Shown piece by piece: positions 1 to 64,000 of a stretch of DNA of 64,000 nucleotides. The notes beneath the pieces are model-generated. The model ran no database searches, had not been told where the DNA came from, and saw nothing but the letters and a program-made list of their open reading frames with translations. Made by a program: the position numbers and the translations under genes. Source of the DNA: Parafrankia irregularis (lineage in GTDB: Bacteria > Actinomycetota > Actinomycetes > Frankiales > Frankiaceae); NCBI RefSeq assembly GCF_001536285.1, contig NZ_FAOZ01000016.1, positions 1-64,000 of the forward strand, in the 5' to 3' direction. Numbering within the stretch: the stretch's first letter is position 1; every line of letters starts with the position of its first letter.

Positions 1-2
1 GG

Positions 3-149
3 GTACGTCTGCCGTATCCCGTCGAGGGCACCTGTAACACCGTCAAGCTCCTGGTCAACGGCCACAGTTACGAGTTTCGGGTCCGGTCGAGTAACAGCAA
101 CGGTGAGGCGGGCTACTCCAACTCCGCCACCACCGTGGCAGGCTCCTAG
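3..149 (+). CDS. C-terminal end of a fibronectin type III protein (partial)
   Basis: An open frame runs in from the left edge and stops at TAG 147-149, giving 48 residues. They include NGHSYEFRVRSSNSNGEAGYS, the F and G strands of a fibronectin type III module. The motif of Tyr-Glu-Phe-Arg-Val followed by Asn and Gly-x-x-x-Ser matches the end of such domains in secreted actinobacterial glycosidases and adhesins. The N-terminal catalytic or anchoring part lies outside the window, so the role of the whole protein cannot be stated. Confidence 0.6.
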   Translation, partial: VRLPYPVEGTCNTVKLLVNGHSYEFRVRSSNSNGEAGYSNSATTVAGS

Positions 150-237
150 CGCCCCAGGGACCTGCCGATCGACTACGAGGGAAGCCCTGGCGGCCACCGG
201 AACCGAGCCTGCCTCTACGCCGACCCGTCAGCTCCCA

Positions 238-1176
238 TCAGTCGAACAGGGCGCTGACGGATTCGCCGTTGTGGATGTGGCGGATGGCGTCGGCGAGCGC
301 CGGGGCGACGGACAGCACGGTGAGCTTGGAGAACTGGTCGGCCGCCGGCACGGGGACCGTGTTGGTGCAGACGATCTCCGTGACGTCGGGTTGGTCGCCG
401 ATGCGCTTGAGCGCGCCGTTCGCGAAGAGACCGTGCGTGCAGGCGACCCGGATGGACCCGACGCCGATCTCGCGCAGGCGCTCCAGCAGTTCGAGCACGG
501 TGCTGCCCTGGGCGATCTCGTCGTCCAGGATGATGATGTCGCGGCCCGCGACGTCGCCGATGACGGCGCTGATCGCGACGCGGTCGTCGGCGAAGCGCTG
601 CTTGGCGCCGGCCGCGACCGGCACGCCGAGGCGCCGGGCGAACCGCGCCGCCTCCTTGGCGTTGCCGAGGTCGGGGGAGACGACGGTCGTGTTCGACAGG
701 TCGTTTCGCTGGAAGTGCTGGGCGAGCTCGCGCAGCGCGTGCAGGTGGTCGACCGGGACGCTGAAGAAGCCGTGCACCTGCGGTGAGTGCAGGGTCATCG
801 CGAGGATGCGGCTGGCGCCGGCGGTGACCAGCAGGTCGGCGACGAGCCGGCCGCCGATCGAGATCCGCGGTGTGTCCTTCTTGTCGGACCGCGCGTAGGA
901 GTAGTGCGGCATGACGACGGTGATCCGGGCGGCGGAGGCGCCGCGGGCCGCGTCGAGCATGAGCAGCAGCTCGACCAGGTTCTCCTGAACGGGCTTGATC
1001 AGCGGCTGGATGATGAAGATGTCCCGCTCACGGCAGTTCGCCTGCAGCTGTACTTCGAGGCAGTCGTTGGCGAAACGGTCGACGCGGACCGGCGAGAGCG
1101 GAACATCGAGATGGCCGCAGACTTCCTCCGCGAGCTGGTGGTGCGCACTTCCGCTGAACACGGCGATCTCTCGCAC
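238..1176 (-). CDS. prs: ribose-phosphate pyrophosphokinase-like protein (divergent PRPP synthase)
   Basis: 312 residues, the usual class I PRPP synthase length. It would transfer pyrophosphate from ATP to ribose-5-phosphate to make PRPP for nucleotide, His and Trp synthesis. Family signatures are VFSGSAHHQLA at the N-terminus, the catalytic-His segment LHSPQVHGFF, and VIGDVAGRDIIILDDE in the ribose-phosphate loop. Two normally strict motifs differ. The KRR of the catalytic flexible loop reads KQR, and DDMxDTxGT reads DDEIAQGST. It may therefore be a paralogue with altered regulation or specificity rather than the housekeeping enzyme. I chose GTG at 1176 because GGGAG lies about 8 bases upstream and the encoded N-terminus starts right at the conserved strand. 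A longer frame reaches 1320 but adds only Arg-rich sequence. Confidence 0.85.
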   Translation of the reverse strand: MREIAVFSGSAHHQLAEEVCGHLDVPLSPVRVDRFANDCLEVQLQANCRERDIFIIQPLIKPVQENLVELLLMLDAARGASAARITVVMPHYSYARSDKKDTPRISIGGRLVADLLVTAGASRILAMTLHSPQVHGFFSVPVDHLHALRELAQHFQRNDLSNTTVVSPDLGNAKEAARFARRLGVPVAAGAKQRFADDRVAISAVIGDVAGRDIIILDDEIAQGSTVLELLERLREIGVGSIRVACTHGLFANGALKRIGDQPDVTEIVCTNTVPVPAADQFSKLTVLSVAPALADAIRHIHNGESVSALFD

Positions 1177-1347
1177 AGGGCACTCCCGTCGGCTCCGGCT
1201 ACGGCGGATCTTCGCTGCCGGCGTCATCCTATGAGGGCGATCCCGGCGACCTGATCCGCCGCGGGCCTGCGGGCCTGCGTGCCCGTGTGCCCGCGGGCTC
1301 CGGTTCCACCGCCGGCCCACCGCATGTGCGGCCCACCACTGGTGGCT

Positions 1348-2010
1348 TCAGCTGGTGAGGCCGGATTCGTACGCGAAGATCACCAGCTGGGTGCGGTCCC
1401 GCGAGCTGGTCTTGGCCAGCAGGTTGGTCATATGGGTCTTGATCGTGCTGGTGGCCAGGACCAGGTCGGCGGCTATCTCGGCGTTGGACATTCCCCTGGC
1501 GACCCGGGTGAGGACGTCCCGTTCGCGATCGGTGAGCGTGTTCAGGAGCAGACGGGACGGGCTGGGCTCGGGGGCGTTCCCGTCGGCCGGGGGCGTGGCG
1601 GTGAACCGGTCGATGAGACGGCGGGTGGCCGCCGGGCTGAGCAGGGCGTCGCCGGCCGCCACAACGCGGATCGCGGTCAGCAGGTCCTCGGGCGGGGCGT
1701 CCTTCAGGAGGAAGCCGCTGGCACCCGCCCGCAGCCCGGCGAAGACGTACTCGTCCAGGTCGAACGAGGTCAGGATGATGACGCGGGTCGCCGGCCGCGC
1801 GGTGATCCTGCGGGTGGCGTCGATGCCGTTGACCCCGGGCATGCGGACGTCCATGAGGACGACGTCGGGATGGATCTCGGCGGCCATGCGCACGGCCTCG
1901 GCGCCGTTGCTCGCGGCGCCGACGACCTGCATCCCCGGTTCCGTGTTCAGCAGCGCCGCCAGCGACACCCGTAGAAGGGCCTGGTCGTCGGCGAGCATGA
2001 CCCGGATCAT
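1348..2010 (-). CDS. NarL/FixJ-family response regulator
   Basis: 220 residues. The N-terminal receiver domain (about 3-120) has the acidic pair ADD, the phospho-acceptor Asp in VVLMDVRMPG, and the conserved Lys in LLKDAPPEDL. The C-terminal LuxR-type helix-turn-helix (about 150-215) contains LTDRERDVLTRVARG and SNAEIAADLVLATSTIKTH. The start ATG overlaps the stop of the upstream histidine kinase by 4 bases (ATGA), so the two are translationally coupled and are almost certainly a cognate pair. The divergent ABC-2 transporter at 3245-4938 is the likely target. Confidence 0.93.
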   Translation of the reverse strand: MIRVMLADDQALLRVSLAALLNTEPGMQVVGAASNGAEAVRMAAEIHPDVVLMDVRMPGVNGIDATRRITARPATRVIILTSFDLDEYVFAGLRAGASGFLLKDAPPEDLLTAIRVVAAGDALLSPAATRRLIDRFTATPPADGNAPEPSPSRLLLNTLTDRERDVLTRVARGMSNAEIAADLVLATSTIKTHMTNLLAKTSSRDRTQLVIFAYESGLTS

Positions 2011-3155
2011 CGACGGGACCCGCCTGGCACGGCCGGATAGGGGAGCCAGGCTTCCACCCGCCAGGTGTCCTGGGGCTCGGGCCGGGCCGTCAGCGTGCCG
2101 CCGTGGAGGTGCGCCCGATCTCGCATGCCGGGAATGCCCTGGCCTTCGGCGCCCGCGCCGTCGGCGGCGGCGGGGCCCGGATTGGTGACGCGCATGCGGA
2201 CACCGTCGGCCTCGTGGGCGATCTCGACGGTTGCCGATCTCGTGGCGGCGTGCTTGACCGCGTTCGTCAGCGCTTCCTGGACGATGCGGTAGGCAGCCAC
2301 GTCGGCACCTGCGGCGAGCGCGACCGGGGACCCGTGGATCATCAGCTCGGTGCGCAGGCCGGCGGCCGAGGCGGCGGCCACCAGATCACCCAGGTCGGCC
2401 AGGCCGGGCTGAGGTGCCAGACCGTCGGTGTCGTCCCCGCGCAGGACGCTCATCAGGCGACGCATCTCCTCGAGAGAGAGGCGGCCGGTCTGCTCGATCG
2501 TGTTCATCACCTCGTGCAGGGGATCGTCGGGCGCTGACCGGAGGCGGGCTATGCCGGCCTGGACGGTCATCAGGGTCACCCCGTGGGCGACGACGTCGTG
2601 GAGCTCGCGGGCGATGGTGAGGCGTTCGGCGACGAGCCGGCCCTCGGCCTCGGCTTCCGCCCGACGGCGTTGCTGCTCGGCGAAGGCGGTCATCCACACC
2701 CGGCGCTGGCGGACGGTCTCGGCGAGCACACACGGCGGCACCGCGACGATCAGCGGGACCGCCACGAGCTGGAGCGGGGTCATGCCGTCCTGGGTGAGCA
2801 CGATCGCCTGGGCGAGCAGCCAGGTGGCGAACCCGGTGACGACGGCCGCGCGCCTCGACCGGACGGCTGCCGAATACGAGGCCAGCATCCAGGCGGCGGC
2901 CTGCATGGTGGTGTCCAGTTCGAGCACGTACAGGTAGGTGACGGCGTTCGTCCAGATCAGGACGGGTACCGGGTACCTGCGGCGCAGCAGAATCGGCGCC
3001 GTGACCAGGAGCAGGGCCGGGATCAGAGCGGGCTCGTGGTCGCCATCGGCAGCGATCACCGCGAGCAGCACGATGGCGACCGCGTCCAGGGCCACCCAGT
3101 GCCACGGCCGCAGCTCGATCACACCGCGACGGTAGCTGCTCCGAGCGCGGAACAC
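2007..3155 (-). CDS. sensor histidine kinase, HisKA_3 (NarL-type) family
   Basis: About 382 residues. The N-terminal 150 residues form four or five hydrophobic segments with no large extracytoplasmic sensor domain. A HisKA_3 dimerisation helix follows, with phospho-acceptor His in IARELHDVVAHGVTLM. The HATPase_c domain has the N-box ALTNAVKHA and G-boxes GQGIPGMRDRA. Intramembrane-sensing kinases of this kind commonly detect envelope stress or antibiotics and partner an ABC exporter, which is divergent here. Start choice is uncertain. GTG at 3155 is preceded directly by AGGAG, while GTG at 3122 (protein starting VIELRPW) gives the more family-like N-terminus. Confidence 0.9.
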   Translation of the reverse strand: MFRARSSYRRGVIELRPWHWVALDAVAIVLLAVIAADGDHEPALIPALLLVTAPILLRRRYPVPVLIWTNAVTYLYVLELDTTMQAAAWMLASYSAAVRSRRAAVVTGFATWLLAQAIVLTQDGMTPLQLVAVPLIVAVPPCVLAETVRQRRVWMTAFAEQQRRRAEAEAEGRLVAERLTIARELHDVVAHGVTLMTVQAGIARLRSAPDDPLHEVMNTIEQTGRLSLEEMRRLMSVLRGDDTDGLAPQPGLADLGDLVAAASAAGLRTELMIHGSPVALAAGADVAAYRIVQEALTNAVKHAATRSATVEIAHEADGVRMRVTNPGPAAADGAGAEGQGIPGMRDRAHLHGGTLTARPEPQDTWRVEAWLPYPAVPGGSRR

Positions 3156-3244
3156 CTCCTACCACGGTCGGAACCGTGATCGGCACCGTGGGCGGAAGCG
3201 GGCCGGGTGCCGGATCGGCGACCGTGCTGGCAAGGAGGTAGAAC

Positions 3245-4165
3245 ATGATCGAAGTAACCGGACTGGTGAAGCGCTACGGCGCGGTCGCGGCCGTCGACGG
3301 GCTCACCTTCACCGTCCAGCCAGGTCGCGTCACCGGGTTCCTCGGGCCGAACGGCGCGGGCAAGTCCACCACGTTGCGTCTGATCCTCGGCCTCGACCGG
3401 GCCACCGCGGGCCGGGCACTGATCGCCGGCCTGCCGCTGCGCGAGCTCGCGCGGCCGATCACCCGGGTCGGCGTTCTGCTGGATGCCTCGGCGGTGCACG
3501 CGGGTCGTTCGGCCCGATCGCACCTGCGGGCGATCGCGGCGGCGGGCGGCATCGGTGATCGCAGGGTCGACGCCTGCCTGGAGCTGGCGGGCCTGAGCGC
3601 GGTGGCCGGCCGCCGGATTCGCGGGTTCAGCCTGGGCATGCGACAGCGACTCGGCATCGCCGCGGCCCTGCTCGGGGATCCCGACGTGCTGCTGTTCGAC
3701 GAGCCGGTCAACGGGCTCGACGCGGAGGGCGTCCAGTGGGCGCGCACGCTGATGCGCGACCTGGCCGCGCAGGGGCGGACGGTCTTCGTCTCGTCTCATC
3801 TGATGGCCGAGATGCAGAACACCGCCGATCACCTCGTCGTGATCGGCCGTGGCCGGCTGCTCGCCGACGTTCCCATCGGCGAGCTGATCGCCACGGGCCT
3901 GCTCGAACTGCGCGTGCCCGAGCCGGACACCGGCACGGTGGTGGGCCTGCTCGCCGAAGCCGGCGGTGACGTCGCCGCCGACCAGAGCGGGCTGGTCGTC
4001 CGGGGCCTCGACGCCGATCAGGCGGGTGAGCTGCTGCGTGCGGCCGGTGTCCGGGTCACGCATCTGGCCCAGCGCCGGTCCTCCCTGGAGGAGGCCTACC
4101 TGGCACTCACCGGTGAGTCCGTCGACTACCGCGCGCCTCGTGCGCGGGAGGAGGCTCGATCGTGA
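3245..4165 (+). CDS. ABC-2 type transporter, ATP-binding protein
   Basis: 306 residues. Walker A is GPNGAGKST (about residue 37), the signature region is SLGMRQRLGIAAAL, and Walker B with catalytic Glu is VLLFDEPVNGLD. The H-loop sits in VSSHLMAEM. The C-terminal about 80 residues form the regulatory extension typical of DrrA/CcmA-like exporters. ATG at 3245 has AAGGAGG 6-7 bases upstream. The stop overlaps the permease start (GTGA, 4162). It lies head-to-head with the two-component system, separated by about 90 bp, which argues that the kinase/regulator pair controls it. Substrate unknown; a drug, lantibiotic or lipid is typical. Confidence 0.93.
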   Translation: MIEVTGLVKRYGAVAAVDGLTFTVQPGRVTGFLGPNGAGKSTTLRLILGLDRATAGRALIAGLPLRELARPITRVGVLLDASAVHAGRSARSHLRAIAAAGGIGDRRVDACLELAGLSAVAGRRIRGFSLGMRQRLGIAAALLGDPDVLLFDEPVNGLDAEGVQWARTLMRDLAAQGRTVFVSSHLMAEMQNTADHLVVIGRGRLLADVPIGELIATGLLELRVPEPDTGTVVGLLAEAGGDVAADQSGLVVRGLDADQAGELLRAAGVRVTHLAQRRSSLEEAYLALTGESVDYRAPRAREEARS

Positions 4166-4938
4166 TCAGGTTCGTGCTGCGATCAGAGTGGATCAAGCTG
4201 GTGTCGGTGCGGTCGACCTGGTGGTGCCTCGGTGCCGCGGCGCTGCTGGTGCCGGTGTTCGGGCTGCTGACGGCGATGGCGACCGACCCGGCCGACGCCG
4301 CGGCGAGGCCCAGGGCCTGGCAGGTTGCCGAGGGCGGCTTCGATCCGCTCCAGCCGCTGAGCGGTGTGCTGCTGGCCCAGTTCGCCTTCGGCGTGCTGGG
4401 GGCGCTGACGATCACTTCGGAGTACTCGACCGGTCAGATCCGCGGCTCCCTCGTGACCGTCCCGCACCGGCGCCGTCTGCTGGCGGCGAAGCTCGCCGTC
4501 CTGCTCGCGGTGGTCGTGACCGTGGCCATGGTGCTCACCGTCGGAACGTTCTTCCTGACCCAGGCTGCCTACCCGGACGGGCTCTCGATCGGGCTGGGTG
4601 ACGGCGGCGCCTGGAAGGCTCTGCTCGGCATCGTCGCCTACACGACGTTCATCTCGGTGTTCGGTTTCGCGGTCGGCGCAGCGGTACGCAGGACGGGGGC
4701 GGCGATCTCGGTGTTCATGTTCGTGACCTTCGTGGTGATGAGCGCGCTGCCCGCGGTGTTCCCGAGCTCGCTGCGGGAGGACGCCGGCCGCTACACCTTC
4801 CTCGGCCTGGCCGACTCGTTGACGACCCTGCAGCCGGATCCCCATCCGGGAATGCTCGCCTCCGCCGTGCTCCTCGCCGGTTACGCCACGGTCGCGCTGG
4901 CCCCGGCCCTGCTCCTGGCAGAGCGCCGGGACGCCTGA
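4162..4938 (+). CDS. ABC-2 type transporter permease
   Basis: 258 residues with about six hydrophobic helices. A cytoplasmic N-terminus (MIRFVLRSEWIKLVSVRSTW) is typical of ABC-2 permeases, and the TSEYSTGQIRGSL segment between helices 2 and 3 is the coupling-helix hallmark of the family. GTG start overlaps the ATPase stop by 4 bases, so the pair forms one exporter. No extracellular domain is visible. Confidence 0.9.
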   Translation: MIRFVLRSEWIKLVSVRSTWWCLGAAALLVPVFGLLTAMATDPADAAARPRAWQVAEGGFDPLQPLSGVLLAQFAFGVLGALTITSEYSTGQIRGSLVTVPHRRRLLAAKLAVLLAVVVTVAMVLTVGTFFLTQAAYPDGLSIGLGDGGAWKALLGIVAYTTFISVFGFAVGAAVRRTGAAISVFMFVTFVVMSALPAVFPSSLREDAGRYTFLGLADSLTTLQPDPHPGMLASAVLLAGYATVALAPALLLAERRDA

Positions 4939-5105
4939 CGCCGGAGCCGGACCGGCTCTTGCAGGCTGGCGCTGTCGTCGCCAGGACAGGCCTGGGTTCA
5001 TCGCCCTGGGAGATACTTCCGCGTGGGTCATCCCTACGATCGCGGATGTCGGTCCAGATTCTCCGGAGGGCGTGCGGGTGGCGCGCCGAGACGAGGAGGC
5101 GCAGG

Positions 5106-6710
5106 GTGGCCCTCGGCGCGCGTCTGGACCGTGCGCAGCAGAGCCGGCCGAGTGTCGCGTTCCCGCTCGCGGTCGTCTACAAGTTCACCGAGGACCAGGG
5201 TGGGTACCTGGCCGCGCTGATCGCCTTCTACGGCTTCCTCTCCCTGTTCCCGCTGCTCCTGCTGCTCACCACCTGCCTCGGTTTCGTGCTGGCGGGGCAC
5301 CCGGACCTGCAGGAGCAGGTGGTCAGCTCCGCGCTCAGCCAGTTCCCGATCATCGGTGACCAGCTGCGCAACGACGTCCACGCGCTGCGGGGGAGTGCCG
5401 CCGCGGTGGCGATCGGCGTCTTCGGCAGCATCTGGGGCAGCCTCGGTGTGGCCCGTGCGGTCGGCAACGCGCTGGACACGGTGTGGGCGGTCCCGCGCCG
5501 GTCCCGACCGAACCCGTTCTTCGCACGGGTGCGCAGCTTCGGCCTGATCGGTCTGCTCGGCCTCGGTGTGCTTCTGACGACCGTGCTCTCGGCGATCACG
5601 ACTCGGGCGAGCGACCTGGGGACCGGCCTCGGGGTCGGCCTGCAGGTGCTGGCCGTGGTGCTCGGTCTCATCGGGAACACGGGCCTGGTCCTCGTGGCGT
5701 TTCAGCTGCTCACCGTCAAGGATGTGTCGTTCCGCCAGGTCCTGCCGGGGGCGGCGATCGCCGCCGTGGGCTGGCAGCTGCTCCAGTCTGCCGGTACCTA
5801 TCTCCTGCAGTACCAGCTGCAGGGCCGGACCCAGGTGTACGGGCTGTTCGCCCTGGTGCTCGGCCTGGTGACCTGGCTGTACCTGCTCGCCGTGGTGATC
5901 GTGTTCGCGATGGAGATCAACACCGTGCGGGTCGGGCGGCTGTACCCGCGCGCGCTGCTGACGCCGTTCACGGACGACGTCGTCCTGACCGACTCGGACC
6001 GGCGCGTCTACACCGCGTACGCGCAGGCCGAGCAGTTCAAGAGCTTCCAGAAGGTGGACGTCTCCTTCGACCAGGATCCGCCCATGGAGCTGACCCACGC
6101 GATGCGCACCACGGGGACCTGCCGCCGATTCCGGCCGGACCCGGTGCCTGACGACGTCCTGGTCGAGGCGTTCGACGCGGCCCGGTTCGGGCCGCAGGGC
6201 GGGAACCGGCAGCCGGTGCGGTTCGTCGTCGTGCGCGATCCGGAGCGCCGCGCGGCGCTGGCGGGCCTGTACCGGGCCCGCTGGCAGCTCTACCTGGCGG
6301 CGTTGCGGGAGCGTGGGCTCACCCCGCCGCCCGACACGGATCACTTCGTGCAACACCTCGGCGAGGTGCCGGTGCTCATCGTGGTCTGCGTGGAGCTGGC
6401 GGCGCTGCATCCGACCGACACCGACCTCGGCCGGCTCAGCATCGTCGGCGGGGCGTCGGTCTACCCGATCGTGCAGAACCTCTGCCTCGCGCTGCGCGGC
6501 CAGGGTGTCGCCAGCGCCCTGACCACGCTGTTGGTCGCGGACGAGCCCGCGGTGGCCGAGCTGCTCGCGATCCCGCCCGGGTACGTCACCGCGGCGCACC
6601 TGGCGGTCGGCTACCCGGAGGCGGACTTCCCGCGCCGGCTGAGCCGCCGCCCCGTCGCCGAGCTGGTCTTCGAGGACACCTTCGGACACCCGATGGGCGA
6701 CAGCCAGTAG
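5106..6710 (+). CDS. YihY/BrkB family membrane protein fused to a nitroreductase domain
   Basis: A single uninterrupted frame encodes two normally separate proteins. Residues about 15-310 are a YihY/BrkB (UPF0761) integral membrane protein with six helices, including FYGFLSLFPLLLLLTTCLG and the family motif GSIWGSLGVARAVGNALDTVW. Residues from about 327 (MELTHAMRTTGTCRRFRPD) to the end are a flavin nitroreductase-like domain, with the FMN-contacting RTTGTCRRF, a GPQGGNRQPVRFVVV segment and a GGASVYPIVQNLCLAL helix. The ATG at the junction is in frame with no stop before it. I chose GTG at 5106 because GAGGAGG is 6-7 bases upstream; frames reaching back to 4959 are possible. It could be a real membrane-tethered reductase, or two genes merged by a local sequence error. 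Function unproven. Confidence 0.75.
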   Translation: MALGARLDRAQQSRPSVAFPLAVVYKFTEDQGGYLAALIAFYGFLSLFPLLLLLTTCLGFVLAGHPDLQEQVVSSALSQFPIIGDQLRNDVHALRGSAAAVAIGVFGSIWGSLGVARAVGNALDTVWAVPRRSRPNPFFARVRSFGLIGLLGLGVLLTTVLSAITTRASDLGTGLGVGLQVLAVVLGLIGNTGLVLVAFQLLTVKDVSFRQVLPGAAIAAVGWQLLQSAGTYLLQYQLQGRTQVYGLFALVLGLVTWLYLLAVVIVFAMEINTVRVGRLYPRALLTPFTDDVVLTDSDRRVYTAYAQAEQFKSFQKVDVSFDQDPPMELTHAMRTTGTCRRFRPDPVPDDVLVEAFDAARFGPQGGNRQPVRFVVVRDPERRAALAGLYRARWQLYLAALRERGLTPPPDTDHFVQHLGEVPVLIVVCVELAALHPTDTDLGRLSIVGGASVYPIVQNLCLALRGQGVASALTTLLVADEPAVAELLAIPPGYVTAAHLAVGYPEADFPRRLSRRPVAELVFEDTFGHPMGDSQ

Positions 6711-6751
6711 CCCGACGGGCGACGGTCAGTGGTCTGAGTGACACTCGGGAA

Positions 6752-9383
6752 ATGACGGCACGAGAGCATGTCAGGGTCGACGTGACCGGAATCGTGCAGG
6801 GGGTCGGCTTCCGTCCCTTTCGTTCACGGGCTGGCCACCCGGCTGGGGCTGCGCGGCGAGGTCGGTAACGACAGCGAGGGCGTCCACATCGAGCTGGACG
6901 GTGACGGCGCCGACGTCGCCGCGTTCCTGACCGCGCTGCGGGAGGAGGCCCCGCCGCTCGCGGAGATCGAAACCGTGGACGTCACGGAGTGCGTCGACCA
7001 CACCGACCACCACCTCGGCGGCTCGGCCGGCCCCGGTTCCGCGGAACCGGGGGGTGGCTTCCGCATCGTCGCCAGCGATCCGGCGCGCGACGGGGGCGGG
7101 CCGCGGACGCAGGTCTGCGCCGACAGCGCCACCTGCGCGGACTGCCTGCGCGAGCTGGCCGACCCGGCCGACCGGCGCTACCAGTACCCGTTCATCAACT
7201 GCACGAACTGCGGGCCGCGTTTCACGATCATCGTGGACGTCCCCTACGACCGGCCCGCCACGACGATGGCGCCGTTCCGGATGTGTTACCGCTGCCGGGC
7301 CGAGTACGAGGACCCGGCCGATCGGCGTTTCCACGCCCAGCCGGTGTGCTGCCCGGACTGCGGGCCCTCGCTGGAGTTCCGGCCGGCGCACGGCTTCTGG
7401 CTGACCCCCGACTTCCGCCTCGGGCCGGGGTTCCGCCTCGGGGCCGGGATCCGTCCCACCACCCGCCCGGGCCAGGGGCCGTCCGACAACGCCCTGAACC
7501 AGGCAGCGGCGCTGCTGCGGGCCGGCGGGATCCTGGCGGTCAAAGGCCTCGGCGGGTACCACCTGGCCGTGCTCGCCGCCGACGAGGCGGCGGTCGCCCA
7601 GCTGCGCCGCCGCAAGCGCCGCGACGGCAAGCCGTTCGCCCTGATGGCCCGGGATCTGGCCGATGTGGAGCGGCTCTGCGTCGTCGACGAGACCGCCCGC
7701 CGGCTGCTCACCGGCCGGCGCCGCCCGATCGTGCTGCTCGACCGCCGGCCCGCACCGCCCAACGCACCCGACGGTGCCGGGACGTCCTCGTGCGTCGCGC
7801 CGTCGGTGGCCCCCGGGGTCCGGACGCTCGGGATCATGCTGCCCTACACGCCGCTGCACCACCTGCTGCTCGGGCGCCTGCCCGGTCCGATCGTGCTCAC
7901 CAGCGGCAACATCTCCGACGAGCCGATCCTGTTCCGTGACGACGAGGCCCTCGCCGGGCTCGGCCGGGTCGCGGACGGATTCCTCCTGCACGACCGGGCC
8001 ATCCACACCCGCCTGGACGACTCGGTCACCCGGTCGGTCCGCGGCCGCGAGGCGGTGGTGCGCAGGTCCCGCGGCTATGCGCCGGAGCCGGTGCCGCTGG
8101 CCTGGGACGTCGCCCGGCCCGTGCTCGCGTGCGGAGCGGAGCTGAAGAACACCGTCTGCCTGGCGGCGGGGCGGCGCGCGTACCTGTCCGGGCACCTCGG
8201 TGACCTGGAGAACCCGGCGACCCTGCGGTCGTTCGCCGGTGCCATCGAGCATCTGGGCAGGCTGTTCGACATCCGGCCGGAGCTGGTGGCGCACGACCTG
8301 CATCCGGAGTACCTGTCCACCAAGTGGGCGCTGGAGCAGGAACTGCCCGTCGTCGGCGTCCAGCACCACCATGCGCACATCGCCTCCTGCCTGGCCGACA
8401 ACGGGCAGCGGGGGCCCGTGCTGGGGGTGGCGTTCGACGGTCTGGGCTTCGGCCTCGACGGCACCCTGTGGGGTGGGGAGTTCCTGTGGGCCGACCTCAC
8501 CGGCTTCACCCGGGTGGCCCACTTCGAGCCGGTGGCGCTGCCCGGCGGGGCGGCGGCGATCCGCGCACCCTGGCGGATGGCGGCTGCCTACCTGCAGGCC
8601 GCCGGGGTGGACGACGCGGAGCGGCTCGGGGTGGCGCGGCGCAACGAGGCGTGGTGGGACGCGGTGACCAGCCTGGCCCGCGCGTGCTCGGCCACCTCGC
8701 CGGCGACGCCGTCGACGCTGGCAACGCCGGACACACCGCCCACGCCGACTCCGCTGGCGCCGCGGACCAGCAGCGTGGGGCGGCTGTTCGACGCGGTCGC
8801 CGCGCTGGTCGGCGTCCGCGACACGATCCGCTACGAGGGGCAGGCCGCCATCGAGCTGGAACAGCTGGCCGCACCCGGTGACCACGGCGCCTACCCGTCC
8901 GGGGCAGGCCGGGGAGCACTGGCCCGGGGCGCACGAGTCGGGGGAGCACCGGGCACCGACGCCCTGATCCTGTCGGGTGCCGGGCTGGTCCGGGACGTCG
9001 TGGCGGACCTGCGCGCCGGGACCACCTCGGAGGTCATCGCGGCGCGTTTCCACACCACCCTGGCCAGGCTCACCGTCGACACCTGTGTGGCGCTGCGGGA
9101 GCGGCTGTTCGGAACGGAGCCCGGCACCGTGGCCCTGTCGGGCGGCGTGTTCGCCAACGTGCGGCTCGCCGGGGAGATCGAGGACGGCCTGGCCCGATCG
9201 GGCTTCACCGTGCTGACCCATGCGCGGGTGCCCTGCAACGACGGCGGGATCAGCCTCGGTCAGGCGGCCGTCGCCAGTGCGCGCAGCCAGGAGAACCAGT
9301 CGGAAAGCCCGGCCCCGTCGTTCGCGGACACCGCCAGCACCCGGACGGACGGGTTGACCTGCCGCACCGCGTCGGTGAACTGA
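6752..9383 (+). pseudogene. hypF: hypF, [NiFe]-hydrogenase carbamoyltransferase, frameshifted near the 5' end
   Basis: HypF makes the carbamoyl group from carbamoyl phosphate and ATP for the cyanide ligands of the NiFe site. ATG 6752 starts the acylphosphatase domain (VTGIVQGVGFRPF). At 6818-6822 the run CCCTTTCGTTCAC carries one base too many. Frame 1 then hits TAA within about 17 codons, while the +1 frame reads VHGLATRLGLRGEVGND, the expected continuation. The rest is intact: four CxxC zinc-finger motifs (CADC, CTNC, CYRC, CPDC), a YrdC domain (about 7490-8100), and the Kae1-like domain with QHHHAHIAS. The next in-frame start is 6975, giving 802 residues without a complete acylphosphatase. 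Only one base separates this from a full gene, so a sequencing error is possible. The 3' end overlaps hypB antisense by 124 bp. Confidence 0.88.
7031..7052. repeat. perfect 22-bp palindrome inside hypF
   Basis: A perfect palindrome whose core GGTTCCGCGGAACC also occurs after glyA (32747-32770) and twice in an ABC ATPase gene (41414-41451). In hypF it encodes Gly-Ser-Ala-Glu-Pro in the linker between the acylphosphatase and zinc-finger domains. Confidence 0.85.
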
Positions 9384-10033
9384 TCCCCGTCGAAGGCCAG
9401 CCAGGGCAGCAGATCGACCTTGGTCAGCAGGATCAGATCCGCGGCCCGGTACATGTGCGGGTACTTGGTCGGTTTGTCCTCGCCCTCGGTGACCGAGGTG
9501 AGCACCACCCGGGCCGTCTCACCGAGATCGAACAGTCCGGGGCAGACCAGGTTCCCCACGTTCTCGATGAGCACCACGGAGCCCCGGTGCGGATCGAGGG
9601 CGCCGCGCCGCGGGTCGAGACGGCCGGGGCCGGGCAGCGGGTCGAGCTCGCGCAGCGCCCGGCCGACGGAAGCGGCGTCCAGATGGCAGCCGGTGCCCGT
9701 GTTCACCTGGACCGCCGGCGCTCCGGTCGCGCGGATGCGCTCGGCGTCCAGCCGTGTCTCCTGGTCGCCTTCGATCACCGCGCACTCGACGGCCCCGGTG
9801 AGACCGGGGATCGTGTGCTCCAGCAGCGTCGTCTTCCCCGAGCCCGGAGAGCTCATCAGGTTGACGGCGGCTGTCCGCCGCGCCGCCAGCCAGGCCCGGT
9901 TCTCCCGGGCGGTCTCGTCGTTTCGGGCCAGCACGTCCAGCTCCAGCCGCAGCATCCGCGTCGCGGCGCCGGCGCCGGGGCCGGTCTCGTGTGCCGACTC
10001 GTCGGTGCGGTCACACCCGCAGGTGCCACACAT
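9260..10033 (-). CDS. hypB: hydrogenase nickel incorporation GTPase HypB
   Basis: 257 residues. It delivers nickel to the hydrogenase large subunit with HypA, driven by GTP hydrolysis. It begins MCGTCGC, the CxxCGC high-affinity nickel site. Walker A is SSPGSGKTTLLE, the metal-site motif is TGTGCHLDA, and the switch II region reads VLIENVGNLVCPGLFDLGE. The base-recognition motif is LTKVDL. An unusual proline/arginine-rich insertion (PGPGRLDPRRGALDPHRG) sits before the VLIENVGN strand. The start overlaps the hypA stop by one base (TGATG). The 3' end runs antisense into hypF. It has no His-rich storage tract, unlike many HypB proteins. Confidence 0.96.
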   Translation of the reverse strand: MCGTCGCDRTDESAHETGPGAGAATRMLRLELDVLARNDETARENRAWLAARRTAAVNLMSSPGSGKTTLLEHTIPGLTGAVECAVIEGDQETRLDAERIRATGAPAVQVNTGTGCHLDAASVGRALRELDPLPGPGRLDPRRGALDPHRGSVVLIENVGNLVCPGLFDLGETARVVLTSVTEGEDKPTKYPHMYRAADLILLTKVDLLPWLAFDGDQFTDAVRQVNPSVRVLAVSANDGAGLSDWFSWLRALATAA

Positions 10034-10431
10034 CAGCCCACCTCCTCATCGGCCACCTCGACCTCATCGGCCACCTCGACCTCATCGGCCGCCTCGACGT
10101 CCGCCACCTCGACCGCGACGATCCGGACCTGCTCACCGCCGGTCAGGTCGATCTCGTGGCTGCCGCACCGGCACGGCGTGAGCAGGTCGGGCAGGTCGAC
10201 GTCGCGCCCGCATCGTCGGCAGTGACCCCGCCCGACCGGCTCGGTGAGCTCCAGCCGCGCGCCGGCCAGCGGTGTGCCGGCGGCGACCAGATCGAAGCAG
10301 AACCGCACCGGCTCGGTCATCACCCCGGACAATCGGCCGATCTCCAGCGCCACCCTGGTGACCCGGACGTCCGCGGGCAGCCGGTCGACGACCATGTCGA
10401 CCAGGCCGACGGTGACGGAGAGCTCGTGCAC
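10033..10431 (-). CDS. hypA: hydrogenase maturation nickel metallochaperone HypA
   Basis: 132 residues. MHELS at the N-terminus supplies the nickel ligands, His2 and Glu3. The zinc finger CRRCG ... CRCG is in the second half. The normal protein ends near residue 113; here an acidic extension follows, built from repeats of Glu-Val-Ala-Asp and encoded by three 18-bp tandem copies. It is preceded by hypE with a 15-bp gap and followed by hypB in a TGATG overlap. It would dock with HypB to insert nickel. The acidic tail could bind metal, but that is only an inference. Confidence 0.95.
   Translation of the reverse strand: MHELSVTVGLVDMVVDRLPADVRVTRVALEIGRLSGVMTEPVRFCFDLVAAGTPLAGARLELTEPVGRGHCRRCGRDVDLPDLLTPCRCGSHEIDLTGGEQVRIVAVEVADVEAADEVEVADEVEVADEEVG
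10045..10098. repeat. three 18-bp tandem repeats in the 3' end of hypA
   Basis: Unit CTCATCGGCCACCTCGAC (plus strand), two exact copies and a third with one change. It is in frame and encodes the acidic HypA tail. Copy number is likely variable between strains. Confidence 0.95.
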
Positions 10432-10446
10432 CGCGCGACCGCCCGG

Positions 10447-11607
10447 TCAGCAGATCCGCGGCAGCGGGTCGCCCACCAGCAGGTCGACGATGCGGGTGCC
10501 GCCGAACGCCGTGTTGAGCAGCACCGTTCCCGGCGGGTCGTCGACGATCCGGCCGATCACCGTGCTCTGCGCGCCGAGCGGGTCCGCACGCAGGGCCGCG
10601 AGCGCGGCGTCGACCGCCTCCGGGGCGACGATCACCACCATCCTGCCCTCGCACGCGACGTACAGCGGGTCGAGCCCGAGCAGCTCGCAGGCACCGCGCA
10701 CCTCGGTGCGGACGGGCACCGCGGCCTCGTCGACGACGACCCCGACACCGGACGCCTTCGCGACCTCGTTGAGGATCGTCGCGACGCCACCGCGGGTCGC
10801 GTCCCGCATCGCCCGCACGCCGCCACCTGCTGCGCCGCCACCTGCTGCGCCGCCGCCCGGTGCGCCGCCACCGTCCCGCGTGCCGTCACCGCCCTGCGCG
10901 TTGACGGCTGCCAGCAGGCGTGCGGTGAGGGCTGACAGCGGGGCGGTGTCGGAGCGGAGGTCGGCGCTGAGGTCAAGCTCCCCGCGGGCCAGCAGCACCG
11001 TGATCCCGTGGTCGCCGATCGGCCCCGTGACCACGACGACATCCCCCGGCCGGGCCAGTGACGCCCCGAGGTGCAGCCCCGGATCGACCAGTCCGACGCC
11101 CGTTGTGGTGATGTAGCAGCCGTCGGCCCGGCCACGCTGGACGACCTTCGTGTCCCCGGTGACGATCGACACGCCCGCGCGCGTCGCCGCCTCGGCCATC
11201 GACGCCACGATCCGGCGCAGGTCCGCGATGTCCATGCCCTCCTCGAGGATGACCGCGCAGGCCAGGTGCAACGGGCGGGCCCCGGCCACCGCCAGGTCGT
11301 TGACCGTGCCGTTCACCGCGAGATCCCCGATGTTGCCGCCGGGGAAGAACAGCGGCGTGACGACGAACGAGTCCGTCGTCAGGGCGAGGCGCTCGGTGCC
11401 GGCGGCGAACACCGCCGCGTCCTCCAGCGGTTCGAGCAGCGGGTTGCGCAGTGCCTCAAGGAAGACCGCGTCGACCAGGGTCGCCGTGGCCTTGCCGCCG
11501 GCGCCGTGCGCCGAGGTGATGTGGGTGTCGCGCAGCTTGGGGCGCCGGCGCCGAGCGGCCTCGACCCGGTCGAGGACTCCGGACGCGCCCCGGTCTACCG
11601 CCGTCAT
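10447..11607 (-). CDS. hypE: hydrogenase expression/formation protein HypE
   Basis: 386 residues. HypE dehydrates the carbamoyl group on its C-terminal Cys to the thiocyanate that becomes an Fe-bound CN ligand. The protein ends Pro-Arg-Ile-Cys, the required terminal Cys. AIR-synthase-like ATP-binding features include HGAGGKATATLV, EDAAVF, TTDSFVVTPLFFPGGNIG and GDTKVV. A Gly/Ala-rich insertion (about residues 249-272, from short tandem repeats at 10817-10872) interrupts the loop before VRAMRDATRGGVAT. The start overlaps the hypD stop by 4 bases. HypF, its partner, is frameshifted in this assembly. Confidence 0.96.
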   Translation of the reverse strand: MTAVDRGASGVLDRVEAARRRRPKLRDTHITSAHGAGGKATATLVDAVFLEALRNPLLEPLEDAAVFAAGTERLALTTDSFVVTPLFFPGGNIGDLAVNGTVNDLAVAGARPLHLACAVILEEGMDIADLRRIVASMAEAATRAGVSIVTGDTKVVQRGRADGCYITTTGVGLVDPGLHLGASLARPGDVVVVTGPIGDHGITVLLARGELDLSADLRSDTAPLSALTARLLAAVNAQGGDGTRDGGGAPGGGAAGGGAAGGGVRAMRDATRGGVATILNEVAKASGVGVVVDEAAVPVRTEVRGACELLGLDPLYVACEGRMVVIVAPEAVDAALAALRADPLGAQSTVIGRIVDDPPGTVLLNTAFGGTRIVDLLVGDPLPRIC

Positions 11608-12788
11608 ACCCGGGCCACCGCCTTCCTGGGGTCATCCTTCCTGGGGTGATCGGAGCCGACGTCATCCCCACACTGGGGGGTGGTGCCGCGGTGGCGCAGG
11701 CGCCCGAAGTTGTAGTAGGCCGCGCAGGCCCCTTCGGGGGAGACCATGCATGCCCCGATCGGGGTCTCCGGGGTGCAGCCGGTGCCGAAGACCCGGCATT
11801 CCCACGGCTTGATCACACCGGTCAGGACCTCGCCGCACTGGCAGGCCTTCGGGTCGGCGACCCGGGCACCTGGTGGCGCGAAGATCCGCTCGGCGTCGAA
11901 GGCCGCGAACCGCTCCCGTACCTGCATGGCCGACCAGGGAATGCGTCCCAGCCCGCGCCACTCGAAGTCCGGCCGCGGTTCGAGGACCTCGTCGATGGCG
12001 GCGAGCGCCACCGGGTTGCCCTCGGCCGCGACCACCCGGGTGTACTGGTTCTCGACCTCGCACCGACCGTCGCGGAGCTGACGGAGCAGCTGGTAGATGG
12101 ACTGCAGGATGTCCAGCGGCTCGAAGCCGGAGACGACCAGCGGCTTGCCGTAGTCGCGCGGGATGAACTCGTACGGCCGGCAGCCGATGACCGTCGAGAC
12201 GTGCCCGGGGCCGACGAATCCGTCCAGGCGCACGTCGGGGGAGTCGAGGATCGCCCGCAGAGCCGGCACGATCGTGATGTGGTTGCAGAAGACGGAGAAG
12301 TTCTCCAGGCCTTCCGCGGCCGCCCGCAGCACCGTCAGCGCGGTGGACGGTGTCGTCGTCTCGAAGCCGATCGCCATGAACACGACCCGCCGGTCCGGGT
12401 TCGCCCGCGCGATCTTCAGCGAGTCGAGCGGGGAGTAGACCATCCGGATGTCGGTGCCCTCGGCGTTCGCGTCGAAGAACGAGCCGTGACTGCCCGGAAC
12501 CCGCATCATGTCGCCGAACGACGTCATGATGACGCCGTCCTGACGGGCGATGTGCATGGCATCGTCGACCCGGCCCATCGGGATGACACACACCGGGCAG
12601 CCCGGGCCATGCACCAGGCTGACCTCCGGCGGGAGATGGTCCTCCAGACCGTGTTTGTAGATCGTGTGGGTATGCCCGCCGCACACCTCCATGAAGGCGT
12701 AGGCCTGCCCGGGCTCGCACAGGTCGGCCATCCGGGCCGACAGCGCCCGCGCGGTGTCGGCGTCTCGGTACTCGTCGACGAAGCGCAT
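11604..12788 (-). CDS. hypD: hydrogenase formation protein HypD
   Basis: 394 residues, the usual length. HypD carries a [4Fe-4S] cluster and, with HypC, assembles the Fe(CN)2CO unit. Conserved parts include FMEVCGGHTHTIYKHG, HGPGCPVCVIP with the CPVC redox thiols, and the C-terminal cysteines in CQCGEVL, WECRVFGTGC and IGACMVSPEGACAAYY. ATG 12788 has a purine-rich AGGAAGGAGGGG tract upstream. It sits between hypC and hypE in the operon and overlaps hypE by 4 bases. Confidence 0.97.
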   Translation of the reverse strand: MRFVDEYRDADTARALSARMADLCEPGQAYAFMEVCGGHTHTIYKHGLEDHLPPEVSLVHGPGCPVCVIPMGRVDDAMHIARQDGVIMTSFGDMMRVPGSHGSFFDANAEGTDIRMVYSPLDSLKIARANPDRRVVFMAIGFETTTPSTALTVLRAAAEGLENFSVFCNHITIVPALRAILDSPDVRLDGFVGPGHVSTVIGCRPYEFIPRDYGKPLVVSGFEPLDILQSIYQLLRQLRDGRCEVENQYTRVVAAEGNPVALAAIDEVLEPRPDFEWRGLGRIPWSAMQVRERFAAFDAERIFAPPGARVADPKACQCGEVLTGVIKPWECRVFGTGCTPETPIGACMVSPEGACAAYYNFGRLRHRGTTPQCGDDVGSDHPRKDDPRKAVARV

Positions 12789-12842
12789 CAGCTTCCCCTC
12801 CTTCCTCGCTGGTCGGCCGACGTTCAGTGCGCCTGAGAAGGC

Positions 12843-13115
12843 TCAGTCGATGGCCGATGCGCGCAGCGCCGCCAGCTCGTCGTCGTAGGCCCGCCCGATG
12901 CCGGTGAGGAACTCCAGCGCCGCCCGGGCCTCGGCCTCGTCGATCAGGGACAACGCGAAGCCGACATGGATGAGGACCCAGTCACCCGGCCGGGGCGGGG
13001 TGGCGTCGAGCAGGCCGATGTTGATCGCCCGCCGCACGCCGCTGACATCCACCGTCGCGATGTCCGGGCGGTCCGGGCGGATCTCCACGACCTCGCCTGG
13101 GATGCCAAGGCACAT
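12843..13115 (-). CDS. hypC: hydrogenase assembly chaperone HypC
   Basis: 90 residues starting MCLGIPGEVVEI. The N-terminal Met-Cys is essential for binding the Fe(CN)2CO group and the large-subunit precursor. The OB-fold core contains VDVSGVRRAINIGLL and PGDWVLIHVGFALSLIDEAEA. It lies 54 bp before hypD. A second HypC-like protein is encoded at the head of the operon (19890-20156). Confidence 0.96.
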   Translation of the reverse strand: MCLGIPGEVVEIRPDRPDIATVDVSGVRRAINIGLLDATPPRPGDWVLIHVGFALSLIDEAEARAALEFLTGIGRAYDDELAALRASAID

Positions 13116-13121
13116 GCCGGA

Positions 13122-13226
13122 TCACATCCGGCTGAAATCTAGGTAGCGCCGCAGGTCAGGGGTCACTGTGACGGCCACGGCGCCGAGGCCGGCCGTCGCG
13201 GCGGCGAGCAGTATCCAGTGCGACAT
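13122..13226 (-). CDS. 34-aa small membrane protein of the hydrogenase operon (DUF6893-like)
   Basis: A 34-residue reading frame, MSHWILLAAATAGLGAVAV followed by TVTPDLRRYLDFSRM. ATG 13226 has AAGGAG 7 bases upstream, and the gene ends 6 bp before hypC. It has one N-terminal hydrophobic helix and then a basic amphipathic tail with Pro-Asp-Leu-Arg-Arg-Tyr-Leu. Tiny proteins of this form sit in many actinobacterial hydrogenase clusters (DUF6893). I assign this from memory of the pattern. It may anchor or stabilise the otherwise soluble hydrogenase at the membrane; that is inference. Confidence 0.72.
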   Translation of the reverse strand: MSHWILLAAATAGLGAVAVTVTPDLRRYLDFSRM

Positions 13227-13228
13227 GA

Positions 13229-13762
13229 TCAGCTCCTTCGCGAGTTCGAGTTCGAGTTCGAGTGCGAGTACGAATGCGCGGGTGTTTCCGGGGCCTCCTC
13301 CGACGCCGCCACATCCTCGACCACGGAGCGGACGAGCCGGGCCGCGGGCTCCACGGCGGCTGCCACCTGCGCGGACAGCCCGATCTGGGGATGCACGATG
13401 GCCGGTTCGCAGCCGACCAACAGGGCGCGGTCGAGGTGGCCGCCGAGCGTGGCGACCAGGTCGAGGACGGCGTCCGGCCGCATCCCGTGCGCGTCGAAGC
13501 CGACCGGTTCCCGCGCGCCGCCCAGATCCAGCAGCGAGACCGTCCCCGGCGGGTGCCCGCGCCCGAGCGCGTCGACGAGCACCACAGCTCCGTACCCGGA
13601 ACACAGGTCGAGGGCGAGCTGCATGCCGCTGATCCCGTAGTCGGCGACCGTGACGCCCGGCGGTGGGCCGACGTCGAGCAGACGGCGCACCACCTCGACG
13701 CCGAAACCGTCATCGGCGAGCAGGACGTTGCCCACTCCGGCGACCAGCGTGGGCGGGTTCAT
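13229..13762 (-). CDS. hydrogenase maturation protease (HyaD/HupD family)
   Basis: 177 residues. It removes the C-terminal peptide of the large subunit after nickel insertion. Motifs are VAGVGNVLLADDGFGVEVVRRL, where the Asp/Glu bind the nickel used for substrate recognition, and VLVDALGRGHPPGTV. The large subunit here still has a 20-residue extension after its last motif, so a substrate is present. The C-terminus ends in a Ser/Asn/His tail encoded by a hexanucleotide-type repeat (13241-13274) and is not part of the family fold. ATG 13762 overlaps the previous stop by 4 bases (ATGA); longer frames to 13960 lie inside the upstream gene. Confidence 0.93.
   Translation of the reverse strand: MNPPTLVAGVGNVLLADDGFGVEVVRRLLDVGPPPGVTVADYGISGMQLALDLCSGYGAVVLVDALGRGHPPGTVSLLDLGGAREPVGFDAHGMRPDAVLDLVATLGGHLDRALLVGCEPAIVHPQIGLSAQVAAAVEPAARLVRSVVEDVAASEEAPETPAHSYSHSNSNSNSRRS
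13241..13274. repeat. GAGTTC-type short tandem repeat at the 3' end of the protease gene
   Basis: Consecutive copies of GAGTTC degenerating into GAGTGC and GAGTAC. It is in frame and encodes alternating Asn-Ser in the protease tail, a slippage-prone tract. Confidence 0.85.
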
Positions 13763-15036
13763 CTCGGTTCCAGTTCGTCCGGGCTGAAATACAGGAAGCG
13801 GCCGAACTCCCGGCGCAGGTCGGCGCCCGGATCCTCGTCCAGGGTGACCGCGATGTGGGTTCGTCCGTCGAGGTCGTGCAGCACCGCGGCGACGGTGGCG
13901 GCGGCGCCGTCGACGAACATGTCCTGCGCGTCGGTCCGCCCGCGGCGGGGCCGGACCCACACCGCGGCGCCCTCCACCAGCTGCGGGGACGGGGCCCGCG
14001 GCGGGGACGGGGTGGCACGAGCCGGGTCGGAGCCGGCGATCCGGGTGCGGCCGTGGAGTTTCTCGACCATCGCCGGCGCAAGCTCCGCGACGGCGTCCAG
14101 GAGCTCGGCCGCCCGCGGGTCACCCGCCCGGGCGTCGCGTTGCTCGGTCTCGGTCAGGGTCGCCGTGCGCAGGGCGAGCATCTCGTCGATCTCGGTGGCG
14201 TCGCAGAAGGAGGTCGGGCTCTCCGCGGCGAGATGAGGGTCGTCCGGGAGGATGATCGGTGCCGCCAGCAGCGTGTCGCTGCGGCCGGGCCGGCCCAGCA
14301 GAGCGGGCCACAGCCGCTCGTTGGCACAGTCAGCCGCGGCCCGCGCCGCCCATTCGGGCGGGTCCGCCAGCGACAGGAACTCCCCCGGGGCGACGTGGGC
14401 CACCAGCTGCAGCCCGATGAACGCGGCCCCCAACGCCGCGTCCCGCGCTCCGGCGGCGGCGTCCGGCGCGCCCGGCGGCTCGCCGGCGGAGATGTTGCGG
14501 ACGGTCGCGCGGATTCGGAACCCCCCGTAGGGGCCAGGAAGCCGCTGGGCGTCCAGCAGCAGCTCGCCGCGCGCCGCGGGCGTCGACGGCGTCGGCTGCG
14601 GTGGCGTGTAGGTGAGTTCTCGGCGTGCCGGCTCATCAAGCATGTCGGCGAGGCGCATCCGCAGGGCGGTGGCCGCCTCGCCGCGGGCTCCGTCGTGCTC
14701 CCACAGCCATCGGATCGCGACTGTCAGCCGGGCGTCCGGGCCGCCGTCGAGGAGGAACTCGGTGTGCGCGTTGCTGTGCTCGCCGCTGCCGGCGCCGGCG
14801 CCGGCGAACGACGGGGGCATCAGCACCCCGAACTGCCAGTGCTGCTGGTTCTTCAGCGCATCGGCCCGGTAGGGGTAGAGCAGGTAGCCCTCGTACAGGA
14901 CGGTGTCCGACAGCGCCCGCGCCGCGGCGGACAGGAAGCCGAGCGCATCATCGTCGCCGGGCACGGGTGCGGACGTCCCACCACCGGCATGGTCACTGAT
15001 GGCCGCATCGGTGCTGGTCCGGTCCGGCGGTCTCAT
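13759..15036 (-). CDS. hydrogenase-operon protein of unknown function (425 aa)
   Basis: I do not recognise a characterised family. The protein is soluble with no signal peptide or membrane helix. Visible features are an N-terminal aromatic segment (TVLYEGYLLYPYRADALKNQ), a central acidic and proline-rich part, and a C-terminal beta-rich part with VEGAAVWVRPRRGRTDAQDMFVDG and GRTHIAVTLDEDPG. That last part resembles a small barrel ending in FLYFSPDELEP. It overlaps both neighbours by 4 bases, so it is an obligate member of the hydrogenase operon, placed between the DUF6084-like gene and the maturation protease. A role in assembly, cofactor insertion or electron transfer is inferred only from position. 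Confidence 0.85.
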   Translation of the reverse strand: MRPPDRTSTDAAISDHAGGGTSAPVPGDDDALGFLSAAARALSDTVLYEGYLLYPYRADALKNQQHWQFGVLMPPSFAGAGAGSGEHSNAHTEFLLDGGPDARLTVAIRWLWEHDGARGEAATALRMRLADMLDEPARRELTYTPPQPTPSTPAARGELLLDAQRLPGPYGGFRIRATVRNISAGEPPGAPDAAAGARDAALGAAFIGLQLVAHVAPGEFLSLADPPEWAARAAADCANERLWPALLGRPGRSDTLLAAPIILPDDPHLAAESPTSFCDATEIDEMLALRTATLTETEQRDARAGDPRAAELLDAVAELAPAMVEKLHGRTRIAGSDPARATPSPPRAPSPQLVEGAAVWVRPRRGRTDAQDMFVDGAAATVAAVLHDLDGRTHIAVTLDEDPGADLRREFGRFLYFSPDELEPR

Positions 15037-15650
15037 CGGTCCTCCCCGGCCAGCAGCGAGATGATCGCGGCGTCGGCGGTCGCGATGGCATGGTCGCGGC
15101 GGTAGCGCGCGAGCGCGTCGACGGTGCTGCGATCCAGGCGAAGCCAGCCCGAGCCGGGGAAGTAGGCGTCGATCAGCTCGCGCCAGGTGGCCACCGGCAG
15201 GCGGCAGGTGGTCTCCAGACGCCAGGGCACCTGCTCAACGCGCAGCCCGTGCGGGCCCACCCCGAAGACGGTTCCGCTGAACATCAGACGCAGCGGGATC
15301 ACCCCGCCTCGCAGCGACTGGAAGTAGTTGCCGGAGGCGACCTCAAGATCGTAGCTGCAGGGCACGGCGAGCTCGACGTCCGCGCTCCCGGTGAAGCCGG
15401 GAACCATCGTGGACACCATCGCGAACTGGATCGGATGCGGCGGGCCGGCTCCGAACAGCCCGGTCAGCGCCTGCGCCTCCGCGTCGTCGTAGCGACGCGC
15501 GCCGGGCTCGATGCGGATCTGGCAGCGGAGCGCCAGCGCGTGCATCCGCTCACCGCTGTGCTCCTCGACCCGCAGGACGAACCGGAGCGTCGGCGCCGCG
15601 GCATGCCGCAGCGGCGTGACCTCGACACAGGTGAAGGTCAGGTCGGCCAT
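15033..15650 (-). CDS. DUF6084-like hydrogenase-cluster protein
   Basis: 205 residues, soluble. It starts MADLTFTCVEVTPLRHAAAPTLRF and has the pattern ALRCQIRIEPGARRYDDAEAQ followed by LTGLFG, with tryptophan-containing strands near the C-terminus (WRLETTCRLPVATWRELIDAYFPGSGWLRL). It matches the DUF6084 proteins that accompany actinobacterial group 1h hydrogenases; I assign this by recall of the pattern. Its start overlaps the DUF5947-like gene by 13 bp, and its stop overlaps the 425-aa gene by 4. Function unknown. Confidence 0.8.
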   Translation of the reverse strand: MADLTFTCVEVTPLRHAAAPTLRFVLRVEEHSGERMHALALRCQIRIEPGARRYDDAEAQALTGLFGAGPPHPIQFAMVSTMVPGFTGSADVELAVPCSYDLEVASGNYFQSLRGGVIPLRLMFSGTVFGVGPHGLRVEQVPWRLETTCRLPVATWRELIDAYFPGSGWLRLDRSTVDALARYRRDHAIATADAAIISLLAGEDR

Positions 15651-16375
15651 CGTGCGCCTCCCACAGCCGAAGTCATGGGAGCAGCCGCAGCGCTGGCCGC
15701 ATCCGCAGCGCTGGCCGCAGCTGCGGGCGCGGCCCCGGCCCGGTGCCGGGCGTCGGCGAGGAAGGCCGCGAGGTGGGCGCGGGCGTCGGCGCCGCCGTCG
15801 AATCCCCGCCAGTGCAGCCGCAGGTCGCCGACGAGCCGGTAGCAGGCGTCGATCGGCAGCAGGTACCCCGCCTGGCCGTCGCGGGTGACGTGGACGAGTA
15901 CCGCCTCGACCTCGGGCTCAGGCCGCCACACCGGTCCGCCTGTTGCGCGGTCGGTGCCGGTGCCGGGGCCGCCGGGGTCGTCGAGGTTGAGGTCCTGTGG
16001 TGTCAGGGTGGCGGGCAGCTCGCAGTGCGTCGCCCCCGCGGGGCTCGGGTAGAAGGCGTTGACCGTTCCGTCGTGGATCACGAAGAACGCCAGCCCCACC
16101 GGGATCCCCGCCGCGGCCAGCAGCCGCGGGCCGGCAGCGAAACTGGGGGCGAAGTGGTATCGGGTCGGTATCGCGCGGTAGCGCCCGCCGCCGGCTCCGG
16201 TGGGGGTGAACAGCAGCCGGCAGCCGGGGCAGGCGCACAGGATGGACCTGGAGGCCAGATCCGCGACGTGACCGTGACCGTGTTCGTCGGTGACCGCCTC
16301 ACCGCAGAACTCGCACCGGGTCATGGCGCGGCCCAGGTTCCCGGCGAGGAAGCGGCGCAGGGTGCGGGCCGTCAT
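15638..16375 (-). CDS. DUF5947-like hydrogenase-cluster protein with zinc-ribbon-like cysteines
   Basis: 245 residues. The N-terminus has CEFCGEAV and, about 30 residues on, CACPGCRLLF, four or five cysteines spaced like a zinc ribbon or rubredoxin-like metal site. A conserved-looking YHFAPSF and GDLRLHWRGFDGG follow. The C-terminus is an Ala/His-containing low-complexity tail. It overlaps the NifU-like gene by 4 bp and the DUF6084-like gene by 13. In actinobacterial hydrogenase operons this family always sits with the structural genes. Metal or electron handling is a reasonable guess, not shown. Confidence 0.8.
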   Translation of the reverse strand: MTARTLRRFLAGNLGRAMTRCEFCGEAVTDEHGHGHVADLASRSILCACPGCRLLFTPTGAGGGRYRAIPTRYHFAPSFAAGPRLLAAAGIPVGLAFFVIHDGTVNAFYPSPAGATHCELPATLTPQDLNLDDPGGPGTGTDRATGGPVWRPEPEVEAVLVHVTRDGQAGYLLPIDACYRLVGDLRLHWRGFDGGADARAHLAAFLADARHRAGAAPAAAASAADAASAAAAPMTSAVGGARWPT

Positions 16376-16995
16376 GGCGTGCCCGCCCGACCCGCCCTGC
16401 TGGCACGGTCAGCCGTGCCCGCCGCGCTCACGCCGACGACGGGCAGCAGGGGACGTCCTGCGGCGAGGTCGCCGGCGAGATGCTCCCCCTCGACGGCGAC
16501 GCCGACCTCGGGTGCGAGCGCGGCGACGGCGCCTTCGACGGCGGCGATCACCGTGGGGCTGGTCGGCTGACCGTCGGCCCGGACGGTGACCACTCGGTCG
16601 TCGGCCGGGCCGGTCACCGCCAGCACGGGGGTCCGGTCGCCGAGCCGCGCCCGGATCTGGTCGAGCGCCTGCTCCACCCGGTCGTTGGTGCTGACGGGGT
16701 GCAGGCCGTGCATCGCCAGCATGGGACCCAGATGAGGGTCCGCCGCGAGCCGCCGGACGGTGTCCGCGTCGGCGATCCGGGTGACGCGGGCGAGGCCGGC
16801 GCCGTAGAACTCCATCAGTGCTCTGACGATCTCTTCCGCGAGCACCCGCGTCCGGCTGTCTCCCAGCTGCTCCATCCTGGCGAGCAGAGCGTCGACACGG
16901 GCCGCGGTGTCACGCGGGTCCGTGCTGTCGTGCGGGTTCAGGTCGTGCGGGTTCACGGGGTCGCGAGGGTCCGCGGTGGTCGCTGTCGCTGTCAT
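16372..16995 (-). CDS. NifU-like protein lacking the CxxC cluster ligands
   Basis: 207 residues. The first part (RVLAEEIVRALMEFYGAGLARV ... LAMHGLHPV ... RVEQALDQIRARLGD) matches the two-part NifU-family proteins of actinobacterial hydrogenase clusters. The C-terminal NifU fold normally carries CxxCPxS; here that stretch reads GQPTSPTVIAAVEGAV, and the protein contains no cysteine at all. It cannot itself scaffold an iron-sulfur cluster in the canonical way. ATG 16995 (or GTG 16998) lies 7 bp after the large-subunit stop; the gene overlaps the DUF5947-like gene by 4 bp. Confidence 0.78.
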   Translation of the reverse strand: MTATATTADPRDPVNPHDLNPHDSTDPRDTAARVDALLARMEQLGDSRTRVLAEEIVRALMEFYGAGLARVTRIADADTVRRLAADPHLGPMLAMHGLHPVSTNDRVEQALDQIRARLGDRTPVLAVTGPADDRVVTVRADGQPTSPTVIAAVEGAVAALAPEVGVAVEGEHLAGDLAAGRPLLPVVGVSAAGTADRASRAGRAGTP

Positions 16996-17002
16996 CACGT
17001 GC

Positions 17003-18799
17003 TCATCCGGCCGGGGTGAAGGCGTGCGGGGTGTGCAGCACCTCCAGGGTTCGTCCGGTGCCGGTGTGCATGTGCACACCGCATGGCAGGCACGGGTCGA
17101 AGCTGCGGACCGTGCGCATGATGTCGATCCCCTTGAACGACTCCGGCGGGTTCTTCTCGAAGATCGGCGTGTTCTGCACCGCGTCCTCGTACGGGCCGGG
17201 GGTGCCGAACACGTCGCGCACGCTGGCGTTCCACGGCGTCGGCGGGTACGGGTGGTAGTTCGCGATGCGCCCGTCCCGGATGACCATGTGATGGGAGAGC
17301 ACCCCGCGCACTGCCTCGGTGAAACCGCAGCTCACGGCGTCCTGCGGGACGTCGAACGGCTCCCAGGTCCGGGTGTGGCCCGCGCGGACCTCGGCGAGGG
17401 CCTGCTCGACGAAGTAGACCGCGCAGGCCGCCGCGTAGGCCTGGAAGTAGGTGCGTGCCCGGTTGCGTTCCAGGGCGTTGCTCCACCGGGGGATCATCCA
17501 CTCGAAGGTCCGCTCACCGACCGTCGCCGACTTCGGCAGGGTGATCTGGACGCTGCTGCCGGTGGCCCGTACGTAGCCGATGTCGACCAGCCCGGACAGC
17601 GCCGTGCTCCACAGCCGGGCGATCGGGCCACCGCCGGTGTCGAGGGGGAGGTGGTCCATACCGTCGAACCAGCGCGGCGACATGACCCACGAGTACTTGT
17701 CGTCGAAGTCGCGCCGGCCCGGATGGGGGATGGTGTGCTGGTTCCAGGGGTGGTGGCGGTCCACCGGGTTTCCCAGCGGGTCGTTGGTGACGAACATCGG
17801 CTGGTCGGCCCAGTCGTCGTAGTACGAGCTGCCCAGCAGGATGCGGATGCCGAGGTTGATGTCGACCAGGTCGTTGGTGACCAGCCTGCCGTCGACGATC
17901 ACGCCCGGGGTGACGAACATGTGCCGGCCCCAGTCGGCCATGTTCCGGTAGGTGAAGTCGCAGTGTGCCGGGTCGTTGAACGAGCCCCAGCAGCCGAGCA
18001 GCACCCGCCGCCGGCCGACCTCCTCATAGCCCGGCAGGGCCTTGTAGAAGAAGTCGAACAGGTCGTCGTGCATGGGGACGACGCGCTTGAGGAACTCGAT
18101 ATAGCGCATCAGCCGGGTGAGGTAGTCGGTGAACAGCTGCACGGACGCGACGGTTCCCACCCCGCCCGGATAAAGCGTGGACGGGTGAACATGGCGCCCC
18201 TCCATCAGGCAGAACATCTCCCGGGTCACCCGGCTCATCGCCAGGGCCTCCCGGTAGAACTCGCCCTCGATGGGATTGAGCGCGTGCATGATGTCGCCGA
18301 TGGTGCGGTACCCGTGCTGGTCCGCGTTGGGTGACTCGGTGCGCCGGGCCTGTTCCAGAACCTCGGGATTCGTCTCGCCGACCATCTTCTCGCAGTAGTC
18401 CACACCGACCAGGTTCTCCTGGTAGATGTTGTGGTCGAACATGTACTCGGCGGCCTCGCCGAGATTGATGATCCATTCTCCGAGGTGTGGTGGCTTCACT
18501 CCGTAGGCCATGTTCTGTGCGTAAACGGAGCAGGTGGCGTGGTTGTCACCGCAGATACCGCAGATCCGGCTGGTGATGAAGTGCGCGTCCCGTGGGTCCT
18601 TGTCCTTCATGAAGATGCTGTAGCCGCGGAAGATCGATGACGTGCTGTGGCATTCGACGACCCGCCGGGCCGGCCAGTCGATCTTCGTGTAGACGCCGAG
18701 GCTCCCCACGATGCGGGTGATCGGGTCCCATGACATCTCCAGCAGATGGGAGTCAGAGCCTCGGGCTTCGGTTTCCCTGTGCTCCGAGGTGGTTGTCAT
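17003..18799 (-). CDS. hhyL: [NiFe]-hydrogenase large subunit (group 1h, high-affinity type)
   Basis: 598 residues. It binds the NiFe(CN)2CO centre through two motifs: RICGICGDNH at about residue 78, and DPCLPCGVH near the C-terminus. About 22 residues follow the last motif, the peptide removed by the maturation protease. Length, sequence (FRGYSIFMKDKDPRDAHF, LLGCWGSFNDP) and partner subunit fit the actinobacterial high-affinity hydrogenases that oxidise atmospheric H2. ATG 18799 overlaps the small-subunit stop by 4 bases. A longer open frame to 19123 runs inside the small-subunit gene. Reaction: H2 to 2 H+ and 2 e-, with electrons presumably passed to the quinone pool. Confidence 0.95.
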   Translation of the reverse strand: MTTTSEHRETEARGSDSHLLEMSWDPITRIVGSLGVYTKIDWPARRVVECHSTSSIFRGYSIFMKDKDPRDAHFITSRICGICGDNHATCSVYAQNMAYGVKPPHLGEWIINLGEAAEYMFDHNIYQENLVGVDYCEKMVGETNPEVLEQARRTESPNADQHGYRTIGDIMHALNPIEGEFYREALAMSRVTREMFCLMEGRHVHPSTLYPGGVGTVASVQLFTDYLTRLMRYIEFLKRVVPMHDDLFDFFYKALPGYEEVGRRRVLLGCWGSFNDPAHCDFTYRNMADWGRHMFVTPGVIVDGRLVTNDLVDINLGIRILLGSSYYDDWADQPMFVTNDPLGNPVDRHHPWNQHTIPHPGRRDFDDKYSWVMSPRWFDGMDHLPLDTGGGPIARLWSTALSGLVDIGYVRATGSSVQITLPKSATVGERTFEWMIPRWSNALERNRARTYFQAYAAACAVYFVEQALAEVRAGHTRTWEPFDVPQDAVSCGFTEAVRGVLSHHMVIRDGRIANYHPYPPTPWNASVRDVFGTPGPYEDAVQNTPIFEKNPPESFKGIDIMRTVRSFDPCLPCGVHMHTGTGRTLEVLHTPHAFTPAG

Positions 18800-19851
18800 G
18801 CCAGCACCTTCTCCCGCGAGTCCTCGGCGTGCTGGGGCGCGTGGCCATCCCGGCGCCGCCAGTGCGGTTCGATGTCGGCCTTGCGCGCCGTGATGGCGCG
18901 GAGCCTGCGGATGACCGCGCCGTACACGCTGCTGGCCGCTGCCGACACATGGGCGCCGGGTGGTTCGTCCATGAACGGCATGAAACGGTCGGGGAAACCG
19001 GGCATGGTGCAGGCGATGCAGATGCCGCCGACGTTCGGGCAGCCGCCCACCCCGTTGATCCAGCCCCGCTTCGGGACGTTGCACTTCACCACCGGCCCCC
19101 AGCAGCCGAGCTTCACCAGGCACTGCGGGGTTCCGTATTCGGTGGTGAACTGGCCCTCCTCGTAGTAGCCGGCGCGGTCACAACCCTGGTGCACGGTCGC
19201 CTCGAACAGCCAGCGTGGTCGGAGCTGCTCGTCCAGCGGAATCATCGGAGCCTGGCCGCTGGCCTGGTAAAGCAGATAGGTGATCGTCTCCGAGAGGTTG
19301 TCCGGCTGCACCGGGCAGCCCGGTACGCACACGATCGGAATCTGCGCCTTCGATTTCCAGTCCCAGCCCAGATAGTCCGGGACCCCCATCGCGCCGGTCG
19401 GATTCCCCGCCATGGCGTGGATGCCGCCGTAGGTCGCGCAGGTTCCCGCCGCGAGCACGGCGAGTGCCTTGGGCGCAAGGCGGTCCAGCCAGGTGCTGGT
19501 GGGTACCGGCTGGTGGGTCTGCGGATCGTTGCCGAAACCGCACCAGTAGCCCTCGCCGGTGATGAGGTCCTCGTTCGGGATGGAGCCCTCGACCACCAGC
19601 ACGAACGGGTCCAGCTCGCCGTGATCGGCCTTGCGGAACCATTCGATGAAGGTGTCGGCGCCCTGCTCGGGTCCGGATTCGAAGTCGATGAGCGGCCAGT
19701 GCACGCTGACCTTCGGCAGACCCGGCAGGGCGCCGAGCACGATGTCCTCGATGCTCGGCTGCGTCGCCGCGGTGAGCGAGACGGAGTCCCCGTCGCAGCT
19801 CAGACCGGCGTTGATCCAGAGTATGTGGATCGGTTCCTCGACTGTGGACAC
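18796..19851 (-). CDS. hhyS: [NiFe]-hydrogenase small subunit (group 1h, 3Cys-1Asp proximal cluster)
   Basis: 351 residues. The proximal-cluster motif reads WINAGLSCDGDSVS, where the usual second Cys position is Asp, the hallmark of actinobacterial oxygen-insensitive group 1h enzymes. Other ligand motifs are GTCATYGGI, VPGCPVQPDN, HQGCDRAGYYEEGQF, CLVKLGCWGPVVKCN and GGICIACTMPGFPDRFMPF. There is no twin-arginine signal peptide and no C-terminal membrane helix, so the enzyme should stay on the cytoplasmic side. GTG 19851 has GGAG 4-5 bases upstream. Automated annotation often mislabels this family as HypE. Confidence 0.94.
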   Translation of the reverse strand: MSTVEEPIHILWINAGLSCDGDSVSLTAATQPSIEDIVLGALPGLPKVSVHWPLIDFESGPEQGADTFIEWFRKADHGELDPFVLVVEGSIPNEDLITGEGYWCGFGNDPQTHQPVPTSTWLDRLAPKALAVLAAGTCATYGGIHAMAGNPTGAMGVPDYLGWDWKSKAQIPIVCVPGCPVQPDNLSETITYLLYQASGQAPMIPLDEQLRPRWLFEATVHQGCDRAGYYEEGQFTTEYGTPQCLVKLGCWGPVVKCNVPKRGWINGVGGCPNVGGICIACTMPGFPDRFMPFMDEPPGAHVSAAASSVYGAVIRRLRAITARKADIEPHWRRRDGHAPQHAEDSREKVLA

Positions 19852-19889
19852 GAATCTCCACCCCTTCCGTCGTCGACCGATCACTGATC

Positions 19890-20156
19890 TCAGACGACGG
19901 CGATCGCCTCCCCGGCGTGCACCAGGACGGTGTCGCCCGCCTGCGCCTCGACCAGCGCGATGCTGATCTCCTCCACCCCCGCAGAGGCCCTCGCGACGGC
20001 CAGTCCGCCCTCCTCCAGTCGGACGATCTCCATCTCGATCGCGTCGTCCGAACAGGTGATGCAGTGGCCCGTCTCGCCGGTGAGTTCGCCGGCGGGGTGG
20101 CAGGGTGGAGCGCTTGGGCCAGCTATATCGGCATGGTCCTTGCGGTGCGTGTTCAC
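19890..20156 (-). CDS. HypC-family hydrogenase chaperone with an N-terminal extension
   Basis: 88 residues, the first gene of the hydrogenase operon. The C-terminal two thirds (CITCSDDAIEMEIVRL ... VEEISIALVEAQAGDTVLVH) is a HypC-type OB fold. Unlike HypC it does not begin Met-Cys. Its conserved Cys is internal at about residue 32, after a stretch with CHPAGELTGETGH. GTG 20156 is the only start giving the whole domain. It lies 38 bp before the small-subunit gene, so it may chaperone that subunit or the large-subunit precursor specifically, leaving the Met-Cys HypC for general Fe-group assembly. Confidence 0.8.
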   Translation of the reverse strand: MNTHRKDHADIAGPSAPPCHPAGELTGETGHCITCSDDAIEMEIVRLEEGGLAVARASAGVEEISIALVEAQAGDTVLVHAGEAIAVV

Positions 20157-20296
20157 GGCCTAACGGTACGTCTGTGATGTGAGCGGCACCACCCGACACG
20201 TGACGACCTGCGCCGCGGCGGGACGGTGGCGCCGTGGTGAGCATGACCACCCAGACCGGGCCTGATGTCCGCCCGGCGCGCCCTACGCTCGGAGAC

Positions 20297-21163
20297 ATGG
20301 CCTTCGCCTCCTTGCGGGATCTCGTCGCGGCCGGCGGCGTCGCCGTGCTCACCGGCGCGGGGATCTCGACGGGTTCCGGCATCCCGGACTACCGCGGCCC
20401 GAACGGGTCGCTGCGCCGGCACACCCCGATGACCTACCAGCAGTTCACCGGGGACGCCGAGTCCCGGCGCCGGTACTGGGCCCGCAGCCACGTCGGCTGG
20501 CGGCACGTCGCGCTGGCCCGCCCCAACCCGGGCCATCACGCCGTCGCGGCGCTGGAGGGGGCCGGACTGGTGGACGGCGTCATCACCCAGAACGTCGACG
20601 GCCTGCACAGCGCCGCCGGCTCACGGCGGGTGATCGACCTGCACGGCAGCCTCGCGCGGGTCCGCTGCCGCGGCTGCGGGGTCCTCAGCGACCGGGCCGA
20701 TCTCGACCGCCGACTGCGGCTGCGCAACCCCGGTTTCGGCAACCACGGTTTCGACAGCAGAGCCGTCGCGGGCTCGCCGTTGGGCGCCGAGGTCAACCCG
20801 GACGGCGACGCCACGCTCGCCGAGGCCGAGATCGACGGTTTCGCCGTGGTCGGCTGCGCTGACTGCGACGGTGACCTCGAGCCCGACGTCGTGTTCTTCG
20901 GCGCGACCGTGCCGCCGGCCCGGCTCGCCGCGGCTGTCGACCTGCTCACGCAGTCCCGTGCGCTGCTGGTGCTCGGATCCTCGCTGGCGGTCATGTCGGG
21001 CTACCGGTTCGTGCTGCGGGCCGGGGAGCTGGGCATCCCGGTCGGAATCGTGAACCAGGGCCCCACCCGCGGCGACGCCCGGGCGGCTTTCACACTGGAC
21101 GCGCAGCTCAGCACGGTCCTGCCGCGGCTGGCCACCGAGCTCGCCGGCGCGGCGGCACGATGA
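20297..21163 (+). CDS. Sir2-family NAD-dependent protein deacylase
   Basis: 288 residues. Rossmann motif LTGAGISTGSGIPDYRG, active-site segments TQNVDGLHSAAG and DLHGS with catalytic His, and zinc cysteines in RCRGCG and GCADCDGDLEPDVVFFGA. The last motif and the loop length fit bacterial class II (SIRT4-like) sirtuins. An extra Gly/Phe/Asn-rich insertion (about residues 140-175) separates the two Cys pairs. ATG 20297 is preferred; GTG 20234 is an alternative. It is divergent from the hydrogenase operon and overlaps the following acetyltransferase gene by 4 bases, so a lysine acylase/deacylase pair is co-expressed. Confidence 0.92.
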   Translation: MAFASLRDLVAAGGVAVLTGAGISTGSGIPDYRGPNGSLRRHTPMTYQQFTGDAESRRRYWARSHVGWRHVALARPNPGHHAVAALEGAGLVDGVITQNVDGLHSAAGSRRVIDLHGSLARVRCRGCGVLSDRADLDRRLRLRNPGFGNHGFDSRAVAGSPLGAEVNPDGDATLAEAEIDGFAVVGCADCDGDLEPDVVFFGATVPPARLAAAVDLLTQSRALLVLGSSLAVMSGYRFVLRAGELGIPVGIVNQGPTRGDARAAFTLDAQLSTVLPRLATELAGAAAR

Positions 21164-21708
21164 CCGCCGCCGGTGATATCACCGTGCGTGTCGCCGACAG
21201 CCAGGACGCGGCCGCGCTGGTCGAGCTGATCGAGTCGGCGTATCGCGGCGAGGGCAGCCGGGTCGGCTGGACCACCGAAGCCGACCTTCTCGACGGCCAG
21301 CGCACGGATCTGGAGATGGTTCTGGCGGCGATCGCGCGGCCGGATCTGCGGCTGCTGGCCGCGGTCGACCCGGCGGGCACCATCGTCGCGTGCTGTGAGC
21401 TGGAACGCCGACCCGACGGCGCGTACTTCGGGATGTTCGCCGTGCGCCCGGATCTGCAGGGCAGGGGCGTCGGCGACCGGCTGCTCGCCACCGCCGAGGA
21501 GTTCGCACGCCGGCAGTGGCATGCGGCCCGGATGGAGATGCTCGTGATCTCACTGCGGGACGAGCTGATCGCCTGGTATGAGCGGCGTGGCTATCGGCGC
21601 ACCTCCCGCCGGGAGCCGTTCCCCTACGGGGACGAGCGGTTCGGCCTGCCACGCCGGACGGATCTCGTCTTCGTCGTCCTCGACAAGGATCTCGCGCGCG
21701 GCGCCTGA
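21160..21708 (+). CDS. GNAT-family N-acetyltransferase
   Basis: 182 residues, single GNAT domain. Motif A for acetyl-CoA binding is MFAVRPDLQGRGVGDRLLATAEEFA. Motif B contains LVISLRDELIAWYERRGYRRT. Start ATG overlaps the sirtuin stop (ATGA). Small-molecule or protein substrate unknown. Coupling to Sir2 suggests the two control the same acyl modification; that is inference. Confidence 0.9.
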   Translation: MTAAGDITVRVADSQDAAALVELIESAYRGEGSRVGWTTEADLLDGQRTDLEMVLAAIARPDLRLLAAVDPAGTIVACCELERRPDGAYFGMFAVRPDLQGRGVGDRLLATAEEFARRQWHAARMEMLVISLRDELIAWYERRGYRRTSRREPFPYGDERFGLPRRTDLVFVVLDKDLARGA

Positions 21709-21725
21709 GCTCGTGTGGGCCCGGC

Positions 21726-21785
21726 CTGCCGGCGACGGTGCTGCCGGCGACGGTGCTGCGGGTGGCGGTGCTGCGGGTGACGGCG
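21726..21785. repeat. four 15-bp tandem repeats after the GNAT gene
   Basis: Two exact copies of CTGCCGGCGACGGTG followed by two diverged copies. They lie between the acetyltransferase stop and the zinc-finger gene. No gene is convincing over them. Confidence 0.9.
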
Positions 21786-21956
21786 AGATGGGCGGTGATG
21801 CCCGATCGGTACTGGATCTGTCGGCCAGTCGGATTCTCCGTGAACTGGGAGTGTCTGTGTACTGATCGGGATACTGATCAGGTGTCGCCAGAGGCTGCCC
21901 GAGGCGGTGATACAACCCGCCTCACGACGAGCGGCCGTTCAATGGAGAATGAGGAC

Positions 21957-22220
21957 GTGAGCGTTGCTGATGATCCTCATCTGTCGATGATCCGGCCGGT
22001 TGTACCGACAACACCAGATGGCTGCACCGAGTGTCTGCGGGTCGGCTCGTCCTGGGTGCATCTGAGGCTGTGTCTCACCTGTGGCAATGTGGGTTGTTGT
22101 GACTCCTCGCCGCTGCGCCATGCCCGCGCACACGCGCATACGGAGGGCCATCCGGTCGTTCGTTCGTTCCAGCCCGGCGAGCACTGGCGTTGGTGCTACG
22201 TGGACGAGGCCTATGTATAG
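21957..22220 (+). CDS. UBP-type zinc finger protein
   Basis: 87 residues. Core: CTECLRVGSSWVHLRLCLTCGNVGCCDSSPLRHARAHAH then EGHPVVRSF and WCYVDEAYV. This is the UBP (ZnF_UBP) fold with its Cys/His zinc ligands and the conserved Trp. Stand-alone UBP fingers are common in actinobacteria and have no assigned role. GTG 21957 has GGAG about 9 bases upstream; ATG 21942 would add five residues (MENED). Confidence 0.88.
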   Translation: MSVADDPHLSMIRPVVPTTPDGCTECLRVGSSWVHLRLCLTCGNVGCCDSSPLRHARAHAHTEGHPVVRSFQPGEHWRWCYVDEAYV

Positions 22221-22435
22221 CTGTGTCCGATAGCGTGCCCAAAAGCAGGGCGTCCGATGTTTGGGCATCCGAAATGAGCCGGCGGGTGTCCGGTGGTTCG
22301 TGGAGCCTCCGCCGGGTCGCCGTGGGCCGAGGTGCGTGTGCCGCCCCGGGGCCGCGGGCACCGGTGGGTGCCGTCGGCCCCGGGGCGGGTCGCCGTGCTG
22401 GCCACGCAGCACCTCGCGTGGCCTGGCGGGGCGGC

Positions 22436-22753
22436 CTAGTGGTGCGCGGTGTAGCGGTCACGGTCGCCGCGTGCGTGCGCCTTGGCGCGGTTGGCCCACA
22501 GCGGGGCGGCGACGGCGACCAGGGCGACCGCGACGCCGATCTGAAGAACATGGCGAATCCAGTCGATACCCGACGTGTTGCGCACCCCGATCGCGCTCGC
22601 TATGACATTTCCGACGAGGGCGCCGACGATACCGATGGCCACGGTGAGCCAGAGCGGGATGTCGTACCGGCCGTGCCCGGCCGCGCGTGCGATGAAGCGC
22701 GCGATGAGCCCGATGACGAGACCTGCCACTACTATCCACAGAATTTGAAACAC
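22436..22753 (-). CDS. GlsB/YeaQ/YmgE-family stress membrane protein
   Basis: 105 residues with three hydrophobic helices, the Gly-rich family pattern VVAGLVIGLIARFIARA and IGIVGALVGNVIASAIG, and a charged C-terminal tail (RAKAHARGDRDRY). Family members are transglycosylase-associated membrane proteins induced by stress. GTG 22753 is the first good start; a much longer open frame through it is the shadow of the plus-strand genes. Confidence 0.88.
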   Translation of the reverse strand: MFQILWIVVAGLVIGLIARFIARAAGHGRYDIPLWLTVAIGIVGALVGNVIASAIGVRNTSGIDWIRHVLQIGVAVALVAVAAPLWANRAKAHARGDRDRYTAHH

Positions 22754-22848
22754 GACGGATGGCCCCCTGGGTCGGGTGATGGATACCCCGGGTTTCCCCT
22801 CCGTTCCAGCGTCGTAAACGAGTCGTCGACCAGACGGGATGAATACGG

Positions 22849-23940
22849 ATGTCGTTGATGGCGGAACGCGGTGAGAACGCAACGCCGTTTGACGAGGGCG
22901 TTCGGCTGCTGGCACCGGACGGGTCGCTCGTCGATGATCCGCGGTTCGCGGTGCGCGCGGATTCTCGCCAGACGGAGTCGTTTTACCGGGAGATGGTGCG
23001 GGCCCGGCGGCTGGACGAGGAGGCGACAGCCCTGCAGCGGCAGGGGGAGCTGGTCCTGTGGATTCCGCTGCGTGGCCAGGAGGCCGCGCAGGTGGGCTCG
23101 GCCGCGGCCGCCCGCCTGGGCGACTTCCTGTTCCCCAGCTACCGGGAACACGCGGTGGCCTGGCATCGGGGTATCCCGCCGGTGGAGGTCCTGCGGCTAC
23201 TGCGTGGCGTGACGCACGGCGGCTGGGATCCGGAGCTGTACAAGGTGGCCAACTACGTGCTGGTGCTGGCCTCGCAGACGTTGCACGCGGTCGGCTACGG
23301 CCTCGGCGTGCGAATCGACGAAGGCGCCGCTCGAGATGGCGACCCGCAGGTGGTGATGGTCTATCTCGGCGACGGTGCGATGAGTCAGGGCGACGCCAAC
23401 GAGGCCTTCGTCTGGGCGGCCAGTTTCGCGGCACCCGTGGTGTTCTTCTGCCAGAACAACCAGTGGGCGATCTCCACGCCGAGCCGTCGCCAGTCGCCCG
23501 TGCCCCTCGCGCGGCGCGCGGAGGGGTTCGGCTTTCCCGGGGTCCGGGTCGACGGCAACGATGTGCTCGCCGTGCATGCGGTGACCGGCTGGGCGCTTGA
23601 GCACGCCCGTTCCGGCCAGGGCCCCGTGCTCGTCGAGGCCAACACCTACCGGATGGCACCGCACACGACGTCCGACGACGCGACCAGGTACCAGGAGCCG
23701 GCCGAGGTCGCCTGGTGGGGCGCGCGGGACCCGATCGACCGGCTGGAGCGGCTGCTGGCACACACCCACGAGCCGGCCTGGTTCGCGCAGGTGCGTGCCG
23801 AGGCCGACGCCGACGCCGCGGCGCTGCGCCGACAGTGCCTGGCGCTGCCGGATCCGAGCCCGTGGTCGCTGGTCGATCACGTGCTTGTTGGTGGCTCCTC
23901 ACTACTGCGGGAGCAGCGAGGGCAGATCTGGGAGGGTTGA
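22849..23940 (+). CDS. thiamine-pyrophosphate-dependent 2-oxoacid dehydrogenase E1 alpha subunit
   Basis: 363 residues. The TPP motif is complete: GDGAMSQGDANEAFVWAASF ... NNQWAISTP. LFPSYREHAVAWHRG and MAPHTTSDDATRY (phosphorylation-loop region) are typical of PDH/BCKDH E1 alpha. The enzyme would decarboxylate a 2-oxo acid and hand the acyl group to E2. No E1 beta or E2 gene is adjacent. Instead enoyl-CoA hydratase and aldehyde dehydrogenase genes follow closely, 4 bp and then about 75 bp away. The partner must be encoded elsewhere, or this alpha subunit has been recruited to another pathway. Confidence 0.9.
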   Translation: MSLMAERGENATPFDEGVRLLAPDGSLVDDPRFAVRADSRQTESFYREMVRARRLDEEATALQRQGELVLWIPLRGQEAAQVGSAAAARLGDFLFPSYREHAVAWHRGIPPVEVLRLLRGVTHGGWDPELYKVANYVLVLASQTLHAVGYGLGVRIDEGAARDGDPQVVMVYLGDGAMSQGDANEAFVWAASFAAPVVFFCQNNQWAISTPSRRQSPVPLARRAEGFGFPGVRVDGNDVLAVHAVTGWALEHARSGQGPVLVEANTYRMAPHTTSDDATRYQEPAEVAWWGARDPIDRLERLLAHTHEPAWFAQVRAEADADAAALRRQCLALPDPSPWSLVDHVLVGGSSLLREQRGQIWEG

Positions 23941-23944
23941 CGCC

Positions 23945-24724
23945 GTGATAGATGTCGAAATCCACGCCGGATCCGAATCGTCCGCCGACGCCGAGAGTCC
24001 CGCCGGAACCGGCCACAAGATCGCGATTGTGCGCATCGACCGGCCGGATCGGCGCAACGCCCTGGACATCGACCACTGCCAGGGCCTGCGCGACGGCGTG
24101 GGGCAGGCGGTGGACGCCGGCGCGCGCGCCATCGTCCTCACCGGTGTCGGCACCAGCTTCTGCGCCGGCGCGGACCTCGACCAGGTGTACGGCGAGGCGT
24201 TCACCGAGGCGCTCTACGCGGCACTGCACGCCATCACCGATGCCGCCGTTCCGGTGATCGCGGCCGTCAACGGCCCGGCGATCGGCGCCGGTCTGCAGCT
24301 CGCCCTCGCCGCCGACCTGCGGGTGGCCGCCGAACGCGCCTCGTTCGCGATTCCGACGGCCCGGCTGGGCCTCGCGGTCGACCCGTGGACGCTCAGTCGC
24401 CTCGCCGCGCTCGCCGGTGGCGGGACGGCACGCGCGGTCGTGATCGGCTGCGAGACCGTGGCGGCGCAGCGGGCGATCGACCTCGGCCTGGTGCAGCGCT
24501 CCGGTGAGCTCGACGTCGCCGTCGCCTGGGCCCAGGAGCTGGCCGGGCTCGCGCCGTTGACGCTCGCGTACTCGAAGCGGGCGTTCAACGAGGCCGTCGA
24601 CGCGGCCGCCCGACCGTCGGCGGCCGTGACCGCCGCCTATGAGGCATGCTGGGCCAGCGACGACGCCCAGGAAGGCCGCCGGGCGCGAGCTGAGAAGCGC
24701 CCCCCGATCTTCCAGGGCAAATAG
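23945..24724 (+). CDS. enoyl-CoA hydratase/isomerase family protein
   Basis: 259 residues, crotonase fold. Oxyanion-hole segments are SFCAGADLDQ and NGPAIGAGLQLALAADLR. The first catalytic Glu position of classical hydratases is occupied in SFAIPTARLGLAVDPWTLSRL by hydrophobic or small residues. It may thus be an isomerase, hydrolase or other crotonase rather than a hydratase. GTG 23945 has GGAGG 8 bases upstream and follows the E1 alpha stop by 4 bp. Likely part of fatty-acid or branched-chain acyl-CoA breakdown. Confidence 0.88.
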   Translation: MIDVEIHAGSESSADAESPAGTGHKIAIVRIDRPDRRNALDIDHCQGLRDGVGQAVDAGARAIVLTGVGTSFCAGADLDQVYGEAFTEALYAALHAITDAAVPVIAAVNGPAIGAGLQLALAADLRVAAERASFAIPTARLGLAVDPWTLSRLAALAGGGTARAVVIGCETVAAQRAIDLGLVQRSGELDVAVAWAQELAGLAPLTLAYSKRAFNEAVDAAARPSAAVTAAYEACWASDDAQEGRRARAEKRPPIFQGK

Positions 24725-24799
24725 GGCCCGCGGCCCGACGGCGAGGCGGGTGCGTCCGGACGCAGGGGACATCGGACGCGGGGACGAAGGCGGAACGTC

Positions 24800-26443
24800 A
24801 TGGCAGCGCAGGCAGCGGAAGCGAAGTTCGAGTCACGTAACCCGGCGACCGACGAGGTCGTCGGAACCTTCGCGGTGATGTCCGCCGACGAGGTGGCCGC
24901 CGCCGTGCGGTCGGCGCGGTCCGCGCGGTCCGCGTGGCAGGCGGCCGGCTTCGCCGGCCGGCGGGCCGCCCTGCTGCGCTGGGCGGCCTGGCTGGCCGCC
25001 CATGAGCATGAGATCGTCGACCTCGTCCACGCCGAGAACGGCAAGCCGGCGATCGCCGCCCGCCTCGAGCTCCTGCTGACCTGCGAACACATCCGCTGGG
25101 CGGCGCGCAACGCCCGCCCGGTGCTGCGCGAGCGCCGGGTCCGCACCACCGCGTTGATGATCGACTACGCCGCGCGGGTCGGCTACCTGCCCTACGGCGT
25201 GGTCGGGGTGATCGGGCCGTGGAACTACCCGCTGCTGACCCCGACCGGTTCCCTCGCCTACGCGCTCGCCGCGGGCAACACGGTCGTGTTCAAGCCCAGT
25301 GAGCTGACCTCCGCGCTTGGCCTGCTCCTCGTCGAGGGCTTCACCGCGGCGAACCCGGAGCTGCCCGACGGCGTCCTCGTCGGGGTGACCGGTGGTGGCG
25401 AGACCGGGACGGCCCTGTGCCGGGCGGGTGTTGACAAGATCGCCTTCACCGGGTCGGGCGCGACAGCCAGGAAGGTGCTCGCGACCTGCGCTGCCACGCT
25501 CACCCCGGTGGTCGCCGAGTGCGGAGGCAAGGACGCGGCGATCGTCGCCGAGGACGCCGACATCGCCGCCGCGGCGAGGATGGTGGCCTGGGGTGCGGCC
25601 TCGAACGCCGGTCAGACCTGCGCCGGGGTCGAACGCGTCTACGTCGTGGCCGGTGTGCGCGACGCCTTCCTCACCGAGCTGGGCCGCCAGCTCGCCGACG
25701 TCCGGCCCGGGTCTGATCCGCAGGCCGCCTACGGCCCGATGACGATGCCGGGCCAGGCCGACGTCGTCCGCCGCCATGTCGCGGATGCGCTCGCCCGCGG
25801 CGGGTCGGCCCTGCTCGGCGGGCCGCAGGCGGTGCGCGGCCGGTTCGTCGATCCGATCGTGCTGGTCGACGTGCCAGAGGACAGCGCGGCGGTCCAGGAG
25901 GAGACGTTCGGCCCGACCATGACCGTGCGGACCGTCGCCGACGTCGACGAGGCGGTTGCCCTGGCCAACGACAGCCGCTACGGACTGGGCGCGGCCGTCT
26001 TCTCCCGGGCCCGGGGCGGGGAGATCGCCGGGCGCCTCGATGCGGGCATGGTGTCGGTGAACTCGGTGTTGTCCTTCGCCGCGATCCCCGCCCTCCCGTT
26101 CGGCGGGCGCGGGGAGAGCGGGTTCGGGCGGATCCACGGGGCTGACGGCCTGCGCGAGTTCGCCCGGCCCCGATCGGTCGCCGCCCGACGCCCGGGCGTC
26201 CGGGGCCTCGACGTCACCCGGTTCGACCCGTATCCGGGGACGTCCGCCGTGCTGAGGGCGGCATTGCGGGTGCGTCACCGCGGCGCGCCCACGACCGGCA
26301 GCACTACAGGGACGACGATGGACGGTGCGACCGGGACCACGGCCGGAAGCGTGACCGGGACTACGGCCGGAAGCCCGGCTGGGACGATGGCCGGCGGTGC
26401 GGCGGGCCGGCTGCTCAGGCGGGTGCGAGCAGCCAGGCGATGA
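24800..26443 (+). CDS. aldehyde dehydrogenase family protein
   Basis: 547 residues. NAD(P)-dependent oxidation of an aldehyde to the acid. Motifs: PWNYPLLTPTGSLAYALAAGNTVVFKPSE, FTGSGATARKVL, catalytic Glu in VVAECGGKDAAIV, catalytic Cys in SNAGQTCAGVERVYV, and EETFGPTMTV. The catalytic domain ends near residue 480. A Thr/Gly-rich low-complexity tail follows, from about three 24-bp tandem copies at 26325-26396, and ends in a basic helix. The last 29 bp overlap the convergent response-regulator gene. Located with E1 alpha and enoyl-CoA hydratase, so a catabolic operon is likely. Confidence 0.92.
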   Translation: MAAQAAEAKFESRNPATDEVVGTFAVMSADEVAAAVRSARSARSAWQAAGFAGRRAALLRWAAWLAAHEHEIVDLVHAENGKPAIAARLELLLTCEHIRWAARNARPVLRERRVRTTALMIDYAARVGYLPYGVVGVIGPWNYPLLTPTGSLAYALAAGNTVVFKPSELTSALGLLLVEGFTAANPELPDGVLVGVTGGGETGTALCRAGVDKIAFTGSGATARKVLATCAATLTPVVAECGGKDAAIVAEDADIAAAARMVAWGAASNAGQTCAGVERVYVVAGVRDAFLTELGRQLADVRPGSDPQAAYGPMTMPGQADVVRRHVADALARGGSALLGGPQAVRGRFVDPIVLVDVPEDSAAVQEETFGPTMTVRTVADVDEAVALANDSRYGLGAAVFSRARGGEIAGRLDAGMVSVNSVLSFAAIPALPFGGRGESGFGRIHGADGLREFARPRSVAARRPGVRGLDVTRFDPYPGTSAVLRAALRVRHRGAPTTGSTTGTTMDGATGTTAGSVTGTTAGSPAGTMAGGAAGRLLRRVRAARR

Positions 26444-27044
26444 GCTCGGCGGCGACCGGGCCCGCGGTGCCGCCGAGGGCGGGCGGGAACCCGAGCGTGC
26501 CGCGCAGCCCCGCCAGGATCGGCTCGCTGACCGCCTTCCCCTGCACCGCGAGCACCAGCGCGGCGCGCTGACGGTCATCCAGCACGGCGAGCGCCGGTGC
26601 GACACCGGGCCGGCTCAGCAGTTGGCGGGCCACGTCGTTGTCGACGACCACCTCGCCTGCCGACAGCCGCGTCAGCACCGACCGCAGCTGGTCGCGGTCC
26701 GTGATCGTCGACTTCAGGACGTAGCCGACGCCGCCTGGTGAGTCGCGCAGCAGGTCTGCCGCGTACGGCGCCTCGTCGTCGGCGGAGAAGACCAGGACCG
26801 CCGTGGCCGGGCGCAGCGCCTTGATCTGCCGCGCGGCACGCAGGCCCTCGTCGGTGAGGGTCGGCGGCATCCGCATGTCGACCAGGGCGACATCCACCGG
26901 CTCGGTGACGGGGGCGTCCGTGACGACGTCGACGAGGTCGTGACCGCGGCCGACGACCGCGACGACCTGCGCGCCGACACTGGCCACGAGCGCACGCAGC
27001 CCCGCGCGCAGATGTGGGCTGTCATCCGCGATCGCTACCCGCAT
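26415..27044 (-). CDS. orphan response regulator with a degenerate output domain
   Basis: 209 residues. Receiver domain (1-120) has ADD, phospho-acceptor Asp in VDVALVDMRMPPTLTDEG and LKSTITDR with the Lys. The C-terminal part aligns with a LuxR helix-turn-helix only at its start (LDDRQRAALVLAVQG); the recognition helix region reads KAVSEPILAGLRGTLGFPP and has lost the DNA-binding consensus. It is a close relative of the divergent neighbour at 27199-27882, which has an intact DNA-binding domain. No kinase gene is adjacent. It may act through protein contacts or be decaying. Confidence 0.85.
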   Translation of the reverse strand: MRVAIADDSPHLRAGLRALVASVGAQVVAVVGRGHDLVDVVTDAPVTEPVDVALVDMRMPPTLTDEGLRAARQIKALRPATAVLVFSADDEAPYAADLLRDSPGGVGYVLKSTITDRDQLRSVLTRLSAGEVVVDNDVARQLLSRPGVAPALAVLDDRQRAALVLAVQGKAVSEPILAGLRGTLGFPPALGGTAGPVAAELIAWLLAPA

Positions 27045-27198
27045 CGGTCAGGTGTACCGGACTCGTCCCGGTGCGGCTACCGGCCCTACCCGGGAACGTC
27101 CGGGGGTTATCCCGGTGTGATCGGGACAGTGAGCCTCTTCCATCTCACGGTGCACCGTCGGGGTGCCGCAGGTCGGAGTCGACGATGGAAAAGGCTCA

Positions 27199-27882
27199 GT
27201 GAGCACCGGCGTGAGAAGATCCGGTGTGCGTGTTGCGATCGCGGAGGACAGTGGGCTCATCAGAGAGGCACTCGGTGTTCTGCTCACGACGATCGGCGTC
27301 CAGGTCACGGCGTCGGTGCCGACCGGCACCGAACTGCTCGCGGCCGTGCGCGAGGCTCCTCCCGACGTCGCGATCGTGGACATGCGGATGCCGCCCACCC
27401 GGACCAACGAGGGGCTGCTGACCGCCCGCGCGTTGCGCGACGCGCACCCGTCGATGGGCATTCTCGTCGTCACCGCCCACGACGACGACCCGTTCGCGGC
27501 CGACCTTTTCGCCGGCGGTGCCGACGGGATCGGCTACATGCGCAAGGACAACATCACCAACCGGCAGGCGCTGCGGGACGCGCTTGAGCGACTGCGGGAC
27601 GGGCAGCCCGTCATCGACTCGCACATCGCCGCGCGCCTGCTCGCCGGCTACCCGCAGTCGCACCGCCTGCTCGGGCTGTCCGACCGCGAACGGCGAATCC
27701 TCGAACTGATGGCGCAGGGGCTGTCGAACAGCGGGATCTCCCAACAGGTGCACCTGAGCCCGAAGACGGTCGAGTCCCACATCGCCAGCATCTTCGCCAA
27801 GCTCGGCCTGCGGATGGAGCCCACCGAGAACAGGCGCGTGCTCGCGGTGCTCGCCTGGCTGGAGGCCGCACGGCACAGCTGA
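27199..27882 (+). CDS. NarL/FixJ-family response regulator (orphan)
   Basis: 227 residues from GTG 27199. GTG 27226, giving MRVAIAED, is equally possible. Receiver domain with VAIVDMRMPPTRTNEG and MRKDNITNRQ; LuxR helix-turn-helix LSDRERRILELMAQGLSNSGISQQVHLSPKTVESH. It is divergent from its degenerate paralogue across about 150 bp. Neither has an adjacent kinase. A strong hairpin follows the stop. Confidence 0.9.
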   Translation: MSTGVRRSGVRVAIAEDSGLIREALGVLLTTIGVQVTASVPTGTELLAAVREAPPDVAIVDMRMPPTRTNEGLLTARALRDAHPSMGILVVTAHDDDPFAADLFAGGADGIGYMRKDNITNRQALRDALERLRDGQPVIDSHIAARLLAGYPQSHRLLGLSDRERRILELMAQGLSNSGISQQVHLSPKTVESHIASIFAKLGLRMEPTENRRVLAVLAWLEAARHS

Positions 27883-27894
27883 GCGGCACAGCTG

Positions 27895-27926
27895 GGTGCG
27901 GCACCCGGCCGGGTGCCGGCCGCACC
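27895..27926 (+). terminator. GC-rich hairpin after the response regulator gene
   Basis: Arms pair around CCCGGCCGGG with outer GGTGCGG/CCGCACC. It starts 13 bases after the stop at 27882. No T-run, as is usual in actinobacteria. Confidence 0.6.
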
Positions 27927-28144
27927 CGGCTGTGGTTGCCTGGGGTCAAGTAGCGTCTGTCTGGCGCCGGATGGCGTCCGGGTGGTGGCGAGCAGCGCCC
28001 GGGCGGCGTCTGGCCTGCGCCGGGGAGCGCCTGCCGGGCACCTTGTCACGACAATGTGATGGTGTTCGGAACGCCCCGGCTCGACGGGCCCGACGGCTTA
28101 CACTTCAGATGATCTTCTGTTTGCCGTGTCAGCGGGGAGGTGCT

Positions 28145-28378
28145 GTGAGCGGTTCGGAAGCCTTGAGTCGCGTCATCACGTTCTGTGGCAAGTGCAGCTG
28201 TGGCTGCCCGGAGCTCTACATCGATCATGAGGCTGAGGCCACCCGGCGGGTTGTGCTCACGGACGACTTCGGCCAGCGGATCCAGATGAGCATCGAGCAG
28301 CTCGAAGTCATCGTCGACGAGGCCCGCGCGGGCCGGATCACCTCCCTGGTGGCGGCCGAAATCGCCGCTGGAGGGTGA
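28145..28378 (+). CDS. small conserved protein with a CxxCxCxxP metal-site motif
   Basis: 77 residues. FCGKCSCGCPELYIDHEA near residue 15 has four closely spaced cysteines, followed by ATRRVVLTDDFGQRIQMS and a C-terminal helix. I recognise no named family. GTG 28145 has GGGGAGG 5 bases upstream. The stop overlaps the start of the next gene (GTGA), so it is translationally coupled to a DUF5134-like membrane protein. A small iron-sulfur or zinc protein serving that membrane protein is plausible. Confidence 0.72.
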   Translation: MSGSEALSRVITFCGKCSCGCPELYIDHEAEATRRVVLTDDFGQRIQMSIEQLEVIVDEARAGRITSLVAAEIAAGG

Positions 28379-29061
28379 CCGGTCATCCTCATTCCGTAGC
28401 GGCCGAGCTCGGTCCGCTACCGGGGCCGGTCACCGCCGTGGCTGCCGCGGCGGCCGCGGTGGTGGCGGCGGTTCACCTCGTGCGGCTGTACGGGCTGCTT
28501 CGCTCCACCCCGGCCGGGCGCCTGACGCTCGGTCATCCGGTGGCCGGTCATCCGGCGGAGGGCCATCCGGTGGCCGGTCATACGGTCGCCGATGGCTGGA
28601 TCGAGGTCGCCCACGTGCTGGTCGCGGCGGGGATGGCGGTGATGTTCGTCGGCCCGCCGCGGCTCATCGGAGCGTGGCCGTTCTTCGCCGTGTACCTGGC
28701 ACTCGCGCTCGTCATGCTGGCGATGGTGGTGCTGCATCCACACTGTGGGACGCCCGGAGTCTGGTCATGCTGCGCCATGGTCGTCGTCGAGTCGGCGGCG
28801 ATGGCGTGCATGTCGGGCGCGGTCGGTTTCGCGGGCTGGCCGCTGCGCACCGACGGCGCCCTCGGCGCCTGGTGCGTCGCCGTCTTCGCCGGAGCCTGCC
28901 TGGTGGCCCTGGTGGGCCTGCCCGCCCGCTGGGCGGCGCGGACATCCGCCCGCAGGATCACCGCCTGGCTGGTCAGGGCGTTTCCGGATCCGGTCGTTCC
29001 GCGGGGCACCAGGCTGGTCATGTCGGGCGGGATGGTGCTGATGTTTCTCGGGCACGTCTGA
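28375..29061 (+). CDS. DUF5134-like multi-spanning membrane protein
   Basis: 228 residues, about six helices. VAHVLVAAGMAVMFVG matches the DUF5134 signature, in which a His on a helix is followed by Met/Phe. Several His and Cys are in membrane segments (VVLHPHCG, WSCCAMVV), suggesting metal or heme binding. The loop after helix 1 is a His-rich repeat (GHPVAGHPAEGHPVAGH) made by four 15-bp tandem copies. GTG start overlaps the previous stop. Confidence 0.78.
   Translation: MTGHPHSVAAELGPLPGPVTAVAAAAAAVVAAVHLVRLYGLLRSTPAGRLTLGHPVAGHPAEGHPVAGHTVADGWIEVAHVLVAAGMAVMFVGPPRLIGAWPFFAVYLALALVMLAMVVLHPHCGTPGVWSCCAMVVVESAAMACMSGAVGFAGWPLRTDGALGAWCVAVFAGACLVALVGLPARWAARTSARRITAWLVRAFPDPVVPRGTRLVMSGGMVLMFLGHV
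28531..28590. repeat. four 15-bp tandem repeats encoding a His-rich loop
   Basis: Unit GGTCATCCGGTGGCC with three diverged copies, all in frame, placing a His every five residues. Confidence 0.92.
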
Positions 29062-29180
29062 CCGCGATGTTCTGATCCGCGCTGTTCCGATAGCGCGCGA
29101 ATCGCCTTCCTGGCGGGCGGAGCGCGCCACGGGCGCCTATGGTCACCCGGTTGGCGGAAACGAGGCCAAGGGGGCGACCC

Positions 29181-29699
29181 ATGCGGCGCATCGTGCTCAT
29201 CTTCGTGCTGACCTTCACCGCAGTGCTGACCGTGACGGCTTCGGCGAGTTTCGCCGCACCGGCGAGCACACCGGCTGTCACACCAGGCACCGCGACACCT
29301 GCGGCCCCGGCCGGTGCGTTGACACCCGCGCAGGCGGTGCAACTGGTGCGGGAACGCGGCTACACGCCGATGGGGAGCAGCAGCTACGAACCCGCCTGGG
29401 CGCTGAGCGCGATCGTGGGGCGGTTGACGTCATCCGTGGACGGACATCCGCAGCAGGCGTTCTTCTTCAACCACGGCCGGTTCGTCGGAACCGACAGCGT
29501 CGCGAGTGCGAACGTGCGGTGGGTGTGGTCCACGAGTGACACCGTGGCGCTTCAGTACGACCTGTACCGCCCTGATGATCCGATGTGCTGCCCGTCGGCG
29601 GGGGCGGCCACGGTGCGCTTCCGGTGGAACGGCACCGCGGTGCAGGCGCTCGACCCGATCCCGACCAACGACTGGTCGGCTCCGACGAGCCGCCGCTGA
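29181..29699 (+). CDS. LppP/LprE-family secreted protein
   Basis: 172 residues. The signal peptide MRRIVLIFVLTFTAVLTVTA ends at a typical Ala-x-Ala site and has no lipobox Cys. The mature part carries the LppP/LprE pattern: RERGYTP, LSAIVGRL, FFFNHGRFVGTD, YDLYRPDDPMCCPSAG and RFRWNG. Mycobacterial relatives are lipoproteins of unknown role. ATG 29181 has AAGGGGG upstream. Confidence 0.85.
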   Translation: MRRIVLIFVLTFTAVLTVTASASFAAPASTPAVTPGTATPAAPAGALTPAQAVQLVRERGYTPMGSSSYEPAWALSAIVGRLTSSVDGHPQQAFFFNHGRFVGTDSVASANVRWVWSTSDTVALQYDLYRPDDPMCCPSAGAATVRFRWNGTAVQALDPIPTNDWSAPTSRR

Positions 29700-29734
29700 A
29701 CCGGCCATGTTCTACGTCCTGTAGAAAAGACGTC

Positions 29735-30085
29735 ATGGGCGTGGTCTACAACATCGTTGTTGTGTTTCACCTGGTCGGGATGGCCATGATTGTCGGAGGG
29801 TGGCTCGCGCAGATCCGCTCGCCGCATCCGGTCATCACGCCCGGCATCCTGCACGGCGCCCTCGTCCAGATCGTCACGGGCATGATCCTGGTGGGGCTTG
29901 CGTCCAGCGGGGCCGTGGACCGGGACGTGGACAACGCCAAGATCGCGGTCAAGCTCGTCGTCGCGGCGGCAGTCGCCGGCGTCGCCGTCGTGGGCAACGC
30001 CCGCGGCCGCGAGGCGCCGGCGGCCCTGGCTCACGCCGCAGGTGGGCTCGGGGTGGCCAACGTGGCGATCGCGGTGCTGTGGTGA
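29735..30085 (+). CDS. small four-helix membrane protein
   Basis: 116 residues with helices at about 3-25, 42-60, 70-88 and 98-115. The first has HLVGMAMIVGGWL and the loop RSPHPVITPGILHGALVQIVTG. The pattern (His in helix 1, His before helix 2) resembles small putative heme-binding or DUF2269-like membrane proteins, but I cannot name a family. ATG 29735 has only a weak AGAAAAG upstream. Confidence 0.75.
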   Translation: MGVVYNIVVVFHLVGMAMIVGGWLAQIRSPHPVITPGILHGALVQIVTGMILVGLASSGAVDRDVDNAKIAVKLVVAAAVAGVAVVGNARGREAPAALAHAAGGLGVANVAIAVLW

Positions 30086-30232
30086 CGATGGCAGCCGGGT
30101 GGGCCTTCACGGCCCACGGGTGATCGCGGGCTGCGGGCTGCGGGCTGGGGACTGCGGGCTGTGGGGCACCGGGCGTCGGCGGGATGGCCGACGCCCGGTG
30201 CCTTGTGTGGGAGCCGGTGCGGGGGCGCCGAG

Positions 30233-30658
30233 TCAGTGCCCTTCCGGTGCCTCGACCAGCTCGGTGAGCACACCGCCGACACCCTTCGGGTGCATGAAGG
30301 CGATGCGGCTGCCGGCCGTGCCATGCACGGGCGTCTTGTTGACCAGGTCGAAGCCGGCGACGGTGAGCGCGGCCAGCGCGGAGTCGATGTCACCCACGCC
30401 GTAGGCGATGTGGTGGATGCCCGGCCCCTTCTTGGCCAGGAACTTGCCGACCGGGGTGTCCTCGCGGATCGGCTCCAGCAGCTGGACGTAGGAACCGCCG
30501 GTGTCGCCCTTGTGGACCAGCAGCATGGCCTCGCGCACGCCCTGCGCCTCGTTGGTCTCCTGATGCGCGACCGTCAGGCCGAATGCGGCCTCGTAGCGAG
30601 GAATGGCCTCCTCCAGCGAGGCCACGGCGATCCCGACATGGTCGATCCTGGTCAGCAC
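30233..30658 (-). CDS. mce: methylmalonyl-CoA epimerase
   Basis: 141 residues, VOC superfamily. It interconverts (S)- and (R)-methylmalonyl-CoA in propionyl-CoA metabolism. Metal ligands are His in RIDHVGIAV, Glu in SYVQLLEPI, His in GIHHIAYGV and Glu in LTELVEAP. GTG 30658 has AGGAG 8 bases upstream; the frame to 30751 adds only low-complexity sequence. No other propionate gene is adjacent. Confidence 0.92.
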   Translation of the reverse strand: MLTRIDHVGIAVASLEEAIPRYEAAFGLTVAHQETNEAQGVREAMLLVHKGDTGGSYVQLLEPIREDTPVGKFLAKKGPGIHHIAYGVGDIDSALAALTVAGFDLVNKTPVHGTAGSRIAFMHPKGVGGVLTELVEAPEGH

Positions 30659-31008
30659 AACATCGCTCCTGGTCGTAGGACGGTCGGCCCGTGGCGGCGT
30701 CCGGCCCGGGCCCAGCCTCCGAGAGTGCCCGGATACGGCGTTGCGGTCCACTGAATCCAGTACGCCGTGTCCCGGTCACCACCGACCTGTGGCGCGCGTC
30801 ACCCCGGGCTTCGTCGAAGTTTCATCACGAGTGGTGCGGGAAGGGTCCCAGTCACCGCAGTCGGTATGAAATCCCCGCTCGGATCCACAAGAAGATCCGC
30901 GTTGCCTGTAGTGATTAATGGAAGGCGTGTAACGGTGCCTGGAGCTCGGCTTGATCGCATTTCTGCCGAGTCTATGCCGGGGGTGCGGGTTATCACCGGA
31001 AAACGCGG

Positions 31009-31057
31009 CGTCCCCGCCGTGACGCCTCTGGATGTCCAGGGGCCCGCGGCGGGGACG
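31009..31057 (-). terminator. long inverted repeat, candidate terminator
   Basis: Arms CGTCCCCGCCG and CGGCGGGGACG are perfect, 11 bp each, around a loop that itself pairs (CCTCTGGA with TCCAGGGG). It lies about 90 bp beyond the hydrolase stop. Confidence 0.5.
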
Positions 31058-31082
31058 GTGCGTCGAGTCGATCGGTGATTCC

Positions 31083-31108
31083 GATCAGCTGACCAGGGTC
31101 AGCTGATC
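31083..31108 (-). terminator. hairpin terminator after the cell-wall hydrolase gene
   Basis: Perfect arms GATCAGCTGACC and GGTCAGCTGATC with a 2-base centre, 39 bases after the stop of 31147-31890. Confidence 0.6.
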
Positions 31109-31146
31109 GACCGGTCGCTCGCTCAGGTATTCGGTTGTGCGGCCGA

Positions 31147-31890
31147 TCAGCCGAACAGGGCCTTGTGGGTGAGCGGGCCGATGACGCCGTCGGGCACCAG
31201 GCCGTGCTTCTTCTGGAAGTCGATGACCATGTGGTTGGTCTGCGGTCCGAAGTAGCCGTCGACGACGATCGGGTAGCCGAGCTTACGCAGCTGGTCCTGC
31301 ACCAGGGAGACATCCCAGCGGGGGCCGGACACGCCCAGCCGCATGTAGCCCGAGTCGACGGCGCGGTTGGCGCTGGCGGACGGCGCGGTGGACACCGTGG
31401 TGCTCACCGAGTTGCCCACGGCCGCGGCTGCCGCGGCTCCACGAGCCAGGTACTTCGTGTGCATGCCGTTGGTGTAGGCGCTCCACGCGGTGATGCCCTG
31501 GCTCTGGCAGACCTGCCGTGCGGCCCAGGCGTTGACGTTCGGGTCGTAGAGGTCGCGGTTTCCGACCCAGCTGGCATGCGCGCGCATGTTGATCTGCCAC
31601 AGGCCGCGGGAGTCCTCACCGACGGTCGCGTGGGCGGTGGTGTTGCCGCCCGACTCGGCGAGCGCGACGGCGACCCAGGTGCTCAGCGGAATTCCGCGGC
31701 AGGAGTTCAGGCCGGCGTTCTTCGCCGCCTGCGCGATGCTGGTGTCCGAGATTACCGCCGCGCTGGCGGGGCTCGCGGTGAGGAACAGGCCGGCGGATGC
31801 CCCGATAACGCTTGCCGCGGCAACAGCAGCGGAGCGACCACGGCCTCGGCGGCGGACGCTGGGGGACTTGCGGTGCTTTCCGGTCGACAT
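31147..31890 (-). CDS. secreted lytic-transglycosylase-like protein with a peptidoglycan-binding domain
   Basis: 247 residues. A basic N-terminus and a hydrophobic segment end in ASPASAAVISD, a Sec signal peptide. The catalytic domain has WVAVALAESGGNTTAHATVGEDSRGLWQINM with the catalytic Glu, as in transglycosylase/SLT or Rpf-like lysozyme folds. The C-terminal about 70 residues are a PG_binding_1 module (VQDQLRKLGYPIVVDGYFGPQT and QKKHGLVPDGVIG). It remodels peptidoglycan outside the cell. ATG 31890 follows a roughly 480-base leader that contains a c-di-AMP riboswitch, the regulator used for cell-wall hydrolases in actinobacteria. TTG 31893 is an alternative start. Confidence 0.92.
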   Translation of the reverse strand: MSTGKHRKSPSVRRRGRGRSAAVAAASVIGASAGLFLTASPASAAVISDTSIAQAAKNAGLNSCRGIPLSTWVAVALAESGGNTTAHATVGEDSRGLWQINMRAHASWVGNRDLYDPNVNAWAARQVCQSQGITAWSAYTNGMHTKYLARGAAAAAAVGNSVSTTVSTAPSASANRAVDSGYMRLGVSGPRWDVSLVQDQLRKLGYPIVVDGYFGPQTNHMVIDFQKKHGLVPDGVIGPLTHKALFG

Positions 31891-32160
31891 CAAGATATCT
31901 CGTTTCTACGTTGAAGAGCAGGCGGGTAGGGCGTCTTCAGGCGCCAACGATCCGTACACGGATCAATGAGTCGCGACGAAATTGGGTCGCGAAAGGCGCG
32001 CGAATGGACGCGCGTTCTGCTATCGGCGTGAAATTTGTCCGGGCCCGAGCGGGCCCCAGATCTCCGGTGTCAACCCCGGGTTACGGGCGCGGCATTACCG
32101 CGGCGGCGTTCCGAGGGACGGATGCAGTCCCGGCTGCTATTCGAAGCATGCGTACACGCA

Positions 32161-32298
32161 GATCCTTCCCGTACGCCTGCGAGGTTAGCTGTCGGGTTCG
32201 GGCCGGGAAGCCCGGTCGGCGCGCGTTGCGCGGCGACTTCACCCCGAGGACGGCCGCCCTGGGTGCGGTGGCCATCCGGAGGAACCTGGTTCCCCCGC
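32161..32298 (-). promoter_or_regulatory. c-di-AMP riboswitch (ydaO-yuaA class)
   Basis: Read on the minus strand, the segment holds the class landmarks in order: GGGGGAACCAGGTTCC, then CGGGGTGAAGTCGCCGCG, then CGAACCCGACAGCTAACC, and finally GGGAAGGATC. The spacing and the invariant GACAGCTAACC match ydaO-type riboswitches that turn off cell-wall hydrolase genes when c-di-AMP is high. The gene downstream is such a hydrolase. Confidence 0.9.
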
Positions 32299-32382
32299 TT
32301 CTGCCCTGGTGGTCACTAGGAGGGGACGACGGGCCTAGGGCAGAACTCGGCGTACGACCCGTCGCTTGTTTGGTGCCAGCAC

Positions 32383-32412
32383 ACCGTAACGAACTACTAA
32401 GGGTAGTCGCAA
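32383..32412 (-). promoter_or_regulatory. candidate promoter for the riboswitch-controlled hydrolase
   Basis: On the minus strand, TTGCGA (32412-32407), an 18-base gap, then TACGGT (32388-32383). Transcription would start about 75 bases before the riboswitch core. Confidence 0.45.
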
Positions 32413-32746
32413 GTACTAGTTTTTGCCCTTTTGTGGCGCTACCTGGTCACGATGCGTACAACAGGTTGGTGTATGCGCACTGTACGCGACGAAGGGGGGA
32501 GAGGGTCCGCCGAGTACCGCCGGTGCCGCCGATGTGGTGTATGCGGCGTTCTGTCGGCTGCTTGAGCTGCGTGTGGTGACCGGGTCGTCCGGGAGAGTGG
32601 TGACCGATCCGCAGTGATCTCTGGCGGGCCTGTCGGCTCACGATCGCCGAGTCGGCTGTGATGTGCGTAGCATCTCCGGCGACAGTGGAATACCGGACCC
32701 CTGCCCCGTACCCGTGGGCCCTCGCCGACGTCCTACGGTGACTGGC

Positions 32747-32770
32747 GGGGCGGTTCCGCGGAACCGCCCC
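32747..32770. repeat. perfect 24-bp palindrome with GGTTCCGCGGAACC core
   Basis: Same core as in hypF and the ABC ATPase gene. Here it is intergenic, downstream of the glyA terminator, and could also terminate transcription. Confidence 0.85.
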
Positions 32771-32833
32771 ATACGTCGCGGGCAAGCTGGCGGTGTGGGC
32801 GCTCTCCCGTCGACCGCGCCGTCGTCAGGAACA

Positions 32834-32863
32834 GGCTCGCCCGGCCAGTGGACCGGGCGAGCC
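32834..32863 (-). terminator. glyA terminator hairpin
   Basis: Perfect 11-bp arms GGCTCGCCCGG and CCGGGCGAGCC with an 8-base loop, 21 bases beyond the glyA stop. Confidence 0.75.
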
Positions 32864-32883
32864 CGAGCGGATATGCGATGTGA

Positions 32884-34146
32884 TCAGACCCAGCCGGACA
32901 TCGGGTAGGCCGTCATCAGGTCTCGCACCTCGCCGGCGATGCGGCTGATGGTGGTCTCGTCGTCGTCGCCCGCGGCCTTCACGGCCTCGTCGATCCAGCC
33001 CGCCAGCGTCGGCATCTGCTCCGGCTGCAGTCCGCGGGTGGTGATCGCGGCCGTTCCCAGCCGGACGCCGGACGGGTCGAACGGCTTGCGCGGATCGAAC
33101 GGAACGGTGTTGTAGTTGAGCTCGATACCGGCCCGGTCCAGCGCCTTCGCGGCCGGCTTGCCGGCGACGCCACGGCTGGTCAGGTCGATCAGGATCAGAT
33201 GGTTGTCGGTGCCGCCGGTGACGAGGTCGAAACCGCGGGCGGACAGCGCCTCGGCGAGCGCCTTCGCGTTCGCGACGACGCGGTGGGCGTACTCGCGGAA
33301 GTCCGGGGTGGTGGCTTCGCGCAGCGCGACCGCGATGGCGGCGGTCGTGTGGTTGTGCGGGCCGCCCTGCAGGCCTGGGAACACCGCCTTGTCGAGGGCG
33401 GACGCGTGCGCCGCGTCCGACATGATCATCGCGCCGCGGGGCCCGCGCAGGGTCTTGTGCGTGGTGGTGGTGATGACCGGTGCGTGGCCCACGGGCGAGG
33501 GGTGGGCGCCACCGGCGATCAGGCCGGCGATGTGGGAGATGTCCGCCACGAGCACGGCGTCGATCTCGCCCGCGATCGCCGCGAAGGCGGGGAAGTCGAT
33601 GGTGCGGGGGATCGCGGTCCCACCACAGAAGATCACCTTTGGCCGGTGCTGGAGCGCGAGGTCACGCACCTCGTCGAGGTCGACCCGCCCGGTGTCCTGG
33701 CGTACTCCGTACCGGACCCCCTGGAACCAGCGGCCGGTGGCCGACACCGTCCAGCCGTGGGTCAGGTGGCCACCCGAGGGCAGGCCCATGCCCATCACGG
33801 CGTCGCCCGGCTGCAGGAACGCCAGGTAGACGGCCAGGTTGGCGGGCGAGCCCGAATACGGCTGGACGTTCGCGTGCTCGACGCCGAACACCGCCTTCGC
33901 CCGGTCGATCGCCAGGGTCTCGACCGGGTCGATGAACTGCTGGCCCTCGTAGTAGCGCTTGCCGGCGTAGCCCTCGGAGTACTTGTTCGTCAGGACGGAG
34001 CCGGAGGCCTCGAGGACGGCGGTGGAGACGTAGTTCTCGGAGGCGATCAGCCGGATCTTCTCGAACTGGCGCTGGGCCTCGGACTCGACCAGGCCGGCGA
34101 TCTCGGGGTCGCTGGCCGCCAGGTGCGTCATCGCGGGCTCGTGCAT
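32884..34146 (-). CDS. glyA: serine hydroxymethyltransferase
   Basis: 420 residues. Converts serine and tetrahydrofolate to glycine and methylene-THF, the main one-carbon source. PLP Lys in TTTHKTLRGPRG; RLIASENYVS, YAGKRYYEG and GGTDNHLILIDL are family signatures. ATG 34146 has GGAGG 6 bases upstream; TTG 34158 would overlap that site. The leader carries a ZTP riboswitch, so expression rises when ZMP/ZTP signals one-carbon shortage. Confidence 0.97.
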   Translation of the reverse strand: MHEPAMTHLAASDPEIAGLVESEAQRQFEKIRLIASENYVSTAVLEASGSVLTNKYSEGYAGKRYYEGQQFIDPVETLAIDRAKAVFGVEHANVQPYSGSPANLAVYLAFLQPGDAVMGMGLPSGGHLTHGWTVSATGRWFQGVRYGVRQDTGRVDLDEVRDLALQHRPKVIFCGGTAIPRTIDFPAFAAIAGEIDAVLVADISHIAGLIAGGAHPSPVGHAPVITTTTHKTLRGPRGAMIMSDAAHASALDKAVFPGLQGGPHNHTTAAIAVALREATTPDFREYAHRVVANAKALAEALSARGFDLVTGGTDNHLILIDLTSRGVAGKPAAKALDRAGIELNYNTVPFDPRKPFDPSGVRLGTAAITTRGLQPEQMPTLAGWIDEAVKAAGDDDETTISRIAGEVRDLMTAYPMSGWV

Positions 34147-34180
34147 GTGGACCTCCAACGGGCATGCGGCGGACGTCGGA

Positions 34181-34260
34181 GTGCCCAGGCGCGCGGCACC
34201 GCCAGCAGATTCGTCGCTCCCCGGTGGTCACTTCCACCCGAGCACGCCAGTCACGACTGT
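34181..34260 (-). promoter_or_regulatory. ZTP (pfl) riboswitch upstream of glyA
   Basis: On the minus strand it reads GTCGTGACTGGCGTGC, then GTGGAAGTGACCACCGGGGA and, after a linker, CGCGCCTGGGCACTCC. These are the two conserved halves of the pfl motif: P1/P2 with GACUGGC, and the P3 pseudoknot element with CCUGGGC. It ends about 35 bases before the ATG. The first bases overlap the 3' end of the tetR gene, so the glyA promoter must lie inside tetR. Confidence 0.9.
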
Positions 34261-35006
34261 TGCTCTGCATCGTAGTGGGCACGGCCCTGACGCCCCGGAG
34301 GCCTGGACAGTGGACCGCCGTCACCAGGCGCCCGAGGCTCGTCGTGCTCCGCGGCGCACTGACCGCTCAGCGCCTGTCGGGCCTGGTCAGGTCGAAGCGG
34401 TGGCTCGGGCAGCGGGTGGGCGGCCTCGGCGCGCAGGCCGTCCAGCATGATCGCGAGATGGCGTCGCCAGGCGCGGGGCGCGACGGCCGCGGTCGCCTCG
34501 ACGGTGCGCGCGTGGCCCCACAGGACGAAGGCCATGTCCTCCAGGGTGATGTCCGCGCGCAGGACCGCGGCCTCCTGGGCCCGCACGATGACCTGCCGCA
34601 TCAGCTCATAGCCGCGGGCCCGGGCCTGCTCGGCGGCGCCGCGCAGCGGCAGTGCCCGGGAGACGACGTCGTTGTAGCCGAGGTCGGCGGCCTGCAGCTC
34701 GCAGGTCTGTTCGAGCAGGAGGACGAGCGCCTGCCACGGGTCGTCCATGTCGAGCGCCGCTTCGGCGATGCGCACACTCGCCGCGACCCGGTCGGCGAAC
34801 ACGGCGTCGACGAGGTGGCCACGGGTCGGGAACCGGTTGTACAGCGTGCCGATGCTCACCCGGGCGCGGCGGGCGATCTCCTCCAGGGGGACGTCGACGC
34901 CGCGCTCGGCGAACAGCTCGCGCGCGGCGGTGATCAGCTGCTCGCGGTTGCGGCGTGCGTCTCTGCGCAGGCCGGGCTCGTCTTCTGTCGGGGTCAATGT
35001 CCTCAC
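34251..35006 (-). CDS. TetR-family transcriptional regulator
   Basis: 251 residues. The N-terminal helix-turn-helix reads ITAARELFAERGVDVPLEEIARRARVSIGTLYNRFPTRGHLVDAVF. The C-terminal ligand domain is of the SACE_7040-like type (VLLLEQTCELQA, RAQEAAVLRADITLEDMAFVLWG). The last about 40 residues are a Pro/Gly/Arg-rich tail. It is divergent from an SDR gene, with palindromic CCTCAAGTT/AACTTGAGG sites between them, so it probably represses both. Confidence 0.92.
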   Translation of the reverse strand: MRTLTPTEDEPGLRRDARRNREQLITAARELFAERGVDVPLEEIARRARVSIGTLYNRFPTRGHLVDAVFADRVAASVRIAEAALDMDDPWQALVLLLEQTCELQAADLGYNDVVSRALPLRGAAEQARARGYELMRQVIVRAQEAAVLRADITLEDMAFVLWGHARTVEATAAVAPRAWRRHLAIMLDGLRAEAAHPLPEPPLRPDQARQALSGQCAAEHDEPRAPGDGGPLSRPPGRQGRAHYDAEQQS

Positions 35007-35025
35007 CTGGGGAAGTTGACGGTGC

Positions 35026-35072
35026 CCTCAAGTTACCCTAGCCTCGGCCGAACTTGAGGGTCTCCTCAAGTT
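35026..35072. promoter_or_regulatory. TetR operator with three CCTCAAGTT half-sites
   Basis: CCTCAAGTT at 35026-35034, AACTTGAGG at 35051-35059 and CCTCAAGTT at 35064-35072. The last two form a 22-bp palindrome with a 4-base centre. All lie between the divergent tetR and SDR starts. Confidence 0.75.
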
Positions 35073-35108
35073 CAGGGCGACGGGGCGCCGGCCGCAGGGG
35101 AGAGATCG

Positions 35109-35942
35109 GTGGACGTGGGCAGATTCGTCATCTCGGGGGGAACTGACGGCATCGGGCGGGCCCTGGCCCTGCACTACCTGCGGGCAGGTGCCGACGTCGT
35201 GGTCATCGGCCGCAGCGAGGAGAAGTTCCGCCGCCTGGTCGCCGAGGCCGGCGGCGGCGTCAGTGGCGTCAGTGGCGCCGGGGTGGCCCATTTCGTCGAG
35301 GCGGACCTGGCGCTCGCCGCGGAGAACCGCCGTGTCGTCGTCGAGGTCGCCGAGAGGTTCCCCGAGATCGACGCACTCATCCTCTGCGCGGCCTACCTGC
35401 GCACCACCCGCACCGTCACGGCGGAGGGTCTCGAGCACACCTTCGCCCTCTACTACCTGAGCCGCTACCTGCTCAGTCACGGCCTGGCCGACCGCCTTGA
35501 GGCCGCCGACCGGCCGGTGGTTCTGAACACCTCGGTGCCAGGTGCGTCCCGCGACGCGGTGAGGTGGGGAGACCTGCAGCTTGACCGCCGGTTCACCGCC
35601 CGGCGCGCCAACCAGCAGAGCCGGCGCGCCAACGAGCTGCTCGGCCTGATGTTGCGTGCGCGCCCGGCGGGTCGAATCCGTCACGTGCTCTACAACCCCG
35701 GCTTCGTGCGCACCAGCCATGCGGGCGCGCTGAGCCGGCCGGCACGGGCGCTGGTGTCGGCGCTGGCCGCGGTCGCCGCCACCCCGGTCGACCGGGCGGT
35801 CGAACCGATCGTCGAGCTGATCGATCAGCCTCCGGAGTGCCAGGTGTCGGCCTACCGGCGCCGGCATCGGCTGCGGCTGAGCGCGGCAGCCGCCGACATC
35901 GCCGAGGCGGAGCGCTTGCGGAGCGTAACCGGTCGACTGTGA
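35109..35942 (+). CDS. SDR-family protein lacking the catalytic Tyr-Lys
   Basis: 277 residues. Nucleotide-binding motif ISGGTDGIGRALALHYL, a CAA in place of NNAG, and a Ser-containing strand VVLNTSVPGAS. At the active-site YxxSK position the sequence is NQQSR (ANQQSRRANELLG), so both Tyr and Lys are replaced. It may bind NAD(P)(H) or use other residues, but ordinary SDR catalysis is unlikely. GTG 35109 has GGGGAG upstream. It belongs to the regulon of the divergent TetR. Confidence 0.85.
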   Translation: MDVGRFVISGGTDGIGRALALHYLRAGADVVVIGRSEEKFRRLVAEAGGGVSGVSGAGVAHFVEADLALAAENRRVVVEVAERFPEIDALILCAAYLRTTRTVTAEGLEHTFALYYLSRYLLSHGLADRLEAADRPVVLNTSVPGASRDAVRWGDLQLDRRFTARRANQQSRRANELLGLMLRARPAGRIRHVLYNPGFVRTSHAGALSRPARALVSALAAVAATPVDRAVEPIVELIDQPPECQVSAYRRRHRLRLSAAAADIAEAERLRSVTGRL

Positions 35943-36098
35943 TTACTCCCCGTCGCGTATAGAGATTCTCTGTTGGTTGTTGTGACTGCCTGTCGACAGG
36001 GTTGACAAGGTTTCAGCGGCAGATCTCTACGGTGCGTGGTGAGATGGATGCGTACGGGTGGCTCGGAGCTTGTGAAATAGATCGCTCAGTTGTAGTGA

Positions 36099-36128
36099 TT
36101 GACGTTTTACCTGGTCATCGGGCATTCT
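36099..36128 (+). promoter_or_regulatory. candidate promoter of the leader peptide
   Basis: TTGACG (36099-36104), 18-base gap, CATTCT (36123-36128). The start point would fall at or next to the leader ATG (36135), making the leader mRNA leaderless. Confidence 0.45.
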
Positions 36129-36134
36129 TCACCT

Positions 36135-36209
36135 ATGCGGTGGACATACACCGGCGTGGCGCGCCGCTACGTCGACCTCGTGCGGATCGCCAGCGCCCTC
36201 TGTCGCTAG
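36135..36209 (+). CDS. 24-aa cysteine leader peptide (upstream ORF)
   Basis: ATG 36135 to TAG 36209. The peptide contains RRYVDLVRIASALCR immediately before the stop. This is the actinobacterial sulfur-gene leader signature (Arg-Arg-His/Tyr-Val-Asp-Leu, then a terminal Cys-Arg). Ribosome behaviour at the near-terminal Cys codon is thought to couple cysteine supply to downstream expression. A hairpin begins 16 bases after its stop. It stands 449 bases ahead of the transporter operon. Confidence 0.82.
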   Translation: MRWTYTGVARRYVDLVRIASALCR

Positions 36210-36224
36210 TCGTCGACGGCGTCC

Positions 36225-36245
36225 GGTGCCACGCTCCGTGGCACC
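36225..36245 (+). terminator. candidate attenuator hairpin after the leader peptide
   Basis: Perfect 8-bp arms GGTGCCAC and GTGGCACC with a 5-base loop, starting 16 bases beyond the leader stop codon. Confidence 0.55.
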
Positions 36246-36657
36246 CCGCCAGGTGTGCCTGGTCCTCTCCACCGGGTCCGGGTTGATGTAGGTAGCCACC
36301 GTCCGTCACCGGTGGACAGGTCGGGCACCCGCGCCCGTGCCAGCTGTACAGCCGGTCCCGAGATGCCTGCTGCCGGCATTTCGTATGCCGCTGGCATTGT
36401 CGTCCGCCTCCCGTCGGTGGACGTCGCTCCACCGCCCCCGTTCCGTGTTCCTCGTCCGCCGCGGCGTCATCAGACGCCTGCGCGGCCCTGCCCGCGCCCT
36501 GCCTGAGAACGTCCCGTGCCCTGCCACCGCCGGGTCGTGTCTTCGGCGCGCCCGTAACCGACCGGCATCCGTGCCGGTCGGCACCCTGCCATGCCTGACT
36601 TCCGCCTGACTTCTTCGCCGCACGCCTGACGTTTCTCATGCCTGAGAGGACCAACCC

Positions 36658-38250
36658 GTGAGTACCCCGAGGACGACCTTCCTGAGTTCCGCCTCGTCAC
36701 CTGAGCCGGCGGCGCCGGTGATGGGGCGACGTGGGTTCCTGCGCCTGGGGGCGCTGGCCGGAGGCTCGATCCTGCTGGCGGCGTGCGGGGGCGGCGGTGA
36801 CTCGGCCTCGGGTGGCAGCACCAGCGGGGGCACCCTGCGCTGGGGATGGGCGCTGGTCACCTCCTGGGACCCGATCACGTCGTCGGCCGGGTGGGACGTC
36901 CACGCCCTCTCGCTGGTCTACGCGGGCCTGACGAAGCTGGACGAGAAGGCGAACCCGGTGCCCGCGCTCGCCAGCTCCTGGGAGTACAGCGCTGACGGCA
37001 CGTCGGTCACCTTCCACCTGCGTTCCGGGCTCACGTTCAGCGACGGCACCGCGGTGGACGCCGCCGCCGTCAAGAAGAGCCTCGAGCGTGGCCGGGACGC
37101 GAAGAACTCGTTGGTGGCCGCCCAGCTCGCCAGCCTCAAGGAGGTCGTGGCGGTCGACGCGACGACCGTCCGCATCGACCTGAAGAACACCGACTACCAG
37201 CTGCCCGCCATTCTCGCCGGCAAGACCGGGATGATCGTCAGCCCGAAGGCCATCGACACCGACGAGAAGGGGCTGGCGACCAGGCCGGTCGGCGCCGGGC
37301 CGTTCCAGCTGAACTCCTACGTGCCCAACGACAGCGCGAAGCTGACGCGCTTCGCCGGCTACTGGGACGCCGCCAACATCAAGCCGGACAACTTCGAGCT
37401 CTACCCGGCGCCCGAGGCCGCCACCGCCCTCGCGTCGCTCCAGTCGGGCCGCCTCGACGTCGCCATGATCCCCGCGTCGCAGCTCACCGCGGTCAAGGCC
37501 GCCGGGTTCGAGGTGCAGGTCATCTCATCGCTGGTCATCAGCGTGCTCGACGTCAACAACACGGTGGCTCCGTTCGACAACCCCAAGGTCGTCCAGGCGA
37601 TCAAGCACGCGGTCGACCGGAAGGCACTGGTGGACACCGTCAACTTCGGTGTCGGCGAGGTCAACTACCAGCCGTTCCCGAAGGGGCACGCCGGGCACAA
37701 CGCCGCCCTGGAGAACGCCTACCCGTACGACGTGGCCAAGGCCAAGAAGCTGCTCGCCGAGGCCGGGCACCCGGACGGCATCGACGTCACGCTCACCACC
37801 ACGGTCGCCGAGGGGCTGCCCGAGCAGGTCCAGGCGCAGCTCGCCAAGGCCGGGATCCGGGTCAAGCTGGAGGTCATCCCGCAGGCCCAGGCGACCCAGC
37901 AGGTCTACATCCAGCGGGCGAAGCCGTTCTTCACCGACCAGTTCGCCGGGCGGGAGAGCCCCGTGCAGGCGTTCCAGGTGCTCTTCGGCGACCAGGGCCT
38001 GATGAACCCGGGCCGGACCAACCCGCCGGCGCTCAAGGAGGCGGTCGCGAAGATCACCGCGACGCCGCTGGACGACCCGAACTACGCGTCCGTCGTGCAG
38101 GCGGCGACGAAGGTCGCCGTGGAGAACATGCCCAACGTCTTCCTCTTCAGCAACCCGCGGATCCTGGCCCGTCGCTCGAACGTGTCGCCGGTCGGCAGCT
38201 ACCTGATGGCGCAGCGGTTCGAGGGCGTCACCGTGACCGGGAACAGCTGA
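36658..38250 (+). CDS. ABC transporter substrate-binding lipoprotein (SBP family 5, peptide/nickel type)
   Basis: 530 residues. The signal region contains twin-arginine MGRRGFLRLGALAGGS and a lipobox LLAAC with Cys43, so the mature protein is a membrane-anchored lipoprotein, perhaps Tat-exported. Family 5 features are GGTLRWGWALVTSWDPI, YAGLTKLDEKANPVPALASSWE and FHLRSGLTFSDGT. GTG 36658 has GAGAGGA upstream. It is the first gene of a five-gene importer followed by two SsuD-like monooxygenases. The substrate is therefore probably an organosulfur compound or peptide rather than nickel; that is context inference. Confidence 0.93.
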   Translation: MSTPRTTFLSSASSPEPAAPVMGRRGFLRLGALAGGSILLAACGGGGDSASGGSTSGGTLRWGWALVTSWDPITSSAGWDVHALSLVYAGLTKLDEKANPVPALASSWEYSADGTSVTFHLRSGLTFSDGTAVDAAAVKKSLERGRDAKNSLVAAQLASLKEVVAVDATTVRIDLKNTDYQLPAILAGKTGMIVSPKAIDTDEKGLATRPVGAGPFQLNSYVPNDSAKLTRFAGYWDAANIKPDNFELYPAPEAATALASLQSGRLDVAMIPASQLTAVKAAGFEVQVISSLVISVLDVNNTVAPFDNPKVVQAIKHAVDRKALVDTVNFGVGEVNYQPFPKGHAGHNAALENAYPYDVAKAKKLLAEAGHPDGIDVTLTTTVAEGLPEQVQAQLAKAGIRVKLEVIPQAQATQQVYIQRAKPFFTDQFAGRESPVQAFQVLFGDQGLMNPGRTNPPALKEAVAKITATPLDDPNYASVVQAATKVAVENMPNVFLFSNPRILARRSNVSPVGSYLMAQRFEGVTVTGNS

Positions 38251-38252
38251 CC

Positions 38253-39338
38253 ATGACCACCCTCGACGTCGTCGGCTCCGGAGGACGGGGCCAACCGGAG
38301 CCGTCGCAGCCGTCGCAGCCGTCGCGGCCGTCGCGGCTTCCGGGGGGCGCGGGCCTGCTGCGCCGCTGGCGCCCATCGGGCCTGTCCGGGCTGGCCCGTG
38401 GCCTCGGGCAACTGCTGGCGGTGGGGGTGCCGGTGACACTGCTGGCCACCTTCATCACCTACGGCATGACCGCACTCACCGACAGCAACCCGGCTGCGAC
38501 CGTGCTCGGGGATCTCGCCACGCCGCAGGACATCGAGCGGATGAACCACCAGTTCGGGCTGGACCGGCCGTTCCTCGTCCAGTACGTGAGCTGGCTCGGC
38601 AACGCGCTCACCGGGGATCTCGGCTACTCCTACTTCACCACCCTGCCGGTGCGGGACAGCGTCGCGCAGGCCCTGCCGGTCGACCTGTCGATCACGCTGG
38701 TGGCCGCGGTGGTCGCCATCCTCGTCGGCGGGGTGACCGGGATCGCGGCGGCGCTGAACAACGGCGGGCGGCTCGACCGCGCGGTCACGGCGGTGTGCGC
38801 AGTGGCGTCGACCATCCCGCCGTTCGTCGTCGGGATCGGTCTGATCATCCTGTTCGCGGTGACGGTGCCCGTGCTGCCCTCCGGCGGCTACGTGCCGTTC
38901 ACCGAGGACCCCGGTCAGTGGCTGAAGTTCGTGATCCTGCCGGGGATCGCCCTCAGCGTGGAGTTCGGTGCGGAGCTCACGCGCCAGATCCGCACCTCCC
39001 TGGTGGGCACCCTGCGGGAGAACTTCGTGACCGGTGCCACCGTGCGGGGGCTGTCGGTGCGCAGGGTCGTGTTCGGCCATGCGCTGCGCAACGCCGTCGG
39101 ACCGGCGCTGACCGTTGTCGGCCTGTACGTGCCGCGGCTGATCGGCGGTGCGGTTGTCGCCGAGGCGGTCTTCAACCTGCCCGGTCTGGGGCAGCAGGCG
39201 CTGCAGGCCGCCGAGCGCGGTGACATTCCCGTCATCCAGGGCGTTCTCGTCACCTCGATCGCACTGGTTCTGGTCTGCAACGTCGCGGTCAACGTGGCGC
39301 TGGTGCGGCTCCGCCCCGCCGCGGAGCGGCGATCATGA
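38253..39338 (+). CDS. ABC transporter permease (DppB/OppB type)
   Basis: 361 residues. A Pro/Ser-rich cytoplasmic N-terminus precedes six helices. Permease features are MNHQFGLDRPFLVQYVSWLGNALTGDLGYS and the EAA coupling loop VRGLSVRRVVFGHALRNAVGPALTVVG. It starts 2 bases after the binding-protein stop and overlaps the next permease by 4 bases. Confidence 0.93.
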   Translation: MTTLDVVGSGGRGQPEPSQPSQPSRPSRLPGGAGLLRRWRPSGLSGLARGLGQLLAVGVPVTLLATFITYGMTALTDSNPAATVLGDLATPQDIERMNHQFGLDRPFLVQYVSWLGNALTGDLGYSYFTTLPVRDSVAQALPVDLSITLVAAVVAILVGGVTGIAAALNNGGRLDRAVTAVCAVASTIPPFVVGIGLIILFAVTVPVLPSGGYVPFTEDPGQWLKFVILPGIALSVEFGAELTRQIRTSLVGTLRENFVTGATVRGLSVRRVVFGHALRNAVGPALTVVGLYVPRLIGGAVVAEAVFNLPGLGQQALQAAERGDIPVIQGVLVTSIALVLVCNVAVNVALVRLRPAAERRS

Positions 39339-40312
39339 GCGTGCTGCGCCGGATGATCCGGCTGCGTTCGGTGCGCCTCGCCCTGCTGGTCCTCGCCGTC
39401 GTCGCCGTCCTCGCGGTCGCCGGCGGCTCGCTCGCGCCGCAGGACCCGATCGCCCAGGACCCGAAGGCGATCCTGCAGAACCCGAGCGGCGCCCACTGGC
39501 TGGGCACCGACTACCTGGGCCGCGACGTGCTGAGCCGGCTGATGGACGCCACCGGCCGCTCGGTGGTCGGCGCGGCCGAGGCGGTCGGCGTCGGGCTCCT
39601 GCTCGGTGCGCCCGCGGGGCTGGCGTCGGTGGTGTTCGGCCGGGCCTTCGAATGGCTCGCGCTGCGGATCAGCGACGCGCTGCTCACCCTGCCCTACATC
39701 ATCTTCGCGATCGCGGTCACCGGGATCATCGGCAACGGCATCCACCAGGCGATGCTCGCGATCGGCCTGGTGCTCGCCCCGAACTACTTCCGGATCACCC
39801 GGGCCGCGACGCTCGGCCTGGCCTCCTCCCAGTACGTCGAGATCGCCGAGCTGGTCGGGGCGTCCCGCTGGTGGATCCTGCGGACGCACATCTGGAACAA
39901 GGTGCTGCCCACCATCGTGGTGACCGCGGCGAGCGGGGCGGCGGCGTCGCTGCTGGTGGTCTCGTCGCTGTCGTTCCTCGGCATCGGGACGAAGCCTCCC
40001 GCGCCCACCTGGGGCGGAATGCTCTCGTCGGACCTGAACTACCTCGCCCAGCGGCCCTGGGCACCGCTCGCGCCCTCACTGGTGATCATCATCACGGTGG
40101 CTGCGCTGAACGCGCTCGCGGACGCGCTCCGTGACACCACCGGCATCGTCACCGGCGATCCCGGTGGCAGCGGCCGTGCCCGCGGCGGCGACTCCGCCGA
40201 CACAGCCCAGACCAGCTCCGCCGCGACGGCCACGGCCACCGGGCCCGTCGAGACCACCGCGGTGGCGACGTCCTCCATACCCCGGCAGAACCGGGAGGTG
40301 CGCGATGCCTGA
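39335..40312 (+). CDS. ABC transporter permease (DppC/OppC type)
   Basis: 325 residues. The N-terminal helix is followed by LGTDYLGRDVLSRLMDATGRS, the DppC signature. The EAA loop is VEIAELVGASRWWILRTHIWNKVLPTIVVT. The last about 50 residues are an extra Ala/Thr/Ser-rich tail after the final helix. Overlaps the ATPase gene by 8 bases. Confidence 0.93.
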   Translation: MSVLRRMIRLRSVRLALLVLAVVAVLAVAGGSLAPQDPIAQDPKAILQNPSGAHWLGTDYLGRDVLSRLMDATGRSVVGAAEAVGVGLLLGAPAGLASVVFGRAFEWLALRISDALLTLPYIIFAIAVTGIIGNGIHQAMLAIGLVLAPNYFRITRAATLGLASSQYVEIAELVGASRWWILRTHIWNKVLPTIVVTAASGAAASLLVVSSLSFLGIGTKPPAPTWGGMLSSDLNYLAQRPWAPLAPSLVIIITVAALNALADALRDTTGIVTGDPGGSGRARGGDSADTAQTSSAATATATGPVETTAVATSSIPRQNREVRDA

Positions 40313-41372
40313 CGACCTGCTTCGGGTCGAGGACCTGAACATCACCGTCGGCGGCGCGCCGTTCGGGCGGCGCCGGCGCGCCCGCGACGTCGGCGGAGTC
40401 CCCGCAGTGCAGGGAGTCTCGTTCACCGTCCGGCGCGGCGAGGCGGTGGGGTTCGTCGGCGAGTCCGGCAGCGGCAAGACCCTGACCTGCCGGGCCGCCC
40501 TCGGCGTTCTCGCGCCCGGCTGCACGGTCAGCTCCGGTGAGATCGACTTCGACGGGACGTCTCTCGTCGACCTGCCCCGGCGCCGCTGGGACGGGCTGCG
40601 CGGCACCCGCATCGGTGCGGTCTTCCAGGATCCCGGCTCGTACCTCAACCCATCCCACACGGTGGGCCGCCAGCTCGCCGAGCAGTTCCGGATCAAGGTC
40701 GGGCATCGCCGCCGCGAAGCCCGCCAGGCCGCGATCGCGCTGCTCGGCACGCTCGGCCTGCACCAGCCCGAGCTGGTCTACCACCAGTACCCGCACGAGC
40801 TGTCCGGCGGCATGCTGCAACGGGTCGTGCTCGCGATCGCCGTCGCCGGTGAGCCGGACCTGCTCGTCGCCGACGAGGCGACGACCGCGCTCGACGTCAC
40901 CGTGCAGGCGGAGGTGCTGGAGGCGCTGGACCTGCTGCGCGCCGAGCGCGGCCTGGCGATCCTCGCCGTCTCCCACGACCTTGCCGTGATCGCGCAGCTC
41001 TGCGACCGGATCCTGGTCTTCTACGCCGGCGAGATCGTCGAGGCCGGGCCCACGGCGGACGTCCTGGCGAACCCGCGCCACCCCTACACGGCGGCGCTGC
41101 TGCGAGTCGCCTCCGTCGGTGACTGGCGGCGCCGTGAGCTGGACGTCATCGACGGTGCCGCGCCACCGGTGGGCGCGCGGATCACCGGCTGCCGGTTCGC
41201 CGACCGCTGCGCCTTCGTCACCGACGCCTGCCGCGCGGCGCCGGTGGAGCTGCGGGCGGTGCCGGACGCGCCGGCCGGTACGCCCGGGGGAGAGCGGTTC
41301 GCGCGGTGCGCCCGGCTGGGCGAGATCGAACTGACGCCCCGTGTCCCCGAGCGAGCAGGAGCACCCGCATGA
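40305..41372 (+). CDS. ABC transporter ATP-binding protein (DppD type)
   Basis: 355 residues. Walker A GESGSGKTL, signature LSGGMLQRVVLAIAV, Walker B LLVADEATTALDV. The C-terminal oligopeptide-transporter module has NPRHPYTAALLR and the Cys-rich CRFADRCAFVTDACR, which in Dpp-type ATPases binds an iron-sulfur cluster. ATG 40305 lies inside the end of the previous gene; the longer frame to 40131 is its shadow. Confidence 0.93.
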   Translation: MPDDLLRVEDLNITVGGAPFGRRRRARDVGGVPAVQGVSFTVRRGEAVGFVGESGSGKTLTCRAALGVLAPGCTVSSGEIDFDGTSLVDLPRRRWDGLRGTRIGAVFQDPGSYLNPSHTVGRQLAEQFRIKVGHRRREARQAAIALLGTLGLHQPELVYHQYPHELSGGMLQRVVLAIAVAGEPDLLVADEATTALDVTVQAEVLEALDLLRAERGLAILAVSHDLAVIAQLCDRILVFYAGEIVEAGPTADVLANPRHPYTAALLRVASVGDWRRRELDVIDGAAPPVGARITGCRFADRCAFVTDACRAAPVELRAVPDAPAGTPGGERFARCARLGEIELTPRVPERAGAPA

Positions 41373-42805
41373 ACGCCACCAGGACCGCCGTTGTCACGGA
41401 GCCGTTCCCGGATGGTTCCGCGGAACCGCATCCGGACGGTTCCGCGGAACCGGTTCCGGTGGCTGCCGCGGCGCCGCTGCTGGACGTCCGTGGCCTGACC
41501 GTCTCCTTCCGGGCCCGTAGCGGGCCGGGACGGCGCACGACCGTCCTGCGGGACGTCTCGCTGGCCGTCCGTCCCGGCGAGATCGTCGGCGTCATCGGCG
41601 AGACCGGATCGGGCAAGACCACCCTCGCCCGCGCAATCGCCGGTCTGACCCGGACCGACGCCGGTGAGGTCGAGGTCGACGGCCGGGACGTCCGCGGCCT
41701 GCGCCGCCGTGCCCGCCGGGACTTCCGCCGCAGCGGTGCCATCCGCTTCGTCTTCCAGGACCCGCTACGCGCCCTCGATCCCGATCTCACGATCGGCACC
41801 AGCATCGCCGAGGGGCTGGCCGTCGCCGGCCGCGGCAGCCGCGACGACCGCCGCGCGGCCGTCTCCGACGCGCTGCGCAGGGTCGGCCTCGACCCCGCGG
41901 TGGCGGACCGCCTGCCCGGGGCGATCTCCGGGGGCCAGCGGCAGCGGGCGTCCATCGCCCGCGCGATCGTCGACGACCCGCGGCTGCTCATCTGTGACGA
42001 GCCCGTCAGCGCGCTGGACGGATCGAACCGCAACCTCATCCTTCGGCTGCTGGACGGGCTGCGCCGTCAGCCCGCCGATCTCGCCCATCCTGCCGTTTCC
42101 GCCGGCGTAGCCGATGCGGACCCTGGCCGTGGCCGGCTGGGGATCATCATCATCTCGCACGACCTGAGCTCGCTCGCCGGCATCGCGGACCGGGTCGTCG
42201 TCCTCTACCGCGGCCGCGTAGTCGAGGACGGCCCGATCGCCGAGGTGTTCGACCGGCCGCGGCATCCCTACACCGCGCTGCTGATCGCCTCGGCACCGAG
42301 CATCCGCGACGAGGACGGCCCGACCCCGCCGCAGCTGCGGCGGCCCGCCGGCGGACCGGGTGCCGAGCGGCGGCCCGCCGACGCCTGCGGCTTCGCGCAC
42401 CGGTGCCCCTTCGCCACCGACGCCTGCGACCACACCCCTGCCGCGCTGCCCGCCGCGGCGGGCTGGACCGTCGCCTGCCATCACACCGAGACCTGGCGGT
42501 CCTCGCTACCAGCAGCATCGCTGCCGGTGACATCGCCACCGGCGGTCGCGCCACCGGCGGCCTCGCTGCTGGCGGCGCGACCGCCGGCGGCTTCACTGCC
42601 GGCGGACCTCGACCTGCCGGTCCGGCGCCGCGACGCCGCCAGGCCGTCGATCTCCGCCGCCGCGGGGCCGGGAGCGACTGCCACTTCCACCGCACCTGCC
42701 AGCGCACCCGCCGCGGCATCCTCCACCGCACCTGCCCCCGCGCGCGCCGCGGTCGACGCGGTCGACGCGGGTGCGGCGCTGACCGCCCTGTCCACAAAGG
42801 AGTGA
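41369..42805 (+). CDS. ABC transporter ATP-binding protein (DppF type)
   Basis: 478 residues. Walker A GETGSGKTT, signature ISGGQRQRASIARAI, Walker B LLICDEPVSALD, and C-terminal RPRHPYTALLIAS with the Cys motif CGFAHRCPFATDACDH. Two oddities: the N-terminus has a duplicated Asp-Gly-Ser-Ala-Glu-Pro made by palindromic DNA (41414-41451), and about 110 Ala/Pro-rich residues follow the functional end. Another insertion (about 220-245, AHPAVSAGVADADPGRG) sits before the H-loop. It overlaps its neighbour by 4 bases. Confidence 0.92.
   Translation: MNATRTAVVTEPFPDGSAEPHPDGSAEPVPVAAAAPLLDVRGLTVSFRARSGPGRRTTVLRDVSLAVRPGEIVGVIGETGSGKTTLARAIAGLTRTDAGEVEVDGRDVRGLRRRARRDFRRSGAIRFVFQDPLRALDPDLTIGTSIAEGLAVAGRGSRDDRRAAVSDALRRVGLDPAVADRLPGAISGGQRQRASIARAIVDDPRLLICDEPVSALDGSNRNLILRLLDGLRRQPADLAHPAVSAGVADADPGRGRLGIIIISHDLSSLAGIADRVVVLYRGRVVEDGPIAEVFDRPRHPYTALLIASAPSIRDEDGPTPPQLRRPAGGPGAERRPADACGFAHRCPFATDACDHTPAALPAAAGWTVACHHTETWRSSLPAASLPVTSPPAVAPPAASLLAARPPAASLPADLDLPVRRRDAARPSISAAAGPGATATSTAPASAPAAASSTAPAPARAAVDAVDAGAALTALSTKE
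41414..41451. repeat. two GGTTCCGCGGAACC palindromes 24 bp apart
   Basis: Copies at 41414-41427 and 41438-41451 inside the DppF-type gene, in frame. Each encodes Gly-Ser-Ala-Glu-Pro, as does the copy in hypF. Confidence 0.9.
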
Positions 42806-42811
42806 ACAACG

Positions 42812-43936
42812 ATGTCCGTTGAGTTCATCGGGATGGTTTCCACCTCGGCCGGGAGCGAGTCCCAGGGCTCGACCGGCCCCGTTGTCGACCCGGACTACCT
42901 GGACGGGTTCGTCCGCGCCCATGAGGAAGCCGGCTTCGACCGGGTGCTGGTCGCGCACGCCTCCTTCATGCCGGACGGTTTCGTCGTCGCCGACCAGATC
43001 CTCGCCCGCTCGAAGAAGCTCGGCGTCCTGCTCGCGCACCGGCCCGGTTTCGTCGCCCCGACCATCGCCGCGCGCAAGTACGCCACCATCGACGCGTTCA
43101 ACCCCGGCCGCATCGCCCTGCACGTCATCACCGGTGGGGACGACGCCGACCAGGCCCGCGACGGCGACCTCACCGACAAGGCCACCCGCTACCGGCGCAC
43201 CGACGAGTTCCTCGACATCCTGCGGCGCGAGTGGGAGTCGGCCGCCCCGTTCGACTACGACGGCGACTTCTACCAGATCCGCGGCGCCTGGTCGGCGGTG
43301 CGCCCGCCCGCCGGACGCATCCCGATCTACTTCGGTGGCGCCTCCGACGACGCGGTACGGGTCGGCGGGAAGCACGCCGACGTCTACGCGTTCTGGGGCG
43401 AGCCGCTGGCCGGGATCGTCGAGCGCATCCGGCAGGTCCGGGCCGCCGCCGCCCCGTACGGGCGTGACCCGCGGTTCAGTGTCAGCCTGCGGCCCATCCC
43501 CGCCGACACCGAGCAGGCCGCCTGGGACCGTGCCGCCGAGATCCTGGAGCTCACCCGGGAACGCAGCGCCGACATCCAGAAGTTCCTGAAGGGCTCCGAG
43601 CAGGTCGGCAGCCAGCGGCTGCTGAAGTACGCCGACGAGGGCGACGTCCACGACAAGCGGCTGTGGACCGCCATCGCCAAGGTGACCGGCGCCGTCGGCA
43701 ACTCCACCGCGCTGGTCGGCAGCTACGAGCAGGTCGCAGAGGCGCTCGTCGACTACGTGAACGTCGGCGTCTCAACGCTGCTCATCCGCGGCTTCGACCC
43801 GGTCGCCGACGCCCGGGACTACGGCAGCCTGGTGAAGCTCGTCCACGAGCGGACCGCCGACCGTGACCCCGTCACCGGCTCCGGCTCCGGCACACCGGCT
43901 GTGACCGCGCCCGCCGCGGCCCCGGCGTCCGTCTGA
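42812..43936 (+). CDS. SsuD-like LLM-class flavin-dependent monooxygenase
   Basis: 374 residues, TIM-barrel luciferase-like. VLLAHRPGFVAPTIAARKYATID and RIALHVITGGDDADQARDGD are SsuD-type signatures of alkanesulfonate monooxygenases, which cleave C-S bonds with FMNH2 and O2 to release sulfite. ATG 42812 has AAGGAG 10 bases upstream, directly after the transporter genes. It is about half identical by eye to the next gene, so the pair arose by tandem duplication. The reduced flavin could come from the reductases at 51017-51508 or 57909-58580. Confidence 0.9.
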   Translation: MSVEFIGMVSTSAGSESQGSTGPVVDPDYLDGFVRAHEEAGFDRVLVAHASFMPDGFVVADQILARSKKLGVLLAHRPGFVAPTIAARKYATIDAFNPGRIALHVITGGDDADQARDGDLTDKATRYRRTDEFLDILRREWESAAPFDYDGDFYQIRGAWSAVRPPAGRIPIYFGGASDDAVRVGGKHADVYAFWGEPLAGIVERIRQVRAAAAPYGRDPRFSVSLRPIPADTEQAAWDRAAEILELTRERSADIQKFLKGSEQVGSQRLLKYADEGDVHDKRLWTAIAKVTGAVGNSTALVGSYEQVAEALVDYVNVGVSTLLIRGFDPVADARDYGSLVKLVHERTADRDPVTGSGSGTPAVTAPAAAPASV

Positions 43937-43979
43937 CCTGAATCTCACTGGAAGCCGACGAAGGCGAGCAGGAGCTGAC

Positions 43980-45146
43980 ATGGCCATCGAGATCCTCGGC
44001 ATGGTGGGAACCAAGGAGGTGTCGGAGACCCGCGGCTCGTACTTCGACGGCCCCGCGGTCGACGCCGCCTACCTGACCCGGTTCGCGCAGGCGCATGACG
44101 AGGCCGGCTTCGACCGTGTCCTCATCGGCTACGGGGCGACGGCACCCGACGGGTTCGCCGTCGCCGGCCACGTGCTGGCGCACACCCGGCGCCTCGGCGT
44201 GCTCATCGCGCACCGGCCCGGCTTCGTCGCGCCGACCCTGGCCGCCCGCAAGCTCGCCACCCTCGACCAGCTCAGCGGTGGTGGACGGGTCGCCATCCAC
44301 CACATCTCCGGCGGCAACGACGCCGACCAGCGCCGCGACGGCGACTTCGCCGACCACGACACCCGCTACGCGCGCACCGCGGAGTTCATGGACGTCCTGC
44401 GGCGCACGCTCACCTCCGACGCGCCGTTCGACCACGAGGGGCCGTTCTACCGGTTCGAAGGCGCCTACAGCTCGGTGAAGCCGGCGACCGCCGCCGGCAT
44501 CCCGCTGTTCTTCGGCGGGCAGTCCGAGGCGGCCGTCGAGGTGGGTGCCCGGCACGCGGACGTCTACATGCTGTTCGGTGAGCCGCTCGAACAGACCGCG
44601 GAGCGCATCGCCCTGCTGCGCGCCCAGGCGGCGAAGCACGGCCGCACGCTGCGCTTCAGCCTCTCCACCCGGCCGATCGTCGCCGCGACGGAGGAAGCCG
44701 CCTGGGCCCGTGCCGAGACGATCGCCGCCGAGACCCGCCGCCGCGCCGAGGCCGCGCGGGTGAGCGCGGCACTGGTCGCCGGGCCAGCCGGGTCATCGGG
44801 GCCAGCGGGGTCGGCGGGGTCGGCTGCGGCGGGCAGGGCGCTGTTCGCGACGTCCGGCTCTGTGGCGTCCGCCCGGCTGCAGGAGGTGGCGGCCCGCCAG
44901 CAGGTGTACGACGAGCGCCTCTGGTTCGGCGTCACCGCGCTGACCGGCCCCGGCGGCAACTCCTCCGGCCATGTCGGCACCCCACAGCAGGTCGCCGACG
45001 CGCTGCTGCGCTACCACGAGATCGGCGTCGACACGTTCCTCATCCGCGGCTTCGACCCCTACGACGACGTCGTCGACTGGGGCAGGGAGCTGATTCCCGC
45101 CCTGCGGGCCGGCGCCTCCCGCGCACGCGAGGTGGTCCACTCCTGA
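43980..45146 (+). CDS. SsuD-like LLM-class flavin-dependent monooxygenase, tandem paralogue
   Basis: 388 residues. Same motifs as its neighbour (VLIAHRPGFVAPTLAARKLATLD, RVAIHHISGGNDADQRRDGD). A Gly/Ala/Ser-rich insertion (about residues 264-285) lengthens the variable loop near the substrate pocket. ATG 43980 has AGGAG 5 bases upstream. Probably attacks a related sulfonate or sulfone. A hairpin follows the stop. Confidence 0.9.
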   Translation: MAIEILGMVGTKEVSETRGSYFDGPAVDAAYLTRFAQAHDEAGFDRVLIGYGATAPDGFAVAGHVLAHTRRLGVLIAHRPGFVAPTLAARKLATLDQLSGGGRVAIHHISGGNDADQRRDGDFADHDTRYARTAEFMDVLRRTLTSDAPFDHEGPFYRFEGAYSSVKPATAAGIPLFFGGQSEAAVEVGARHADVYMLFGEPLEQTAERIALLRAQAAKHGRTLRFSLSTRPIVAATEEAAWARAETIAAETRRRAEAARVSAALVAGPAGSSGPAGSAGSAAAGRALFATSGSVASARLQEVAARQQVYDERLWFGVTALTGPGGNSSGHVGTPQQVADALLRYHEIGVDTFLIRGFDPYDDVVDWGRELIPALRAGASRAREVVHS

Positions 45147-45167
45147 CTGGGGTCGATGACACGGCAG

Positions 45168-45202
45168 GCGGCTGACCTCCTGAACGCGCAAGCGCAGGTC
45201 AG
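45168..45202 (+). terminator. hairpin ending the sulfonate operon
   Basis: Perfect 9-bp arms GGCTGACCT and AGGTCAGCC around a loop with GCGCAAGCGC, 22 bases beyond the monooxygenase stop. Confidence 0.6.
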
Positions 45203-45280
45203 CCCGCCTCCGCCTCCGTAACCACCGGCCGATGTGGCTGACAGCTGACGATCGAGCCTCGTGGGGCCCCGTCGCGATGG

Positions 45281-45967
45281 CTATTCCTCGTCGAGCACCG
45301 TGATGCCCAGGGCGCCGGCCAGGGAGTAGGCCAGCGCCACCATGTCGCGGCTGGCGACCCCGGCGCCGGCCATGCTCGTCACCCCGTTCACCCCCACCAG
45401 CACACAGTCGAGGAGCCGGGCGCCGTCCATCTTCGCGCCGGAGAACTGCGCGCTGGTCAGGTCGCAGTCCTCGAACGTCACGCCACGCAGGTCGGCATCC
45501 TGAAAATCGGCCTGCTTCAGATTGCAACCCTCAAACAGCACGTTCGCCGCGGTGGTCGACCGGAAACGGGTGAGATCAAGCCGGCAGTCCCGGAAGATGA
45601 CATCGCGCAGCCGCCCATTCGTCCAGGCAACCCCCGTCATCCTGTTCGTCGTCACTGCAACCCGGATCAGCGACGAGTTCATCGCCCGGAGATTCGACAG
45701 GTTCGATCGCTCGATGACGGTGTTCGTCACCATGGCTCGGGTGAGCCGTGTGCCACTCAGGTCGACACCCGTAAGACGGCAGGTGTCGATTTCCACCGCC
45801 TCAGCCCTCTGGTCGGCCAGATCGGAACCGTCGAAAAGAAAGTTCGTGTAGACGCCGTCGTCGGTAATCGCCGAGTCCGTGGCCGTGAGTGAAGCCGGAA
45901 CGGCGGGTGCGGCAGGTCGCCGCTCGGATGCCCCGCGTGGAACTCTGCTGGGAGGCGTGTAAGGCAT
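45281..45967 (-). CDS. pentapeptide repeat protein
   Basis: 228 residues. From about 40 to 195 nearly every fifth residue is Leu or Phe in A(D/N)LxX-type units (for example GCNLKQADFQDADLRGVTFE), forming a right-handed beta helix. Such proteins can mimic DNA and protect gyrase, or act as scaffolds; nothing here tells which. The C-terminal helix (RDMVALAYSLAGALGI) caps the solenoid. It is convergent with the sulfonate operon and unrelated to it by sequence. Confidence 0.9.
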   Translation of the reverse strand: MPYTPPSRVPRGASERRPAAPAVPASLTATDSAITDDGVYTNFLFDGSDLADQRAEAVEIDTCRLTGVDLSGTRLTRAMVTNTVIERSNLSNLRAMNSSLIRVAVTTNRMTGVAWTNGRLRDVIFRDCRLDLTRFRSTTAANVLFEGCNLKQADFQDADLRGVTFEDCDLTSAQFSGAKMDGARLLDCVLVGVNGVTSMAGAGVASRDMVALAYSLAGALGITVLDEE

Positions 45968-46458
45968 GAGGCGCAGTGTATTCCCGGCGCGCCCGATCCT
46001 CGTGGGCAGGATCCGCGGTGGATCACGCTGTGTTCGACCGCTATCGAATTCCGCCTGCCGGGTCTCCGTTCGGTGGAATCGGATCCCTCGGGTGCGTGCG
46101 TGGCGCTAGCATTGAGCCTGCACCACAGTGGATGCGGACACTGCACGCGACCGCGTCGGTACGCCAGCCATCCTGCGCGGTCCCCATCCGCCGGTCATCG
46201 GACAGCAGGCAGGGCCAAAAGGGGGAAAGGGTGGCTGGCCTACCAGTGCAACCTCACGGTGCCCGCCTGATCCGCCTGGCCCGTCCATGTCGCTGCTGCC
46301 GTTTTCGCCGAGCAAGAAGTATGGATTGTAACTGCCGGGGAGCCGGTCACGGATTGGTGCCGATCAAGATCGATAGTCGGTGGGCGGGGAGGTTCGCCCC
46401 CCATGAACGTGGCCCGACTTCCGGGAGCCCGGCAGCCCGGCAGCCCGGTAGCCCGGTT

Positions 46459-46528
46459 TGGCGAGTCGCAAAAGTGAAGAATTTTGGTTGTTCCCGCGAC
46501 CGAAATCCTTCTTTCTTGCGACTCGCCA
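46459..46528 (+). repeat. 70-base structured repeat, copy A
   Basis: Outer arms TGGCGAGTCGCAA and TTGCGACTCGCCA are perfect, 13 bp. Inside, ATTTTGGTTG pairs with CGACCGAAAT around TTCCCG. The two imperfect positions are G-U pairs only in plus-strand RNA, suggesting an RNA that folds in that direction. The inner hairpin recurs at 53704-53733. Confidence 0.7.
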
Positions 46529-46689
46529 GGCAATTCTGCAGCCTCTTTTGCCCCTTTTGGGGTGAACTGCTGGTGCTGTGCGGCGGTGCGGGCACCTCGA
46601 TGGAGATGGTTGGCGGTGCGGGTGCGGTTCGCCTTCCGTCGGCACGGGCCGCGGATCCGCGACTTCTCGGGATTTCGCTACACGTGCTC

Positions 46690-46722
46690 TCGGGCGACCG
46701 CAATCCTCAGGTTCTCGCCCGA
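46690..46722 (-). terminator. hairpin after the cupin gene
   Basis: Arms TCGGGCGA and TCGCCCGA, about 40 bases beyond the cupin stop. The loop contains GACCGCAATCCT, similar to part of the structured repeats. Confidence 0.5.
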
Positions 46723-46762
46723 TGGGGGCAGGGAAGCGGGCGGGCTCGCGTTCCGATTCCGG

Positions 46763-47326
46763 TCAGCACTCCGTGCCAGGGGTGCCATGGGTGCCGGGCG
46801 TGCCCGGGGCGTCGAGGCGGACCTCGGACCAGCCGAGGTCGCCGAGGTTGACGACGATCGCCTCCTGGGTGGTGCGGGCGATGACGACGACCGCCTCGGC
46901 GTCGGGGTCGGGGTTCTCCTCGCGGTGCGGCACATAGGGCGGGACGAAGATGTAGTCGCCGGGGGAGGTCTCGACGCGGGTCTCGACCGGTTCGTCGCCG
47001 TCGACGTCGAGGAACACGAAGGCCGGGTTGCCGGAGACGATGTAGATCGCGGTCTCCGACGCGCCGTGGTGGTGGTTGCCGGACGCCGTCGACGCCGGGA
47101 CGTGTGTCTGCCCCATCCAGAGGCTGCGGGCGCCGACGGTCTTGCCGCTGACCGCTTCCAGCCGCCGCATGCCCGAGGTCTGCGTGGTGTCGCCGACGAG
47201 GGCTGAGGGGGCGATGTGGAACAGGCGGCGGTGGAACGGGTCGATGTCGGCGGGCAGCATGACGCCGCTGGGCGTGCGGACGAACTCCCCGCCGGTGCTG
47301 CCGGCGGGGACGTGGATGGCGGGCAT
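46763..47326 (-). CDS. cupin-domain protein
   Basis: 187 residues. The cupin motif 1 metal-binding segment is GNHHHGASETAIYIVSG, and motif 2 is PGDYIFVPPYVPHREEN. A short Pro/Gly/Thr tail follows. Its ATG overlaps the LysR stop by one base (TGATG), so it is co-expressed with the regulator. It may be a dioxygenase or a sensor in sulfur-compound use; the sequence does not decide. Confidence 0.88.
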   Translation of the reverse strand: MPAIHVPAGSTGGEFVRTPSGVMLPADIDPFHRRLFHIAPSALVGDTTQTSGMRRLEAVSGKTVGARSLWMGQTHVPASTASGNHHHGASETAIYIVSGNPAFVFLDVDGDEPVETRVETSPGDYIFVPPYVPHREENPDPDAEAVVVIARTTQEAIVVNLGDLGWSEVRLDAPGTPGTHGTPGTEC

Positions 47327-48264
47327 CAGACTCCCTTGCTGGTGCTGGGTTCGAGGTGCGCATCCACCGGTGCGGCCAGGGGTGCGGGCGGCAGGTCCGA
47401 GGGTGCGAGGTCCGCGGGTGCCAGGAGCAGCTGACACAACGCCTCGGCGACGCGCCGTGAGATCTCGGTGGGCAGGCTCTGCCGGGCCCACAGCGCGATC
47501 GGCAGGGGGGCCGGCTGGGGCAGGTCGTCGCGGGCGACGAGTCCTTCCGGGGTCTGGCCCAGGGTAGCCATCAGCCCGACGCCGAGGCCGGCCCGGACGG
47601 CGGCCTGCACACCGGCGAGCTGGACGGCCTCCGCTCCGATCACGGTCGGGATCGCGTGGAAGGACAGCGCCTCCAGCGCGCGGTTGCGCAGCGAGCAGGG
47701 CTGGTCGAAGACGACCAGCGGGACGGGCTGGGACAGGGACGGCCGTTCCCAGGTGGGTGCGGAGTACCAGGTCAGTTCGAGCTGGCCGACCGGCCAGGCG
47801 CGGGGGTCGTCGGCCGGCCCGAGCAGCAGGGCCAGGTCCACCTGGCCGGTGTCGAGGCCTTCCCGCAGCCGGTTGCCCCGGTCGATGCGGAAGCGCATGA
47901 CCTGGTCGGGCAGCTCCTGCTCCAGGACCCCGTTGAGGGGCGGCAACAGCTGCGCCGCGGCGTGTTCCGTCGACCCGATGATCACCGGTTCCGCGGCCTG
48001 GGGGACGAAGCTGTGCAGGGTTTCGTCGTGCAGGCGGAGGATCCGCCGGGCCTGGCGGAGGAGGTGCTCGCCGTCGCGGGTGAGCCGGGAGCCGCGCCCC
48101 TGCCGTTCGACCAGGATGCGGCCCGTCGCGGCCTCCAGGCGGCGCACATGCTGGCTGACCGCCGCCTGGCTGAGGTGCAGTGCGGACGCCGCGCGCTGGA
48201 AGCCGCCGCAGTCCGCGACAGCGACGAAGCTGCGCAGCGGGGCGATGTCCAGGGTGCGTCCCAC
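47326..48264 (-). CDS. LysR-family transcriptional regulator
   Basis: 312 residues. N-terminal helix-turn-helix: LRSFVAVADCGGFQRAASALHLSQAAVSQHVRRLEAATG. The rest is the periplasmic-binding-like effector domain (LALLLGPADDPRAWP, WYSAPTWERPSLSQPVPLVVF). Divergent from the Cys-leader/NtaA-like monooxygenase operon, which it probably controls. GTG 48264 is the likely start. Confidence 0.92.
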   Translation of the reverse strand: MGRTLDIAPLRSFVAVADCGGFQRAASALHLSQAAVSQHVRRLEAATGRILVERQGRGSRLTRDGEHLLRQARRILRLHDETLHSFVPQAAEPVIIGSTEHAAAQLLPPLNGVLEQELPDQVMRFRIDRGNRLREGLDTGQVDLALLLGPADDPRAWPVGQLELTWYSAPTWERPSLSQPVPLVVFDQPCSLRNRALEALSFHAIPTVIGAEAVQLAGVQAAVRAGLGVGLMATLGQTPEGLVARDDLPQPAPLPIALWARQSLPTEISRRVAEALCQLLLAPADLAPSDLPPAPLAAPVDAHLEPSTSKGV

Positions 48265-48761
48265 CAGGTCAGGCTACCTAGCGGCCACACTATCTACACC
48301 GAAATGGTAAAAATAATCGCGGAACGCTATAGATCATCATTGCGAAGCGTAGTTGGACACCGCCGGCCAAACGGACGCATGCTGGGCCCATGAACCGGTC
48401 GGAGATCGTAGCGGCGGGCGTCGGCTGGCATCTGATCGACCTCACCTGTCGCGGTGCCGCCGTGTGTCGCGGTGCCGCAGTGCGCTGCCGCTGACTGTGT
48501 CCCGCCCGCTGTCAGCCCTCTGATCAGGCGTTCTGCCGGCCGGGCTGCACCGGTTCGCCGCGCGGTCGGTCCAGGGGCCGGTCGCCGCACTGAGTACATG
48601 GCCCGCTCGGGCCGCTGAGGTCGCTGGTCCGCCCGGCTGTGGATCGTCGCCGATTCGGGGTGTCGGTCCGGCATGCCCGGCGCAAGATCGTCACTTTGGG
48701 TGTTGGATCACCCGGCCTGAGGGCGGTCCAGCGCGTGTTGCCGACCAGGAAAGGTCCACCG
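48265..48761. other. divergent regulatory region between LysR and monooxygenase genes
   Basis: Holds an AT-rich stretch (48290-48350) with the inverted repeat ACGCT-N17-AGCGT (48324-48350), a possible LysR site. A weak promoter pair, TTGGAC (48353) and CATGCT (48378), lies before the leader peptide at 48390. After the leader come short inverted repeats, including GGCCCG-CT-CGGGCC near 48602. Confidence 0.6.
48390..48494 (+). CDS. 34-aa cysteine-containing leader peptide (upstream ORF)
   Basis: ATG 48390 to TGA 48494. It contains GWHLIDLTCRGAAVCRGAAVR and ends Cys-Arg. The His-Leu-Ile-Asp-Leu core and three cysteines, the last one codon before the final Arg, match the actinobacterial sulfur-responsive leader type, like the one at 36135. 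It is 267 bases ahead of the monooxygenase operon. Confidence 0.72.
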   Translation: MNRSEIVAAGVGWHLIDLTCRGAAVCRGAAVRCR

Positions 48762-50129
48762 ATGTCTGCTCGCACGCTGAAGCCTCGCACGTTGAAGCTC
48801 GGTGCCGTCCTGTTCGGGGTCGGCGGGCCAGGGCAGCACAACACCTGGCTCAGCCCTGAGATCCCGGGCGATGCCAGTGTGGACGTCCACTGGTACATCG
48901 CCCGCGCGCAGGCCGCCGAGGCCGCGAAGTTCGACCTCGTCTTCATCGTGGACAGCCAGTTCATCACCCCGGACTCGCCGCACCACTACCTCAGCCGGCT
49001 CGAGCCGCTCACGCTGCTGTCCGCGATCGCCGTGCACACCAGCCACATCGGCCTGGTGGGGACGATCACGACGTCCTACAACGAGCCGTTCAACGTCGCG
49101 CGCCGGCTGGCGTCCCTCGACCACATCAGCGGTGGGCGGGCCGGCTGGAACGTGGTCACCAGCGGCGACGCGGGCACAGCGGGCAACTACAGCCGGGACG
49201 AGCACTACGACTACGCGACCCGCTACGGCCGGGCGCTGGAGCACGTCCAGGTCGCGCGGGCGCTGTGGGACTCCTACGAGGCCGGCGCCTTCCCCCGGGA
49301 CAAGGAACGCGGCGTGTTCTTCGACCGCGACCGCCAGCATGCGCTGAACCACCGCGGCGAGTACTTCTCGGTGGTCGGCCCGCTCAACCTGGAGCGCACC
49401 CCCCAGGGGCAGCCGGTGATCTTCCAGGCGGGGGACTCCGAGGAGGGCCGTGACCTCGGCGCCAGCGTCGCCGAGGCGATCTTCACCCACGCCGAGACGC
49501 TGGAGCAGGCACAGGCGTTCCGCACCGAGCTGCGGGCACGGGCGGCCGCCAAGGGGCGCGACCCCGACCAGGTGCTCGTGTTCCCGGGCATCTCGCCGAT
49601 CATCGCCGACACCGACGAGCAGGCCCGCGAGATCCAGCGGGCGACCCTGGGCGCGAAGAGCTTCGCCCGGGCACTGGCCGAGCTCGGCCGGCCGTTCGGC
49701 TGGCACGACTTCTCGCAGTACGACCTGGACGCACCGTTCCCCGAGGTCGGTGACGCCGGTGCGCTCAGCTTCCGGACCCAGGCGGAGGCGATCAAGAAGC
49801 ATGCCCGGGAGAACGACCTCACCCTGCGCCAGGTCGTCGAGCACCAGCTCAGCGCGCAGTACGCACCCTTCGTCGGCTCGGCGCGCACCGTGGCCGACGA
49901 GATCGAGCGCTGGTTCCGCGCCGGCGCGTTCGACGGCATCAACATCATCGTGACGGTGCCCAGCGAGTTCGCGCGTTTCGTCGACGAGGTCCTGCCGATC
50001 CTGCGCGAGCGCGGCGTCGTGCGGGACGAGTACGAGTCCACGACGCTGCGCGGCAACCTCGGGCTGCCCATCCCCGAGAACCGCCACACGGCGGCCCGCC
50101 AGCAGACGCTGCAGCCCGCCGGTGTGTGA
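48762..50129 (+). CDS. NtaA/SnaA/DszA-family FMN-dependent monooxygenase
   Basis: 455 residues. LLM fold of the nitrilotriacetate/dibenzothiophene-sulfone type: FDLVFIVDSQF, RLASLDHISGGRAGWNVVTS, YSRDEHYDYATRYGRALE, and VIFQAGDSEEGRDLGASVAEAIFTHAE. DszA-like members cleave C-S bonds of sulfones with reduced FMN. ATG 48762 has AGGAAAGG 8 bases upstream. It is followed by an alpha/beta hydrolase and a flavin reductase, which supplies the reduced flavin. With the Cys leader this points to use of an organic sulfur source. Confidence 0.92.
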   Translation: MSARTLKPRTLKLGAVLFGVGGPGQHNTWLSPEIPGDASVDVHWYIARAQAAEAAKFDLVFIVDSQFITPDSPHHYLSRLEPLTLLSAIAVHTSHIGLVGTITTSYNEPFNVARRLASLDHISGGRAGWNVVTSGDAGTAGNYSRDEHYDYATRYGRALEHVQVARALWDSYEAGAFPRDKERGVFFDRDRQHALNHRGEYFSVVGPLNLERTPQGQPVIFQAGDSEEGRDLGASVAEAIFTHAETLEQAQAFRTELRARAAAKGRDPDQVLVFPGISPIIADTDEQAREIQRATLGAKSFARALAELGRPFGWHDFSQYDLDAPFPEVGDAGALSFRTQAEAIKKHARENDLTLRQVVEHQLSAQYAPFVGSARTVADEIERWFRAGAFDGINIIVTVPSEFARFVDEVLPILRERGVVRDEYESTTLRGNLGLPIPENRHTAARQQTLQPAGV

Positions 50130-50231
50130 CCTGACCTATCACCTCACACTCATCACCCAGTTTCCTGCCGTGGCGGCGCACCGTCGTACCGCGGCCCACC
50201 GCACAGCCCGAACCGGCGGGAGCCCGACACC

Positions 50232-51023
50232 ATGACCGACCACCTCGACCACCTCGACTTCGAAGCCACCGGCGGCCTGCGCACCCGCGGGACCGTTCTG
50301 ATCGTGCCGGGCCGCGGTGAGAGCCCGGCCGTCTACCGCCGCTTCGGCGCCCGCGTGGCGTCGGACACCTATCGGGTGCGGGTGACCGAAGCACCGGTGC
50401 TCGATCCGGCCGACCCGGTAGCCTCCCTCGAGGTGATCGCGAAGCAGCTGGCCGAAGCCGCCGCCGGCGTGGGAGACGAGCCGACCCGGCCGCTCGTCGC
50501 GGTCGGTTCGGACACCGGCTCGGTGGCGCTGGCAGCGCTCGCCGCGCTCGCCGCCGGTGGTCAGCGCGGCGTCTCCGACGTCTGGCGGCCGGACGCCCTC
50601 GTCCTCGCCGGGCTGCCCGGCTACGGCGCCCACGCCACCGGCGGGTGGGACGACGAGCTGAACGCCCGCACCCACTGCCCGGTGCATCGTGGTGTGCTCA
50701 GCGACGACCCGGCTGTACAGCGGGGCAGCCTCGGTGACGTCGTCCCCGACGCGCTGCTCGACCTCGCCTACGGCAGCACCGCCGCGCTGCCGCAGCTGCT
50801 GCTCGTCGGCGACATCGACCCCGTCGCGGACCGTGAGGCGCTCAGCCGCGCAGCGAAGGCGCTGCCGAACGCGCGGCTGACCGTGGTCCGCGGCGCGCAC
50901 CACGACGTGCTCAACGACGTCCACCACCGGTCGGTCTCCGCCGAGGTCGTCACGTTCCTGGAGGCGCTGCGCAACGAGCCCTCACTGAGCCCGATCATCG
51001 TCACGGAGGCGAGCAGATGGTGA
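50232..51023 (+). CDS. alpha/beta hydrolase with a probable Asp nucleophile
   Basis: 263 residues. GTVLIVPGRGESPAVYRRFG is the oxyanion region. The nucleophile elbow reads VGSDTGSVAL, which puts Asp, not Ser, at the nucleophile position, as in epoxide hydrolases and haloalkane dehalogenases. Catalytic His is in RGAHHDVLND. It overlaps the flavin reductase gene by 7 bases and so works with the NtaA-like monooxygenase, perhaps on its product. Confidence 0.85.
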   Translation: MTDHLDHLDFEATGGLRTRGTVLIVPGRGESPAVYRRFGARVASDTYRVRVTEAPVLDPADPVASLEVIAKQLAEAAAGVGDEPTRPLVAVGSDTGSVALAALAALAAGGQRGVSDVWRPDALVLAGLPGYGAHATGGWDDELNARTHCPVHRGVLSDDPAVQRGSLGDVVPDALLDLAYGSTAALPQLLLVGDIDPVADREALSRAAKALPNARLTVVRGAHHDVLNDVHHRSVSAEVVTFLEALRNEPSLSPIIVTEASRW

Positions 51024-51508
51024 CAGCCCTGCCGGCGCTCGACCCCAGGCGGCTGCGGCACGTCTTCGGTGCCTTCCCGTCCGGGGTCGCCGCGGTGGCC
51101 GCCCTGGTCGACGGCGCACCCGTGGGAATCGCGGCGAGCTCCTTCACCTCCGTCTCCCTCGAGCCGCCGCTGGTGTCGCTGTGCGTCGCGCACACGTCCA
51201 ACACCTGGCCGGTGCTGCGCAGCGCGGCCCGCATCGGGGTGAGCATTCTCAGTGCGGACCAGGACCGGGCGGCCCGCCAGCTCGCGGGGCGCGGTGGTGA
51301 CCGCTTCGCCGAGCTTCGCTGGCGCGTGAGCGAGCACGGCGCCGTCCTGCTCGACGGGGCGAGCGGCTGGATCGAGACCAGCATCGAGCAGGAGGTGCGC
51401 GCGGGTGACCACGACGTCATCCTGCTGCGGGTGCACGACCTCGACGCCGACCACGGCATCAGCCCACTGGTGTTCCACGCCAGCCAGTTCCGCCGCCTCG
51501 AGCCCTGA
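51017..51508 (+). CDS. flavin reductase family protein (HpaC/DszD type)
   Basis: 163 residues. FGAFPSGVAAVAAL, AASSFTSVSLEPPLVSLCVAHTS and the C-terminal LVFHASQFRRLEP are family signatures of short-chain flavin reductases that reduce free FMN with NAD(P)H. Third gene of the operon; provides FMNH2 to the monooxygenase. Confidence 0.92.
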   Translation: MVTALPALDPRRLRHVFGAFPSGVAAVAALVDGAPVGIAASSFTSVSLEPPLVSLCVAHTSNTWPVLRSAARIGVSILSADQDRAARQLAGRGGDRFAELRWRVSEHGAVLLDGASGWIETSIEQEVRAGDHDVILLRVHDLDADHGISPLVFHASQFRRLEP

Positions 51509-51561
51509 CCGCCGCGCGGCGCCGCTCAGGGTGGCGATGCGATCAGCTATCAGATCAGCGA

Positions 51562-52506
51562 TCAGCGTCCAGCGCCGTCCGCGGCACTGGACGCGGGGTG
51601 GAGCTGTGAGCGCAGCTCGTGGGCGCCGTCGGGGCGGGCGATCTCGTAGTACGTCCGGTAGCCGCCGCCGGGCAGCTCGACCACGGAGAGGTAACGCAGC
51701 GCGTGATCGGCATCCAGTGACTGGGCGGCCGGTTCCACCCCGACCGCCTCGAAGTGGCCGGGGCCCGTGCCGAACGCGACACCGGTGCGCTCGGCCCAGT
51801 TCTCGGCGGCGCTGGCCCGGCCGTCGTAGAACGCCACCGCCCGGTCACCGTCGAGAAGGACCGAACTGATCCGGACCCCGCGGGCGTCCCAGTGCCCCGG
51901 GCGCGGCGCCAGCGCGACGCCGTGCCAGGTCCAGGTCAGACCGTCCGGGCTGGTGGCGTAACGGCTGTCCATCCGGTCGGTGGCGGTGTCGTCCTCCAGC
52001 GGGTGGCACGACGCCCACAGATGCCAGCGGCTGCCGTCGTACCTGATCACCGGGTCCTTCACCGCGGTGCGCGCGTCGCCGGGCAGCACGGTCTGGCGGC
52101 GGGTGGCGTCGAAGCCGGCGGGGGAGTCGGCCTCCAGGACGTCGACCCACCAGTGGTAGCTGTCGGGGGTGGCGCAGCTGACGTAGAGCCGCCAGGTGCC
52201 CTGCGGGGTGACGGCCAGCGCCGCGCGTTCGAGGGACTCGGCGCCGAACGGGCCGCGGGTGATCGTGGCCAGCTGGGTGAAGTTCTCGCCGTCGGTGGAC
52301 GAGGCGACGATCACCGCGTAGCCGCGCCCGCGCCCGATGGGCCGGCGCAGCCGATAGGTGAGGTAGTAGACGCCGTCCACCAGGATCGCGCTGGGCGCGC
52401 CGGCCCAGTAGCCCGGGCCGTCGCCGGGTGGGCCCACCACGATCGTCCCTGTGTCGGGCAGGGGGAGGGGAAGGTGCTCGGCCCGTTCGGCGTGTCCGGT
52501 TGTCAC
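51562..52506 (-). CDS. glycoside hydrolase family 43-like beta-propeller protein
   Basis: 314 residues, no signal peptide. Bladed beta-propeller pattern: WAGAPSAILVDGVYYLTYRLRRP, KDPVIRYDGSRWHLWASCHP, YATSPDGLTWTWHGVAL, VAFYDGRASAAENW. The Asp residues near blade starts resemble GH43/GH32 acids, but I cannot confirm the catalytic triad. Intracellular location suggests action on imported oligosaccharide, or a non-hydrolytic role. Confidence 0.75.
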   Translation of the reverse strand: MTTGHAERAEHLPLPLPDTGTIVVGPPGDGPGYWAGAPSAILVDGVYYLTYRLRRPIGRGRGYAVIVASSTDGENFTQLATITRGPFGAESLERAALAVTPQGTWRLYVSCATPDSYHWWVDVLEADSPAGFDATRRQTVLPGDARTAVKDPVIRYDGSRWHLWASCHPLEDDTATDRMDSRYATSPDGLTWTWHGVALAPRPGHWDARGVRISSVLLDGDRAVAFYDGRASAAENWAERTGVAFGTGPGHFEAVGVEPAAQSLDADHALRYLSVVELPGGGYRTYYEIARPDGAHELRSQLHPASSAADGAGR

Positions 52507-52729
52507 GAGGCAATCCTACTTAGCCGGTAAACATGGTCGGAGATGCGGGGGGCTCACCGGCGTTCCGCCGGTGTCGGGTTGTCGCCGTGCGGCCTCGCTC
52601 ACCTCGGACTCCTTTCCACTATTTCTATCGAACTTATCGGTTATGCTCCGGATGACGACGCGGCGCCGGGTCGTCACCTGCCGTTACGGCAGATTCTGTG
52701 TCGTGTCGCCCCACCAGGAGCGTGTCGAG

Positions 52730-53665
52730 ATGCCCCTGCCCGACTTCCTCGTCATCGGCGTCCCCAAGGCCGGTACGACCGCCATCCACGCGGCACTCAG
52801 TCGGCACCCGCAACTGTTCCTGTCCCAGGTCAAGGAGCCGAAGTACTTCCTCTCGGACGGGCCGCCGCCCGCCTGGCGCGGGCCCGGTGACGTCCAGACC
52901 AGCCAGGAACACGTGTGGCGGCCCGCGGACTACGAGGCGCTGTTCGACCAGGCGCCACCCGGAGCGCTGCGCGGCGAGGCGACCCCGTTCTATCTCTACG
53001 ACCTCGACGCGCAGAACCGGATCCGTCGGCTGCTGCCGAAGGCGCGGCTGGTGGTGCTGCTGCGCAACCCGGTCGACCGGGCCCACTCGAACTGGACGCA
53101 TCTGTGGGCCGCCGGGCTCGAGCCGGAGCGGGACTTCGTCCGCGCCTGCGCGCTGGAGGAGAGCCGTCGAGCCGCCGGCTGGGCACATTTCTGGCATTAC
53201 GTCTCGCAGGGCCTCTACGGGGAACAGCTCGCCCACCTATTCGAGCTGTTCCCGCGCGAGCAGGTGCTCCTGCTGCGCTACCGCGACCTGCGCGACGATC
53301 CGGTGGCCACCCTCGACCGGGTCTGCGAGTTCCTCGAGGTCGAGACCGGGCTGCTGGACGTCGTGCCCGCACAGAACGTCACCCCGTTCGTGGCGGACAC
53401 CCGGCCGAACGCCGTGCTGCGGGCGGTGCTGCGCACGGGCGGGCGGTTCGGCCAGCACTTCCCGGTGCCGGCGCGCCGGGCTGTGCGGGGTCCGCTGCTC
53501 ACGCTTCTGCAGCGTGAGCGGGGCGGGCGCGCGAAGCTGACCCCGGCCGAGCGGGCCGCGGTGCTGCCGTACTTCACCTCCGACATCGCCCGCCTGGAGG
53601 AGGTGACCGGTCTGTCCTACGCGGACTGGCTCACCGTCGGCCTCGAACCGGACGTGATCGACTAG
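52730..53665 (+). CDS. PAPS-dependent sulfotransferase
   Basis: 311 residues. 5'-phosphosulfate loop VIGVPKAGTTAIHAAL and 3'-phosphate motif VVLLRNPVDRAHSNWTHLW identify a cytosolic PAPS sulfotransferase of the heparan/NodH-like superfamily. KEPKYFLSD is also typical. ATG 52730 has AGGAG 9 bases upstream; longer frames start in the GH43 promoter. The acceptor may be a glycan or lipid, possibly linked to the divergent GH43-like gene. Confidence 0.92.
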   Translation: MPLPDFLVIGVPKAGTTAIHAALSRHPQLFLSQVKEPKYFLSDGPPPAWRGPGDVQTSQEHVWRPADYEALFDQAPPGALRGEATPFYLYDLDAQNRIRRLLPKARLVVLLRNPVDRAHSNWTHLWAAGLEPERDFVRACALEESRRAAGWAHFWHYVSQGLYGEQLAHLFELFPREQVLLLRYRDLRDDPVATLDRVCEFLEVETGLLDVVPAQNVTPFVADTRPNAVLRAVLRTGGRFGQHFPVPARRAVRGPLLTLLQRERGGRAKLTPAERAAVLPYFTSDIARLEEVTGLSYADWLTVGLEPDVID

Positions 53666-53671
53666 CGCGGC

Positions 53672-53783
53672 GTGTGCCCCGAGGCCGCTGCTGGAAGATC
53701 ATGGGATTTTGGTTGTCCTGGCGACCGCGATCCTCAACTCTTGTCTGGCAGCAATGGGTTCTTGGGGTGTGCCCCGAGGCCGC
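53672..53783 (+). repeat. structured repeat copy B flanked by 17-bp direct repeats
   Basis: GTGTGCCCCGAGGCCGC occurs at 53672-53688 and 53767-53783. Between them, GGATTTTGGTTG (53704-53715) and CGACCGCGATCC (53722-53733) form the same hairpin as copy A at 46481-46506, with outer pairing GCTGC/GCAGC and AAGA/TCTT. Three 9-bp tandem copies of CGCGCCAGT follow (53781-53807). Confidence 0.7.
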
Positions 53784-53804
53784 GCCAGTCGCGCCAGTCG
53801 CGCC

Positions 53805-53832
53805 AGTCGCGGCCCGGCGCCGGGCCGCGACT
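53805..53832. terminator. perfect 28-bp palindrome, bidirectional terminator candidate
   Basis: Centre GGCCCGGCGCCGGGCC with arms AGTCGC/GCGACT. It sits between the convergent sulfotransferase and GlcD-like genes. Confidence 0.6.
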
Positions 53833-53877
53833 CGAAGAGCTCTGGGCCCCGGGGGCTCCGGAGTCTGAGGTGCTGCG

Positions 53878-55533
53878 CTAGACGGCTGCGGCACCTGGGG
53901 CCGCTGCGGTGTCTGCGGTGGCCGCGGCGCCTTCGGGAGCTGCGCCGTTCACCACGCCCGCGGTGTCCGCGATGCTCGTTGCATCCGTGATGTCTGTGAT
54001 GGCCGCCGGGTCTGGCAGTACCTTGCCCCGGTTGAGGATTCCGCGCGGGTCGAAGACAGCGCGAAGCCGCCGCTGCAGGTCGACGGAGCCGTCGCCGAGC
54101 TCGGCCGCCACCCAGCGGCGTTTGAGCAGGCCGACGCCATGCTCACCGGTGAGCGTGCCGCCCATCTCCAACGCCGTGGTGAACACTTCGTCGGCGGCGC
54201 GCCACACCGCCTCGGGTACCTGCGGTGCGCCCGGGTCCAGAGCGGCCCCACCCAGCTCTGCCCCACCCTGGCCGGCTCCGGCACCGGCACCGGCGGCCTC
54301 GGCAGGGTCGACGACGAAGATCGGGTGGAGGTTGCCGTCGGCGGCGTGGGCGAGGGTGGCGACCACCACGTTGTGCCGCTCGCCGATGCGGGCGATCGCC
54401 TCGACCATTTCGGCGAGGCGTGAGCGGGGCACGGCGACGTCCTCGATCAGGGGCCGGCCGAGACGTTCGATCGCCGGCAGCGCCAGCCGGCGGGCGGCGA
54501 GCAGCTCGTCGGCGCTCGCCGGATCGGTGCTGATCTCCACGACGGTGGCGTGCTCGCGTATCGCGGCCGCCAGCCGGTCGGCGTCCGCCTCGGCGCCCGA
54601 GCCGTCGGTCTGCGCGAGCAGCAGGGCCTGCCCGCGTGCCCGCAGGTCCGTCCCGCGCCAGGCGTCGAGCGCGGCGAGGAAACGGGCGTCGAGCAGTTCC
54701 AGCAGCGCCGGCGTCACACCGGCGGCGAGGACGGCGCCGGCGGCGGCCGCGGCGGCGTGCGCGTCGCGGAAGTAGGCCGCGACGGTGGCCGGCTGGCCGG
54801 GCGGAATCGGCTGCAGCCGCAGCGCGGCCGCGACGACCACGCCGAGGGTGCCTTCCGAGCCGACGAGCAGCGCGGTGAGGTCGTAGCCGGTGACGCCCTT
54901 GACGGTGCGCCGGCCGGTGCGCAGCAGCTCCCCGCCCGGCAGCACCACGTCGAGCCCCAGCACGGCCTCGCGGGTGACGCCGTACTTCGCGCAGCGCAGG
55001 CCACCGGCGTTGGTCGCGATGTTCCCGCCGAGGGTGGAGATGTCGTGGCTGGCCGGGTCGGGTGCGTAGCGCAGGCCGTGCGCGGCCGCGGCCTGGTCCA
55101 GCTCGGCGGCCCGCACGCCCGGCTCGACGACGGCGATCATGTCGGCGGGGGAGAGCTCGCGGATGCGGTTCATCCGCTCCAGGCTCAGGACCAGCTCGCC
55201 GGGGCCGGCGACCGCGCCGCCGGCGAGCCCCGTCCCGGCGCCGCGTGGCACGACCGGGACGCGGTACTCGTGCGCCAGGCGCAGCACCGCGCGCACGTCG
55301 TCGACGCCGACGGCCCGGACGACGACCGCCGGCGGTGCCGGTGACGGCCATCCGGACCGGTCTGCCCGGGCCGCGGTCAGGTCTGCGGGGTCCTGGCTGA
55401 CGCTGCCGGCGCTGGTGGCGGCCCGCAACGCGGGCAGAAAGCCTTCCGGCAGGCCGGCTCCGCCACCGGCACCACCGGCGCCACCACCGCTGGCGCCGGT
55501 GGCGGCAGCAGTGGCGGCGTTCGACGGCGTCAG
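53878..55533 (-). CDS. FAD-linked oxidase (GlcD/D-lactate dehydrogenase type)
   Basis: About 551 residues. The PCMH-type FAD domain has [60 protein letters not shown] and [12 protein letters not shown]. The C-terminal domain ends [17 protein letters not shown] and [15 protein letters not shown]. It would oxidise a 2-hydroxy acid such as glycolate or D-lactate. The N-terminus is Ala/Gly-rich, with no ATG or GTG before the conserved part. The CTG at 55533 overlaps the metK stop as CTGA, exactly like an ATGA overlap, and has AGG 5 bases upstream; I take it as the likely start. Confidence 0.85.
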
Positions 55534-56741
55534 GCTGACCTGCCCGCGGCGGCGCGCAGCTCCTCCACGCGGTTGGTGCGCTCCCAGGTGAAGTTCGGCT
55601 CGTCGCGGCCGAAGTGGCCGTAGGCGGCGGTCGGGCGGTAGATCGGCCGAAGCAGGTCGAGGTCGCGGATGATCGCGGCCGGCCGCAGGTCGAAGACCTC
55701 GGTCACGGCGTGCTCGATCCGGGTGACCGGCACCGTCTCGGTACCGAACGTCTCCACGAACAGCCCGACCGGCTCGGCCTTCCCGATCGCATACGCGACC
55801 TGCAGCTCCGCCCGGTGCGCCAGCCCGGCCGCGACCACGTTCTTGGCCGCCCACCGCAGGGCGTACGCGGCGGACCGGTCAACCTTGGACGGGTCCTTGC
55901 CCGAGAACGCGCCACCGCCGTGGCGTGCCGACCCGCCGTAGGTGTCGATGATGATCTTTCGTCCGGTCAGGCCGGCGTCACCCTGCGGCCCGCCGACCTC
56001 GAACCGGCCGGTGGGGTTGACCAGCAGCCGGTAGCCGTCGACCTCCAGGTTGAGGTTCTCCTCGGCGAGCCGCTTGAGTTCCGGCTCGACGACCTGGGCG
56101 CGGATGTCGGCGCTGAGCGTGAGGTCGAGGTCGACCCCGGGCGCGTGGTGCGCGGAGACCACGACGGTGTCGAGCCGGACCGGACCGTGCTCGTCGTACT
56201 CGATCGTGACCTGGGTCTTGCCGTCCGGGCGCAGGTAGTCCAGCAGGCCGTCGTGACGTACCCGGGCGAGGCGGGCGGACAGCCGGTGCGCCAGGGTGAT
56301 CGGCAAAGGCAGCAGGGCCGGGGTCTCGTCGGTGGCGTAGCCGAACATGATGCCCTGGTCGCCGGCACCCTGCTGGGCCAGCGCGTCGTCGGCACCCTCG
56401 ACCCGGGCCTCGTGGGCGCGGTCGACACCCTGGGCGATGTCGGGCGACTGCGATCCGATCGAGACCAGCACACCGACGGTGGCGCCGTCGAAGCCCGTCG
56501 CGGCGTCGTACCCGATCTCGGTCAGGGTGCGGCGGACGACGCTGGTGACGTCGACGTGGGCCGCGGTGGTGACCTCCCCGGCGACGTGCACATGCCCGGT
56601 GGTCAGCAAGGTCTCCACGGCCACCCGCGAGCGCGGGTCGCCGGCCAGGAAGGCGTCGAGCAGCGCGTCGCTGATCTGGTCGGCGAGCTTGTCGGGATGC
56701 CCTTCGGTGACTGATTCGGAGGTGAACAGGCGACGCGGCAT
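55530..56741 (-). CDS. metK: S-adenosylmethionine synthetase
   Basis: 403 residues. Makes SAM from methionine and ATP. Signatures: [82 protein letters not shown] 56741 has GAGG 8 bases upstream; ATG 56747 is too close to it. No SAM riboswitch is visible in the 100 bp before it. Placed downstream of the sulfurtransferase gene in a sulfur-metabolism block. Confidence 0.97.
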
Positions 56742-56845
56742 TGGCATGACCTCGATGTCGTGACGGCGCTCCCGCGGCGACGGGTGCGCATACGGCGAAG
56801 ACGGAGGAAACCGGGAGGAACGATGCGGGACAGGGAGGTGGGACC

Positions 56846-57757
56846 TCAGCCGGGCTGCGCCCCGGTGGCGGCGGGCCGGGCGGGGTCGGCGGACCATTCG
56901 GACCAGGAACCCGGGTAGAGCACCGCCTCCACGCCGACCGTGGCCAGGGCGGCGGCGAGGAAGGACGCCGTGACACCGGAGCCGCAGTACACGCCGACGG
57001 CGGGCGCGTCCTCGCCTGGCCCGGGCTGCGTGACGCCCACTGCCGCCAGCGCGGCGTTCAGCTCCGCCGGCGGCAGGACGCGACCGGCGGCCCCGAGCAG
57101 CGAGGCCGCGGGCAGGCTGCGCGCACCTGGGATGTGGCCGGCGCGCGGGTCAATCGGTTCGGTCTCGCCACGGTAACGCTCGCCTGCCCGGGCGTCGAGC
57201 AGCACGCCGTCGCGCGCGAGCCGGGCGGCTTCGTCCGCATCGAGCGCCGGTAGCTGGCCGGGGGAGAGCACCACGTCACCCACAGGTGCGGTCACCTCAC
57301 CGGTCTGCACCGGCAGCCCGGCCTCGAGCCAGGCGGCGAGGCCGCCGTCGAGCAGCCGCACCTGCCGGTGGCCGGCCCAGCGCAGCAACCACCAGGCCCG
57401 GGCGGCGGCGAGACCGCCACTGTTGTCGTAGACGACGACCTCGTCGCCGGCACGCAGGCCCCACCGCCGGGCTGCGGCCTGCAGGCGTTCGGCTGCGGGC
57501 AGCGGATGGCGGCCGGTGCCCGGGCCGGGCTTGTCGGAAAGCTCGGTCTCGAGATCGACGAACACCGCGCCGGGGAGATGACCGGCCAGGTAGTGCTCGT
57601 GGCCGTGGTCGTCGCCGAGGGCCCAGCGCACGTCGAGCAGGACGATGCGTTCGCCTGCGTCCAGCCGGCCGGCGAGGTCGGTCGGGTCGACGACGCCGAC
57701 CGCCGCCGGGTGGGCCTGGTCGCTCCCGGGGAGGCCGGGAGTCTTGGTGCCGCTCAC
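56846..57757 (-). CDS. thiosulfate/3-mercaptopyruvate sulfurtransferase (two rhodanese domains)
   Basis: 303 residues. The N-terminal inactive rhodanese domain has [13 protein letters not shown] and [17 protein letters not shown]. The C-terminal active domain carries the catalytic Cys loop [11 protein letters not shown], typical of the SseA/CysA group. Moves sulfane sulfur from thiosulfate or mercaptopyruvate. GTG 57757 has GAAGG 8 bases upstream. About 100 bp ahead of metK. Confidence 0.93.
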
Positions 57758-57908
57758 AGGGCGACCTTCCGTCGGATGAATACGCGGATTCGCGGAGACA
57801 GGTGGATACGAGGGGACAGCTGTGAAGCGCGCAGGCGCCGGGGCGCGGCGGTGCGTGGGCCCGCAGGTCCGCGAGCCCGCAGGCTCACGGGATTGCGGGA
57901 TTGCGGGA

Positions 57909-58580
57909 TCAGGCGGCCGGGCGGCTGCCGTTGAGCGGGGCGGTCGGTGGTGCCAGTGCCGTCAGGACTGCGCGCAGCACCCGCAGGTGAGCGCTGAGCC
58001 AGCGCTCGCCATGTGCCTCGACCTCGCCGAGGGCAGCCTCCACCAGGGTGAACGAACGAACCGGCAGCGCCGCGCCCAGTTCGGCGAGCACCGCGCGCAG
58101 CGCGACGTCGGTCGTGACGCGGTGTTCCGGTGCGTTCGCCACGACCACCGGCACCACCAGCGTGCCGGCGAGCGCTCCCGGGGGGAGCAGATCCAGGAAC
58201 GCCTTGAGCAGGCCGGTGTACTGGCCCTTGTAGGCCGGTGTCGCCACGACGAGGACCTCGGCGTCACGCACCTCGGCCAGCCTGGCCCGGACCAGGCCGT
58301 GGGTGTCGGTGAACAGGTCGCCGGCGAGCCGGGCCAGCTCCACCGTGCCGCTGCCCGCGCCCGATGTTCCCGAAGTGCCGGGCGGGCCGAGTCCTTCGGC
58401 CGCGGCGGTGCCCTCCGGGCCGAAGGCGGCCGGTGGGCGCGCGGGCAGCGACGTCGCCAGCCGGTGCGCCAGGAACCGCGCGACCGTCAGCGTGCGGGAC
58501 GCCGGCTGCGGACTTCCGTCCAGAACGACCAGTGAGGGTCGCGGCGCGAGAGTGCCGCGGGGGCCGGGCGGGGCGCTCAT
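57909..58580 (-). CDS. NADPH-dependent FMN reductase (SsuE-like)
   Basis: 223 residues, flavodoxin-like fold. VVLDGSPQPASRTLTVARFLAHRL binds the FMN phosphate; VLVVATPAYKGQYTGLLKAFLDLLP is the SsuE/MsuE signature. A Gly/Pro/Ser-rich insertion (about residues 55-78) interrupts the first half. It supplies FMNH2 to SsuD-type monooxygenases; two are encoded at 42812-45146 and an LLM gene is directly upstream. Confidence 0.9.
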   Translation of the reverse strand: MSAPPGPRGTLAPRPSLVVLDGSPQPASRTLTVARFLAHRLATSLPARPPAAFGPEGTAAAEGLGPPGTSGTSGAGSGTVELARLAGDLFTDTHGLVRARLAEVRDAEVLVVATPAYKGQYTGLLKAFLDLLPPGALAGTLVVPVVVANAPEHRVTTDVALRAVLAELGAALPVRSFTLVEAALGEVEAHGERWLSAHLRVLRAVLTALAPPTAPLNGSRPAA

Positions 58581-58945
58581 CGTTGGCTCGCTCTCTGGAG
58601 TCGCGGTCTGCCTGGTGGCCATGGCCACGGCCACAGGACCGGACCGCCGGGACCCGCCGCGGGCTCGCCCCGGCCGGTCAGGCGGGTGACAAGCCCGACC
58701 TGCGGTGGGGTGGCTGCGCCGGGCGCGCCGGTCCGTGCCTGCCCGCGGACGTCAGGCGACCGCGGTGACCAGGTGCCGACACGGCGCGGCATAGCCTGCC
58801 GTGCACGGCCACGGTCGCGCTGCCGGCCCGGCGAGACGGGGCCGTCGTCCATCGCGATGCTGTCGTCCATCGCGATCACCAGGTGGCTCCACCTTCGCTG
58901 ACCGACATTGTTCAGTCAAGTGATGAACAAGTGGCCCACGTCACG
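58581..58945. other. intergenic region before the FMN reductase gene
   Basis: No gene seen. Contains two direct copies of TGTCGTCCATCGCGAT-like sequence (58850-58880), a possible regulator site, and GC-rich short inverted repeats. Confidence 0.6.
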
Positions 58946-60118
58946 TCAGGACCGCAGGGTGTGCAGCAGTGCGAGTGCCTCGTCCGCGACGGAGATGCCA
59001 GCCGCGCCCGGCGCGGCCAGGGCGTCGGAAGCGCCCGCCAGGGCGCCGGGAGCGCCGGCGAGGGCCCGGCTGCGCGGCCCGCCGAACGTGCCGAGCCGCG
59101 GCGCCTGCAGATACAGCTGGATGGCGGTCACCCCGGGCTGGACGTACTCGGCGATCCGGCGGCGGCATTCCTCCGGCGTGCCGTGGACGAACAGGCCGTC
59201 GACGACCTCGTCGGGCAGCTCCCGCTCGGCGCCGGCCGCGTCCCCGGCCAGGTAGCGCTGGTAGCTGGCGGCGAGAAGATCACCGTTGCCGAGCCATTCG
59301 TGGAACGCGTGATAGGGCTCCTGGTTGAGGATCCAGGCGAGGAACGGCCGGGTCAGCCGCCGAGCCAGCACCGGATCCTCGACCGGGCAGACGAACACCT
59401 TGACCACCAGCTCCTTGCCGGCCGGCTGGGGACCCACCGCCCCGAGCACAGTGGGGACGTCTCGGGCGAACAGCATGTTCGTCACCACGCCATCCCCCTC
59501 GGCGAAGCCCAGGCGCAGCATCCGCGGGCGCAGTGCGCCAAGGATGACCTTCGGGCGGATCCTGGGCGCGTCGCGAAGCGCGAACCCCCGGATGGCGAAC
59601 GTGTCGAACGCGCCGCTGACGACCTCGCCGTCGAACACCCGGGTCAGGAAACGCAGGACGTCCCTGGTCCGCTTGAACGGCTCGGTGAACTCGATGCCGT
59701 TGATGTCGGTGACATGCGCGGCCACCGAGGATCCGATGCCGAGCACCAGCCCCCCGGAGGTCAGGTCGGCGAGCGTCGCCGCGGTCTGGGCGATGACGGC
59801 CGGACCGCGGGTGTGGACCGGCACGATCGCGCTGGCCAGCCGCAGCTGCGGGGCCCAGGCGGCAGCGACCGCCAGCGGGGTGAAGGCATCGAGGCCACCG
59901 CCCTCGGCGGTCCAGACGTCGGTGTAGCCGGCCGCGGCCAGACCGGTCACGATCGGCTGGTGCTCACGCAGCGGCACCCCCGCCAACGGCAGCGTGATCC
60001 CCCAGCGCACCGGCACCGGCACCGCCGGCGCGGACGGAGCCGCCAACCCGGCGCGAACGGCGGCCCCGGGGTCGTGACGGTCGGGAACGGGAAGCGGATG
60101 CGAGGCGTCGTGGCTCAT
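58946..60118 (-). CDS. LLM-class (F420- or FMN-dependent) oxidoreductase
   Basis: 390 residues. WGITLPLAGVPLREHQPIVTGLAAAGYTDVWTAEGGGLDAFTPLAVAAAW and LASAIVPVHTRGPAVIAQTAATLADLTSG are the LLM barrel. The GIGSS and KVILGALRPRMLRLGFAEGDGVVTN segments fit the F420-type subgroup more than SsuD. An Ala/Gly-rich repeat (about 348-372) lies near the C-terminus. ATG 60118 has GAGAGGA upstream. Likely first gene of the minus-strand sulfur block. Confidence 0.9.
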   Translation of the reverse strand: MSHDASHPLPVPDRHDPGAAVRAGLAAPSAPAVPVPVRWGITLPLAGVPLREHQPIVTGLAAAGYTDVWTAEGGGLDAFTPLAVAAAWAPQLRLASAIVPVHTRGPAVIAQTAATLADLTSGGLVLGIGSSVAAHVTDINGIEFTEPFKRTRDVLRFLTRVFDGEVVSGAFDTFAIRGFALRDAPRIRPKVILGALRPRMLRLGFAEGDGVVTNMLFARDVPTVLGAVGPQPAGKELVVKVFVCPVEDPVLARRLTRPFLAWILNQEPYHAFHEWLGNGDLLAASYQRYLAGDAAGAERELPDEVVDGLFVHGTPEECRRRIAEYVQPGVTAIQLYLQAPRLGTFGGPRSRALAGAPGALAGASDALAAPGAAGISVADEALALLHTLRS

Positions 60119-60804
60119 GGTTCCTCTCGCGGTGGGCTCCGGCGCAGGGATGCGCCATCCTCACGGGACGGGGCGCGATGATCGACCGGGCGCGGGAGCG
60201 CGAGGGCGCTGAAACGAGGTGCTGGTCCGACGTTGAGTCAGAGCCCGCACGCGTCAACGCGGCGCCCGACCAGCCGAAACAGCACAGACGCTGCCGTGAA
60301 GCCGGACGAAGTCGAGCCACCGACGGCGCGTCAACGCCGGCGCGGGCGGCGCCCCGGTCTGGCTTGCAGCGAACACGGACCCATGGTGGCATTCCTGTCA
60401 CCCCGACGGGTGGAGTTTCGGAGGCCGTCCGTCCGATCGCGACGACCATCATTTCTTCTCAGCCTCGTCGGGCCGTCGAGATGCCGGATGGGTCATCGAC
60501 ATGGGGATCGACACCCGCGGCCCAGATGCACCGGTGGGTGCAGGCCATCTCGGCTGGCATGCGCGGGACGGACCGCTGGGGCAGCAGGAGATCCTTCATC
60601 GTCACGCGCGACCGAGCATCGTGACATCGATCGCGCAGGCGCGGTTGCCACAGGACTTGCCTGAGCGGGAACAGGCGAGCCTCCGGCATACCACTTTTCA
60701 GCCGCACCGGCGCCCGCCAGTCGACTCCCGTGATGCGCGAAACAAGTCCGCAGGAAAGTCGTTGTGGGAGCGCGAGATACCGGTTAACCTCTGGGCAGGA
60801 TTCG
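60119..60804. other. 686-bp region before the ATP-grasp gene
   Basis: No convincing gene; several short frames lack family features. GC content falls toward the right end. It must hold promoters for the divergent LLM gene and the ATP-grasp/aminomutase pair. Confidence 0.6.
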
Positions 60805-62115
60805 GTGAACGGGGGCGGGTTGCGGGCGGACCACATCACTCAGGTCATCTTTCCGAACTTCGTCAACGGCATTATCTTGTCGCGCCCGATCGCGAGCCTT
60901 GGTAACTCCCTGAATGCCGCATCCCTGCGGATGGGATGGTATGCCCGGCCGGGGGACACCATCATCCTGCCGACGAAGATGCCGCAGGCGTTCTGGTCTT
61001 ACGTCTCTTCGTTGATGGAAATCCGACCGGAATCGGTCGAGATAATCGAAGCCCCCAGTGACGGGTTGACGGAACTTTCGCGTGCGGTGGACGACCACCG
61101 TCTGATGGGCAGGATACGGCAGGTTCTGCGGCGGTCATCGGATGTAAAACTGCTGCCGTACGCGCTGGATGAGTCCGCCTTGCAGTTTTCTGCGACGATC
61201 GGTGCCGGGATCTCTCCCTATCAAGGTCGAGTGCCTCCTGGAGCTCTGGACGTCGCGCGCAGGTTGAACACGAAGAACGGCTATCGCGAAGTTGCGGATC
61301 GACTGCATATTCCCATGGCAGATGGCGTCGTCTGTGAGTCATGGGAAGAACTTGAAGAAGCGGTGGTCGATGTTGTGGCACGGGCCGGTGGAGCTGTGGT
61401 CAAGCCGACGCGCTCCTGTCTCGGTCATGGCCTCACCTTCGTCACGCGCCGCGATCTGCGGAGCATGCCGAACTTTCTCGCAGAGTATCGAGACGGGTCG
61501 TATCATCCTGACGGCTGGGTTGTCGAAGAGAAAGTGGCCTTCACCGAGGTTGTGACAGCGGAGATGGTGGTCGAGGCGGACGGTCCCCGGGTTGCCCATC
61601 TTGGCGAGATGAGAACTCCAGGAGGTATCTTCAACGGCCAGGTTACTCCGATGAGGCGTAGCTCCGCCCATGCGCCCCAGCTGGAATCCATTGCTCTGAG
61701 GCTGGGTGACTATCTCGCCGAGAGCGGGTACCGGGGACCGTTCGACATAGATGGAGGGATCTCGCCCGATGGCCATCTTCTGACGACGGAGTGTAACATC
61801 AGGCAGACCGGTGCGACGTATGCCGATTTCATCATCCGACACTTTTTCGGCCCCGAGGCCTCGGGTATGTCGTGGGTCCTGGGTGCGGAAAAGGGGCTCG
61901 CTGTCGGTTTTGCCGCCGGACTGGACCGACTTGTTGACGCGGGCATCGCCTGGCGGCCGGGCGATGAAGAGGGCGTAATCCTGGTCAACGACACATTAGC
62001 GTACGACCGGACCTGGCGGTATCTCGTGGTCGCGCGCTCCGACGATCGTGCGGACGAAATCGAGTCTGCGGTCGCTCGTACTCTCAAATTCACCTCGGTG
62101 ATTTCTCGAAAGTAG
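60805..62115 (+). CDS. ATP-grasp ligase with a pre-ATP-grasp domain (peptide/amide ligase-like)
   Basis: 436 residues. N-terminal about 110 residues have VNGIILSRPIASLGNSLNAAS, as in the pre-ATP-grasp part of PGM1-type peptide ligases. The ATP-grasp domain shows AVVKPTRSCLGHGLTFV (phosphate loop), GWVVEEKVAF, and metal-binding Glu/Asn in TTECNIRQTG. Such enzymes join a carboxylate, activated as acyl phosphate, to an amine. GTG 60805 has GGGCAGG 5 bases upstream. Codon use is much less GC-biased than in neighbours (ATA, TTA and AAA codons). Followed 82 bp later by a KamA-type aminomutase gene, which suggests ligation of a beta-amino acid. Confidence 0.85.
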   Translation: MNGGGLRADHITQVIFPNFVNGIILSRPIASLGNSLNAASLRMGWYARPGDTIILPTKMPQAFWSYVSSLMEIRPESVEIIEAPSDGLTELSRAVDDHRLMGRIRQVLRRSSDVKLLPYALDESALQFSATIGAGISPYQGRVPPGALDVARRLNTKNGYREVADRLHIPMADGVVCESWEELEEAVVDVVARAGGAVVKPTRSCLGHGLTFVTRRDLRSMPNFLAEYRDGSYHPDGWVVEEKVAFTEVVTAEMVVEADGPRVAHLGEMRTPGGIFNGQVTPMRRSSAHAPQLESIALRLGDYLAESGYRGPFDIDGGISPDGHLLTTECNIRQTGATYADFIIRHFFGPEASGMSWVLGAEKGLAVGFAAGLDRLVDAGIAWRPGDEEGVILVNDTLAYDRTWRYLVVARSDDRADEIESAVARTLKFTSVISRK

Positions 62116-62197
62116 AAGACCCAGAGATCCAGCTGGCGGCAAAAATGCTTGCGTCAGAGGCTCCCTCCGCGTGGCCGAGCTGAAATTCGGGGAGACG

Positions 62198-63595
62198 ATG
62201 CACGAACCTGTCCTCGGAGTCAACGCCCCCGAGCGGGCGAAGACGACGATCTGTCAGCCTTACGAGTATTCTCGGCGAGAATTGGTCGAACCGGACTGGC
62301 GACGCTTCCCCGGCTGGCAGAACGTCACCAGAACGGAATGGCGTGACCCGGCGTGGCAGCGTGCACGCAGCGTCAGGAACCTGCGCCAACTGCGAGAAGT
62401 CTGCGGTGGCGGTCTCAGTGAGGAGTTCTTCGCCGATCTGGCAGCGGACCAGGAGCGGTATGCCACAATGCCGCTCCGGTTGACTCCTCAACTGATGAAC
62501 ACTATCAGTCCACGGGTGGAGCCCAGCACAGCCGGCTGGTACATGGATCCAGTGCGACGCTATATGCTCCCGGCGGCGTCGGACCGGCAGTCGGAATGGC
62601 CGAGCCACCCGCTCGCCACTCGCGATTCACTTGGCGAGCGTGCGATGTGGATGGTCGAAGGGCTGGTGCACCGTTACCCTACGAAGGTGCTGGTCGAGTT
62701 AACTTCGACCTGCCCCCAGTACTGCGGACATTGTACACGGATGGATCTGGTCGGTACCTCGGTTCCCGGGTTCACGAAGAATCGATTCAGTATGCGTACC
62801 GCCGATCGGGCGGACGCCATGGTGGAATACCTGAGGGGCAGGCCCGTGGTCCGGGACGTGGTGGTTTCCGGCGGCGATGTGGCGAACGTTCCATGGCCGC
62901 GACTCCAAATGTTTGTTGAGCAACTCCTGGAGATCGGTTCCATTCGGGATATCCGGCTGGCCACCAAGGGGCTGATCGGTCTGCCGCAACACTGGCTTGC
63001 GTACGAGGTCCGTAAGGGAATGGCCGAACTGGCGAACGTGGCCTCTGCGCGCAATGTAAACTTTTCGGTGCACACGCACGTGAACGCGGTTCAACAGCTG
63101 ACTCCGCTGGTCGCCGAGGCCTCCCGGGGACTGCTGGAGGCCGGGGTTGGCGAGCTACGCAACCAGAGTGTGCTACTGGAGGGGGTGAACGCGACGGTAA
63201 ACGATATTCTCGATCTCTGTTTTGCGCTGCGCGATGAGACAAGTATACTGCCGTATTATTTCTATCTCTGCGATATGGTGCCGGGGGTTGAGCACTGGCG
63301 GATTCCGCTCGGGCGAGCCCAGACTCTTCAGGATTCCATCATGGGCTACCTGCCAGGATTCGCAACGCCCCGGATCGTATGTGACGTCCCATTCGTCGGA
63401 AAGCGCTGGGTCCATCAGGCGGTAGCATATGATCGAGAAAAGGGGATCTCCTCATGGCGTAAGAACTATAGGACTCCGCTCGACCGTGACGATTCGGAAA
63501 GCCTTACGGACCTGCATAGTTACTATGATCCGATAAACACCTTGCCGGAGGCCGGTCGGCAGTGGTGGAGGGAAATGGGCAGGTCTCCTGCGTGA
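62198..63595 (+). CDS. KamA-family radical-SAM aminomutase (lysine 2,3-aminomutase-like)
   Basis: About 465 residues. The radical-SAM cluster motif is STCPQYCGHCTR (Cx3Cx2C). VVSGGDVANVPWPRL and the PLP Lys in CDVPFVGKRWV match KamA. Both aspartates that hold the substrate epsilon-amine in clostridial lysine 2,3-aminomutase have counterparts, in LCDMVPGVEHWR and CDVPFVGK. A basic amino acid such as lysine is therefore the likely substrate, giving a beta-amino acid. ATG 62198 has GGGGAG just upstream; GTG 62171 would add nine residues. Low-GC codon use like the ATP-grasp gene. Confidence 0.88.
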   Translation: MHEPVLGVNAPERAKTTICQPYEYSRRELVEPDWRRFPGWQNVTRTEWRDPAWQRARSVRNLRQLREVCGGGLSEEFFADLAADQERYATMPLRLTPQLMNTISPRVEPSTAGWYMDPVRRYMLPAASDRQSEWPSHPLATRDSLGERAMWMVEGLVHRYPTKVLVELTSTCPQYCGHCTRMDLVGTSVPGFTKNRFSMRTADRADAMVEYLRGRPVVRDVVVSGGDVANVPWPRLQMFVEQLLEIGSIRDIRLATKGLIGLPQHWLAYEVRKGMAELANVASARNVNFSVHTHVNAVQQLTPLVAEASRGLLEAGVGELRNQSVLLEGVNATVNDILDLCFALRDETSILPYYFYLCDMVPGVEHWRIPLGRAQTLQDSIMGYLPGFATPRIVCDVPFVGKRWVHQAVAYDREKGISSWRKNYRTPLDRDDSESLTDLHSYYDPINTLPEAGRQWWREMGRSPA

Positions 63596-64000
63596 CCGGT
63601 ATTCGTTCCGAAGGTGTCGGCTCGGAGTCCCTGTTGCCCGTACAGCGCCCAGGTGACGTAGGCCGCGATGGCCGGGCGTTCGCCCCGCCCCGGCACCCGC
63701 GGAGACCCGGCCTCCCGCCGCTCCGGAGCCGACCTCGGCACCTGCCACCACGAACCCGGTAGCGCCGCGACAGCTCGCGGTCTGATCGGCGGCACCGCGG
63801 AGCCGACGTCCGCGCTGACCGGCCGGTCATGTGCGGCCAGTTGCCACCGCCGCGGCTGCGGCGAGAGAGCTGGCGAACACGTGGATCCGACGCGAGTTCA
63901 GATCTCGCCGAGGGACTGCGGTGCCCAACCGGCCCGGGCGGCGCCTCGGCCGAGCTCGCGACGTGAGCGGACACCAGCCGAAGGTCGCATTCTCTCCCGG
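63596..64000. other. right-end region without a supportable gene
   Basis: GC rises again to the level of the bulk genome. Minus-strand frames (for example 63523-63795, with AIAAYVTWALYGQQGLRADTF) might be the 3' part of something beyond the window, but no family is recognisable. Confidence 0.5.

Follow-up and report, generated by a model that had tools for sequence, protein, structure and literature searches.

A 24-codon reading frame with a single cysteine codon precedes an ABC importer operon in Parafrankia. How might so short a frame bring the genes behind it under the control of cysteine supply, and what, if anything, does its one cysteine codon contribute? These questions were pursued in a stretch of 64,000 nucleotides (the window, at its full length), in the genome to which it belongs and in related genomes. 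Positions are those of the window unless a contig is given.

The leader ORF and the genes behind it

The 24-aa upstream ORF reported in an initial annotation of this DNA is present exactly as described (MRWTYTGVARRYVDLVRIASALCR; 36135–36209, forward strand; ATG at 36135, stop codon TAG at 36207–36209), and its C-terminal sequence is RRYVDLVRIASALCR. The annotation had also recognised the signature of an actinobacterial sulfur-gene leader, and comparison with protein models bears this out: the peptide scores 29.7 bits (E 3.4e-7) against NCBIfam NF042934 ('putative leader peptide', cis_reg_atten), where the curated cut-off is 27, and members of this family are found mainly ahead of sulfur genes. 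With NF042934 the peptide shares the core R-x-x-V-D-L-x-R-x-x-S-x-x-C. It contains a single Cys, a run of consecutive Cys codons being absent, and against NF042936 (the Ms4527A family, a Cys-rich leader) it reaches 19.7 bits, below the cut-off of 45. Judged by its sequence, the ORF encodes a leader peptide beyond chance and belongs to NF042934: it is a fresh member of a known, little-explained leader family.

The ORF lies 448 nt 5' of an importer operon that includes two SsuD-like genes. The first gene (36658–38250, forward strand) encodes a family-5 solute-binding protein (SBP; PF00496, E 1.2e-76) of an Opp/Nik/Gsi-type ABC importer; it begins with GTG, the sole in-frame start past the last in-frame stop, and its best NCBIfam equivalogs, GsiB and NikA, both score far below cut-off. 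Behind it, on the same strand, come two permeases (38253–39338 and 39335–40312; PF00528), two ATPases (40131–41372 and 41306–42805; PF00005 and PF08352) and two SsuD/SfnG-like luciferase-type monooxygenases (42812–43936 and 43980–45146; PF00296). These domain matches agree with the peptide/nickel-type transporter and SsuD-like genes named in the initial annotation. Against TIGR03565 the two monooxygenases score 196.7 and 211.5 bits, below the cut-off of 518, and are therefore not SsuD in the strict sense; they fall far short of the SfnG equivalog cut-off as well. Organosulfur import and desulfonation is the probable function predicted for the operon.

The Parafrankia genome (9.5 Mb, 82 contigs) holds seven matches to NF042934, five of them over the cut-off. 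One is the leader of the window importer operon (L005); the others stand ahead of a rhodanese (L001), a ROK-family regulator followed by a TauD dioxygenase (L002/L213; G000:C20:65500-71200), a sulfite/nitrite reductase (L003), a winged-helix regulator (L004/L214), a TauD dioxygenase (L006) and a luciferase-type monooxygenase that lies 865 nt from its leader (L007/L216). Across this genome and its relatives, 71 downstream ORFs – picked by length and a GC3 rule, some starts or frames being surely wrong – include 30 matches to rhodanese (a share owed in part to the sampling of best-scoring leaders), 5 to sulfite/nitrite reductase, 5 to luciferase-type monooxygenase, 3 to Cys/Met PLP enzymes, 3 to family-5 SBPs, 2 to TauD and 1 each to sulfatase, PAPS reductase and TauE. 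A further 7 of the 71 match ROK regulators, which may be a common part of the leader-linked sulfur regulon. Leader cores also occur as divergent pairs within ~275 bases (G195:C89:243385 (−)/243628 (+), G134:C520:3768 (−)/3886 (+) and G026:C251:3248 (−)/3429 (+)), an arrangement in which one type of sensor might control the operons on either side.

The claim that the leader marks the transporter and SsuD-like genes as sulfur-regulated is carried by this family membership, from which a place in a sulfur or cysteine regulon appears likely. In Frankia-group actinobacteria the leader would thereby assign an Opp-type importer that has yet to be characterised, together with two SsuD-like enzymes, to a likely cysteine regulon, a placement that the importer and SsuD-like sequences alone could not give.

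Conservation of the leader was followed at orthologous operons. A search of 296 genomes of the class for relatives of the SBP gave 33 genomes with a match at E <= 1e-60, and named genomes supplied 46 loci; four pairs of loci (L034/L064, L036/L070, L038/L065 and L055/L071) were each judged, by contig numbers, coordinates and sequence, to be from the same genome. The leader is present in 16 of the 16 evaluable genomes in which SBP identity is at least 60% (17 distinct genomes, the seventeenth, L055/L071, having been left out of the count with its 81 nt of upstream sequence). Named carriers at this level of identity are Parafrankia, Frankia, Dactylosporangium and Streptacidiphilus, the others being of the window's family f1, and the closest named relative found, in a set from which the record of the window itself may be missing, is Parafrankia sp. 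EUN1f (L063), with an SBP identity of 96%. A length of 24 aa is common to 21 of the 28 orthologous leaders (17 distinct at the DNA level). More distant SBP relatives in families f19 and f18 also have the leader; it is absent at five operons with monooxygenases (L218–L222, SBP identity 47–52%), at L069 and L229, and at several loci of 35–41% identity. Plasmid records gave no match.

Two of these loci depart from the common arrangement. At L068, where 561 nt separate the core Cys from the SBP start, CR is no longer followed by a stop and translation would continue for 14 codons, the UGU of the core being intact: this locus is a natural test of whether the position of the stop matters. At L073 (Streptacidiphilus) a second leader, of the HVDLLRVSSALC type and also with UGU, lies on the same strand 7471 nt upstream of the SBP start. 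An association between leader and monooxygenase was considered and is not upheld, since the leader occurs at 13 of 20 evaluable loci where a monooxygenase match is present and at 4 of 12 where there is none (L071, with 81 nt upstream, was excluded; L233 is one more weak candidate; for 3 of the 12 the contig is short or cut).

A promoter-like pair, TTGACG (36099–36104) and CATTCT (36123–36128), stands ahead of the leader on the forward strand. The −35-like box is kept in all 28 orthologous loci (25 distinct; the start at L060 was set 24 nt upstream, at the orthologous ATG): TTGAC lies at −36 (18 loci) or −37 (3 loci) from the leader start in 21 of them, and TTGGAC at −38 in the remaining 7, which are all seven f19 loci. 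Such conserved spacing is as a leaderless transcript requires. The mRNA is probably leaderless, as had been proposed from the same pair, with a predicted start at or adjoining A36135. A generic sigma-70 consensus scan around the leader returned 0 promoters and left the window pair unscored.

Selection on the peptide and a near-invariant cysteine codon

Constraint on the leader is unevenly spread along its length. Among the 16 distinct 24-aa leaders pN/pS is 0.32 at residues 8–24 (36156–36206, forward strand) vs 1.19 at residues 2–7. When the distinct leaders of every subfamily are numbered back from the core Cys, Asp stands at position −9 in 72/72, Val or Ile at position −10 in 72/72 and Arg at position −6 in 71/72, and the conserved residues are encoded with synonymous variation (GAC 53, GAT 19; GTC 28, GTG 21, GTT 6; CGC 50, CGG 15, CGT 4). 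The peptide itself is thus under selection, at residues 8–24 but not at residues 2–7. Because a mere reader of Cys codons needs no such conservation of residues, the nascent chain is probably part of leader function; we propose that the constrained part acts in the exit tunnel.

The core Cys of the window leader is codon 23, TGT (UGU in the mRNA; 36201–36203, forward strand), which is the proposed stall site. Among the best-scoring 60 family-HMM loci of longer lists, all of which have the core Cys, that codon is TGT in 53 of 53 distinct leaders, and it is TGT in 72 of 72 once orthologous leaders are added, counts that are not independent events since leaders are related within families. Elsewhere in the same best-scoring leaders, over the stretch that begins 4 residues ahead of the core and ends at the stop, Cys is encoded 56 times by TGC and 14 times by TGT. 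The background is 46 TGC and 2 TGT in 30 downstream ORFs, and 25 TGC and 4 TGT in twelve genes of the window.

A search at the level of DNA gave a similar picture. The pattern fixed the D, L, R, V, S and L codons of the core by their first two bases, or by three with Y, and ended in TGT or TGC. Ending in TGT it has 78 matches, in 61 of 393 genomes and 19 genera; ending in TGC it has 1 match, in 1 of 393; the reversed-pattern control gave 0 and 1 matches in the same 393 genomes. Thirty of the 78 TGT matches were inspected as loci, and every one is a short leader-like frame. The sole UGC leader found (L167, 1528–1530, in an f46 genome) is genuine and stands ahead of a sulfite/nitrite reductase gene: UGU is therefore strongly preferred, not absolutely required. 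That the leader ends in a Cys signature had been seen in the initial annotation and holds; the near-invariant UGU, the selection on the peptide and the C-rich RNA downstream had been overlooked.

Why should the codon be UGU? Choice between isoacceptors is rejected for the Parafrankia genome: one tRNA-Cys gene, with anticodon GCA, is present among the 46 tRNA genes found, and the single tRNA-Cys(GCA) serves both codons. To assess pairing of the RNA, 20 block shuffles were made for each of 96 leaders. Complementarity between the Cys region and the 200 nt downstream does not exceed that in the shuffles (mean z −0.01, n = 96), which leaves pairing unsupported as a reason for UGU; the RxxS region shows no pairing with the downstream RNA either (z −0.05), and the VDL stretch shows a weak signal (z −0.26, p 0.02). 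The simplest account left, we infer, is that UGU is read more slowly through wobble, at a step which the nascent chain has already primed.

The noteworthy point is that a selected peptide goes together with a synonymous codon that hardly ever varies. The literature searched did not mention the UGU rule; it may be in print, in Canestrari 2020 or elsewhere. Together, the near-invariant codon and the selected peptide pose a testable question – can a nascent chain tune the ribosome to one synonymous codon? – and, if so, one codon could serve as the sensor for which other attenuators employ runs.

RNA between leader and importer

A perfect 8-bp hairpin had been reported 16 bases after the leader stop. 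The hairpin exists (GGTGCCACG/CGTGGCACC; 36225–36245, forward strand), with a perfect stem that is in fact 9 bp, a 3-nt loop (CTC) and a start 15 bases past the stop; what does not stand is a working role for it. When the dinucleotides of the 5'UTR were shuffled 300 times, 4 of the shuffled sequences had a perfect stem of at least 8 bp that starts in the first 40 nt, which makes the hairpin somewhat unusual. Over the first 60 nt past the leader at 28 orthologous loci it is whole only in the window locus (L033); L063 retains 6 of its pairs as perfect pairs, and some other loci have different stems of 6–7 bp. As a terminator or antiterminator the hairpin is rejected: it has no U-tract, it is unconserved, and orthologous leaders manage without it. 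A second perfect hairpin (36558–36581, forward strand; 10 bp, loop of 4) lies close to the importer start. Within 35900–36700 there are 0 terminator-like sites, a classical trp-type intrinsic terminator with a U-tract being absent, and a stable fold of the whole leader RNA is unconvincing (z −1.63; 14 of 200 shuffles were equally stable).

Rfam models at gathering score gave no match in the leader region; the only matches are two elements elsewhere in the window, both ordinary and both on the reverse strand. One is a ZMP/ZTP riboswitch (RF01750, 56.3 bits, 34176–34264), with a serine hydroxymethyltransferase gene (32884–34158; PF00464) just 3' of it on the same strand; the other is a c-di-AMP riboswitch (RF00379, 50.8 bits, 32160–32321), behind which a gene (31147–31893) encodes a lysozyme-like protein with a peptidoglycan-binding domain.

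The composition of the 5'UTR bears on a possible output step. The 448 nt between leader and importer (36210–36657, forward strand) are rich in C and poor in G: C minus G is +0.112, a value attained by 0.9% of 2544 overlapping same-size windows taken from both strands of the window. In the 150 nt past the leader stop C exceeds G in 91 of 101 leaders (mean +0.114), a set that includes related and pattern-found leaders and, where the 5'UTR is short, segments that extend into the gene. The regions upstream of the same leaders have a mean of −0.013, 39 of 101 being positive (paired Wilcoxon p 4e-16 vs downstream), and generic 5' regions a mean of +0.031, with 54 of 90 positive. The 5'UTR is a candidate Rho-loading region, for which the excess of C over G is weak evidence, since generic 5' regions lean slightly the same way. 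For mycobacterial cysteine leaders without terminators Rho was suggested by Seliverstov 2005 (PMC1262725), in what that paper itself describes as a rather weak prediction.

Other loci have much less RNA in this interval. A plausible importer start lies ~105–118 nt past the leader stop at 6 of the 7 f19 loci and at L066 (Dactylosporangium); L045 has an additional possible start at 61 nt, and L044 and L067 gave none. Spacing as short as this offers Rho little space to act in the same way, and loci with short 5'UTRs may rely on another output step, perhaps control of translation as in M. smegmatis. For the polycysteine leaderless ORFs of that species Canestrari is said to have described translational attenuation in 2020.

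A model of control and the alternatives to it

Our main reading, to which we give a probability of about 0.55, is that a leaderless, cysteine-responsive attenuator of the NF042934 type controls the probable organosulfur import and desulfonation operon. It builds on what is seen directly: the leader and its conservation, the selection on the peptide, the UGU rule, the spacing of the promoter box, the C-rich 5'UTR and the sulfur setting. RNA polymerase would start at or beside the leader AUG, and a ribosome would translate the 24-residue leader. With residues 8–22 in the upper exit tunnel and a G–U wobble to be read at UGU codon 23, that step would become very sensitive to the supply of Cys-tRNA. 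When cysteine is plentiful, UGU would be passed, termination would follow two codons on and ~450 nt of untranslated, C-rich and G-poor RNA would be exposed; Rho would load on the exposed 5'UTR and the operon would be off. When Cys-tRNA is scarce, the ribosome would stall at UGU, cover the RNA round the stop codon and exclude Rho, and the operon would be transcribed. A generalisation to the whole family is offered more tentatively: NF042934 leaders might be nascent-chain-assisted tRNA sensors, in which one fixed, wobble-decoded UGU gauges Cys-tRNA (or the thiolation of tRNA-Cys) in place of codon runs, the same sensor being joined to varied outputs, such as Rho where a C-rich 5'UTR is long and control of translation where the 5'UTR is short.

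Of the alternatives, plain translational attenuation at a hungry codon survives best, although we think it somewhat unlikely for this locus. A ribosome stalled at Cys would free a hidden ribosome-binding site of the next gene, and the sequence of the peptide would be irrelevant. Attenuation of this kind is described for the polycysteine leaderless ORFs of M. smegmatis (PMC9031893, PMC13236596), and the shorter leader-to-gene spacing in f19 and in one Dactylosporangium orthologue would suit it. The window leader, however, has one Cys, 448 nt separate the leader from the importer start, its residues are under selection well before that Cys, and leader and downstream RNA show no general complementarity, the weak VDL signal being the one departure.

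Selection on those residues would be at home in a true arrest peptide, which would respond, as TnaC does to tryptophan, to a small molecule, be it free cysteine or some sulfur metabolite, the position of UGU then setting geometry only. Strong conservation of the peptide with synonymous freedom, and the constant position of the stop within the 24-aa subfamily, are both in keeping with such a sensor; it would leave the fixed synonymous Cys codon unexplained, however, and in other subfamilies the distance from Cys to stop varies widely. We regard this explanation as unlikely.

Two further proposals concern the codon itself. The U of UGU might be fixed for a reason of RNA or transcription, such as a pause site or a protein site, and not for decoding: its neighbours AGC and CTC are fixed as well in the window subfamily (17 of 17 sequences distinct at the DNA level). 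Across the family, by contrast, the neighbours vary (CTC, CTG, TTG, GCC, GGC), and with no pairing signal to set beside them this proposal is quite improbable. Alternatively, UGU might read the sulfur state of tRNA-Cys, if loss of the methylthio group at A37 (added by way of MiaB) slows the wobble reading of UGU more than the reading of UGC. There is precedent in E. coli, where hypomodification of tRNA A37 relieves trp attenuation, and the Parafrankia genome has a single tRNA-Cys(GCA) and encodes MiaB (TIGR01574, 456.6 bits, cut-off 355.3); yet the MiaB family is widespread, with a match in 14 of 14 control genomes (over the cut-off in 9), so that its presence says little, and we rate this proposal as very improbable. 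Finally, it is scarcely credible that the leader arose by chance or survives as a relic, with no regulatory role at the importer operon: the lost stop of L068 and the five distant monooxygenase operons that lack a leader would fit such a view, but 16 of 16 evaluable close orthologous operons keep the leader, with near-fixed box spacing and constrained C-terminal residues.

How does the proposed cysteine-responsive attenuator compare with known systems? Its likeness to NF042934 consists in a score over the cut-off and a shared core; NCBIfam names an attenuator leader and gives no mechanism, and a model built on protein sequences has no means of expressing the codon rule. TnaC, the leader of the E. 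coli tna operon, senses free tryptophan and induces a catabolic operon, its stalled ribosome keeping Rho off. The attenuator proposed here would be like TnaC in that a ribosome stalled near the leader stop would exclude Rho, and would differ in its signal, which is free tryptophan for TnaC and, as proposed for the window, a shortage of Cys-tRNA. The uORFC-8-2 motif ahead of cysS in Rhodobacterales is alike in that Cys codons of a uORF are thought to sense Cys-tRNA; according to that report (PMC8632094), UGC dominates there and an intrinsic terminator lies behind, whereas here it is UGU that dominates, and no terminator was seen. Cysteine leaders of mycobacteria were treated in Seliverstov 2005 (PMC1262725) and Shell 2015 (PMC4633059). 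The polycysteine leaders of mycobacteria and the leader of the window have in common a short ORF (leaderless in mycobacteria, probably so in the window), Cys near the stop, sulfur genes behind and no conserved terminator; the window differs from them in having one Cys and not a run, a selected core, a long C-rich 5'UTR and an importer of the Opp type.
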